Source: a virus. Taken from it: a stretch of 38,299 bases of DNA. The position numbers and the translations under genes were made by a program. The stretch covers positions 1 to 38,299 of the IMG/VR virus record IMGVR_UViG_3300025645_000179. The stretch is one strand, 5' to 3'. The notes beneath the pieces are model-generated. The model had not been told where the DNA came from and made no database searches. It saw only the letters and a program-made list of their open reading frames with translations. Positions 1 to 38,299 of this stretch are shown here, one piece after another (the stretch's first letter is position 1; every line of letters begins with the position of its first letter).

Positions 1-134
1 CAGCGCATTGTGCGCGCACACCGTCGCACCCGAGGCGACGGCGGAGATCAGTTCGACCGGCGGCGGGTCGCCCCGCCGCCAGCCATTCACAGGGCCTCGT
101 CCCCACTCGTCTTCGATGCACCACCGGGCCAGGA
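1..134. repeat. Terminal overlap, left copy
   Basis: Bases 1-134 recur at 38166-38299 with a single difference: T at 8, C at 38173. The overlap closes the polymerase reading frame, so the sequence is a circular or circularly permuted molecule of 38,165 bp. A real terminal repeat would usually lie between genes, not inside polymerase, so an assembly overlap is the simpler reading. Confidence 0.92.
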
Positions 135-228
135 GGACTTCAGTCGTCGGGTCCATGGCATAGCGCACGGACCCTGCGGTCTTGATCGGCACGGCCGAGC
201 GGGTCTCGAAGTCGAGGTGGACCTTCAT
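1..228 (-). CDS. DNA polymerase family A, 5' part (gene crosses the window ends)
   Basis: This is the N-terminal part of the phage replicative DNA polymerase. Translation from the ATG at 228 begins MKVHLDFETRS, the ExoI motif (DFE) of the 3'-5' proofreading exonuclease. The frame runs open to base 1 and, with base 1 placed after 38165, continues exactly in frame into the gene at 36231-38299, giving 720 residues in all. The start lies 3 bases after the stop of the ssDNA-binding protein gene, with a GGGG ribosome site inside that gene's end. Residue 74, in the ExoII motif AHNALFE, is Asn here but Ser in the copy at the other end of the window. Identification is strong; the split is an effect of where the circle was opened. 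Confidence 0.93.
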   Translation of the reverse strand, partial: MKVHLDFETRSAVPIKTAGSVRYAMDPTTEVLLARWCIEDEWGRGPVNGWRRGDPPPVELISAVASGATVCAHNAL

Positions 229-231
229 CGA

Positions 232-1008
232 TCAGCCCCAGTCGCTCGCCGAAGCCGCCGAGGTGGCCGGCGCGTCCCAGTCGTTCTGCGCCAGGCCCGC
301 GTTCTGCATGATCGCGTTGGCGTTCGGGTCTTCGATCGCCACCGACCCGGCGAAGTCCTCCGGCGTGCCACCGCCGCCCGCGCCGCCGAACGGCTTGTCG
401 TCGGCCAGCTTCATGATCGACTGGAGCCCGAAGAACACGCCCGGATTGCCGGCGCTGGTGGACTTGATGATCGCCAGCTTCATCGTCACCCAGCAGCCGG
501 CGTAGAGCACCTTGTCCAGTTCCTCCGGCAGCACCGCGACCACCCGGCCGCCGACGTTGTGGAAGCACGGGACCGCCTGCGTGGACTTCGCCGTCAGGAA
601 GGGGAAGCCCGGAACGTAGCCGGCGACCGTCTTCTTGATCGGCTCGAACCCGCCGTCCGCGACCGCGACCTTCAGGCCCTGGTCCTTCATCGGGTGGTTC
701 TTGTCGCGCGGGTTCAGCATCACGGACGGATCGCTGACGGACGGGTAGTGCATGCGCACCGCCGCCTTCAGGGCCTCCATGATGACCGAGATGTTCTTGT
801 GGGTGAACAGGCCGCTGGCCTGGTACTTCGGCGTCGCGCCGGCCGTCATCGGCTTGGCCGGCTTCGACAGGCTCGGCCACGACAGGCGCACCGCACCCGA
901 GAACACGAGGCCGCCTTCGCCGATGCGCGGCGGGTTGCCGACGATCAGGCGGTCATAGAGTTCCGGCACGAGGCCGATCTGCATACGGGGGTCGATCTGG
1001 TTCGACAT
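232..1008 (-). CDS. Phage ssDNA-binding protein, DUF2815 family
   Basis: Likely coats single-stranded DNA during replication and recombination, the role taken by gp2.5 in T7. The 258-residue sequence resembles the DUF2815 family of phage ssDNA-binding proteins: an N-terminal beta-rich region, a central GVFFGLQSIMKLADDKPFGG-type segment and a flexible acidic/aromatic tail with NDWDAP and a final SDWG. The ATG at 1008 is preferred over one at 1020 because GGAG sits 6 bases before it. It lies directly after the nuclease gene and 3 bases before DNA polymerase, a classic replication/recombination trio. Family assignment is from recalled sequence character; the function is known for the family, not shown here. 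Confidence 0.8.
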   Translation of the reverse strand: MSNQIDPRMQIGLVPELYDRLIVGNPPRIGEGGLVFSGAVRLSWPSLSKPAKPMTAGATPKYQASGLFTHKNISVIMEALKAAVRMHYPSVSDPSVMLNPRDKNHPMKDQGLKVAVADGGFEPIKKTVAGYVPGFPFLTAKSTQAVPCFHNVGGRVVAVLPEELDKVLYAGCWVTMKLAIIKSTSAGNPGVFFGLQSIMKLADDKPFGGAGGGGTPEDFAGSVAIEDPNANAIMQNAGLAQNDWDAPATSAASASDWG

Positions 1009-1021
1009 CTTGATCTCCATC

Positions 1022-2266
1022 TCAGAGCGTCACTGCCGAGGCGAAGCCGGCCTCGGCGACGGCAAGGGGATTGACCGCGTCCCCCTTCGCGCTGTCCGGG
1101 ACCAGCTTCAGTCCCGAACTTTCCTTGACGACGTATTCGGCCATGGCCTTGACGCCGTCCTTGCCGGCCGTCTGCTTCACCAGCTTCTCGGCCTGTGCAA
1201 CAGATAGCAGCTTGCGCGGGGCGAAGTCATCTTCGTCCAGCAGCGTGTTGTTGGCGAACCACGCCTTGGCCGCGTCCTCGTCCGAGAACTTCCGCCGGGC
1301 CTGCTTCGGCACGAGCTTGTAGCCGGGCAGCGGGTGGCCCGCGAGCGCGAGCGCCGAAGCCTGCTCCTCCACCGCGTCGATCCAGGACTGCAACAGGGGC
1401 AGAACGGCCAGGGTCTCGGCGAGCTTCGTCAGGTCGTGGCGCATCTGCTCCGGCGACGGCAGCGTGAGCACCACGTCCGTCTCGACGGGGGCCTCGGTTC
1501 CGGCCCACGACATCACTTCCCGCGAGGTTTCGGGGAGCGTGGCGAACAGCGCCGGGCAGACGTGCGCCGCCGGGCACCAGTGGCACTGCTCATCGCCGGG
1601 GACGAGCGGGGGGTCTTCCGTCTTGGCCGCCGCCACCGCCGCGTCCACGTCGTCGCTGAAGGCGATCAGGTCGGATGGGCTGTAGATCGCGGTGCGGATC
1701 GGCTCACCGACTTGGCAGCGCGGCTGAATGATCGTGGCGTCCACGCGCTCGACGAGGTGTTCAGTTATGCCGAACAAGACGCACGAAGCATAGAGCTTCA
1801 TCTGCGGAGTGTTCTCGTTCACATACTTGCCGCGCCCGTGCTTGTAGTCGATGACGATCAGCAGCTTCAGCGAAGGGATGTAGATCACGACATCGGCGGA
1901 TCCGCCGACATCTTCCCCGAGGGTGAACATGCGCTCGACCCAGTACACGGCGTCGGGGTGCTTGTTCAGGATGTCGTTGACGTGGTCGAGCGCGACCTGC
2001 ACGGCCTCGACATCGTCGGCCTCGAACTCCGGCCAGCCAGGCTGAAGCGCCTCACCTGCGAAGTCCAGGACTGTCTCGCGGCGCTCGCGCACCGCTAACT
2101 CAAACAGCGCGTGGGCACGAGTGCCCGCCGCCATATGCTCGTTTTCGGCCTGTGGCGGTAGCGTGGCGCATAGCCGGGCACTGCCAGGGCAGCGAAGCCA
2201 GCGATGCGCCGTGGAGCCACCGAACGTCAGATGTTGTTTGGTGTTCGGCTGTTCTTGAGCGGGCAT
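1022..2266 (-). CDS. Cas4/RecB-like phage exonuclease, DUF2800 family
   Basis: A PD-(D/E)XK nuclease, probably processing DNA ends for recombination with the adjacent ssDNA-binding protein. In 414 residues I see the nuclease core GGSAD (Asp125) followed by IDYKHG (Asp140, Lys142). There are four cysteines in Cas4/AddB-like arrangement: one near the N terminus (RCPGS, Cys26) and C228-x2-C231-x5-C237 with the CPALF ending, suggesting an iron-sulfur cluster. The Gln155 region matches the RecB motif. The start at 2266 has AAGGA 7 bases upstream. The stop is 1 base from the longest possible start of the next gene and 13 bases from the preferred one, so the two are cotranscribed. The DUF2800 name is from memory of this phage family. 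Confidence 0.82.
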   Translation of the reverse strand: MPAQEQPNTKQHLTFGGSTAHRWLRCPGSARLCATLPPQAENEHMAAGTRAHALFELAVRERRETVLDFAGEALQPGWPEFEADDVEAVQVALDHVNDILNKHPDAVYWVERMFTLGEDVGGSADVVIYIPSLKLLIVIDYKHGRGKYVNENTPQMKLYASCVLFGITEHLVERVDATIIQPRCQVGEPIRTAIYSPSDLIAFSDDVDAAVAAAKTEDPPLVPGDEQCHWCPAAHVCPALFATLPETSREVMSWAGTEAPVETDVVLTLPSPEQMRHDLTKLAETLAVLPLLQSWIDAVEEQASALALAGHPLPGYKLVPKQARRKFSDEDAAKAWFANNTLLDEDDFAPRKLLSVAQAEKLVKQTAGKDGVKAMAEYVVKESSGLKLVPDSAKGDAVNPLAVAEAGFASAVTL

Positions 2267-2435
2267 GTCAATGTCCTTGTACCGGGGTTTTTGGTGAGCG
2301 GGAGACGGCGCGCTCGGGATCGAACCGGGACACCTCTGCTATCGGCCAACTATCCCCTACCCGCCCTTGCCGGGTCACAGGGGAGAGGGTTCACGATACC
2401 CCTCCTAGCCTAGTGGCCGCCTCCCGCACCGCGCC
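2267..2435 (-). other. Gene gap with nested GC hairpins and tRNA-like loops
   Basis: No gene fits in this 169-base gap between two leftward genes. On the minus strand it holds a strong hairpin (2354-2383, CCCCT/AGGGG with an inner CCCG/CGGG), an outer stem GCGGGAG/CTCCCGC (2421-2427 with 2298-2304), a T-arm-like CCCGG-TTCGATC-CCGAG (2313-2329) and a 5-bp stem with a 7-base loop ATCGTGA (2386-2402). The pieces do not assemble into a canonical tRNA cloverleaf. It could be an attenuator, a processing site or a tRNA relic. Confidence 0.35.
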
Positions 2436-2903
2436 TTACAGCGCGATTTCGCCCCGCCCGATGGCCTGGAGATTGGCGAGCAGCTTGGCGCGCTGGTTCT
2501 CGGCGGTCAGCTTCAGCGTGCCCGGCGAGCCATCGGCCTTCTGGAAGTGCTCGGCGATGTACTTCTTGACCTTGTCCGGCCCGCCGACCCCGACCTTGGC
2601 GACGGCAGCGTTGCCGGCAGCGATCAGATCGGCCTCGCTCGGAACCGGAGCAGCCTGTTCAGAAGGGGACGCAGCGGTCGTCGCACTCGGGCCATTGTCG
2701 GAGGGCTGCGACGTGGCGGCCGGCGTAGAAGCCTGGCCCGACGACGGACCGGTGGCCGCGCTCGCAGCAGTCTCCGACTTTCCCGACGCACGGGTGGCCG
2801 CCGGCTTGGTGGTCGTCACGGTCACGGCCTCGCCGGGCAGAGCGGCGGCAATGCGGCTCAATTCGGCGGGATCGTTCGTCTCGATGTTCAGGGTGATCTT
2901 CAT
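2436..2903 (-). CDS. Unknown 155-residue protein with Ala/Thr/Ser/Pro linker
   Basis: I do not recognise this protein. It has three parts: a short N-terminal domain of about 35 residues (MKITLNIETNDPAELSR...), a low-complexity Ala/Thr/Ser/Pro-rich linker of roughly 55 residues, and a charged helical C-terminal domain (KKYIAEHFQKADGS... to GRGEIAL). The layout suggests two small binding modules on a flexible tether. The ATG at 2903 has GGAG 6 bases upstream; longer starts lack a ribosome site and would overlap the promoter. It is the first gene after the operator-bearing promoter at 2932-2968, so it is probably expressed early and under the same control as the HTH and winged-helix genes. Confidence 0.75.
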   Translation of the reverse strand: MKITLNIETNDPAELSRIAAALPGEAVTVTTTKPAATRASGKSETAASAATGPSSGQASTPAATSQPSDNGPSATTAASPSEQAAPVPSEADLIAAGNAAVAKVGVGGPDKVKKYIAEHFQKADGSPGTLKLTAENQRAKLLANLQAIGRGEIAL

Positions 2904-2931
2904 GTTCGTCTCCATTGAAGCGGTGTTGCCG

Positions 2932-2968
2932 CGCATATCTTTCTATGCGTTTCGGCCAGCGCGGTCAA
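2932..2968 (-). promoter_or_regulatory. Leftward promoter with CGCATA-N6-TATGCG operator (site A)
   Basis: On the minus strand TTGACC (2968-2963), a 17-base spacer and TAGAAA (2945-2940) form a sigma70-type promoter. The inverted repeat CGCATA-N6-TATGCG (2932-2949) covers the -10 box. The same arrangement at the same distance occurs at two other leftward promoters, which argues for a shared regulator. It would drive the 155-residue protein, nuclease, ssDNA-binding protein and polymerase. Confidence 0.75.
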
Positions 2969-2977
2969 GCCGAAAAT

Positions 2978-4342
2978 TCAGTCCTTCGTCGCCATGGCCT
3001 CGTGAAGATTGTCCTTCGTGGTGATCGAGACGATGGTGTTTGCTTTGCGAGTAACGATCTTCGCCACGCTGTCGTCGAAGCTGTTGTTCAGCATGACGAA
3101 GCGCGCGAGGGTCGGGCGTGTCTGGCCCTTGCGCCGGATGCGGCGCACAGCCTGGACGTTGTCGGCCGGGGTCCACGAGCTTTCGAGCATGTCGAGGCGG
3201 CAGGCCGCCGTCATGGTCAGGCCCGTGCCGGCGGCCGTGATGTTGCCGACGATGACGCGGACGCCCTTTGGGTCATCCTGGAATGAGCGCACCGTCTGCT
3301 CCCGCTGGCGCTCGCTCGTCCCGCCGACGATCATCTCGGCCCGGATGCCGTGCTGGTTCAGGTGCTCGGCGACAAGCTGGATCGCCCGGCGGTGGTGCGC
3401 CATGATGACGAGCTTGTCGATGGTGCCGGACTTCAGTTCCTCGGTGATGAGCCTGGCGTAGCCGGGGGCCTTGGCCTCGGCGATCAGCGCGCGGAGCGTG
3501 GCGATGTGGGTGCCGTCGTCGAAGGCCAGCCGGCCCTCGGTCTCGATGCTCTGGATGATGCGCTCGGACAGGCCCGGATACTGCTTCAGGTACTCGACGA
3601 CGGGGCGGCTGTCGCCGTCCACCGGCAATACGTCTAGACGGATGGGCGGTAGCGACGACCCCACGTCGTCAAACGTCCGCATCAGGGACATATCGCGGAG
3701 CATCGCTTGAAGCTCCGGCAGCGCCTCCTTGCGCACGGAATTGGACACGCTGAACGTGCCGACCCGCTGCTTGAAGAACCGCTTCTGGAACGCGGTGAAG
3801 TCGAGCCTGGTCTGGCCCGATAGGCGGAGCGGAACCCACAGGTCGGCGGGGTCGTTCTTGATCGGGGTTCCCGTGAGGCACCAGACGTGCGAAGCGAAGC
3901 CGGCGATGCCGCCGATGCCGTCGCCCTTGTCCCCGACAATGGCCTTCGTGCGCTTGGCTTCGGGGTTCTTCAGGTAGTGGCTCTCGTCGATAATCAGCGC
4001 GTCGAAGTAGTCGCTCGCGATGTCGCCCGCCCAGTTGACCGCCTGTTCGTAGCTCATCACGAGCACGTCCACCTTGCCGCGCTGCCAGGCGACCAGATCG
4101 AACACGCTATCCGCCTTGACAACGCGGGCGTTATCCCGCCCCCACAGCCTGATTTGATACGGCCAGACCTGGCGGACGCCGGCCGGGCAGATCACGATGG
4201 ACCGTTCAGCCTTGACCAGTTCACGCGCCCGGATCGCCTGCGCGGTCTTGCCAAGCCCCGGCTCGTCGAAGATAGACGCCCGGTAGTTGGCGGCAAGAAA
4301 CGCCGCGCCGTCGATCTGGTACTGTTCAAGTTTCTCGGTCAT
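2978..4342 (-). CDS. SNF2-family DNA helicase/translocase
   Basis: A superfamily-2 ATPase of the SNF2 type, probably remodelling forks or recombination intermediates. Its 454 residues show Walker A DEPGLGKT (26-33), motif II DESH (119-122), motif III LTGTP (156-160), and in the second RecA-like lobe GTGLTMTAA (motif V) and QAVRRIRRKGQ (motif VI). The length is that of compact phage SNF2 proteins with no extra DNA-binding domains. Its start overlaps the end of the zinc-ribbon gene by 17 bases in another frame, implying coupled translation. It is the last gene before promoter A. The helicase fold is certain; the biological role is inferred from its place among replication and recombination genes. 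Confidence 0.93.
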   Translation of the reverse strand: MTEKLEQYQIDGAAFLAANYRASIFDEPGLGKTAQAIRARELVKAERSIVICPAGVRQVWPYQIRLWGRDNARVVKADSVFDLVAWQRGKVDVLVMSYEQAVNWAGDIASDYFDALIIDESHYLKNPEAKRTKAIVGDKGDGIGGIAGFASHVWCLTGTPIKNDPADLWVPLRLSGQTRLDFTAFQKRFFKQRVGTFSVSNSVRKEALPELQAMLRDMSLMRTFDDVGSSLPPIRLDVLPVDGDSRPVVEYLKQYPGLSERIIQSIETEGRLAFDDGTHIATLRALIAEAKAPGYARLITEELKSGTIDKLVIMAHHRRAIQLVAEHLNQHGIRAEMIVGGTSERQREQTVRSFQDDPKGVRVIVGNITAAGTGLTMTAACRLDMLESSWTPADNVQAVRRIRRKGQTRPTLARFVMLNNSFDDSVAKIVTRKANTIVSITTKDNLHEAMATKD

Positions 4343-4565
4343 TTCTCACTGCCTTGAAGCCTTCGCCCTTGACGATTATTCGCCACATTGTGTTGTCTAT
4401 AGTCTGCTCCGCCGTGGTGAAGGTCTCCCCACAACGGCAGCGTCTCCGCCGGAATACTGTGCCCTTGTCACAGCGGGTTTCTATGACGCGCGACGTGTGC
4501 ATGTTGCACACAGGGCACGTCGCGCCAGCCCCATCCATTGTGTCAACGATCCGGGGCGGGGCCAT
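4326..4565 (-). CDS. NrdR-like zinc-ribbon protein
   Basis: A 79-residue protein that closely resembles the zinc-ribbon half of the transcription factor NrdR: ATCPVCNMHTSRVIETR followed by FRRRRCRCGETFTTAEQ, giving cysteines at 17, 20, 43 and 45. The second pair is C-x-C instead of the usual C-x2-C. It lacks NrdR's ATP-cone domain, so it cannot sense nucleotides the way NrdR does. It may be a small DNA- or RNA-polymerase-binding factor. The ATG at 4565 follows GGAAG by 7 bases; longer starts have no ribosome site. It overlaps the helicase gene by 17 bases and lies just after rusA. Confidence 0.8.
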   Translation of the reverse strand: MAPPRIVDTMDGAGATCPVCNMHTSRVIETRCDKGTVFRRRRCRCGETFTTAEQTIDNTMWRIIVKGEGFKAVRNDRET

Positions 4566-4567
4566 GG

Positions 4568-5005
4568 TCAGACTTCCATCCTCATGCACACGTAGCCGGG
4601 CCAGGTGCTCATGTCCGCCACCGTCACGCGGCATCTGTCACGCGCGATGCCCTCACAAAGCTCGACATGCAGGCCCCACATTTCCTTGTCGTCCACGACG
4701 ATCCCGAGCCCGTGCTGACCGGGCTTGTCCGGGCGCTTCAAGATGTCCGACAGCAGCTTGACGCGGTTGTCGATGTCGCCGCGCGCGTTCGGGGCCAGGT
4801 CTATCCACAGCCCGTAGGGCCGGCCGCCGATCCACGGCAGGTTGTCACCCCTGCCGTGGAGTTCCTTGACTTCCTGGAGCCAGAACCGGTAGCCCGCCGT
4901 CTTCATGGTGAGGTGCGATCCCCGGCGAGCGGCGAACGCACTGTTCACGGAAGGCGGAAGCGGCAGGTCCAGGGTGATGACGGACTGGAACGGCCGCTTC
5001 GTCAT
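4568..5005 (-). CDS. rusA: RusA-like Holliday junction resolvase
   Basis: Cuts four-way DNA junctions formed during recombination, preparing concatemers for packaging. The 145 residues carry the RusA signature: an N-terminal LDLPLPPSVNSAF segment, the catalytic GDIDNRVK (Asp77, Asp79) and VVDDKEMW (Asp105/106). Its length is close to the roughly 120 residues of E. coli RusA. The ATG at 5005 overlaps the stop of the HTH gene as TGATG, so translation is coupled; a longer start at 5131 would add an Arg-rich N terminus read from another gene's shadow. Confident assignment. Confidence 0.92.
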   Translation of the reverse strand: MTKRPFQSVITLDLPLPPSVNSAFAARRGSHLTMKTAGYRFWLQEVKELHGRGDNLPWIGGRPYGLWIDLAPNARGDIDNRVKLLSDILKRPDKPGQHGLGIVVDDKEMWGLHVELCEGIARDRCRVTVADMSTWPGYVCMRMEV

Positions 5006-5943
5006 CACACGCCGTCCGGCTTCAGCACCGCGCCGTCGTCGAGCGCGTCGTGGACCGAGACGAGCGCGGCCATGCGCGCATCGACTTCGGCCTGGAGCGC
5101 CTTCACCTGGTCGGGCTTCATGCCCGGCCACGGCCGCTTGCCGTTGCGGATCAGCGAATAGTAGGACTTCGACAGCCCGAGGATCGCGGCCATCTCCGTG
5201 TCGGTCAGACCAGCCGCGACCACGAGCCCGACGAGCTTCGGCGTCGGTCCGGCGGGCGCTGCCGCTGCACGCTGCCGCGCGGGCGTGGCGGCCGGAGCCG
5301 GTTCGTCATCCCAGTCGGCGGCCTGGTCGCTCTCCGGCTCGGCGGCCGGTTCGTCATCCCAGTCGGAGGCGGGCTCGGTTGCGGCCGTGCCGCGCCGCAG
5401 GAAGGCGGGAATGTCCTCGTCCTTCAGGTCGCCGTTCTCGATCGCCTCGACAGCCGCCGCACTGGTCTCGATCGACACGGCCGCGCCGTGCTTCAGCGAG
5501 GCCGCCAGGGCCGCCAGGCGCGGATCGTCGGCGATGTAGGCGTTGATGCTGTCGGGCGACAGCTTCGGCACCGGGAAGCCGTGAACGGCCATACCGAGGG
5601 CTTCGCGCAGGGCCTCGACGCGGCCTTGCCAGTCCTCCGCCTTCTCGACGCCGGACAGGTCCACGTCCAGGCCCTCGACGTGCTGCGACAGCACGCCGGC
5701 CAGGTCGGCGAGCGGACCGTCTTCCGAGATCGCCACATCCATGTCGGTGGCGATGAGTTCCGAGACCTTCCCGAGCGCGCGGGAGAGTGCCGAGCGCACG
5801 TTCTCGCGGGCCACATCGTTGCACTGCCGAACCACCTCGTTCGGCATGGTCGCCGCCCCGGCCGGCCAGGCGGTCGGGTCATCCTTCAGGGACAGGCCGA
5901 ACTCGCTGGCCGCCTGTTCTGCAATCTGCTTCACGTTCAACAT
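5005..5943 (-). CDS. HTH-containing protein with repeated DWDDEPA motif, possible regulator
   Basis: 312 residues. The first 180 or so are mostly helical and unrecognised. A linker then contains SDWDDEPA (193-200) and ADWDDEPA (209-216), followed by an Ala/Pro-rich stretch. The C terminus has a Cro/CI-type helix-turn-helix (about 244-270, LTDTEMAAILGLSKSYYSLI). It is the first gene behind operator promoter B, so it could be the protein that binds the CGCATA-N6-TATGCG sites and represses itself; that is inference. The ATG at 5943 follows AAGGAG by 8 bases, within the palindrome-bearing leader. A replication initiator or accessory protein is an alternative, since its DW motifs also occur in the ssDNA-binding protein and primase. 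Confidence 0.75.
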   Translation of the reverse strand: MLNVKQIAEQAASEFGLSLKDDPTAWPAGAATMPNEVVRQCNDVARENVRSALSRALGKVSELIATDMDVAISEDGPLADLAGVLSQHVEGLDVDLSGVEKAEDWQGRVEALREALGMAVHGFPVPKLSPDSINAYIADDPRLAALAASLKHGAAVSIETSAAAVEAIENGDLKDEDIPAFLRRGTAATEPASDWDDEPAAEPESDQAADWDDEPAPAATPARQRAAAAPAGPTPKLVGLVVAAGLTDTEMAAILGLSKSYYSLIRNGKRPWPGMKPDQVKALQAEVDARMAALVSVHDALDDGAVLKPDGV

Positions 5944-5958
5944 GAGACGTTCTCCTTT

Positions 5959-5995
5959 CGCATAGAAGATTATGCGTTTCCCTCCGCCCTGTCAA
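5959..5995 (-). promoter_or_regulatory. Leftward promoter with CGCATA-N6-TATGCG operator (site B)
   Basis: Minus-strand TTGACA (5995-5990), 17-base spacer, TAATCT (5972-5967). The inverted repeat CGCATA-N6-TATGCG (5959-5976) overlaps the -10 box. The strongest match of the three sites. Its -35 box overlaps the stop codon of the upstream 43-residue ORF. It should drive the HTH gene, rusA, the zinc ribbon and the SNF2 helicase. Confidence 0.82.
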
Positions 5996-6123
5996 CGATG
6001 AAGGGCGTAATGGCAGGTGTCGAAGCTGTGGCGCTCCTGGCAGGTGCGCATGGCCTCCTCGTCGGTCGAGGTGATCCACCAGAACGCCGCCCCGAGCGCG
6101 ACCGCTGCGATGATCCAGCGCAT
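5992..6123 (-). CDS. Small 43-residue single-span membrane protein
   Basis: A short gene with a perfect ribosome site, AGGAGG, 7 bases before its ATG. The protein starts MRWIIAAVALGAAFWWIT, one hydrophobic membrane span, followed by a short hydrophilic tail with two cysteines ten residues apart (TCQERHSFDTCHYALHR), probably outside the cytoplasm. The first six residues match those of the plus-strand membrane protein at 8880. Its start region is a duplicate of the start region of the repeat-protein gene at 6810, and its TGA overlaps the -35 box of promoter B. Function unknown. It may be an early host-takeover or superinfection protein; no direct evidence. Confidence 0.7.
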   Translation of the reverse strand: MRWIIAAVALGAAFWWITSTDEEAMRTCQERHSFDTCHYALHR

Positions 6124-6138
6124 GCCGCTTCCTCCTGT

Positions 6139-6250
6139 TGCCGCCCCGTGCTCATCAGCCACGGTCGAGGGCGGCTTCGCCGTAGGACACGGGGGCGCGC
6201 CCCGTGTTTCGCGTCAACTGTTCTGCCAAGCCGCAAACCAAGCGGTGGCC
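6139..6250. repeat. 112-bp exact direct repeat, copy 1
   Basis: Bases 6139-6250 are identical to 6826-6937 (offset 687). The unit holds the last codons of the repeat protein, its stop, a hairpin ACACGGGG-GCGCG-CCCCGTGT (6187-6207) and the spacer leading to the next ribosome site. Similarity continues, with changes, into both downstream start codons. Confidence 0.95.
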
Positions 6251-6810
6251 ATGGCCTCGTTGTAGGCGCGCTCGGCGGGGGCCGTGGCCTCGTCGTAGGC
6301 GCGCCGGGCGGTGGCCATGGCCTCGTCGTAGGCGCGCTCGGCGGTGGCCATGGCCTCGTTGTAGGCGCGCTCGGCGGGGGCCGTGGCCTCGTCGTAGGCG
6401 CGCCGGGCGGGGGCCATGGCCTCGTCGTAGGCGCGCTCGGCGGTGGCCATGGCCTCGTTGTAGGCGCGCTGGGCGGGGGCCCTGGCCTCGTCGTAGGCGC
6501 GCCGGGCGGTGGCCGTGGCCTCGTCGTAGGCGCGCTCGGCGGTGGCCATGGCCTCGTTGTAGGCGCGCTCGGCGGGGGCCGTGGCCTCGTCGTAGGCGCG
6601 CCGGGCGGTGGCCATGGCCTCGTTGTAGGCGCGCCGGGCGGTGGCCGACAAGAGACACCGCGCCCAGCCCCAATCAAACGTGGCCGCGTGCTCGACACAG
6701 AGCGCAAGCGTTGGCTCCACGTCAGCTTCGCCAAACAGCTTGATGAACGCTTCGACATGCGAGCACGCCCCGAGAGCGCGCAGCCGTGCAGCGTTAATCG
6801 TTTTCGACAT
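6214..6810 (-). CDS. Protein with twelve 11-residue Ala-rich repeats
   Basis: 198 residues. An N-terminal domain of about 54 residues (INAARLRALGACSHVEAF...FDWGWARCLL) is followed by twelve tandem repeats of the pattern x-A-x-A-x-R-A-Y-[N/D]-E-A (residues 55-186) and a closing ATAWFAAWQNS. The DNA repeats are 33 bp long (6253-6648). Similar phage and bacterial proteins with AYxEA repeats exist but their role is unknown to me; the repeats should form a long amphipathic helix or a helical solenoid. The ATG at 6810 follows AAGGAG by 8 bases. Repeat number is likely to vary by slippage. It is a leftward, probably early gene. Confidence 0.82.
   Translation of the reverse strand: MSKTINAARLRALGACSHVEAFIKLFGEADVEPTLALCVEHAATFDWGWARCLLSATARRAYNEAMATARRAYDEATAPAERAYNEAMATAERAYDEATATARRAYDEARAPAQRAYNEAMATAERAYDEAMAPARRAYDEATAPAERAYNEAMATAERAYDEAMATARRAYDEATAPAERAYNEAMATAWFAAWQNS
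6253..6648 (-). repeat. Twelve tandem 33-bp coding repeats
   Basis: Twelve in-frame copies of a 33-bp unit, alternating between subtypes (TAPAERAYNEA, MATAERAYDEA, MATARRAYDEA and others), so larger 66-99 bp blocks also recur. They cause long open shadow frames on the plus strand. Confidence 0.95.
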
Positions 6811-6825
6811 GCCGCTTTCTCCTTC

Positions 6826-6937
6826 TGCCGCCCCGTGCTCATCAGCCACGGTCGAGGGCGGCTTCGCCGTAGGACACGGGGGCGCGCCCCGTGTTTCGCG
6901 TCAACTGTTCTGCCAAGCCGCAAACCAAGCGGTGGCC
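6826..6937. repeat. 112-bp exact direct repeat, copy 2
   Basis: Identical to 6139-6250. Here it follows a gene remnant and precedes the start of the intact repeat protein. The two copies bracket that gene, so recombination between them would delete or multiply it. Confidence 0.95.
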
Positions 6938-6972
6938 CTGGCCTCGTCGTAGGCGCGCCGGGCGGTGGCCGT
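6901..6972 (-). pseudogene. 3' remnant of a second repeat-protein gene
   Basis: On the minus strand 23 codons read TATARRAYDEARATAWFAAW plus QNS and a stop: one repeat and the C terminus of the protein encoded at 6214-6810. An in-frame TAG at 6975-6973 lies just upstream and there is no start codon. It is a truncated second copy left by tandem duplication and deletion. Confidence 0.85.
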
Positions 6973-6975
6973 CTA

Positions 6976-6999
6976 GTTGGCGCGGCGATACACGCCAAC
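6976..6999 (-). terminator. Hairpin after the 89-residue gene
   Basis: GTTGGCG and CGCCAAC (7-bp perfect stem, 10-base loop) lie 14 bases beyond the stop of the leftward gene at 7014. No T-run follows, so it may be a weak terminator or an RNA-stability stem. It marks the boundary between the low-GC genes and the duplicated cassette. Confidence 0.4.
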
Positions 7000-7013
7000 A
7001 GGTAAACAATTCG

Positions 7014-7283
7014 TTAGGCTTGCGCGGCCCAATCGCACTTCATGTCGCGCATGATTGAGCGTAACGCCGTGTCAATGTGCGTATCGTCGAGGTACGAATA
7101 TAGGTTGTCACATACCCACGTTGACAGTTTGGCCGCATATGAGCAATCCCACCGGAACCGCTTAGGCGTCAAGCCTTGCGTACGGTAACGGCCTTCAAGC
7201 TCGAATAGCGGCTTGTCAACCGTCGCGGCTTCAATCGCGCGCTTCATGTATTCGTAATGCTCGGTTTTAATCTTCATTGCCAT
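7014..7283 (-). CDS. Unknown 89-residue protein
   Basis: I do not recognise it. A soluble, charged protein with aromatic residues (MKIKTEHYEYMKRAI...RFRWDCSY...DNLYSYLDD...MRDMKCDWAAQA), no membrane span or signal peptide. The ATG at 7283 is preceded by AAAGG at 8 bases; an ATG two codons later is also possible. Base composition is clearly poorer in GC than the flanking genes, as is the next gene upstream, so the pair may be a recent acquisition. A leader with a perfect TTGACA box lies upstream, in the gap at 7284-7381. Confidence 0.72.
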   Translation of the reverse strand: MAMKIKTEHYEYMKRAIEAATVDKPLFELEGRYRTQGLTPKRFRWDCSYAAKLSTWVCDNLYSYLDDTHIDTALRSIMRDMKCDWAAQA

Positions 7284-7317
7284 GGTCTAGACCTTTCTTG
7301 GTGTTGTCGATAAGCAC

Positions 7318-7346
7318 CATGTAAAGCGCTTTGCGTACATTGTCAA
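7318..7346 (-). promoter_or_regulatory. Possible leftward promoter in AT-rich gap
   Basis: Minus-strand TTGACA (7346-7341), 17-base spacer, TACATG (7323-7318). The -35 box is perfect, the -10 box poor. AAAGCGCTTT, a 10-base palindrome, sits in the spacer/-10 region. No CGCATA operator. The rest of the gap (7347-7381) is A/T-rich with a weak stem. Confidence 0.4.
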
Positions 7347-7381
7347 CACTTGTTTTCAAAAAAGTTTGAGAATTTTTGTTG

Positions 7382-8035
7382 TCAATCCCACGCGGGCGCT
7401 TCCCACGGCCAAAAGCCGTGCAATAACATGTGATTAACGTCGTCGAAGAGGAACGCGACGCCTGTTAGCGTGAGATACCGCCCGCGCGGGGCGGATAGCA
7501 TAGCGCCTTCTATGGCGTGGCCTTGCGGCTTGCTGTCGTGCGGCGAGACGCCCCAAGTGAACGCGCCGTTTTCGTCGATACGAACGACAAGGCGGATGAG
7601 CGCTTTCAGCGTGTCATGCTCGCCTTCACGCCGCGCGAGCCGCAACCATTCGCGCATGTGCGGGCTGCTTTGTTCGTATCGGTCAAGCAGCTTCGCCACG
7701 GCTTTGTCGTAGCGATTGGGGATAGCGAGATGCGGGATAGGCGCGCCGCGATCCCACGGCCAGCAATAGCCGTTCGCCAAGGCGTCGGCTATGTCGGCTG
7801 TCAACAGTTGATGCCCGGAACACATGACGATTGCACCACGTCCATAACATGGGCGATTGCCGGCCGGCCTGTTTTCCAGCTTCAGCAATTTTGCAACGCG
7901 CGTCTTTGACACGCCAGCCGCGCGAGCTTCATCAGCCGAACGCCAGCGGATTTGCTCGATAGGGCAGGGCGCAAAGTAGTCTAGAATTGTGTCGCCGCTC
8001 ACGGCGGAAGGCGAGAATTTTCCATCAATTCGCAT
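7382..8035 (-). CDS. Unknown 217-residue protein, low GC
   Basis: Not recognised. 217 residues, soluble. The N-terminal part includes a segment resembling a helix-turn-helix (RSADEARAAGVSKTRVAKLL, about 32-51), followed by a Trp/Pro-rich middle and a C terminus ending WPWEAPAWD. If the HTH resemblance is real this could be a DNA-binding early regulator acting on the control region next to it, but the match is only by eye. The ATG at 8035 follows AGGGA by 8 bases. It is the first gene of the leftward arm, driven by the promoter at 8077-8105. Its GC content is lower than the late genes. Confidence 0.72.
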   Translation of the reverse strand: MRIDGKFSPSAVSGDTILDYFAPCPIEQIRWRSADEARAAGVSKTRVAKLLKLENRPAGNRPCYGRGAIVMCSGHQLLTADIADALANGYCWPWDRGAPIPHLAIPNRYDKAVAKLLDRYEQSSPHMREWLRLARREGEHDTLKALIRLVVRIDENGAFTWGVSPHDSKPQGHAIEGAMLSAPRGRYLTLTGVAFLFDDVNHMLLHGFWPWEAPAWD

Positions 8036-8076
8036 GGCGTCGTTCCCTAGCTATTGGGTAACGGGTATCTGACGGC

Positions 8077-8105
8077 TCTATATCAGACCTATCAGACAAA
8101 AGCAA
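8077..8105 (-). promoter_or_regulatory. First leftward promoter with GTCTGATA repeats
   Basis: Minus-strand TTGCTT (8105-8100), 17-base spacer, TATAGA (8082-8077). The spacer holds two direct copies of GTCTGATA 9 bases apart, and a near-copy GTCAGATA follows the -10 box, so a regulator could bind over the promoter. The start would give a leader of about 35 bases before the 217-residue gene. Confidence 0.6.
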
Positions 8106-8113
8106 CATAACAG

Positions 8114-8139
8114 GACAAGCCGGGTAGTCCGGCTTTGTC
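8114..8139. other. Hairpin upstream of first leftward promoter
   Basis: GACAAGCCGG-GTAGT-CCGGCTTTGTC: a 10-bp stem with one bulged T. It is not followed by a T-run on either strand, so it is more likely an operator or insulator than a terminator. The rest of 8140-8267 shows no supported gene; a possible frame with a GTG start at 8267 overlaps the promoter and the 217-residue gene. Confidence 0.4.
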
Positions 8140-8362
8140 AACGGTTCATGCAACGCTTCATCCCTTGCCGATGCGGGACGCTTTGCGCCCGCTAGGCAGG
8201 TGACGGGGCGTAACAGCAAAGGGTGCAATCCATGGTAGTTTGCAGGTATGACAAGACGCCAGTTCACGTGGTTGCAGGGCGAAAAGGCAGGGAAACGACG
8301 CTTAGGCGAAACAACAGGATTGTTGACTAGGCGGGGCCCTCGTCAACTGTGCAGTCAAATCA

Positions 8363-8390
8363 ATGACTTAGCTACATTGCAAACTATAAT
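8363..8390 (+). promoter_or_regulatory. Candidate rightward late promoter
   Basis: TATAAT (8385-8390) is a perfect -10 box. The best -35 match is ATGACT (8363-8368) with a 16-base spacer, 4 of 6 to consensus. The expected start (about 8397) is immediately before the palindrome at 8399-8414. It would launch the whole late operon; the weak -35 suggests activation by a phage or host factor. Confidence 0.55.
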
Positions 8391-8398
8391 TTGCAGGC

Positions 8399-8414
8399 TT
8401 GAACGGCCGTTCAA
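8399..8414. promoter_or_regulatory. Perfect 16-bp palindrome, putative operator
   Basis: TTGAACGGCCGTTCAA is its own reverse complement and lies at the predicted start of the rightward promoter. A related imperfect form, GAACGGGCCGTTC, follows about 60 bases later. A dimeric HTH protein is the obvious type of ligand. Confidence 0.6.
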
Positions 8415-8609
8415 CCCGCCAAATCAGGGCTTCAGGGCATTGTGGGCGGCGCACCCGGCCGATTTGGTGCGAGAACGGGCCGTTCACAATACCCGGATCG
8501 AGGGGGCGGGGAGCCCCCAAACGACCGCGACACCGCCGCGCGGGTCCAATTCCGCAGTTTTCGGGTCCACTTGAACCTGTGAACTTTTGTTTTCTCCCTG
8601 CTCTAGTCA

Positions 8610-8694
8610 GCAAACTAGTGTTTCACGAAGCGGCCGATACTGTGAACAGCGCGTTTCGCTTCCCGCGCACAACTCTGCAAACTAGTGTTTCACG
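8610..8694. repeat. Pair of 18-bp direct repeats
   Basis: GCAAACTAGTGTTTCACG occurs at 8610-8627 and 8677-8694, starts 67 bases apart. The TGTTTCACG part equals one half of a ParB-binding parS site (TGTTTCACGTGAAACA), but neither copy has the second half. Likely binding sites for a phage or host protein. Confidence 0.75.
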
Positions 8695-8879
8695 TTTCAG
8701 GCGTCTCGCGGAACCTTCGTCTTTTCCCCTTGACAACTCGCCGACACCCGTGGCCCTATGGCGGCCGGGCGAGCCCCGCAGCGGAAGCTGGCGTGGTCGG
8801 CCGGCGCGAGCCGGCGGTGGACCGAGCGGAGACTGCGGATAAGCTCGCCCGTCAAAGACCTGAGACTAGGGGGCGTGTC

Positions 8880-9095
8880 ATGCGCTGGATTATCGCAATC
8901 GCACTGATCGTCGCCGGGTGGGTGCTGTGGCTGTTCGGGGTGATGGACAGCATGGACCCGCGCGGCGGCACGCTGCTCGGCGGGTGGGAAGCCTTCGGCG
9001 GCATCGGTATCGGGCTGCTCGGCGTGGGCTGGCTCGTCTACCTGCTGGCCTGCGCCGTGGGCGAGTTCATCTCTTGGGCGTCGGGGAACCGGTGA
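8880..9095 (+). CDS. 71-residue two-span membrane protein
   Basis: First gene of the rightward arm. Two hydrophobic spans (about residues 3-21, WIIAIALIVAGWVLWLFGV, and 41-63) with a short Gly-rich loop between, no signal peptidase or lipoprotein motif. The ATG at 8880 is 6 bases after AGGGGG. It starts MRWIIA, like the 43-residue membrane protein on the other strand. Its stop overlaps the next ATG as TGATG. Function unknown; holin-like topology, but its position far from the lysis genes argues against that. Confidence 0.75.
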   Translation: MRWIIAIALIVAGWVLWLFGVMDSMDPRGGTLLGGWEAFGGIGIGLLGVGWLVYLLACAVGEFISWASGNR

Positions 9096-9940
9096 TGCCG
9101 AGGAAGGGAGTTGACCCCGGATTGGCGCGCTCGCTGCCCGGCCCCCTGGGGTCGGGGGCGGGCAATTTGCCGCCGCCGATGCCGGCCGGGGTGCTGCCGG
9201 CCGAGGACAGCCGCATGTGGCTGTTCGTGCCGCGCGCCGTGCAGCAGGGCGAGGCGTTCATCCAGGACGACACGCGGGACTGGTTCGAGGACCGGGAGCG
9301 CAAGGTCGTGATCTGCCGGGACTACCCGGACCATCCGCGCTGGATCGTGAACAACGGCGTCCGGGCGCGGATGCACAACGCGCAGATCGTCTCGGAAATC
9401 CACATGCTGGCCCGGATCATGGCCGGCAAGCCGGACGTGCCGGCGTGGGTGCCGGCGCGGATGAGCGTCAAGCAGCAGCAGAGCGACCTGGCGTATCGGC
9501 TGACGAAGGCCACCCGCGAGGTGTTCATCAAGGAAGGCCCGGCGGCGCTGGAGGCGTTCGCCAACAAGGCCCCCGGCCAGTTCATCAAGTTCGTGGGGGC
9601 CACGTTCATCCCGAAGCAGATCGAAGCCAACGTGACGCAGTCGCCGGGGCAGAGCATGGACGCGGAAACCGCCGACGCCCTCCTGGCGGCCATTGCCGAG
9701 GAACTCCAGCGCCGGCAGGACGAGGCCAAGGAAGTCGCGGCGGTCCGGCCGCTCGACTACGAGCCGCCCGCCGAGATCGTGGACATGGTGCGGCAGACGG
9801 CCGAGACGTTCCACATGGCGACCGAGCCGACGATGTCGCCGGGGTCGGCGAAGAACGGGCATCCATGGAACTTGTCGCACGGGCTCCCGAAGGTAATTGA
9901 CCTGGAAGCCGATGTCGAGGAGGTTGACTGGGATGAGTGA
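9095..9940 (+). CDS. Putative terminase small subunit
   Basis: 281 residues, located four genes before the large terminase. After a Gly/Pro-rich N terminus comes a long soluble domain. Within it, ATREVFIKEG, ALEAFANKAPGQFIKFVGATFIPKQIEANVT is the sort of segment (A..AP..F+K.+...+PK) seen in phage small terminases and related packaging proteins. An acidic tail ends DVEEVDWDE. It would recognise phage DNA and hand it to the large subunit. Evidence is position plus weak family resemblance, so other packaging or regulatory roles remain possible. The start at 9095 overlaps the upstream stop as TGATG; the stop overlaps the following 41-residue gene. Confidence 0.65.
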   Translation: MPRKGVDPGLARSLPGPLGSGAGNLPPPMPAGVLPAEDSRMWLFVPRAVQQGEAFIQDDTRDWFEDRERKVVICRDYPDHPRWIVNNGVRARMHNAQIVSEIHMLARIMAGKPDVPAWVPARMSVKQQQSDLAYRLTKATREVFIKEGPAALEAFANKAPGQFIKFVGATFIPKQIEANVTQSPGQSMDAETADALLAAIAEELQRRQDEAKEVAAVRPLDYEPPAEIVDMVRQTAETFHMATEPTMSPGSAKNGHPWNLSHGLPKVIDLEADVEEVDWDE

Positions 9941-10058
9941 ACACTTCAGGAAGTTTGCGATCCTCTACGGGCTCGCGATCTGGACGGTGATCGGAATGTT
10001 CACCATGGGCGGCCTCACGGTCGGATCGAACAGCGAATACGCAAGGGTGCTGAAATGA
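9933..10058 (+). CDS. Small 41-residue membrane protein
   Basis: ATG at 9933 follows AGGAGG by 9 bases and overlaps the preceding gene by 8 bases. The protein has one membrane span (FAILYGLAIWTVIGMFTMGG) and a short polar tail. Its TGA overlaps the next ATG as ATGA, so it sits tightly in a translationally coupled chain. No known function. Confidence 0.72.
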   Translation: MSEHFRKFAILYGLAIWTVIGMFTMGGLTVGSNSEYARVLK

Positions 10059-10258
10059 GCGATCCAGCCGACGCTGTGACTGAGATGCTGGTGAGGACCG
10101 TACCGGGGGCTCCGGCGCATTTGCTGGCCGATGCGGCGGAGAAGTTTCGCCGGATCATCGACAACGAGCGGAGACGTGCTAGACACGATGCCATCACGGA
10201 ACTCGTGCGGTTCGGAATGCACGAAGCCGCTGACAAGTTGAGGGGAACAGAAGCATGA
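10055..10258 (+). CDS. Unknown 67-residue helical protein
   Basis: A small, charged, probably all-helical protein (MSDPADAVTEMLVRTVPG...IDNERRRARHDAITELVRFG). No motif that I recognise. ATGA overlaps at both ends couple it to its neighbours. Base composition is slightly lower in GC than the genes around it. Confidence 0.7.
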   Translation: MSDPADAVTEMLVRTVPGAPAHLLADAAEKFRRIIDNERRRARHDAITELVRFGMHEAADKLRGTEA

Positions 10259-10773
10259 GCGATGCTCTGACGAAGATGCGGGCGGACCCGCGCCTGAAGA
10301 AGCCGGAAAGCCGCGTGCTCGACCGGCAGGACCGCGTCGAAGCCACCAACTCGGCCGATGCCAAGAAGGCCCGCGAGGTGGTGCGCAAGCTCTGCACGGG
10401 CTCGCTGCCGCTGATCGCGCAGGCCATCGCCAAGGTGACGAGCGATCTCGGCGTCAAGCATGCGCTCCAGGAGGCGTTCGACCGGTTCGCGGTCGCCAAC
10501 GACGCCTACATGCGCGAGGAACTGAAGCCGCGCGACCGCCTGATCGAGTGGATGGGCGTCGGGCACGGCGTCATGCCGCCGCTGCCGCCGGGCTCGCCGG
10601 AGCACAAGGTCGAACTCGCGGAAGCGTGGAACGCGCTGCTCACCCTGGTCAACGAGGCCACGAAGGTCGGCATCCACAAGCCGCACCGCGAGCACCCGAT
10701 CATGCTGAAGGTCGATCTGGAGACCGCCAACACCCCGGCTATCATCCTGCCCGGCAGCGCGGAGTGGGATTGA
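10255..10773 (+). CDS. Unknown 172-residue protein before terminase
   Basis: Not recognised. Mostly helical, with a lysine/arginine-rich first third (KKPESRVLDRQDRVEA...) and a Pro/Gly-rich loop (VMPPLPPGSPEHKV); it ends GSAEWD. Its place two genes before the large terminase means it could be part of the packaging machinery or an alternative small terminase. It starts in an ATGA overlap and ends in a TGATG overlap. Confidence 0.68.
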   Translation: MSDALTKMRADPRLKKPESRVLDRQDRVEATNSADAKKAREVVRKLCTGSLPLIAQAIAKVTSDLGVKHALQEAFDRFAVANDAYMREELKPRDRLIEWMGVGHGVMPPLPPGSPEHKVELAEAWNALLTLVNEATKVGIHKPHREHPIMLKVDLETANTPAIILPGSAEWD

Positions 10774-11033
10774 TGGACACGGCGGAACTCGTGGCCGAGA
10801 AGGGGAAGACCCACGGCAGCTTCGACCTGACGGCTGAGCGCGCCAGCAACCTGCAAGACATGACGCGGACACGGATCGTCGAGCCCCCGGTTGTCCGCCA
10901 CGGCCGCGAGATGATCTGCGTCAAGCTGGCGCGGATCGCCTCAGGCGACCCCCTGGCGGCCGAGCACTGGGACGACATTGCCGGCTATGCGAAGCTCGTG
11001 GCCGACTGGTTGCGGGAGAACCGGCGTGACTGA
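10773..11033 (+). CDS. DUF6378-like small protein
   Basis: 86 residues: KGKTHGSFDLTAERASNLQD, then MICVKLARIASGDPLAAEHWDDIAGYAKLVADWL. This pattern (HG-F near the N terminus, KLARI..G.....HW.DIAGY in the C-terminal half) is that of the DUF6378 phage family, whose function is not known to me; the fold recalls small MazG-like helical proteins. TGATG overlap at the start; its end overlaps the GTG start of the large terminase by 8 bases. Confidence 0.75.
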   Translation: MDTAELVAEKGKTHGSFDLTAERASNLQDMTRTRIVEPPVVRHGREMICVKLARIASGDPLAAEHWDDIAGYAKLVADWLRENRRD

Positions 11034-12477
11034 TCTGCGCACCCTGACTGACGACGATCTCCAGGCGCTGTTGCAGCGCGTCAACGCGGCCAAGCAGGAG
11101 CAGGCCAAGCTGACGAAGCTGGAGGACTACCGGCCATACCCGAAGCAGATGCTGTTCCACGAACTCGGGAGCCGCTACCGCGAGCGCCTGTTCGCCGCCG
11201 GCAACCAGCTTGGGAAGACCTACTCCGGCGCGGCCGAGCTTGCCTACCACCTGACCGGCCGCTACCCGCCCGGCTGGAAGGGGCGTGTGTGGACGCGGCC
11301 GACATCGTGGCTCGCCGGATCGGAGAGTGGCGAGTTGACACGCGACGGTATGCAGCGCCTGCTCGTCGGCCCGCCGTCGATTGAGGAAGCCTGGGGGACC
11401 GGGCTTATCCCGCGCGAGTGCTTCGCGCAGAAGCCGAAGCGCCGTGCCGGCATTAAGGACGCCATTGACGCGGTCGTGGTCAACCACATCCACGGCGGCC
11501 AGTCGGTGGTCCGCTTCAAGAGCTTCGATCAGGGCCGGTCGAAGTGGCAGGCCGACACGGCGGACGGCGTGTGGCTCGATGAAGAGCCGCCCTATGACGT
11601 GTACGAAGAGGCCGTGACCCGCACGAACGCCACGAACGGGATGGTTTACATCACCTTCACGCCGCTGAAGGGCATGTCCCAGGTGGTGATGAAGTTTTTC
11701 CAGAGCCCCGGTAATGACCGCATCGTCGTGCAGATGACGATTGAGGACGTGGGACACTATTCAGCGGAGCAGAAGGCGAAGATCATCTCGTCCTACGATG
11801 ACGCCACCCGAGACGCCCGCACTAAGGGCATCCCGGTCCTCGGCTCGGGGCGGGTGTTCAACATCCCCGAGGACACGGTCAAGATCGACCCCATCCGCAT
11901 ACCAGACCACTGGGCGCGCGTCGGCGGCATGGACTTCGGGTGGGATCACCCGTTCGCAGGGATCGAGCTTTGCTGGGATCGCGACACCGATACGCTCTAC
12001 GTGACCCGTGAGTACCGGGAGACCAAGCAGACGCCCCTCGTCCACGCCGCCACGCTGAAGCAGTGGGGCGGGCTCCTGCCATGGATGTGGCCGCATGACG
12101 GCAATCAGCACGACAAGGGCTCCGGCGTCCAGCTTGCCAAGCAGTACCGCTCCGCCGGGCTGCTGGTTCACCCGTCTCATGTCACATTCGAGGACGGGTC
12201 GGTCGGTGTCGAGGCTGGCATCATGGAGATGTTGACACGGATGAACGAGGGGCGGTGGAAAGTTTTCAGCACCTGTACGATGTGGCTGAACGAGTTCAAT
12301 CTGTACCACCGGAAAGACGGTTTGATTGTGAAGCTGAACGATGACTTGATCTCGGCCAGCCGATACGCCATGATGGGGCGGAGGTTCGCCCGTGCCCCGA
12401 GCCGCCGCACATCGTGGATGGGGGACTACCGCCAGTCGGTTGTAACGGCGGCAGGGACGGGCGAAGTGAAGCTCTGA
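11026..12477 (+). CDS. terL: Terminase large subunit
   Basis: The packaging motor: ATPase plus nuclease that cuts concatemers and pumps DNA into the prohead through the portal. In 483 residues I see Walker A FAAGNQLGKT (about 56-65), Walker B GVWLDEEPP (181-189), and the RNase-H-like nuclease beginning with VGGMDFGWDHPF (Asp303). The start is GTG at 11026, with GGGAG 7 bases before it; the longer frame at 10978 starts inside the previous gene without a ribosome site. The packaging style cannot be read directly, but the apparent circular permutation of the assembly would fit headful packaging. Confidence 0.94.
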   Translation: MTDLRTLTDDDLQALLQRVNAAKQEQAKLTKLEDYRPYPKQMLFHELGSRYRERLFAAGNQLGKTYSGAAELAYHLTGRYPPGWKGRVWTRPTSWLAGSESGELTRDGMQRLLVGPPSIEEAWGTGLIPRECFAQKPKRRAGIKDAIDAVVVNHIHGGQSVVRFKSFDQGRSKWQADTADGVWLDEEPPYDVYEEAVTRTNATNGMVYITFTPLKGMSQVVMKFFQSPGNDRIVVQMTIEDVGHYSAEQKAKIISSYDDATRDARTKGIPVLGSGRVFNIPEDTVKIDPIRIPDHWARVGGMDFGWDHPFAGIELCWDRDTDTLYVTREYRETKQTPLVHAATLKQWGGLLPWMWPHDGNQHDKGSGVQLAKQYRSAGLLVHPSHVTFEDGSVGVEAGIMEMLTRMNEGRWKVFSTCTMWLNEFNLYHRKDGLIVKLNDDLISASRYAMMGRRFARAPSRRTSWMGDYRQSVVTAAGTGEVKL

Positions 12478-12490
12478 AAGGAAGATTGCC

Positions 12491-12679
12491 ATGTCTGGAC
12501 TGTTAGGGGGGAGCACGCCCAAAGTCACGCAGCCGTCGCCGGCTCCGCAGGTTGACGACGCCACCGCCAAGATCAACTCGGAAGACGCCGCAGCGCGCCG
12601 ACAGGGCCGGAAGACAACGATCCTGACCAGCGACAGCGGCCTGCCGAACCTCGGAACCACCAGCCGCGTGGGGCAGTAA
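12491..12679 (+). CDS. Small 62-residue head protein, portal-adjacent
   Basis: MSGLLGGSTPKVTQPSPAPQ, then a charged segment and RRQGRKTTILTSDSGLPNLG. Short proteins with a GLxGG start, Pro-rich middle and RxGRxxTILT end are common beside portal genes in podoviruses; their role is not clear to me, probably a virion or assembly factor. AAGGAAG lies 7 bases before the ATG. The portal gene follows after 3 bases. Confidence 0.78.
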   Translation: MSGLLGGSTPKVTQPSPAPQVDDATAKINSEDAAARRQGRKTTILTSDSGLPNLGTTSRVGQ

Positions 12680-12682
12680 GCT

Positions 12683-14344
12683 GTGGATGACGACCGCGCC
12701 AAGACACTGAGCGAGCGCCTGAAGAAGCTCCAAGCAGATCGTGTGAACTTCAACACGACTTGGGAGAAGATCGCGCGTGTCGTGCTCCCCACCTCGGTCG
12801 GGTTTACCACGACCTATGCTCCGGGCACGAACCTGAACCAGGACGTGTTCGACAGCACGGCGCAGTTGGCGCTCCCGCGCTTTGCCGCTGCGATTGACAC
12901 GCTGGTCACGCCACAGACCAGCAAGTGGCACATGCTCGCGCCGAAGAACCGAGCGCTGAACCGGTCGTCGAAGGTGCGGGTGTTCATGTCGAACCTGAAC
13001 GATCTGCTGTTCGCCGTGCGCTATGCGCCGCGCGCCAACTTCGCGAGCCGCGCCTACGAGACCTACATGAGCCTCGGGGCCTTCGGCAACGGCGTGCTCT
13101 ACGTGCATGACGCCCGGCCCGGCATTCGCTACGTCTCCGTCCACCTGTCGGAAATCTGGTTCGACGAAGACCACAACGGCGTCATCGACACCGCCTACTG
13201 GGTCCACGAATACACGCAGCGCCAGGCGGTGCAGAAGTGGGGCGACAAGCTGCCCGAGTGCATCCGCAAGGATGTTGATGTCAATCCGCTGAAAAAGGTC
13301 AAGTTCTGCAAAGCGGTGTTCCCGCGCGCCGAACGTGATCCGCAGCGGCGCGACAGCAAGAACATGCCGTTCGCGTCGGTCGTCTTCTACGTCGGGGACG
13401 AGACCACCGTCGTCGAGGAGAGCGGCTACCGCACATTCCCGTTCGCCGTGGCCCGCTACGTCACGTCGCCGCGCGAAGTCTACGCTCGCGGCCCGGCGCA
13501 AGACGCGCTGTCGGACATCCTGACCCTCCAGGAGATGGTCAAGACGAGCCTGCGCTACGGCCAGCTTGTGACCGACCCGCCGTGGATGGCCGCCGACGCG
13601 GACAGTCTCGATCCGTTCGCCGTGCGCCCCGGCGCGATCAACTACGGCTACCTGTCCCCGGACGGGCAAGAGCGCATCAAGCCGCTGCGACCGCAGGGGG
13701 AAACCGGCTTCACGCTGGAGCTTCTCGACCAGCGCCGGCAGGCGATCAATGGCGCGTTCCTGGTCAACCTGTTTCAGGTGCTCGTCCAGAACGGGTCGGA
13801 CCGCAAGACCGCGACAGAAGTCATGCAGCTTGTCCAAGAGAAGGGCGCGCTGCTCGGCCCGATCGGCGGCAGGCTCCGCACCGAGTTCCTCGGCACGATC
13901 ATCGAGCGCGAGATCGACATCCTGTTCCATGCCGGGGCGATCAACCCGGATGACGTGCCGGACGAGCTTCGCGACGACAGCGGTCTGGACATCGAATACG
14001 ACAGCCCCCTGACCCGCGCCATCAAGGCCGAGGAGGGGGTCGGCATTCTGCGCACGCTGGAGTTCGCCGGCCAGATGGCGCAGTTCGACCAGGGCGTGAT
14101 GAAGAAGGTCAACACCGGCCGCGCGCTGGAGCGCATGGCCGACATCAACGGCGCGCCGCCGGACATCCTGTTCGACGAGGCCGAGATGCAGCAGAAGGCA
14201 CAGGGGGATCAGCAGGCCGCGCTCGCGCAGCAGGCGGTGGAAGCCGCCCCCGGCATCGCCTCGGCGGCCAAGGACTTCGCGCAGGCGCAGATGCTGTCCG
14301 CCAAGGCCCAAACGCTAACCCCCGGCGCAGCAGGAGGAATTTGA
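12683..14344 (+). CDS. Portal (head-tail connector) protein
   Basis: 553 residues of the T7 gp8-type head-to-tail connecting family: SERLKKLQADRVNFNTTWEKIARVVLP near the N terminus, DSTAQLALPRFAAAIDTLVTPQTSKWH, ARYVTSPREVYARGPAQDALSDI in the middle, and a Gln/Ala-rich C terminus. It forms the dodecameric ring through which DNA enters and leaves. The start is GTG at 12683, 3 bases after the previous stop with GGGG 9 bases upstream. No other in-frame start gives a full-length protein. Size matches the family. Confidence 0.93.
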   Translation: MDDDRAKTLSERLKKLQADRVNFNTTWEKIARVVLPTSVGFTTTYAPGTNLNQDVFDSTAQLALPRFAAAIDTLVTPQTSKWHMLAPKNRALNRSSKVRVFMSNLNDLLFAVRYAPRANFASRAYETYMSLGAFGNGVLYVHDARPGIRYVSVHLSEIWFDEDHNGVIDTAYWVHEYTQRQAVQKWGDKLPECIRKDVDVNPLKKVKFCKAVFPRAERDPQRRDSKNMPFASVVFYVGDETTVVEESGYRTFPFAVARYVTSPREVYARGPAQDALSDILTLQEMVKTSLRYGQLVTDPPWMAADADSLDPFAVRPGAINYGYLSPDGQERIKPLRPQGETGFTLELLDQRRQAINGAFLVNLFQVLVQNGSDRKTATEVMQLVQEKGALLGPIGGRLRTEFLGTIIEREIDILFHAGAINPDDVPDELRDDSGLDIEYDSPLTRAIKAEEGVGILRTLEFAGQMAQFDQGVMKKVNTGRALERMADINGAPPDILFDEAEMQQKAQGDQQAALAQQAVEAAPGIASAAKDFAQAQMLSAKAQTLTPGAAGGI

Positions 14345-14345
14345 C

Positions 14346-14597
14346 ATGGCAACAAAGGGCCGCAACAGATCGGACGTTGGCACTGCCGAGGACTACTTCT
14401 CCATCACTCCGAACGACGGGGCCGATCTGTCTGTCGAGACGAGATGGATCAGTGTAGCCACTGCCGGGGACTTGGCGGTGCAGAAGCTGGACGGCACCAG
14501 TGCGACGCTGACGTTGCCGGTCGGGCTTTTTCCGATCCGCGCCAAACGGGTACTGAGCACCGGTACGACTGCATCCGGTCTGGTCGGGTACGTGTGA
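14346..14597 (+). CDS. Unknown 83-residue virion-region protein
   Basis: The ATG at 14346 follows AGGAGG by 8 bases, one of the best ribosome sites in the window. The protein has an N-terminal polar part and a beta-rich C-terminal half (GDLAVQKLDGTSATLTLPVG, FPIRAKRVLSTGTTASGLVGYV) reminiscent of small head-surface or fibre-base proteins in other phages, but I cannot name a family. The strong site suggests a structural protein made in quantity. It ends in a TGATG overlap. Confidence 0.72.
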   Translation: MATKGRNRSDVGTAEDYFSITPNDGADLSVETRWISVATAGDLAVQKLDGTSATLTLPVGLFPIRAKRVLSTGTTASGLVGYV

Positions 14598-14833
14598 TGC
14601 AGGAACTCGACCGCAGGAGCGAAGAAGGTCCACTGGAGCGGACCCTACAGGCGGCGACAGAGCACACATCTGCCGCCGTCATCATCTCCGTCGAACCAGA
14701 TGGAACTCTGACGGTCGGGTGGATCGCCAGGGAGGACGCACCCCAAGACATGCTGATGCGCCTGCTGTGCGGTTCGCAGAGCGCGCTGAACATGATCGCG
14801 GCGCTGCTCACCGAGCGGGGCACAGTGAACTGA
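14597..14833 (+). CDS. Unknown 78-residue protein
   Basis: MQELDRRSEEGPLERTLQAA, then a beta hairpin-like VIISVEPDGTLTVGWIAR and a helix (DMLMRLLCGSQSALNMIAALL). No family recognised. TGATG overlaps at both ends couple it to its neighbours in the head operon. Confidence 0.7.
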   Translation: MQELDRRSEEGPLERTLQAATEHTSAAVIISVEPDGTLTVGWIAREDAPQDMLMRLLCGSQSALNMIAALLTERGTVN

Positions 14834-15117
14834 TGACCAGCCCAAAGACAAAAGCGCGGGTCCGCCAGCAAGCACTGCGGGCGATGTGCATCGGTCCGGA
14901 TGGACAACTCACCAAAAACGCCAGGTTGATCCTTGCGTACCTCCGAAAGGAGTGCAACGGTGACGGAAGATACGGTCCACCCGTGTCGCAAATTACAGGG
15001 ACTATTGATCCGCTCGCGATGGCGCGGGCGGCCGGGCGGCGTGAAATCTTCGACCTTCTCACCAGAATGCTGAGTGTGACGCTCGAAGAACGCCATAACT
15101 TGGAGGAAGACCTATGA
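14833..15117 (+). CDS. Bbp19-like small head-operon protein
   Basis: 94 residues: MCIGPDGQLTKNARLILAYLRKEC, GPPVSQITGTIDPLAMARAAGRREIFDLLTRML. The pattern (P-G-x...hydrophobic helix, then ID-P..MA...GRRE+F..+..+L) resembles the Bbp19 family found between portal and scaffold genes in podoviruses such as Bordetella BPP-1. Role unknown. TGATG overlap at its start and ATGA overlap with the scaffold gene. Family assignment is by recalled pattern only. Confidence 0.72.
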   Translation: MTSPKTKARVRQQALRAMCIGPDGQLTKNARLILAYLRKECNGDGRYGPPVSQITGTIDPLAMARAAGRREIFDLLTRMLSVTLEERHNLEEDL

Positions 15118-16133
15118 ACATCTACCAGCGAATGCTCATGAGCGCAGGCATCGTCCGCGCACCGGAAACCGGTGGCGGCAGCGGTGGCGGGGCCACGTCC
15201 GTGTTCGGCGGCCAGGGCCAGGGCCAGGGCCAGGGCCAGGGCCAGGGCCAGGGCCAGGGCCAGGGCCAGGGCCAGGGCCAGGGCCAGGGCCAGGGCCAGG
15301 GCCAGGGCCAGGGCCAGGGCCAGGGCGGTCAGGGCGGTCAGGGCCAGGGCCAGGGCGGTCAGGGCGGGTGGTTCGACAAGCTCTCCGCCGAGGACCGTGC
15401 GTGGGCTGAGAGCAAGGGCTGGAAGTTGGAGACGGACCCGTTCACGATCTTCCAGAGCTACCAGAACCTGGAGAAGCTGTTCGGTGCCGACAAGGCCGGC
15501 CGCACGGTGATGCTGCCGAAGGACGAGAACGACAAGGCGGCGGTCGATGCCATCTACGACAAGCTCGGGCGGCCGAAAGACCCCAAGGAGTACAAGATCG
15601 ACATCCCGGCCGGCGCGGACCCGGCGTTCTCCGACGCGGCGCGTACCTGGTTCCACAAGGCCGGCCTGACACAGGCACAGGCGGCGGCCGTCACGGAGAG
15701 CTACAAGGCCCTCGAACTTGACGCGGTGCAGAAGGTTCAGACCGAGCACGCGCAGCAGGTCGAAGGGCTCCAGAGGGAGTGGGGCGCGCAGTTCGATCAG
15801 AAGGTCGAAGTCGCGAAGGCGGCGCTGAAGGCCGCCGGCATCACCGAGGCGCAGACGAAGGCGGTGGAAAGCGCCCTCGGTCCGGCGACGGCGGCCAAGA
15901 TGTTCGAGTTCTTCGGCCGCAACTACTCGGAAGCTGGCCCGCCCGGCAACGAGACGCGGACCGCGCCCGGCTTCACCAATCTCACCCCGGCGGCGGCGTC
16001 GCAGAAGATGGAGCAGCTTCGCGCGGACCCGAACTTCATGGCGCGCTACGACCACGCCGACCCGAAAATTCGGGCGCAGGCGATCGAGGAGATGGACAAC
16101 CTCGCCAAGATTGTGGTCAACAACCGCGCGTGA
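15114..16133 (+). CDS. Capsid scaffolding protein with Gly-Gln repeat tract
   Basis: 339 residues. An N-terminal Gly-rich linker carries a long (GQ)n run coded by nineteen GGCCAG hexamers. Then comes the assembly domain (WFDKLSAEDRAWAESKGWK, KTEDPF..FQSYQNLEKLFGADK), coiled helices, and a basic C-terminal tail with ALGPATAAKMFEFFGRNY. The SAEDRAWAESKG...NLEKL pattern is typical of T7-like phage scaffolds, which guide capsid assembly and leave before DNA packaging. It lies between portal and capsid genes as expected. The GQ tract is unusual for this family and should be flexible and prone to length change. ATGA overlap at the start; a strong terminator follows. Confidence 0.88.
   Translation: MNIYQRMLMSAGIVRAPETGGGSGGGATSVFGGQGQGQGQGQGQGQGQGQGQGQGQGQGQGQGQGQGQGQGGQGGQGQGQGGQGGWFDKLSAEDRAWAESKGWKLETDPFTIFQSYQNLEKLFGADKAGRTVMLPKDENDKAAVDAIYDKLGRPKDPKEYKIDIPAGADPAFSDAARTWFHKAGLTQAQAAAVTESYKALELDAVQKVQTEHAQQVEGLQREWGAQFDQKVEVAKAALKAAGITEAQTKAVESALGPATAAKMFEFFGRNYSEAGPPGNETRTAPGFTNLTPAAASQKMEQLRADPNFMARYDHADPKIRAQAIEEMDNLAKIVVNNRA
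15210..15323 (+). repeat. (GGCCAG)19 hexanucleotide repeat
   Basis: Nineteen perfect tandem GGCCAG units inside the scaffold gene, followed by GGCGGTCAG variants and two more units. Each hexamer adds Gly-Gln, so changes in number keep the frame. Confidence 0.95.
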
Positions 16134-16178
16134 TATTACTGAAGTGCCCTCCTTGGGCGTTTCCTCCCTAAGACTTGC

Positions 16179-16207
16179 GGGCCGGGTGCAAACCCGGCCC
16201 GTTTTTC
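16179..16207 (+). terminator. Rho-independent terminator after scaffold gene
   Basis: GGGCCGGGT-GCAA-ACCCGGCCC: a 9-bp perfect stem closed by a GCAA tetraloop, followed by GTTTTTC. A textbook intrinsic terminator that would separate early-head genes from the capsid transcript. Confidence 0.92.
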
Positions 16208-16213
16208 ATTGAG

Positions 16214-16242
16214 TTGACAGCTTAACGGCGCAGCAGTACAAC
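16214..16242 (+). promoter_or_regulatory. Promoter for major capsid gene
   Basis: TTGACA (16214-16219), 17-base spacer, TACAAC (16237-16242): consensus -35, 4 of 6 at -10. It starts 7 bases after the terminator's T-run, giving the capsid gene its own transcript with a leader of about 125 bases. The leader can fold with GTCGGGG (16252-16258) against CCCCGAC (16297-16303). Confidence 0.75.
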
Positions 16243-16374
16243 GTGAACAGCGTCGGGGTTGACGGCCGCCAAAGGCACAAGCCCATAACCCGACAGCCCC
16301 GACAAACGTCGGCCCGGCATGTGCTGGATAACCGCGAAACCAAGGAAATCTTAACCCCTCGCGGGAGTTCAACC

Positions 16375-17316
16375 ATGTCCTACACCGTCCAGCAGCATCA
16401 CGTTCTCCAGTTCTCGCGGAACGTCGAACAGCTTCTCCAGCAGCGCGGGATGAAGCTGCCCGGTTTCTGTCAGCAGGGAACCTACACCGGCAAGTCCGGC
16501 TCCGTCGTCGATCAGATCGGCACCGTTGGCGTGATCCGTGACCGCGCCCGCCACGCCGACACCCCGCACCTGTCCGTGCCGGGCGATCGTCGGTGGGTCT
16601 ACCCCCACTCGCTCACCTCGTCCACGCTGATCGACAACATCGACGTGGCGCGCATGCTGATCGACCTGAAGTCCGCCTACGCCGCCGCCATCTCCGAGGC
16701 GCTCGGCCGCGCGGCGGACGACGAAGTCGGTGCGGCGTACTTCGGCGCGTCGGCGACCGGCGAGCAGGGCCTGTCCACGATCTCGTTCCCCGGCACGCAG
16801 CAGGTCGGCGTCAACGTCGGCGGCGCGAACTCGGGCCTGAACGTGCCGAAGCTCCGCACCGCGAAGCGCCTGCTCATGGCGGCCGGTGTGGACCTGGCGC
16901 GTGAGAAGGTCTACTGCGCGATCTCGTCCGTCGAGCACGACAACCTGCTCGGCGAACTCCAGGTCACGAACATGGACTACAACGACAAGCCGACCCTCGT
17001 GGACGGCCGTGTCACCACGTTCATGGGCTTCAACTTCGTCCACGTCGAGTGGCAGGCCACGATGACGGACGGCGTCACCGCGCAGTACCCGCTGTCGCTG
17101 GCGACGATCGCCCCCGGCGGCCTGGCGTCCACGACCCGCTACATCCCGGCCTGGGTTGAGAGCGGCATGCACTTCGGCCGGTGGGGCGGTCTGGAAACCC
17201 GCGTCGATCCGCGCCCGGACAAGAACTACAACACGCAGGTGTGGGCCGAGATGAACGTCGGTGCCACCCGCACGCAGGAGAAGAAGGTCGTCCAGATCGC
17301 CTGCAACAGCGCCTGA
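16375..17316 (+). CDS. Major capsid protein
   Basis: 313 residues of the podovirus capsid family found after T7-like scaffolds: MSYTVQQHHVLQFSRNVEQL, then GSVVDQIGTVGVIRDRARHADTPHL, DIDVARMLIDLKSAYAAAIS-type helix (here NIDVARMLIDLK), and a C-terminal GGLETRVDPRPDKNYNTQV segment. HK97-like fold is expected for the family. The ATG at 16375 has GGGAG 7 bases before it; the open frame extends to 16243 but that part overlaps the promoter and leader. It has a dedicated promoter and terminator context, as fits the most abundant virion protein. Confidence 0.9.
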   Translation: MSYTVQQHHVLQFSRNVEQLLQQRGMKLPGFCQQGTYTGKSGSVVDQIGTVGVIRDRARHADTPHLSVPGDRRWVYPHSLTSSTLIDNIDVARMLIDLKSAYAAAISEALGRAADDEVGAAYFGASATGEQGLSTISFPGTQQVGVNVGGANSGLNVPKLRTAKRLLMAAGVDLAREKVYCAISSVEHDNLLGELQVTNMDYNDKPTLVDGRVTTFMGFNFVHVEWQATMTDGVTAQYPLSLATIAPGGLASTTRYIPAWVESGMHFGRWGGLETRVDPRPDKNYNTQVWAEMNVGATRTQEKKVVQIACNSA

Positions 17317-17324
17317 TCGGCCGC

Positions 17325-17345
17325 GCCGGGGCCTAGTGCCCCGGC
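17325..17345 (+). terminator. Hairpin between capsid and decoration genes
   Basis: GCCGGGGC-CTAGT-GCCCCGGC, a perfect 8-bp stem directly after the capsid stop. No T-run follows, so it probably protects or partly attenuates the transcript, lowering decoration-gene expression relative to capsid. Confidence 0.6.
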
Positions 17346-17381
17346 TCCCCTCGCGACAACCACATTCCGGGAGTTCCCACC

Positions 17382-17846
17382 ATGGCAAAGTATTTCTCCA
17401 ACGAACAGCAGTACCTCGGCGCGGTTCCCCCGACGCCTCCGGGCGACGAGGCCCTCGGCGGCCGTATGCGCTGCTACCGGGCCACGATCCCGCTCGACGC
17501 GCCGAAGCTCTCGCCGTCGCAGAACGGCGCGGGCGTCACCACGGCCGACACCGTCTCGCTGTGCAAGGTTCCGGCGGGCATGCGCTTCATCAAGGGCACG
17601 CTGACCTCGTCCGTGTCGCTCGGCACCTCGACGATCTCGATCGGCAACGCGGCGGACGCGGCCAAGTACCGCGCGGCTGCGGTCTTCACCGCCACCGACA
17701 CGCCGACCGACTTCGGCAAGGCGGTGGCGATGGCGAACGGCGCGAACAACGCCGACGAGGAAGTGCTGCTCACCGTCGCGACGGCGAACCTGCCGACCAC
17801 GGCCGGCGCGAAGCTGATCATTGACATGATCTTCGCCGGGCCGTAA
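17382..17846 (+). CDS. Putative head decoration protein
   Basis: 154 residues, directly after the capsid gene. A beta-rich sequence with many Ala/Thr/Gly (VSLCKVPAGMRFIKGTLTSS, SLGTSTISIGNAADAAKYRA, LLTVATANLPTTAGAKLIID) and no cysteine pairs or membrane spans. Such small beta proteins next to capsid genes usually decorate or cement the head. Its ribosome region CGGGAGTTC-NN-ACCATG is almost the same as that of the capsid gene, suggesting matched high translation. It is followed by an intrinsic terminator. The role is inferred from position and composition. Confidence 0.75.
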   Translation: MAKYFSNEQQYLGAVPPTPPGDEALGGRMRCYRATIPLDAPKLSPSQNGAGVTTADTVSLCKVPAGMRFIKGTLTSSVSLGTSTISIGNAADAAKYRAAAVFTATDTPTDFGKAVAMANGANNADEEVLLTVATANLPTTAGAKLIIDMIFAGP

Positions 17847-17872
17847 GGTTCGGCGCAGGGCGATCTCTGCGG

Positions 17873-17900
17873 AGGCCGGGGTGAACGCCCCGGCCTTTTC
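17873..17900 (+). terminator. Rho-independent terminator after decoration gene
   Basis: GGCCGGGG-TGAACG-CCCCGGCC, 8-bp perfect stem, then TTTTC. It closes the capsid transcript. No clear new promoter follows, so tail genes would depend on read-through. Confidence 0.88.
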
Positions 17901-17919
17901 ATGTTTTCAGGGGCGCGGC

Positions 17920-18525
17920 ATGCTGTCGAGAACGCAAGTCATCAACAACGGGCTCCGGCTCATCTCGGCAAACCTCATCGCTGATCCCGACGAGGACACC
18001 GAAAGCGCGCGCCAGGCCAAGGAAGTCTACGACCAGATCGTCCGGGCGGAGCTTGAAGCCCATGCCTGGTTCTTCGCCAAGGTGCAGGCGGCCCTGCCCG
18101 AGAACGCCACCGCCCCGCTGTTCAAGTTCGGCCACGCCTACAACCTGCCGTCCGACTTCGTCCGGCTCGTCGAGCTTGACGGGCGGTGGGTGTTCTCGAC
18201 GATCCGGCACGTCGATGTGAACCCGATCCCGCTGTATGAGCTTCACGGCCGCGCCATCTTCACCGATCTGACGGCTCCGCTGAACATCGCGTATCTGCGG
18301 GATATGTCGAGCGAACCGACCTCCTGGACCCCGCTGTTCGGCAACGTCGTGTCGGCCGCGCTCGCGGTGGTTCTGGCGATGCCGCTGACCAAGTCCGAGG
18401 GCATGGTGTCCCTGGCGGAGAAGCTCTACCAGAAGGAACTCATGCGCGCGAAGCGGTCTAACGCGATCCAGATGCCGCCGCAGAACATGCCCGACAACTC
18501 CTGGATCACAGCGAGGCTTTACTGA
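17920..18525 (+). CDS. Tail tubular protein A (gp11-like)
   Basis: 201 residues similar to T7 gp11: MLSRTQVINNGLRLISANLI, SARQAKEVYDQIVRAELEAH, FKFGHAYNLPSDFVRLVELDG, and a C-terminal SLAEKLYQKELMRAKRSNAI. It forms the ring between portal and nozzle. The ATG at 17920 follows AGGGG by 6 bases; the longer frame from 17881 begins inside the terminator. TGATG overlap with the nozzle gene, the usual A-B pairing. Confidence 0.9.
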   Translation: MLSRTQVINNGLRLISANLIADPDEDTESARQAKEVYDQIVRAELEAHAWFFAKVQAALPENATAPLFKFGHAYNLPSDFVRLVELDGRWVFSTIRHVDVNPIPLYELHGRAIFTDLTAPLNIAYLRDMSSEPTSWTPLFGNVVSAALAVVLAMPLTKSEGMVSLAEKLYQKELMRAKRSNAIQMPPQNMPDNSWITARLY

Positions 18526-20783
18526 TGCCGAGGGCGAAACCCATCCTCACGTCGTTCAACGGCGGCGAGCTTTCGCCGCTGCTGGATGGGCGCGTGGATC
18601 AGGACAAATACTTCACCGGGTGCAAGACGCTCACCAACTTCATCCCGACCGTGCAGGGGCCGGCGCGGCGGCGCGGCGGGACCAGGTTCGTCGGATCGGT
18701 GAAGGTCGCGGCCAAGCGGGCATGGCTCGCGGACTTCGTGTTCTCGGCCGGGCAGGCGTATGTCCTGGAGTTCGGCGACAATTACCTGCGCTTCTGGACG
18801 AACCGGGGCCAGCTTCTCGGGGGCGATGGGGTCAGTCCGTACGAGGTGGTGACGCCGTATTCGGAAGCTGACCTCATAACCGCAGAGGGCACGTTTGCGC
18901 TGCGGACGCTTCAGTCGTCCGACGTGATGTGGATCGTCCACTCGGAAGGGAAGTACCCGCCCTACCGGCTGTCCCGGCGCGGCGCGATCGACTGGACCCT
19001 GGCCCCCGAGGAGTTCACGGACGGCCCGTTCCGCGACGTGAACACGGATAGCGCGCTGACCATGCAGGCCGGCGGGACGACCGGGACCGTCACGGTGACG
19101 GCCAACTCCGCGCTGTTCAAGCCCGGTCACGTCGGCTCGCTGCTCGTCCTGAACAGCTTCAACCCGTCAACCGTTGCGCCGTATCAGACCTACAAGAGTG
19201 TCGCGATTGGCAACCGCGTCCGCAACGCCGGCAACGTCTACGAGGCGCAAAACGCCTTCACCTACGCCTCCGGCGACCAGACGCAGCGGTACGTCCCGAC
19301 GCACACGGAAGGCGACGCCTACGACGGCGCTGTTACCTGGCGCTATCTCCATTCCGGCTACGGGTGGGGCAAGATCATCTCCGTCAGCGGAGACGGGCTG
19401 TCCTGTCAGCTTCAGGTGACTTCGCGTTTGCCCGAAGAAGTGGTCTCGGCCAGCACGCGGCGGTGGGCGTTCAGCGAGTTCTCGTCAGTCTACGGCTGGC
19501 CCACGGGCATCGCGTTCTTCAAGGAGCGGCTCACCTACACGCGCGGCAAGCAGGTGTTCCACAGCATCGTCGGCGCGTTCACCAACTTCGCCCGCAAGGA
19601 CGCCGGCAGCGTCACGAGCGAAACGGCCATGTCCTTGTCCCTGGCCGCCGACAAGCTCGACAGCATCCGCTGGCTCGCGCAGTCCCGCACGCTCGTGATC
19701 GGTTCTGCGCGAGCCGAACTGGCACTCGGCGAGCAGACGACGCAGCAGGTCTACAGCGCCACCAACGTGCAGAACGTCCCGCAGACGGAGTACGGTTCGC
19801 GGCTGTTGCGCCCGCTGCGCGTCGGCGAAAGCGTGCTGTTCGTCGAGCGCGCCGGCCACCGCATCCGGGACATGAAGTTCGACTTCACGATCGACCGCTA
19901 CAAGGCCGAGGACATCACGGTCTTGTCGGAGCACATCTTCGACGGGTCGGAGGTGCTCGGCGACACCGAGCAAGAGCAGCGCGACATCGTGGACTGGGCG
20001 TACCAGCAGCAGCGCGACAGCATCGTGTGGTGCGTGCTCTCGGACGGAACCCTGGCGTCCCTGGTGTTCAACCGCGAGCGCGGTGTCATCGCGTGGACGC
20101 CGCACTACCTCGGCGGCAACGCGATCGTCGAGGCCGTTCAGAGCATTCCGTCGCCGGACGGCCGCACGGATGACGCCTGGTTCATCGTCCGCCGCACCGT
20201 CAACGGGCAGACGCAGCGCAGCGTCGAGTACCTCACCGACTACCGCCTGGTGAAGAAGAGCGCGGCTGAAGCGGTGCATGTCGATTGCAGCACCACGTAT
20301 CGCGGCGTGGCGACGAAGGTCGTCACGGGCCTGGCGCATCTCGAAGGCCAGACAGTCAGCATCTGCGTGGACGGGTCGAACCACCCGGACAAAGTCGTGT
20401 CCGGGGGCCAGATCACGCTCGATCGAACCGGTGAGCTTATCCACATTGGCTACCGCTTCGTCTCCAGGATGCAGACCATGCGCCTGGAGGTGCAGGGTGG
20501 CGGCGGCACGTCGCAGACTACCCGCAAGGGTATTGCCGAGGTGTGGCTGCGGCTTCAGTCAACGATCGGCGGGCGTGTCGGACCGACGTTCGACCGGATG
20601 GACGAGATCAGGACGCTGGATCCGCGCAAGCCGGTCGGAACGCCGCCGGCTCTCTACAGTGGGGATTACAAGCTCCAGTTCCCCGGCGGGTACGAGACCG
20701 ACGCCTATGTGTGCTACGAGCAGCGCATGCCGCTGCCGGCGACCCTCGTCGCTGTCGTTCTCAGGGTGCAGATCAATGATTGA
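18525..20783 (+). CDS. Tail tubular protein B / nozzle (gp12-like)
   Basis: 752 residues with the family's N-terminal signature SFNGGELSPLLDGRVDQDKY, then GCKTLTNFIPTVQGPARRRGG. Later come the typical WAFSEFSSVYGWPTGIAFFKERLTY and SVLFVERAGHRIRDMKFDF segments of the beta-propeller nozzle. It closes the tail tube and contacts the tail spikes. Length is near the T7 gp12 value (about 790). ATG at 18525 overlaps the previous stop. Its stop overlaps the next gene by 8 bases. Confidence 0.93.
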   Translation: MPRAKPILTSFNGGELSPLLDGRVDQDKYFTGCKTLTNFIPTVQGPARRRGGTRFVGSVKVAAKRAWLADFVFSAGQAYVLEFGDNYLRFWTNRGQLLGGDGVSPYEVVTPYSEADLITAEGTFALRTLQSSDVMWIVHSEGKYPPYRLSRRGAIDWTLAPEEFTDGPFRDVNTDSALTMQAGGTTGTVTVTANSALFKPGHVGSLLVLNSFNPSTVAPYQTYKSVAIGNRVRNAGNVYEAQNAFTYASGDQTQRYVPTHTEGDAYDGAVTWRYLHSGYGWGKIISVSGDGLSCQLQVTSRLPEEVVSASTRRWAFSEFSSVYGWPTGIAFFKERLTYTRGKQVFHSIVGAFTNFARKDAGSVTSETAMSLSLAADKLDSIRWLAQSRTLVIGSARAELALGEQTTQQVYSATNVQNVPQTEYGSRLLRPLRVGESVLFVERAGHRIRDMKFDFTIDRYKAEDITVLSEHIFDGSEVLGDTEQEQRDIVDWAYQQQRDSIVWCVLSDGTLASLVFNRERGVIAWTPHYLGGNAIVEAVQSIPSPDGRTDDAWFIVRRTVNGQTQRSVEYLTDYRLVKKSAAEAVHVDCSTTYRGVATKVVTGLAHLEGQTVSICVDGSNHPDKVVSGGQITLDRTGELIHIGYRFVSRMQTMRLEVQGGGGTSQTTRKGIAEVWLRLQSTIGGRVGPTFDRMDEIRTLDPRKPVGTPPALYSGDYKLQFPGGYETDAYVCYEQRMPLPATLVAVVLRVQIND

Positions 20784-21204
20784 GTTCTCCACCGAAGTGC
20801 GCCCCTCCATGGCGCTCGAACTGGAGCCGCACAGAGGGCAGGCGCGGCAGGCCCCGCTCACCTCTACGAACCTGTTTCGCCTCGTCTCCAGTGGCCCCGC
20901 CTGGGCTGTGCGTCTAGACGGAAAACTCGTTGCGCTCGGGGGCCACACTCCGGTGTGGCCTGGAAGGACGATTTTGTGGGGCTACCTGGGGGCGGACTGC
21001 GGTCCGGCGCTCCCGGTAATGACCCGCGAAGTCCTGCGGCAAATCAAGGCCATGGAGGTTGAGTTTCCGCGCATGGAAGCCTATGCTGAACGCCACCACA
21101 AGGAGGGCCACCGTTGGCTGCGTCTCCTCGGCTTCAAGCATGAGGGCGTGATGCGGAAGTTCTGCGACGGGGTTGACTATTCGATGTATGCACGGGTGAC
21201 GTGA
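20776..21204 (+). CDS. Internal virion protein A-like, GNAT fold
   Basis: 142 residues: VRLDGKLVALGGHTPVWPG, RTILWGYLGADC, HKEGHRWLRLLGFKHEGVMR, DYSMYARVT. The LGFKHEG end is that of N-acetyltransferase (GNAT) proteins, and a GNAT-like protein in this slot matches gp13 of T7-like phages, which assists virion core formation. Whether it keeps acetyltransferase activity is unknown. It overlaps the nozzle gene by 8 bases and the next gene by TGATG. Confidence 0.8.
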   Translation: MIEFSTEVRPSMALELEPHRGQARQAPLTSTNLFRLVSSGPAWAVRLDGKLVALGGHTPVWPGRTILWGYLGADCGPALPVMTREVLRQIKAMEVEFPRMEAYAERHHKEGHRWLRLLGFKHEGVMRKFCDGVDYSMYARVT

Positions 21205-21755
21205 TGGCTTTCCTTGTTCCTGTCTTCTCCGCGATCGGGTCGGCTGTCGGAAGCGTCTTCGGCGGCACGGCTGTCGCAGGCACGGCCGCTGCCGGTGCCA
21301 CGGCGGCCAGCGGGTTCTCCCTCGGCACGGTGCTGACGGTGGGCTCAACCCTCCTCGGCGCGGTGGGGGCCATTCAGCAAGGCCAGGCGGCCAAGCAGGC
21401 GGCCGAGTACAACGCGCAGGTCCAAGAGGCGCAGGCGAAGGTTGCGCAGGATCAGGGCGCGGCCAAGGCCACTGAAATATCCATGCGCACGCGCCAGCGG
21501 CTTGCCGCATCCCGAGCGGCTGGCTTGGAAAGCGGGCTCGAACTGGACGGCAGCGTCGGCGATGTGCTCGACACTGTGCAGAAGCAGGGCGCGCTCGACC
21601 AGTTGACCGCGCTCTACGACAGCAATCTTCGTGCGCAGGGGCTGCGGCAGAGCGCCGAAGCCGAGCGCGCGAAAGGCAGCAACGCGGTCGCGGCGAGCTA
21701 TATCGGCGCGGGCTCGTCGCTGCTCACCGGCTTCTCCAAGCTCTACCAGGTGTGA
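21204..21755 (+). CDS. Internal virion protein B (gp14-like)
   Basis: 183 residues. A hydrophobic Ala/Gly-rich N terminus (about 1-55, VFSAIGSAVGSVFGGTAVAG...) is followed by Gln/Ala-rich helices (AIQQGQAAKQAAEYNAQVQ, QGAAKATEISMRTRQRLAAS) and a final SYIGAGSSLLTGFSKLYQV. This is the layout of T7 gp14-like ejection proteins, which leave the virion first and pass the outer membrane. Start at 21204 is favoured by TGATG coupling over the GTG at 21201. Confidence 0.85.
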   Translation: MAFLVPVFSAIGSAVGSVFGGTAVAGTAAAGATAASGFSLGTVLTVGSTLLGAVGAIQQGQAAKQAAEYNAQVQEAQAKVAQDQGAAKATEISMRTRQRLAASRAAGLESGLELDGSVGDVLDTVQKQGALDQLTALYDSNLRAQGLRQSAEAERAKGSNAVAASYIGAGSSLLTGFSKLYQV

Positions 21756-21758
21756 TCT

Positions 21759-24680
21759 ATGGCTCGTCTCCCCATCGACATCATGACCGCCGGAAACCGC
21801 AACGAACTGCCCACCGGGCAGTTTTCGGTTGAGAAGGCGACGGCGGACAATTTCGGCGGGCAGGTCGGCCGGGCGCTGGAGGGGCTCGGTGACGCCGGCC
21901 TGGCCCTGGCCGCCAAGATCAACGCGAACCAGCGGCAGCTTCAGCAGTTCGGCTACGAGGATCAGTTCGTCAAGCTCCAGGAGCAGGACAACACTGAATA
22001 CGAGCAGCGGTATCGCGGCATCTCCGGTTCTGCGGACGGCTGGTGGGGCGGCTCCCGCGCGGCGACCAAGGCGCGCATGGACGAGTGGCTGAAGACCCTG
22101 CCCGAGCAGGTGCGGGCGGAGTACCAGGTCAAGGCCGACAGGTTCATCGCCGGCCGGACGGCGCAGGCGTTCAAGGACCAGTTTCAGCAGCAGGACACCA
22201 ACACGAAGCAGACGCTCACCGAGGAGCAGCGAAAGGCCGGGCTCCAGGTCCAGCAGAACCCGCTGACCTACGAGCAGTTCGTCCAGCAGCAGACCGATCT
22301 CATCGACAAGTCCACGCTCCCGCCGGCCGAGAAAGAGCGGCTGAAGGCCGAAGCTCGCAACGGGCTTGCCTACACGGCGGAGCTTGCGCGTGCGCAGAAA
22401 GACCCGGAAGGCGTGGCGAAGCGCCCGACGCCGACATTCTCCCCGGATGTGAACTCGGCGGTGGACAAAGCCGCCGCAGCCAACGGGCTCGATCCGGCCA
22501 TGATGCGGCGGTTCGCGCAGATTGAGAGCGGCGGTAGCCCTGGGGCCGCGACCGGCTCCTACAAGGGGCTGTTCCAGATGTCGGACGCCGAGTTCACCAA
22601 GTATGGCGGCGGCAACATCTGGAGCGCCGAAGACAACGCCAATGCCGCAGCGCGCAAGATCAAGGCAGAGGCCGCCGAGTTCAAGGCGAAGTACGGGCGC
22701 GATCCCACCGCCACCGATCTCTACATGCAGCACCAGCAGGGCGTCGCCGGCTACGCGGCGCACATGGCGAACCCGAACGCTCCGGCGTGGCAGAACATGC
22801 TGTCCACGGCGGAGGGGAAGGAGAAGGGCGAAGCGTGGGCGAAGGCCGCCATCTGGGGCAACATCCCGGCCGACATCAAGGCGCAATTCCCCGGAGGCGT
22901 GGACACTGTCACCAGTGCTGCGTTCGTCAACGTGTGGCGACGCAAAGTGGACGGCTATGCCAGCGCCACCATTGCCTCCGGCGCGCTGACACCGGAGCAG
23001 GCGGCGTCGGTGCAGGAGACTGCGCGGCGGCAGATCAGCGCGCAGGAGCAGCAGCGCGCCGCGCAGTACGAGGCGGACCAGACCGCCAAGCGGAACCAGC
23101 TTTACATCGACTTGAAGGAGGGCTCGTCCCCCGACGCCGCGTACCGGGCGGCGCGCCAGTCCGGCTTGCTGTCCGACTTCGCCGACATCGAGAAGGCGGA
23201 GAAGATCATCAAGGAGCGGAACAAGGGCGAGGAGGACTACGGACGCGGCCTGGCGCTCATGCAGGGCGGGCGTGTCGTGGCGAACCCCTACGACAAGGAC
23301 CACCGCGACGGCGTGCAGGCGTTCTACGATCGGACGGTCAAGGGCGGTGCGGATCCGGCGGCTGCGGCTGCGGCGGTGTTCGACCGCACCGGCATCGTCC
23401 CGCCTTCGTTCGCCACGGCGATGCGCGGCGCGATGATCTCGGAAGACCCGGCGCGCGTGGCGGCCGGGCTCACGACCGCGTCCAACATGATGCGGCAGAA
23501 CCCGAACGCCTTTGCCGGCGTTGAGGGCGGCAGCGATCTGGAGAAGAACGCCAACGAGTACCGCCGGCTCACGGAGCAGTTGGGGCTGTCGTCCGAGCAG
23601 GCCGTGCAGCGCATCCTCGCCGACGCCCGCGATACGACGAAGTTGGACCCGGTCCGCCAGGAGCAGCTTCAGCAGTTCAGGAAGCAGAGCCTGACGCAGG
23701 ATCAGATCGACGCGCGGCTGCGGTCCACGTTCTCGTCGTGGAGCCCGTTCAGCAACGCGCCGTTTAGCGTTCAGCTTCCGACCGGGCCGCAACGCACCGC
23801 CATGGCGTCGATCTATTCCGAGTTCGCCACGGAGGGGTTCGAGAAGTTCCGCGACCCCGACAAGGCCCTGGCGTTCGCCGACATGCGGGTGCAGCAGCAG
23901 TTCGGTGTGCAGAATGGCGTGCTCATGAGGTTCCCGCCGTCCAAGGCAGGCTTGCCGCGCCTGGCGGGCACCGGGGGCGACGGCTTCGGCTGGATCAACG
24001 AGCAAGGGGCTGACGTTGTCAAGGCACAGCTTGGCGTTACCGTGGACCCGTCGCAGATCATCCTGGCTCCGATCGAGCGCGACGGCGTCAGCACCCGCGC
24101 GGCGTTCAATGGTCAACCGACCACTGTTACCCGCAATGACAGCGGGCGGCCGGAGCAACGCACGACCTTCCAGTCCGTACCTTACATGATCATGGTCATG
24201 CCGAAGACGCCCGACCAGGATATGCTCGTGGTGAACGGTGCGTTCTTCCCTGATGTTGACACGTATGTTGCGGGGAAGAACAAGAAGATCGAAGCTGACA
24301 ACGCGAAAGCTGCGGAAGCACCGCCGGTCTACTATGATCCCTACGGTTTCTCCGCGCCCGTGCAGCCGTATCAACAGAAGCTCCTGGAAACGCCCGAGCA
24401 ACAGCAGCGGCGTGAGCAGGCGGCCAAGGAGGAGGAGCTTCGGGCCTCGCAAGCCAAGGAGCGCGACAGCCGTGAGAAGTTCCAATCGGGGACCGATCGC
24501 GAGGTGAAGCAGCGCGAGGACACGATCGCCAAGCTCAACGAGCGGCTGAAGGAGTTGGACAAGTCCGACAACCCGTTCACGGCGCAGGCTTCCCGCAACC
24601 TCATTGACGGCGAGATCATGCGGTTGCAGGGTGAGATCATGCAGCTTCAGAAGAACGCCGAGACGAGGAAACGTCGATGA
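21759..24680 (+). CDS. Internal virion protein with lytic transglycosylase domain
   Basis: 973 residues. The N-terminal 230 are gp15-like helical sequence (GGQVGRALEGLGDAGLALAA, WWGGSRAATKARMDEWLKTLP). An SLT-type lysozyme domain lies at about 232-345, with the catalytic Glu256 in RFAQIESGGSPGAATGSYKG and LFQMSDAEFTKYGGG. The rest is helical and ends in a charged coiled coil. It should be ejected to bore through peptidoglycan and form part of the DNA-ejection tunnel. In T7 the transglycosylase sits at the N terminus of gp16; here it is inside the gp15-position protein. It overlaps the giant gene as ATGA. Confidence 0.9.
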   Translation: MARLPIDIMTAGNRNELPTGQFSVEKATADNFGGQVGRALEGLGDAGLALAAKINANQRQLQQFGYEDQFVKLQEQDNTEYEQRYRGISGSADGWWGGSRAATKARMDEWLKTLPEQVRAEYQVKADRFIAGRTAQAFKDQFQQQDTNTKQTLTEEQRKAGLQVQQNPLTYEQFVQQQTDLIDKSTLPPAEKERLKAEARNGLAYTAELARAQKDPEGVAKRPTPTFSPDVNSAVDKAAAANGLDPAMMRRFAQIESGGSPGAATGSYKGLFQMSDAEFTKYGGGNIWSAEDNANAAARKIKAEAAEFKAKYGRDPTATDLYMQHQQGVAGYAAHMANPNAPAWQNMLSTAEGKEKGEAWAKAAIWGNIPADIKAQFPGGVDTVTSAAFVNVWRRKVDGYASATIASGALTPEQAASVQETARRQISAQEQQRAAQYEADQTAKRNQLYIDLKEGSSPDAAYRAARQSGLLSDFADIEKAEKIIKERNKGEEDYGRGLALMQGGRVVANPYDKDHRDGVQAFYDRTVKGGADPAAAAAAVFDRTGIVPPSFATAMRGAMISEDPARVAAGLTTASNMMRQNPNAFAGVEGGSDLEKNANEYRRLTEQLGLSSEQAVQRILADARDTTKLDPVRQEQLQQFRKQSLTQDQIDARLRSTFSSWSPFSNAPFSVQLPTGPQRTAMASIYSEFATEGFEKFRDPDKALAFADMRVQQQFGVQNGVLMRFPPSKAGLPRLAGTGGDGFGWINEQGADVVKAQLGVTVDPSQIILAPIERDGVSTRAAFNGQPTTVTRNDSGRPEQRTTFQSVPYMIMVMPKTPDQDMLVVNGAFFPDVDTYVAGKNKKIEADNAKAAEAPPVYYDPYGFSAPVQPYQQKLLETPEQQQRREQAAKEEELRASQAKERDSREKFQSGTDREVKQREDTIAKLNERLKELDKSDNPFTAQASRNLIDGEIMRLQGEIMQLQKNAETRKRR

Positions 24681-27600
24681 CCTTCAAGACCTTCGACCAG
24701 CTTGACCAGGAAGCGGGAGCGAACGCGCTGTTCTTCGACTACGCGAAGAAGCCGGCGCGGCCGGACCTGGCCGGCTACGAGACGCCGGAGATGCTCGCCA
24801 AGGCGCAGGAGATCGCTGACCGGTCCGTTGTCGCCGCCGCGTTCCGCCAAGACAACGTCGTCGGCTCGCTCATGTCGCGCAAGGACATGGGCGTGGACAA
24901 CACCGACGACCGCACGTTCGACCCGGTCGCGTATGTCAAGGAGCACAACCTGACCGGATACGAAGACAGCTTCATGGGTGTGCTCAACTCGCGCAAGGCC
25001 GACGCGATCAAGTCGCAGATTGAGATGGAGCAGCGCGACCGCGAGACGCTTCAGGCCGCCGGGTGGACCGGGACGCTCGCGCAGATCGCTGCCGGGGTGT
25101 TCGACGCGCCTACGCTGATCCCCGGCACGGTGGCGATCCGGGGGGCCAAGGGGGCCTGGTCTGTTGGGCGGTCCGTGCTGATGGCCGGGGCTTCTGCTGC
25201 GGCGACGCAGGCTGTCACCGAGGGGTTCTTGCAGGCGTCACAGCAAACGCGCACGGCCGAGGAGAGCTACCTGAACATCGGTGCCGCCGCGATCATGGGC
25301 TCGCTCCTCGGCGGCGGCGTTGCGGCGGTGCTCGGGAAGAACGAGCGCATCGCGGCGGAGAAGGCGCTTGCGAACATCGCGGACATCCAGTCGGGGGCAA
25401 AACCGAATGAGTTCGTTCATGCGCAGGTGTTGGAGCAGCGCGGCGCGGCTGCTGGCGGCGCTGACGTTGCCGATGGCGCATTCTTCGTTGACCCGGTTCA
25501 GAAGGCCAGGACGCGGGAAGAACTGGCAGTCGAGGGTGCTGCGGCCGGCAAAACCGTTCAAGCCACCTCGTGGTTCAACCCCGTGCTCCGTGCCACGCAA
25601 CGCTATGCGGCATCGGCGCGACAGGTAGGCAACGTTCTCTACGAGAACACGATCTACCGCGCCATGCACTCGGCCGGCGACACGACCGGCGTGTCCGTCG
25701 AGGCGGCTATGCGGACCCGCGTGTCCGCGCTACAGGCCGAAGCCGGCGCGGCGGCCGAAGCCGCGTACAAGGAGATGCGCGGTCAGGGTGTGCGCATGAG
25801 CCGGGACGACTTCTACAGCGAAGTCGGCCGGGCCATGCGCAACAACGACGTGAGCGACAACCAGTTCGTCTCGCGGGCGGCGCAGGGCTACCGCAAGCTG
25901 TTCGACGACTTCACCAAGGACGCGCTGAAACTCGGGCTCTTGGAGGAAGGCGACCTGGACGTGAAGACGGCGGCGAGCTACTTCAGCCGCGTCTACAACC
26001 GCGACCGGCTCCTGGCGTCCGAGCCCGAGTTCCTCGACGTGATCGGCAAGCACTTCGCCGACCGCATGGCCCAAGCCTACGATGTCGAGGCGGCGGAGGT
26101 GCGGGCCGCGCAGGGTCGCTACCGCCAGAGGATGGAGGACATCGGCCTGGCGGGTCAAGAGCGGGCCGCGCGCATCGATCAGTTGACGAGCGAGGGCAAG
26201 GCGCTGGACCAGCAGTTCGCACACCTGAACGATCTGGTGGACGAATTGACGGATGCTCGCGGGCGCGTCCGTGTCGGTGACGGTCCGAGCCGCGAGGCCG
26301 CGAAAGAGGACGTTCGTCGCATCTTGGCGCAAGGAGGGGAGCAGCTTCAGGAGTACCTGGCGCGCCGGGCGGACCTGCGCGGGCGCATGCGCAATCTGAC
26401 CGAGCGGAACCCGGATGCGCAGGCCGCGAAGTTCGAGCGCCTGACCGAGCGCGTGGACGACGTGCAGAACCAGGTTGAGCGGTCGCTGGCGGCGTTCGGC
26501 CGCCGCGCCAAGAACCTGCTGAACAAGATCGAAGCCGACCCCGTGGCGAAGGCGGAGGAGCGCCTGGCTGCGGCGGAGAAGGCCGCCCGCGACGCGGCGG
26601 ACATGCTGGCGAAACACCGGGCGCGAGCCGAGAAGGTCTACGCGCAGTACCTGGACCAGATGAGCCCGCAGGCCGCCTACGAGGAAGCTGCGGCCAAGGC
26701 GACGGCCGCTGGAGCCACGGCGCAGGATGCAATCAAAGCCGGCACTAAGGCGGCTGATGACATGACGGCCAGGGTCAAGGCGGCGCAGGCGGCGACCACC
26801 AGGTTCGACGCGGCGGAGAAGCGCCTGGCCGCGCTGCTGGAAAAGCTCGCCGAACGCAATGCCGGCCCGGAAGCTGCGAAGGCCCTCGTCGCCGAGATCG
26901 AGGGCGTGCTGAAGAACGCCACCGAGGCGGCGGCCGAGACCAACATCCGGCGCGGCGAGCGCGTGGCGCGGCTGAAGGAGCGCGCTGCCAAGGTGTCGCC
27001 CGAGGAGGTAAAGGCCAGGGCGGAGGCGCAGCGCGGGCAGTTCGCCAAAGTGCTCGAAGACGTGGAGAACCGCTTCGACGCAAAGTGGGGACCGCGCCGC
27101 GCGATCGGCCTGGAGAAGAACGAAGCCTACGATTTTGAGGCGGCGGGCAAGTCTGCGGCGAAGGAGGTTTACGACAAGATCACCGGCAAGGTGCAGCAGC
27201 GGGACGACCTGCCGACGTTCATCACGAAGGTGACGAGCGGACCGCTGAAGGACCGCACGTTCATGGTGCCGGACGAGCTTCTCTCCGGTCGCGGGTGGCT
27301 GAAGGACGACGTGCGCGAGGTGGCGAACCGCTACTCGCGGGCGATGGCTGGCGAGATCGAACTGACCCGCAGGTTCGGCCGCGCCGACATGCGCGATCAG
27401 TTGGAGCAGATCGCGCAAGAGTATTCCGATCTGCGAACCGCAGTTGACGGAGCGCAGTCGGTGGCCGACATCAACCGGCTGCTCGGGCGGAACAAGTATC
27501 GCGAGAGCATGGACGTGAACAAAGTCAAGCTCGACGCGCAGAAGCTCCTGGCGCAAGACGAAGCGTCGGCCATCACTGACACGAAGGCCGGGCGCGACCT

Positions 27601-28981
27601 CATCCGTGGAACCTATAACCAGGGCGTGAACAACACGAACTTCGCCAGTGTGTCTCGCTCGCTCATGCACTTCAACTATCTGCGGCAGATGGGCGGCGTG
27701 CTCCTCGCGAACGTGACGGACTTCTACCGCCCGGCCATGGTTCACGGGCTCATGCCGTATCTGCGCACGCTGCCCGACGCCCTGGCACAGATGTTCAACG
27801 CCGGCAGCAAAGGGCTGAAGCTCTCGATCCAAGAGGCGAAGCTGGCCGGGCTCGTGACCGAGCGCGTCACGCACGCGCTCCAGGCGGCGAACGGCGACAT
27901 CGCTGATCCGTTTCTCACCAGGTCCACGCAGATCGAGCGGTTCCTGCAAAAGGCGACGGGGCTGGCGTCCCGGTGGAACCTCGTCAACTCGTTCACCGAC
28001 GCGCAGCAGGCCATTGCGTCCACCGTGTCGCAGCACCGCATCCTGGAAGCCGTGCTCGGAAACGCCGGAAAAGACGGCTCGTTCATCGGCAAGGTGTCGG
28101 ACGGCGAGCGTCTTCTGCGCATGCTCGGCGTCGACAAGCAGACACAGCAGGACATCGCCAAGCTGTTCGAGGCGCACGGTCAAGTCGTTGACGGTATCCG
28201 TGTCGCCAACACGGAACGCTGGCTCCAGCACGCCAACGAGACCGGCGTGCCGGACGAGATCGCGCGGACCGAGAACGCCGTGCGGGCTTACCGCGCCGCG
28301 CTCAACACCGACGTGAACAGCATCGTGTCCCGGCGCGGGCTTGGCGACGCGCCGCTGTTTGCGAACCACCCGGTCGGCAAGATGCTGACGCAGTTCAGCG
28401 GCTACGCCATGGGCGCGCACAGCCGGGTCATGATCCGGGGGTTGCAGGAGAGCCATGCGCGGCTGATCGGCGGCCTCGTCACGATGACGATGCTCGGCGG
28501 CCTCACGTCCTACCTGGCCGCCTGGCGTGGCGGACGCGAGCGGTGGGAGAAGTATGTGAAGGAGACCGCCGCGAACCCGGCGCTGCTGATCGGTGAAGGG
28601 CTGGACCGCTCGGGGTTCTTCCCCGTGCTGTTCGACATCGCGAACCGCGCGGAGCGGGTCTCCGGGGCTGTCGGCTACGACTATCGGTTCAATCCGATCA
28701 AGTCGCCGATCGCGGCGCTCGGTGGTAAGGGCGCGATGGGTATCACGTCCACGCGGGCGTCGGACAGCGCGGCTGCGTTCGGCGCGGTGCTGGGGCCTAC
28801 TGCCGGTATGATCGACAGCGCGGTTGCTGCTGGGCGTGCCTTGGCGGACAAGGCTTCCGGGAAGGCACCTCCGAAGCATGATGTCAACCAGGCGCTTGCG
28901 GCTGTGCCGTTTCAAAGCTACTATGGAATGCGCGAACTGCTGCAAGTGTTGACAGGCAATTCCAATTACACGAGGCACTGA
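24677..28981 (+). CDS. Giant internal virion protein D-like (1434 residues)
   Basis: The longest gene. N terminus FDQLDQEAGANALFFDYAKK, then a hydrophobic Gly/Ala-rich segment (about 145-230) that may span membranes, long charged coiled coils (about 480-830), and a C-terminal region with further hydrophobic stretches (GGLVTMTMLGGLTSYLAAW near 1170-1190). It corresponds by order and size to T7 gp16 (1318 residues), the protein that forms the ejection channel in the inner membrane, but has no transglycosylase signature. Start in ATGA overlap. It ends 2 bases before the tail-spike gene. Confidence 0.87.
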   Translation: MTFKTFDQLDQEAGANALFFDYAKKPARPDLAGYETPEMLAKAQEIADRSVVAAAFRQDNVVGSLMSRKDMGVDNTDDRTFDPVAYVKEHNLTGYEDSFMGVLNSRKADAIKSQIEMEQRDRETLQAAGWTGTLAQIAAGVFDAPTLIPGTVAIRGAKGAWSVGRSVLMAGASAAATQAVTEGFLQASQQTRTAEESYLNIGAAAIMGSLLGGGVAAVLGKNERIAAEKALANIADIQSGAKPNEFVHAQVLEQRGAAAGGADVADGAFFVDPVQKARTREELAVEGAAAGKTVQATSWFNPVLRATQRYAASARQVGNVLYENTIYRAMHSAGDTTGVSVEAAMRTRVSALQAEAGAAAEAAYKEMRGQGVRMSRDDFYSEVGRAMRNNDVSDNQFVSRAAQGYRKLFDDFTKDALKLGLLEEGDLDVKTAASYFSRVYNRDRLLASEPEFLDVIGKHFADRMAQAYDVEAAEVRAAQGRYRQRMEDIGLAGQERAARIDQLTSEGKALDQQFAHLNDLVDELTDARGRVRVGDGPSREAAKEDVRRILAQGGEQLQEYLARRADLRGRMRNLTERNPDAQAAKFERLTERVDDVQNQVERSLAAFGRRAKNLLNKIEADPVAKAEERLAAAEKAARDAADMLAKHRARAEKVYAQYLDQMSPQAAYEEAAAKATAAGATAQDAIKAGTKAADDMTARVKAAQAATTRFDAAEKRLAALLEKLAERNAGPEAAKALVAEIEGVLKNATEAAAETNIRRGERVARLKERAAKVSPEEVKARAEAQRGQFAKVLEDVENRFDAKWGPRRAIGLEKNEAYDFEAAGKSAAKEVYDKITGKVQQRDDLPTFITKVTSGPLKDRTFMVPDELLSGRGWLKDDVREVANRYSRAMAGEIELTRRFGRADMRDQLEQIAQEYSDLRTAVDGAQSVADINRLLGRNKYRESMDVNKVKLDAQKLLAQDEASAITDTKAGRDLIRGTYNQGVNNTNFASVSRSLMHFNYLRQMGGVLLANVTDFYRPAMVHGLMPYLRTLPDALAQMFNAGSKGLKLSIQEAKLAGLVTERVTHALQAANGDIADPFLTRSTQIERFLQKATGLASRWNLVNSFTDAQQAIASTVSQHRILEAVLGNAGKDGSFIGKVSDGERLLRMLGVDKQTQQDIAKLFEAHGQVVDGIRVANTERWLQHANETGVPDEIARTENAVRAYRAALNTDVNSIVSRRGLGDAPLFANHPVGKMLTQFSGYAMGAHSRVMIRGLQESHARLIGGLVTMTMLGGLTSYLAAWRGGRERWEKYVKETAANPALLIGEGLDRSGFFPVLFDIANRAERVSGAVGYDYRFNPIKSPIAALGGKGAMGITSTRASDSAAAFGAVLGPTAGMIDSAVAAGRALADKASGKAPPKHDVNQALAAVPFQSYYGMRELLQVLTGNSNYTRH

Positions 28982-28983
28982 AA

Positions 28984-31503
28984 ATGTCGGTTGAAGCCCA
29001 AACCGTTGAGTACGTCTATTTGGGCGATGGGGTCACGACGGTATTTCCCTTTCCGTCGAAGTTCTCGTCGAACCAGGACATCATTGTCGGCCTCGACGGA
29101 CAGGAGCAGACCAGCGGCGTGACTATCGCGGGTGCTGGTGTATCGACCGGCGGAACGGCTACGATCCTCCCGGCTCCTGCTGCCGGTGTTCGTGTGTCTC
29201 TGCTGCGCAAGCCGCCCGCCAGCCAGTTGCTCGACTTCGTGAACGGCCAGACGGTGCTCGAAGACGTGCTCGACAGCGGGCTCGACAAGCTGACGATGCT
29301 GATCCAGTACCTCCTGCGCGGGTTGAGCAAGTCTGTCCGCCTGTCTGAGTTCGACAGCCAGAACTTGCTGGCGTTGCCGGGTGCTACGGCGCGCGCTAAT
29401 AAGCTGCTCGGGTTCACGTCTGCTGGGGCGATCACACTGTTCAGCGCGGGGGCAGTGCCGGACGGGATGGCAGCGGTTTTCGGGCGGCTATCGGACACGC
29501 CTCTGCTCGGCAAGATTTACTTCATGCCGGCGAACTCGACTGTCAACGTGAACGTCCCAGCCGACGCAGCCACGGTCAAGGACGCGCTTGAGGGCATCGC
29601 GCAGTGGGTGCCAGGGAACAACTGCGCGGTGACGGTCACGGTCACGCAGCACATGGCGGCTGTCTCCGATCTCGGGGTGTATACGCGCAACGACGGCTTG
29701 TCCGTCACCATCACCGGCCCCGCCCCGCAAGCGCTCTCTGTCACCTCGTTCGACGCACCGACCGGCACAAAGGGCAACCGCTCGATCGGCATCAATGTCG
29801 TGAGCGCCGCGAACGTGGCAGTCGGTGACGTTATCGTGATGCGTAACTTTCCGGAAAGCTACGCGGACAGCGGCTCGCTCCCTGCCGGGTCAGCCCCTGT
29901 TCGGGGCGCGTTCAACCACGCCTATTTGGCGGGCTCCGGCAACTGCCAGATCAGCATCACCGCTGGCACGACGACGGCGACGTTCTCCCAGGCAGTCACT
30001 GCGACGGAGTGCCCGGTCGGGAGCCTGCTGTTTGTCGCCGGCCAGGTGCGGACGGTCACCGCCCGCCCCACGACGACCACGGCCACGGTGTCGTCGAACT
30101 GGCGCATAACCCTGGCGTCGCATGTGTACTGGTCGATCCTTGCAGCCGAGCCGGGTACGCTCGCGGCCACGGCCGGGGCTGTAACAGTGACGGGCGGCGC
30201 GCTTACGACCGGCCCGTCTCCGGGCGATCTCATCGTAATCGCGGACGCGGACTTCATCGGCGCGATCTATAGCATCACGAACGCTACGACGGCCGTGCTG
30301 GAAAACTCCATCACCGTGGCGGGCGGCAAGGGCTTTGCCATTATCCGGCGTTGCTGGGAGCACGAGGCCGCGTTCGAGGTGACGGCAGTTGTCGGCAACA
30401 AGGTGACGGTCAAGAACACCTCCTGGTGCGAATACACGCTGCCGTATGTCGGGCTCGTCCCGGCGTCCTGCGTCGCGCTTAAGGCCAGCTTGTCGGTCAG
30501 CGCCGGGGCCACTTCCGGGCTCAAGGTCCGGGGCGGCGGCCTGACGCTAAACAACATTGCGGTGAAAGGCGCTGGGTCCACCGGCATTGGCATCGACGCC
30601 TCCGGCACTTACGGCGGAGGCGGCACGCTCGTCCTTGGGGCGAACTTTGCCAGTATCGGCTTCTACTACGGCGTGAAAGCGCAGGGCGAGATTTTTGTGA
30701 ACGCGCAGTCCGCGAGCATCTGCGCCGCCGCGTTTGCAAACTTCTACATGACGAACGGGGCCAACGCCTTTCTCGACAGCGCGCGCCTGTTCGGCGCTGG
30801 AACCTACGGGCTGCTCCAGGACGGCGGGCACATCTACGGATCGCGGCTCCGCACCCACGGCAACGGCGAGGATGGCAAGCGCATCGAAGTGGGCGGGTCG
30901 TTCTACGGTGACTGGTGCGATTGCTCCAGCAACGGCGGACGCGGGGACCAGGATATCGGCGCGGTGTCGTTCCATTTCGTCGGTTCCCGGTTCATGCTCA
31001 ACGGCGGCAACGTATCTCCGGGCGGGGGCCTGAACCTCCAGAACGGGCCGAACGGTCGCGGCACCGGCATCGTTGCTTTTCGCAACCGTGGGTGGGGGTT
31101 CCTTATCACCCGAAGCACGGCGGAACTATCTTACGCCGTGGCGATGGGTAATTACTCCGGCGGGTGGAGTATCGACGCCGTGTCGAGCGTAGACGCGGAA
31201 CGCGCCGCCGCCGTGTCGAATTTCGACATCGGCTATGACATTCGGGGCGGTAGTCACCGGCTGCGCAGTGCCCACGTGTGGGGCAATTACGGCGGGGTCA
31301 TCTGCTACCAGATGGCTCGTGTCGATCTCACGACAGCCTACGTGTCGAACAACGTGTACACCACGCTCAAAGATGTGAACGTGAGTGGGGGCGCTCAAGC
31401 CTATGTAGTGGGTGTTCTCGGGAGCCCGGTGTACAACCAGACCATCAACCGTATTCTCAACGCCGGCTCGCTTATTTGCGACGACAGCGTCGTGACCTTC
31501 TAA
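28984..31503 (+). CDS. Tail spike with gp17-like anchor and beta-helix
   Basis: 839 residues. The N-terminal 150 residues (AQTVEYVYLGDGVTTVFPFPSKF..., RKPPASQLLDFVNGQTV, VLEDVLDSGLDKLTMLIQYL) match the T7 gp17 anchor that attaches fibres to the nozzle. The rest is Gly/Asn/Ser/Thr-rich, with short beta strands and no coiled coil (SGLKVRGGGLTLNNIAVKG, GIGIDASGTYGGGGTLVLG), typical of a right-handed parallel beta-helix. A receptor-binding or polysaccharide-degrading trimer is likely; I cannot name catalytic residues. It begins 2 bases after the giant gene and ends before the lysis cassette. Confidence 0.88.
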   Translation: MSVEAQTVEYVYLGDGVTTVFPFPSKFSSNQDIIVGLDGQEQTSGVTIAGAGVSTGGTATILPAPAAGVRVSLLRKPPASQLLDFVNGQTVLEDVLDSGLDKLTMLIQYLLRGLSKSVRLSEFDSQNLLALPGATARANKLLGFTSAGAITLFSAGAVPDGMAAVFGRLSDTPLLGKIYFMPANSTVNVNVPADAATVKDALEGIAQWVPGNNCAVTVTVTQHMAAVSDLGVYTRNDGLSVTITGPAPQALSVTSFDAPTGTKGNRSIGINVVSAANVAVGDVIVMRNFPESYADSGSLPAGSAPVRGAFNHAYLAGSGNCQISITAGTTTATFSQAVTATECPVGSLLFVAGQVRTVTARPTTTTATVSSNWRITLASHVYWSILAAEPGTLAATAGAVTVTGGALTTGPSPGDLIVIADADFIGAIYSITNATTAVLENSITVAGGKGFAIIRRCWEHEAAFEVTAVVGNKVTVKNTSWCEYTLPYVGLVPASCVALKASLSVSAGATSGLKVRGGGLTLNNIAVKGAGSTGIGIDASGTYGGGGTLVLGANFASIGFYYGVKAQGEIFVNAQSASICAAAFANFYMTNGANAFLDSARLFGAGTYGLLQDGGHIYGSRLRTHGNGEDGKRIEVGGSFYGDWCDCSSNGGRGDQDIGAVSFHFVGSRFMLNGGNVSPGGGLNLQNGPNGRGTGIVAFRNRGWGFLITRSTAELSYAVAMGNYSGGWSIDAVSSVDAERAAAVSNFDIGYDIRGGSHRLRSAHVWGNYGGVICYQMARVDLTTAYVSNNVYTTLKDVNVSGGAQAYVVGVLGSPVYNQTINRILNAGSLICDDSVVTF

Positions 31504-31513
31504 GGAGACGGAC

Positions 31514-32035
31514 ATGCTCCCAAACAACTATCGCTGGCTCTCCGCTGAACCCGGCCCGAAGATGCTGCTGGAGGCGCTGAAGCTCTACGGCACGCTGGAG
31601 AAGCCCGGCGACGGCGACAACCCGGCCATTCTCGACTGGGCCAAGGAACTCGGCCTGCGCGACTATGACCACGATGCGATCCCGTGGTGCGGGCTGTTCG
31701 CCGCGATCATCGCCAAGCGCGCCGGCAAGCCCCTGGCGGCCTCGCCGCTGTGGGCGCGGTCGTGGGCGGACTGGGGCACCAAGAGCCCGAAGGCCGCGCT
31801 CGGCGACATCCTCGTGTTCTCCCGCAACGGCGGCGGCCACGTCGCGCTCTATGTCGGCGAGGACGACAACTACTACCACTGCCTCGGCGGCAACCAGGGG
31901 GATGCGGTCAGCATCGTCCGCATTTCCAAGGAGCGCTGCATCGCGGTTCGCCGCTTCTATTCCGTGGGCGTTCCTGCTAATGTGCGCTCTGTCAAACTGG
32001 CGGCGAACGGAACGCCGTCCACCAACGAAGCATAA
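31514..32035 (+). CDS. Endolysin, NlpC/P60-CHAP-like peptidase
   Basis: 173 residues of the phage peptidoglycan-peptidase family that resembles TIGR02594/CHAP enzymes. PGDGDNPAILDWAKELGL leads to the catalytic Cys59 in IPWCGLFAAIIAKR; then GDILVFSRNGGGHVALYVGE carries the catalytic His109, and CLGGNQGDAVSIVRI completes the fold. No signal peptide, so export depends on a holin. AAGGAG lies 6 bases before the ATG. It heads the lysis cassette. Confidence 0.9.
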   Translation: MLPNNYRWLSAEPGPKMLLEALKLYGTLEKPGDGDNPAILDWAKELGLRDYDHDAIPWCGLFAAIIAKRAGKPLAASPLWARSWADWGTKSPKAALGDILVFSRNGGGHVALYVGEDDNYYHCLGGNQGDAVSIVRISKERCIAVRRFYSVGVPANVRSVKLAANGTPSTNEA

Positions 32036-32045
32036 GGGGTTTTCA

Positions 32046-32225
32046 ATGAAGGGCTACCGCACTTACCTCGCCGCCGGCCTCGTGGCCGTCTTCGGCGTCC
32101 TGGCGTCCACCGACTGGATCAGCTTCTTCAGCGATCCCAAGGCCGGCGCGGTCGCCATCGGCTCGGGCATCCTCATGGCCGTGATGCGCTCGATCACCTC
32201 GACGCCGTCCGGCAAGGCGGACTGA
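32046..32225 (+). CDS. Putative holin, 59 residues
   Basis: Two hydrophobic spans (about 6-22, YLAAGLVAVFGVLASTDW region, and 33-49, AGAVAIGSGILMAVMRSI) joined by a short polar turn, with a basic start (MKGYR) and polar end. Size, topology and place directly after the endolysin fit a class II holin, which opens the inner membrane so endolysin can escape. AAGGGG is 6 bases before the ATG. Confidence 0.75.
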   Translation: MKGYRTYLAAGLVAVFGVLASTDWISFFSDPKAGAVAIGSGILMAVMRSITSTPSGKAD

Positions 32226-32228
32226 GCC

Positions 32229-32462
32229 ATGAACTGGGTCAGCCTCGTCCTGACCGCGATCAAGCTGATTGGCGCTCTCGTTGACTTTCTCCGGGAGCGC
32301 CAAATCATATCCGAAACCGAGCAGCGGATGCTCGCCGCCGCTCTTCAAGAGCAAGCGAAGACACTGGAGGCCGCGAATGAAGCTCGCGATGCGCAGCGTC
32401 GTAGCAATGCTGGCGTGCCTTGCGCTGACAGCTTGCCAGACGACGGGTTCCGGCGAGATTAA
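32229..32462 (+). CDS. Rz-like inner-membrane spanin
   Basis: 77 residues: one N-terminal membrane span (WVSLVLTAIKLIGALVDFL) and a charged helix (RQIISETEQRMLAAALQEQ...AANEARDAQRR). This is the layout of an i-spanin. The lipoprotein gene starting at 32377 inside it in another frame is its expected Rz1-type partner. Together they would fuse inner and outer membranes at lysis, which also indicates a Gram-negative host. Confidence 0.75.
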   Translation: MNWVSLVLTAIKLIGALVDFLRERQIISETEQRMLAAALQEQAKTLEAANEARDAQRRSNAGVPCADSLPDDGFRRD

Positions 32463-32601
32463 CGCACCAGGGGTGAAGGCGGTTCCATGCGCCGCGCTGT
32501 CGCCGATCTACTGGTCCAAGGGGGACACGCGGGAAACCCAGGACCAGGTCACGGAGTTCAACGCGGTGGGGGCTCGCGTCTGCGGGTGGAAGGGCAAATG
32601 A
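32377..32601 (+). CDS. Rz1-like outer-membrane spanin lipoprotein
   Basis: 74 residues with a lipoprotein signal: MKLAMRSVVAMLACLALTAC, lipobox LTAC followed by QTTGSG. The mature part (PCAALSPIYWSKGDTRETQD, QVTEFNAVGARVCGW) matches the phage o-spanin pattern of a short region with DT.ET..Q....N. GGAGG precedes the ATG by 6 bases. It overlaps the last 86 bases of the Rz-like gene in the +1 frame, an arrangement usual for Rz/Rz1 pairs. ATGA overlap with the next gene. Confidence 0.85.
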   Translation: MKLAMRSVVAMLACLALTACQTTGSGEINAPGVKAVPCAALSPIYWSKGDTRETQDQVTEFNAVGARVCGWKGK

Positions 32602-32915
32602 GCGACGAGGCGATGCGCTGGTTCATCGGCATCGAGATCACGGTGGTGGTGGCCTTTGCGAGCGCGCTGCTCGCGGCGTTCTACCGATTGTCTGACGCGA
32701 TCAGAAAAGGAGATGACGCCTTGCACACCCGTGTCAACGACATCCGCGACGAGTACGTTCGCCGGACCGATCTCGACGGGCACATGCAGCGCATCGACGG
32801 TTCGATGCGGGACATGCGGTCCGACATGAAAGAGCAACACCGCGACACACAGCGCCGCCTGGGCAGCGTATTGGCGGCGCTGAAGTGCGCGATCCCCACG
32901 CACCAGGAGAACTGA
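32598..32915 (+). CDS. Membrane protein with coiled-coil tail
   Basis: 105 residues. After MSDEAMRWF comes one membrane span (about 10-30, IGIEITVVVAFASALLAAFY), followed by a long charged coiled coil (VNDIRDEYVRRTDLDGHMQ, RIDGSMRDMRSDMKEQHRD). It resembles small phage lysis-region membrane proteins; it could be an accessory holin, a second spanin-like tether or an antiholin. ATGA overlap with the Rz1-like gene places it in the lysis operon. Confidence 0.78.
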   Translation: MSDEAMRWFIGIEITVVVAFASALLAAFYRLSDAIRKGDDALHTRVNDIRDEYVRRTDLDGHMQRIDGSMRDMRSDMKEQHRDTQRRLGSVLAALKCAIPTHQEN

Positions 32916-32917
32916 CC

Positions 32918-33058
32918 ATGTCCATCACCGCACAGATCATCAAGAGCGACGGAGCCGCGTCCGGTGATGGCGCTGTCCTCGGCACGCAGACGATCGCGGC
33001 TCCCGCGAACATCGACTACATCGGCCCCGGCATGCAGGTGTGGGTGAAGCAGGCGTAA
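32918..33058 (+). CDS. Unknown 46-residue protein
   Basis: A short gene with AGGAG 8 bases before its ATG. The product is a small soluble beta-rich polypeptide (ITAQIIKSDGAASGDGAVLG ... YIGPGMQVWVKQA), no membrane span. It is the last rightward gene; its stop is 4 bases from the stop of the opposing primase gene. Function unknown. Confidence 0.65.
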   Translation: MSITAQIIKSDGAASGDGAVLGTQTIAAPANIDYIGPGMQVWVKQA

Positions 33059-33062
33059 GCCG

Positions 33063-35060
33063 TCACCCCAGTTCGACGAACATCCGGGCGCTCTGTGCGC
33101 CCGGTTCTGTTTTGGCGACCACGCGCACCGTCTCGCCGGCATCGGTCTGCACCGGCTGCGCCAGGCGCAACTCGATCAGGGCCTTGACGTGGCGCAGATC
33201 GCCGGACGCCGGCACCTTGTCCCGGAAGTAGTTGTCGGCGGCGGTCAGCACCTTGGCCGCGTCGTAGGTCGCCAGGTGCATCGTGCCGTTGGCGGACATA
33301 TGAGCCCCGATGATCGTCGCGATGAACTTCGCCTCGCCGGTCATGGTCGCCGAGGGCTCCATGATCCGCAGAGCGTAGCTCGTGTCGCCGCACGGCAGCG
33401 GGAAGCTCTGCTTCTCCAGCCACAGCGGCTTCGTCTCCAGGGCGGACAAGTTCTGCTTCGCGTCGTCGATGCGGACGTAGCGGGCCTTGTAGCCGTCGCC
33501 GAAGCCGTAGAGCGCCGCGTCGGCCTCGTCGGCCGCGTAGATCGTGCTGGCGATGCGGACCGCGTTGACGATGTTGCCGGCACCGCGCACCGCGTCCGAC
33601 GAGCCCGCCTGCCGCACGGCCTTGGGCGTGTGGTGCAGCGCCAGGACCGCGATGCTCGCCAGCCTGGCGAGCCCGTTGAGCGCGTCCATCACCTCGCCCA
33701 TGGCGGTGTTGTCGTTCTCCTCCTCGTGGTGCAGCGACACGAGCGGGTCCAGCACCATGGCGTCGAAGCCCTCGCGCTTGGTGAGGCGGGCGAGTTCCTG
33801 GATGTCGGCCATCGCGAACGAGTGGTCCCGGTTCATGAGGCGGAAGCGAAGCTCGCGGCCAGGCCACAGCAGGACGTGCTTCTCGATCTCGCGGGGGTCC
33901 AGGTCGTAGACCGCACAGGCCGCGTAGAGCCTGGCTTCCATCTCGTGGCGGCTGTCTTCTAGGTTGTAGACGATCGTCTTGAACGGCCGGTTGACCGTGA
34001 AGCCCGCGAAGCTGCGGCCGGCTGCGCCGTGCGCCGCCAGGGCCAGCGAGAAGCCCGACTTGCCGACGCCGCCAGGGCCGGCGAGGACGGCGGCTTCGTT
34101 GCGCAGTAGGAGCCTGTGCATGATCCACTCCCTTGCGGGGATCAGTTCGATGGGCGTCATCGCGCGGCTCGCGAACACCTTGTCGAACTTCCCGGCGGAC
34201 GATGGTGGTGGAGCCGGGGGCAGCACGACGGCGTCGCCCCAGTCGCTCGCGGCTGCGGTCACGCCGCCCGATCCCTGCCGGCGCTGCGCATAGTTCTCCG
34301 CGTTCTTCACAATGCCGAGGAGTTCTTCTCGGTTCCACGGCGGCAGGCATCTCTCGTTCCAGTGCTCGGCCATCAAGTCGGCCGCGCGCTCGGCCGATAC
34401 GCCGATCTCGATCACCCGCGCCGCCACGGCGTAGGTCGTGTTGTTGCCGCCGCGCCCTTCGATGGCGATCGGGGCGTCCTTCAGCAGGTAGTGGATCGCG
34501 AAGACAATGTCGTCCGGCTCGTCCACCGACACCGCCGGCCCCTGTTCGCGCTGCTTCGGGTCGCCGCACATAATCACGAAGCCGGCGGGAACCTCGACCG
34601 GGCTTGTGTCGTTGATGACGTGGTAGGTGCCGGTGTAGCCCTTCTTGCCGCCGGGGTCCGCAAAGAAGCTGCCGGGACCGACGACGTAGCCGCCGGCCGA
34701 GCGAATGTCGATGCCGGGGGCGATGCGGTCAACGGAGTTCTGAACGTCGGGGCCGTGCATGTAGAGGTGCATGCCGCCGCCGGGCGTCTTGACGGTCAGC
34801 GTGTCGGGCAGGTCCAGATCGAGCAGCGCGGCGAAGCCGTTCTTCGCGGCGTCCACGTCAACGATCAGCGTCCCCTCGCCGGCCGCCACAGCGTAGTTGT
34901 AGTTCGGCTCGAACGCCCACCAGGCCCTGATCTTCGCCGGGTCCGTGGTCGCTTCGATCTTCCAGGCTAGGCCCTTCGGGGGCACCTTGTCCCCCGGTGT
35001 GATCGGGAAGACGCGGAACCCTCGACCCGCCCACGCGAGAGCGGCGTCGAGTATCGTCAT
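33063..35060 (-). CDS. Primase-polymerase fused to RepA-like helicase
   Basis: 665 residues in two enzymes. The N-terminal prim-pol domain (about 1-165) shows GDKVPPKGLAWK, catalytic Asp pair LIVDVD (68-70) and KTPGGGMHLYM (His98). Next is a primase C-terminal helical region (PPWNREELLGIVKNAENYA). After a Pro-rich linker containing SDWGD (272-276) comes a RecA-type AAA ATPase like RSF1010 RepA: Walker A AGPGGVGKS (about 327-335), Walker B DAMVLDPL, LALHHTPKA. It would make primers and unwind the fork, working with family-A polymerase and DUF2815 protein. The ATG at 35060 has GGGA 6 bases before it; the ATG at 35072 does not. Confidence 0.92.
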   Translation of the reverse strand: MTILDAALAWAGRGFRVFPITPGDKVPPKGLAWKIEATTDPAKIRAWWAFEPNYNYAVAAGEGTLIVDVDAAKNGFAALLDLDLPDTLTVKTPGGGMHLYMHGPDVQNSVDRIAPGIDIRSAGGYVVGPGSFFADPGGKKGYTGTYHVINDTSPVEVPAGFVIMCGDPKQREQGPAVSVDEPDDIVFAIHYLLKDAPIAIEGRGGNNTTYAVAARVIEIGVSAERAADLMAEHWNERCLPPWNREELLGIVKNAENYAQRRQGSGGVTAAASDWGDAVVLPPAPPPSSAGKFDKVFASRAMTPIELIPAREWIMHRLLLRNEAAVLAGPGGVGKSGFSLALAAHGAAGRSFAGFTVNRPFKTIVYNLEDSRHEMEARLYAACAVYDLDPREIEKHVLLWPGRELRFRLMNRDHSFAMADIQELARLTKREGFDAMVLDPLVSLHHEEENDNTAMGEVMDALNGLARLASIAVLALHHTPKAVRQAGSSDAVRGAGNIVNAVRIASTIYAADEADAALYGFGDGYKARYVRIDDAKQNLSALETKPLWLEKQSFPLPCGDTSYALRIMEPSATMTGEAKFIATIIGAHMSANGTMHLATYDAAKVLTAADNYFRDKVPASGDLRHVKALIELRLAQPVQTDAGETVRVVAKTEPGAQSARMFVELG
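33084..33113 (+). terminator. Late-arm terminator inside primase 3' end
   Basis: CCGGGCGC-TCTGT-GCGCCCGG, an 8-bp perfect stem, then TTCTGTTTT on the plus strand. It lies inside the last codons of the opposing primase gene, so it can stop rightward transcripts while being coding on the other strand. Confidence 0.8.
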
Positions 35061-35062
35061 GT

Positions 35063-35149
35063 TCAATCCCATTCAACCGAGATATGCTTCGATGAAGGCT
35101 TCGATGAAGGCTTCGATGAAGGCTTGGCTTTGCCCGAGCGTGATAGCAT
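35063..35149 (-). CDS. Possible 28-residue basic peptide ORF
   Basis: An open frame with ATG at 35149 whose TGA ends 2 bases before the primase ATG. The product has a short basic start, three PSSK repeats coded by 12-bp tandem repeats, and the end HISVEWD. No clear ribosome site. It may be a leader peptide that couples translation into the primase gene, or only a chance frame through the repeats. Confidence 0.35.
   Translation of the reverse strand: MLSRSGKAKPSSKPSSKPSSKHISVEWD
35086..35121. repeat. Three tandem 12-bp repeats
   Basis: GCTTCGATGAAG three times head to tail, followed by a partial GCTT. Each unit can form a CTTC/GAAG mini-stem. Placed just upstream of the primase-helicase gene, they resemble iterons of a replication origin or may simply code the PSSK repeats of the short ORF. 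Confidence 0.85.
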
Positions 35150-35170
35150 TACCGTAACCCCGTCGCCATC

Positions 35171-35416
35171 TCACCGTCTCCGCTTGACGGCTCTGTAGCT
35201 ATGACGAAGCTCTCCGAGCACGAGAACATACCCGCGCTTCTTGAGCGCCTTGCGCGCCGCGCCGATGGCGCGGGAACAGCGGCTGTGGAGTCGATCCACC
35301 GAAAGCCCGTCTTGGTGGGGCGGCCGGCACACGATACGGTAAATCTCATCGAGCGGGAAGTCGCGTGGCTCGGCGAGCATCTTCTCGACGAGCACTTCGT
35401 GCGTTCGGTTCTGCAT
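35171..35416 (-). CDS. Winged-helix-like DNA-binding protein, possible regulator
   Basis: 81 residues. RDFPLDEIYRIVCRPPHQDG followed by RLHSRCSRAIGAARKALKKRG and YVLVLGELRHSYRAV has the rhythm of a winged helix: a recognition helix with R..L.+RG then a beta wing ending in (G/S)YR. Very basic, as expected for DNA binding. It is the first gene behind operator promoter C, so it is a second candidate for the protein that binds CGCATA-N6-TATGCG. The ATG at 35416 follows AAAGGA by 7 bases. An ATG at 35434 lies within the operator palindrome and would sit too close to the promoter. Confidence 0.75.
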   Translation of the reverse strand: MQNRTHEVLVEKMLAEPRDFPLDEIYRIVCRPPHQDGLSVDRLHSRCSRAIGAARKALKKRGYVLVLGELRHSYRAVKRRR

Positions 35417-35429
35417 GTGGCGGTCCTTT

Positions 35430-35466
35430 CGCATAGTAATTTATGCGCTTACGGTCAGGCTGTCAA
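35430..35466 (-). promoter_or_regulatory. Leftward promoter with CGCATA-N6-TATGCG operator (site C)
   Basis: Minus-strand TTGACA (35466-35461), 17-base spacer, TAAATT (35443-35438); inverted repeat CGCATA-N6-TATGCG at 35430-35447 over the -10 box. Same geometry as sites A and B. It would drive the winged-helix gene and primase-helicase. Confidence 0.82.
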
Positions 35467-35508
35467 CGCCCGTCTCCGGTGCGGGGGTCAATCATCCGAT
35501 GGGCCGGG

Positions 35509-35721
35509 TTAGCCCACCATGCCGCGCCCGGCGAAGCGGTCGTCCGGGGCGTCATCGATGTGACGGATGCACCGCACCTTTATGCTTCTGCCCGTCGCGC
35601 TCCACTTGGCGTCATACGAGACGCTTCCGCTGAGGCTTTGGTTTGGCAGGCTGTCAACGTAGCTGAATAGCGCCGCGAGGTTCTTGAACTTTTTGGTCCA
35701 CAAGACTGTCTGTGTCATCAC
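35509..35721 (-). CDS. Unknown 70-residue protein
   Basis: Soluble, basic (VLWTKKFKNLAALFSYVDSL, SGSVSYDAKWSATGRSIKVR). No family recognised. The GTG at 35721 is chosen because it falls exactly where the ATG of the upstream nucleotidyltransferase falls within a duplicated 26-base start module, 8 bases after AAGAGG; an ATG one codon later is the alternative. Confidence 0.68.
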   Translation of the reverse strand: MMTQTVLWTKKFKNLAALFSYVDSLPNQSLSGSVSYDAKWSATGRSIKVRCIRHIDDAPDDRFAGRGMVG

Positions 35722-35743
35722 TTCACGTACCTCTTATCCCGCC
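35718..35743 (-). repeat. Duplicated translation-start module, copy 2
   Basis: 26 bases 92% identical (24 of 26) to 36231-36256, holding AAGAGG and the start position. In the copy at 36231 this DNA also encodes the polymerase C terminus RDKRYVK. The remaining 50 bases of this gap contain only a 16-codon frame. Confidence 0.8.
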
Positions 35744-35793
35744 TGGCTGAAGACGCCGCCCTTGCGCCGCAGGATGACCTGCATGTCGTCCAC

Positions 35794-36234
35794 CTAGTGG
35801 AACAGCTTGTCGCTCATCGTCCCCCACTCCTTCGCATACAACACAGCCTGAAACACGGCTATCCGATCTTGCTTGTCCATCAAGTTTAGCCGGGAGCACA
35901 GCTTAGTTGCTACCGCGTGGCGGGCAGCGAACCCTGGATCACGGGTGACTATAAGGTTCACCTCACCGCCGCGCCACGACATGAAGCCCGACGCGGCTGC
36001 GTTTTGGTAGTGCTCACTGCCTTCTGCGTTTTGGTAGTGCTCACTGCCTTCCCACAAAAACCCGTGCGAAGACATAATGGACACAGCTTGGCTCACCGCG
36101 CGTGCGTCAGGACAGAACACCAGGTAGTCGTAGTCGGAGAACACCGGCTCCGGGCGGCACGTAACACGAGACCCGCAGGGCGTGACCGTGCATCTCGCAG
36201 CCCGGAGTGAGTTTTCGAGTTGTTGGTCTATCAT
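35794..36234 (-). CDS. Nucleotidyltransferase-like protein
   Basis: 146 residues. PEPVFSDYDYLVFCPDARAV contains an S-D-x-D motif like the GSxxDxD metal-binding signature of MNT-type nucleotidyltransferases, and GGEVNLIVTRDPGF supplies the expected following strand. NTase-like proteins of this size are often found near DNA polymerase in T7-like phages; substrate unknown. The initial Gly of the usual GS pair is absent (here Phe-Ser), so activity is uncertain. A 9-residue tandem duplication (EGSEHYQNA twice) lies near the middle. ATGA overlap with polymerase fixes the start at 36234; longer frames run into the polymerase gene. Confidence 0.75.
   Translation of the reverse strand: MIDQQLENSLRAARCTVTPCGSRVTCRPEPVFSDYDYLVFCPDARAVSQAVSIMSSHGFLWEGSEHYQNAEGSEHYQNAAASGFMSWRGGEVNLIVTRDPGFAARHAVATKLCSRLNLMDKQDRIAVFQAVLYAKEWGTMSDKLFH
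35997..36050 (-). repeat. 27-bp perfect tandem duplication
   Basis: Two exact, head-to-tail copies of a 27-base unit inside the nucleotidyltransferase gene, adding nine residues in frame. The absence of any difference between copies points to a recent event. Confidence 0.95.
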
Positions 36235-36256
36235 TTCACGTACCTCTTGTCCCGCC
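36231..36256 (-). repeat. Duplicated translation-start module, copy 1
   Basis: Encodes the last seven residues of DNA polymerase and contains AAGAGG, the ribosome site for the nucleotidyltransferase ATG at 36234. Copy 2 is at 35718-35743. Confidence 0.8.
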
Positions 36257-38299
36257 AAGCTGCGCTGGTCAGCGGGAACCCCCTCGCCCACGGCGGCAGG
36301 ATCGCCATGAGCCGCTGCACCTCGGCCACATCCCCCTGACCGATGGGAACCTCGAACACGCCTTCGTCGTGGACGTGCAGAACGACGGGGTAGCCGGCGC
36401 GCTCGCAAGCCATCATGCCATGCGCCAGCAGGTCGCGGCACAGTGCCTGCACAACGTTCTCCCACTCCAGCCCGCCGTAGAGCGACACGTCACCCCACGC
36501 ATTGCGGCGGCTATCCCAGCCCTCAACGATCACCTGGCGGCGAGTGCGCTCGTATGTGTCACCGTAGGCATCCGTCAGTTCCTCCTTCGTCTCCTTGATG
36601 CGCGGGCGGAAGTAGGAGAGCGGCCGGCCGGACGGCAGGTAGATGTAGAGGAAGCTCTGGTTCCGCGCGCAGTAGACACGGACGCGGCCGTTGAACAGCA
36701 GGATAATCTCGCCGGGGTTCGAGACAGCTTCGATCACGGCGTCCTGCAAATCCCACCAGCCCTGTACGATGCGCGGGTGGCCGGAGCGCCAGCCGTCAAC
36801 GACATAGCGGAAGGCGGTCCACTGGTCTTGCGACAAGCCAAACTTGGCGCTGCGCTCGTACTTCGCAGCAGCGGCGTCCCACCCTTCCACGGTCGCGGCG
36901 GGCTTCACAGCCGCCAGGAGGTTGTCCGGCTTGACCCCGTAGTTCGCGCCCATGTTCATGAACGCACCCACCGCACCCTGGTAGCCGAGCGACAGTTCCT
37001 GCACCTTGCCGATCTGGCGCTTCGGCCCCTTGCCGATGCTCTCGACAGGCTCGCCGAACGACTTGCTGTAGGCGAGCTTGTACAGGTCCGGCCCGGTGCC
37101 AGCGTCGTAGGCGAGGAAGGCTTCGATCTTCCAGTGCTCGTCATTCAGCCACGCGGACCCGCGCCCTTCGACGTTTGAGTAGTCGCAGCCGATGAGTTCG
37201 TGGCCGTCCGCCGCAACGATCATGGCGCGCGTGCATTTGCCTACGGCCTTCATTGGCACCAAGCCGATCAACTCGCACCAGTCCACCGCGTCTTTCGGAG
37301 AGCCCGCATCCCGGAGGATCGTCAGCATCTGCTCGACGAGCGGGCCGTCTTCATCCGGGTCGATGCGCTCCAGATTGTGGGGCTGGTAGAGCTGCCCGGC
37401 CCACCGGCCAGTCGATGCCTTGTGGTAGGTGAGCAGCCCGCGTGCGCGCTCGTCGAAGCCGACGCATCGCAGCCCCGCGCCGTACTTCGCCAGGCTTGTT
37501 GCCTTGGCCCCGAGCCGCCGCAGCCCTACAGCCGCCTCGGCTGGACCGTCGTCGAAGAGCTTGGCGTGCGCAATGATGTCTTCTACCTCGCCCTTTCCGA
37601 GGCTTGTCACTGGAATGCCCCGGCCGTTCAGCCAGTCCTTCAGGCGCTGGACTTGCGTCGTCTTCGGGACCGCGCCTTCGGTGACACGGTCGATCTCGAT
37701 GTCAACGCGGCGCTTGGCCTCGTCCAGGAAGGCGTCGGCTCGCCGCATCAGTTGCGTGTCGAGCCGGAAGCCGCGCATGTTGACGACCAGGTCGAAGTGG
37801 TAGATGTCGCGTTCGCTGTCCGACATCTGCGGCAGCGTCGTATCGATGTCGCACTCGGCTTCAACGTCGTCGCCGCAGTAGACATCGAACTCGTTGAACT
37901 TGTCGGGGTAGTCTTCCGGCTCGTGCCAGTAAATTTTGTTCGGGTCTTCCGTCTTCGTCGGTTTTCGCGGGACGCAGAAGAACTGGATCAGTGCCTTGCC
38001 GGCGGGGTTCTTCTTGTGCTTGACCCGCATCAACGTGGTGACACCGTCGAGTGACCCGAGCAGCGACATGATGTGCGCGCGGGCCATGGTGCAGTCCATC
38101 TGGTGGGGCGACAGCTTGCCCCACCCCATGCGTTCGCAGACGTAGGTCCAGATGGCAAGCTCGAACAGCGCACTGTGCGCGCACACCGTCGCACCCGAGG
38201 CGACGGCGGAGATCAGTTCGACCGGCGGCGGGTCGCCCCGCCGCCAGCCATTCACAGGGCCTCGTCCCCACTCGTCTTCGATGCACCACCGGGCCAGGA
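36231..38299 (-). CDS. DNA polymerase family A, main part (5' end at 1-228)
   Basis: Template-directed DNA synthesis for phage replication. In full-gene numbering (720 residues) an exonuclease domain (ExoII AHSALFE near 74, a DVEAECD segment near 176) precedes a polymerase domain. Motif A is GCDYSNVEGRG near residue 403, motif B is the helix around KVQELSLGYQGAVG near 463, and motif C is VHDEGVFE near 676, with its HDE signature. The gene ends WRDKRYVK and its TGA overlaps the ATG of the next gene (ATGA). Bases after 38165 are the terminal overlap, so the right-hand 134 bases duplicate part of 1-228. A start at an internal GTG near 38255 would remove ExoI and is wrong. Neighbours (ssDNA-binding protein, nuclease, primase-helicase, SNF2 helicase) form a self-contained replication set. 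No T7-like RNA polymerase accompanies it. Confidence 0.95.
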   Translation of the reverse strand, partial: LARWCIEDEWGRGPVNGWRRGDPPPVELISAVASGATVCAHSALFELAIWTYVCERMGWGKLSPHQMDCTMARAHIMSLLGSLDGVTTLMRVKHKKNPAGKALIQFFCVPRKPTKTEDPNKIYWHEPEDYPDKFNEFDVYCGDDVEAECDIDTTLPQMSDSERDIYHFDLVVNMRGFRLDTQLMRRADAFLDEAKRRVDIEIDRVTEGAVPKTTQVQRLKDWLNGRGIPVTSLGKGEVEDIIAHAKLFDDGPAEAAVGLRRLGAKATSLAKYGAGLRCVGFDERARGLLTYHKASTGRWAGQLYQPHNLERIDPDEDGPLVEQMLTILRDAGSPKDAVDWCELIGLVPMKAVGKCTRAMIVAADGHELIGCDYSNVEGRGSAWLNDEHWKIEAFLAYDAGTGPDLYKLAYSKSFGEPVESIGKGPKRQIGKVQELSLGYQGAVGAFMNMGANYGVKPDNLLAAVKPAATVEGWDAAAAKYERSAKFGLSQDQWTAFRYVVDGWRSGHPRIVQGWWDLQDAVIEAVSNPGEIILLFNGRVRVYCARNQSFLYIYLPSGRPLSYFRPRIKETKEELTDAYGDTYERTRRQVIVEGWDSRRNAWGDVSLYGGLEWENVVQALCRDLLAHGMMACERAGYPVVLHVHDEGVFEVPIGQGDVAEVQRLMAILPPWARGFPLTSAAWRDKRYVK
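38166..38299. repeat. Terminal overlap, right copy
   Basis: Same sequence as 1-134 apart from one base (C at 38173). It should be trimmed when the genome is drawn as a circle. Confidence 0.92.

Follow-up and report, generated by a model that had tools for sequence, protein, structure and literature searches.

A phage protein family with a conserved head and an arm of variable 11-residue repeats, duplicated in tandem in metagenomic phages

The gene at 6214..6810 (minus strand) of a phage record of 38,299 nt, the whole of which is referred to here as the window, encodes a protein of 198 aa (P0001) that joins a conserved N-terminal head to twelve 11-residue repeats. It belongs to a family of phage proteins, and the family itself, its domain layout, the 11-residue period, the tandem duplication of the genes and the greater conservation of the head than of the arm are all well supported by the comparisons given below. 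The arm is predicted to fold as a helical hairpin. Our preferred reading, with a probability of about 0.4, is that of a two-part early phage protein, in which the head serves as a tether and the variable arm binds a changing host factor, and of which the gene is amplified in tandem.

Genome and locus

The window (IMG/VR record IMGVR_UViG_3300025645_000179) carries a 134-bp direct repeat (99.3% identity) at its ends, 1-134 and 38166-38299, so that the 38.3-kb record probably represents an almost complete genome, opened within the gene for DNA polymerase. A second contig, from a different metagenome, matches the window at 99.99% identity along 8,994 bp; it has the same repeat gene, with the contig end falling inside the repeat. 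The terminase is nearest to those of Rhizobium phages (56%), and a T7-type internal virion protein is encoded. Genes for DNA polymerase, primase-helicase, exonuclease and helicase lie in a minus-strand block, with the repeat gene near its start, and the structural genes form a separate block on the opposite strand. Divergent promoter-like sites (consensus matches only) are found upstream of the repeat gene, at about 8320-8390. An earlier note, written from the DNA sequence alone, had described the gene as early; its place in the replication region agrees with this, and it is from position that we infer early expression.

Two other repetitive tracts were seen in the window. The sequence (GGCCAG)n at 15210-15356 gives a run of about 25 Gly-Gln pairs within an ORF of 339 aa that is flanked by portal and capsid-like genes, probably as the linker of a scaffold-type protein. 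At 35997-36051 a 27-bp unit is exactly duplicated in tandem, giving EGSEHYQNA twice within the ORF at 35794-36465, a recent expansion.

The repeat gene and its 11-residue units

The ORF is intact, starts with ATG at 6810 downstream of an AAGGAG sequence, and has homologues of its head in dozens of phages. Residues 60-191 (6238..6633, minus strand) comprise twelve units of the form RAY[ND]EAxAxAx, all in register. The twelve AYxEA repeats and their 132-residue length were correctly recognized in the earlier note, which placed them at 6253-6648; the RAYxEA phase shifts the units by 5 residues. The motif AY[ND]EA occurs 12 times in the protein, against a maximum of one in 20,000 residue shuffles. 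At the nucleotide level, TRF reports a 33-bp period (12.3 copies, score 628) and a better-scoring higher order of 99 bp, or three units, at 6242-6646 (96%, score 761). Seven of the 11 residues (R, A, Y, E, A, A and A) are identical in 12/12 units, and positions 4, 7, 9 and 11 vary in the RAYxEA phase. Diversifying selection within the window repeats was considered and set aside, as codon variation is too little (seven non-synonymous states and one synonymous).

Head, tail and family-wide pattern

In dozens of metagenomic phages the same layout is found: a head of about 55 aa (GACxxQ...F...FDWxWAAxxLL), 1-16 repeats, and a short AFAxxY tail. The window head spans residues 1-55 (6646..6810, minus strand; GAC...F...FDWxWA..LLS), with four short predicted helices, and residues L10, A15, C16, F22, F45, A50 and L54 are invariant in an alignment of 35 sequences. 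The tail, identified by comparison across the family, is WFAAWQNS plus the stop codon (residues 191-198; 6214..6240, minus strand). The repeat had been thought rare in small phage genomes, but the motif and the head occur in many viral contigs, where 23 stretches match the repeat pattern and 57 match an independent head pattern, FDWxWAAxxL; nearly every family ORF found by the latter continues into 11-residue units after the head. A head profile matched 42 of the 44 records searched. The family set comprises 92 collected members, in which a median of 109 aa follows the head. Relatives with a frameshifted or unexpressed gene would have spoken against the earlier note; what is found instead is a head and reading frame kept in dozens of phages.

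The consensus over 525 units is Y1 (96%), A/V4, A6, A8 and A/E11, and the frame, the 11-residue phase and the Y/A stripe are preserved over these units, which come from diverged lineages. With 11 residues to three turns, the conserved positions 1, 8, 4 and 11 are adjacent on one face of the helix. Positions 5, 9 and 2, which vary, cluster on another face, away from this stripe. A proline is present at the unit borders in one third of family units. Net charge is not conserved (-14 to +12 per 100 aa), and a DNA-mimic reading was dropped for this reason.

Two members (L041 and L077) have a head and tail with almost no repeats, suggesting that repeat growth came after these two parts. The same 11-residue units also appear alone or behind different N-termini (L015, L021 and L028), so that the arm would seem to behave as a mobile or convergent module. 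Between the window and its relative L008, head dN/dS is about 0.05-0.16 (a short alignment, of about 53 codons), and among the members of arrays it is about 0.29-0.96 (again short alignments of about 53 codons). As judged from these values, purifying selection on the head is clear between phages and weakly supported within arrays, where the values do not amount to positive selection.

Tandem duplication and gene arrays

A 165-bp direct repeat (95%) links 6121-6285 with 6808-6972, so there are two copies of the gene's 3' end and of the hairpin-plus-RBS unit that comes after it. The upstream intergenic unit (6808..6900, minus strand) has a strong hairpin (-37.7 kcal/mol) followed by the RBS and ATG of the repeat gene, and the downstream unit (6121..6213, minus strand; -39.6 kcal/mol) leads into the next gene. 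Within both units, at 6178-6210 and 6876-6900, lies an identical GC-rich palindrome (ACACGGGGCGCGCCCCCGTGT, minus strand) with no T run, which may be an operon-internal RNA element. The remainder of an upstream gene copy is at 6901..6975 (minus strand), where the translation gives an in-frame TAG, then TATARRAYDEARATAWFAAWQNS and a stop codon. In L008, with flanks 83% identical to those of the window, two intact tandem genes occupy the same place, each with 5 repeats. The repeat count thus varies between relatives, as was foreseen in the earlier note, with 12 in the window and 5 in each of the two L008 genes; the note did not describe the head that is conserved, the duplication of the gene in tandem or the upstream remnant. 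Next in the operon after the repeat gene, and starting at the downstream duplicated RBS, a small ORF of 43 aa can be read from the sequence (5992..6123, minus strand; MRWIIAAVALGAAFWWITS...), a probable small membrane protein.

Other phages carry 12, 11, 10 and 8 copies per record, and another has 10 copies of a class with DWMLW heads (see later). Neighboring ORFs in these arrays mostly overlap by 1 or 4 nt, and the arrays adjoin genes for primase, helicase, DNA polymerase or terminase. The largest are about 6 kb, with up to 12 genes, or about 15% of a 40-kb genome. Within the 12-gene array, identity is 79% for the heads, 48% for the arms and 70% for the tails. One array member, gene 3 of L105, has decayed.

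Predicted structure

AlphaFold2, run on the window protein with a 47-row family alignment, predicts the head and a long antiparallel helical hairpin (pLDDT 91.7, pTM 0.74). Four short helices lie within residues 7-53, followed by a helix at 56-124, a turn at 125-131 and a second long helix at 132-196; the turn has a pLDDT of about 66 and falls in a gap-rich stretch of the alignment. The two long helices of the model, with the Y1/A8/A4/A11 stripe on one face, support the suggestion in the earlier note of an alpha-helical rod with a hendecad period. In relatives that bear a loop, breaks such as LNSPPSERDGV, ATPICDPPCWS, AAGDGPYS and IEGPSER are found near the middle of the arm. For five paralogues with the LNSPP...DGV loop, the lengths of arm 1 and arm 2 are 36/26, 43/35, 54/46, 54/46 and 64/46 residues, a correlation (r 0.92) from n=5 paralogues of shared ancestry. 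The mid-arm loops and the joint lengthening of both arms are consistent with a hairpin, independently of the model. A Foldseek search of the PDB with the head alone (62-aa model, pLDDT 80) returned no match. Hairpin matches from VIA-align (ATP synthase c-ring, PI3K iSH2 and ABC transporters) were rejected as generic long helices, with Z values of up to 9.7 being too low for helical models.

Distribution and database searches

A window-like terminase is present in 5/36 family phages, and a window-like portal likewise in 5/36; with so few sharing these genes, transfer of the repeat gene between unrelated phages is probable. The family is apparently restricted to phages. No match was found in 694 bacterial genomes (398 Pseudomonadota and 296 Actinomycetota; searches without a positive control), and a search of plasmids gave nothing convincing. 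When two heads were used in tblastn searches of 50,697 phage records, the matches were only low-complexity or marginal ones; a Caulobacter phage match was to a larger protein lacking the family architecture. There was no blastn match of the locus among phage records, the head is covered by none of the families in Pfam, NCBIfam or PHROG, and a literature search found no paper on the family. PADLOC models did not match it, apart from two weak single hits, and no defense-related neighbor was identified near family genes.

Coiled-coil matches in Pfam, NCBIfam and PHROG (DivIVA, tape measure, phasin) are weak, confined to the repeat and probably driven by composition; for phasin (PF09361), P0001 scores 13.5 bits, below the 24.9-bit Pfam cut-off. 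The head is missing from AYDEA-like proteins of Prevotella and soil MAGs, which are probably convergent. In four Bacteroidales MAG sequences (L102, L103, L104 and L093), long AYDEAKQAVS repeats precede a C-terminal domain, which we take to resemble the type VI secretion protein Hcp; these, too, are probably convergent with the phage family.

Comparison with known systems

The closest known counterparts are phage proteins with a CxRGDWMLW head and an Ala-rich helical part that forms long AAYAAADAA helices. They are very abundant in IMG/VR phages (at least 120 stretches, L113-L232), yet one member taken as query gave one match among the 50,697 phage records. Part of these match PF21805 Imm5_like (E 1.3e-12), a putative immunity family. 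Both groups have a short head with a DW motif followed by an Ala-rich helical part; the DWMLW heads carry an ACxEA...W motif, and there are several tandem pairs among these proteins. In some genes a DWMLW-type head is joined to the 11-residue repeats of the window family, with 10 tandem copies in G003, and in G004 a DWMLW-type and a window-type gene are 0.5 kb apart. The window head differs in being of the FDWxWAA type, and P0001 matches neither PF21805 nor PF14423 (Imm5), even at E 1. Comparison of the two heads with hhalign gave a probability of 67.6 over 19 columns, which is no more than suggestive. An action like that of Imm5_like proteins is therefore possible, with no claim of membership being made.

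In polymorphic toxin systems, polyimmunity loci consist of paralogous immunity genes repeated in tandem (PMC3482391). Homogeneous loci of this type share with the phage arrays same-strand tandem paralogues that differ in number between close relatives; arrays of one orientation and variable size are found in relatives of the window; the window carries a single copy plus a remnant. The phage arrays differ in being phage-borne, of another protein family and without a known toxin. Tandem amplification of tifA in T4, by which a toxin is overcome (PMC9391042), is similar in that a small phage gene is multiplied by recombination, but the tifA copies arose when T4 was selected in the laboratory against a known toxin, whereas the family array copies are diverged.

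Function and alternative explanations

In the preferred reading, the conserved head of about 55 aa would bear an antiparallel alpha-helical hairpin whose length is set by the number of 11-residue units, with the short conserved tail returning to the head. The head would tether the protein to a conserved partner, or to itself, and the fast-changing outer face of the arm would bind a variable host factor, probably a defense or toxin factor, in a one-to-one and dosage-dependent manner. Unequal recombination among repeats and among tandem genes would make arm length and gene number rapidly tunable, in the style of gene accordions or polyimmunity loci. Early expression, tandem amplification, a constant head and tail, a variable arm and the apparent confinement to phages all fit a stoichiometric binder. 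Our best guess is an early protein that would bind a varying host factor stoichiometrically or act as its decoy, with a gene amplified in the manner of counter-defense or polyimmunity genes. Blocking of a host defense, as proposed in the earlier note, is plausible; nothing points to a receptor, its other suggested target.

Tandem repeats and tandem genes can also expand neutrally. The strongest rival, though still improbable by our estimate, is that the conserved role of the head is a modest one and that slippage lengthens and shortens the arm, and adds and removes gene copies, with little or no adaptive meaning; the 99-bp higher-order growth in the window repeat, the remnant copy, the decayed array member and array-head dN/dS values of up to 0.96 speak for it. 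Such drift accounts poorly for the retention of frame, phase and stripe across the 525 units, for the symmetric growth of the arms, and for the cost, to a genome of 40 kb, of carrying an array of about 6 kb. An amphipathic arm lying on membranes in the manner of apolipoprotein 11-mers, for example in superinfection exclusion, is less probable again. Prolines at unit borders and the possible membrane ORF after the repeat gene would suit it, but the conserved stripe is Tyr/Ala rather than bulky hydrophobic and net charge is not conserved; P0001 does not match the apolipoprotein A1/A4/E family (PF01442), and the one relative with a weak score reaches 16.6 against a 90-bit Pfam cut-off.

We consider a part in replication or nucleoprotein organization, as an accessory factor, to be about equally unlikely, or marginally more so. 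Primase, helicase and DNA polymerase genes are its neighbors, yet changes in copy number and arm length are hard to square with a conserved machine, the net charge range is wide, and no family member was seen among isolated phages whose replication genes are similar. By far the least probable is a virion ruler or rod. Tape measure proteins with 11-residue aromatic repeats (PMC3271669) do share the helical period, an aromatic marker and a variable repeat number with the repeat protein, and there are weak PHROG tape-measure scores; however, the repeat protein differs from them in location, size, head domain and copy number (up to 12 in relatives). A tape measure gene of a long-tailed phage would be expected among the tail genes, whereas the window gene sits among the replication genes on the minus strand, in a phage that has its structural genes on the other strand and encodes a T7-type internal virion protein.

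Implications

A dozen overlapping copies of one gene, taking up 6 kb, is an outlay rarely seen in small phage genomes. More speculatively than the binding role itself, the family could be a virus-only one of constant heads and variable arms, expanded in arrays as rapidly tunable binders against changing host defenses, and so the phage counterpart of polyimmunity loci or of variable-surface gene arrays. However mundane its function may prove, neither the family nor its architecture had a name in the libraries searched. Its spread over phages with no common terminase or portal, and near absence from isolates, point to a common but unstudied phage-host interaction, and if the copies differ in binding target, the arrays would record which host factors are important to uncultivated phages.
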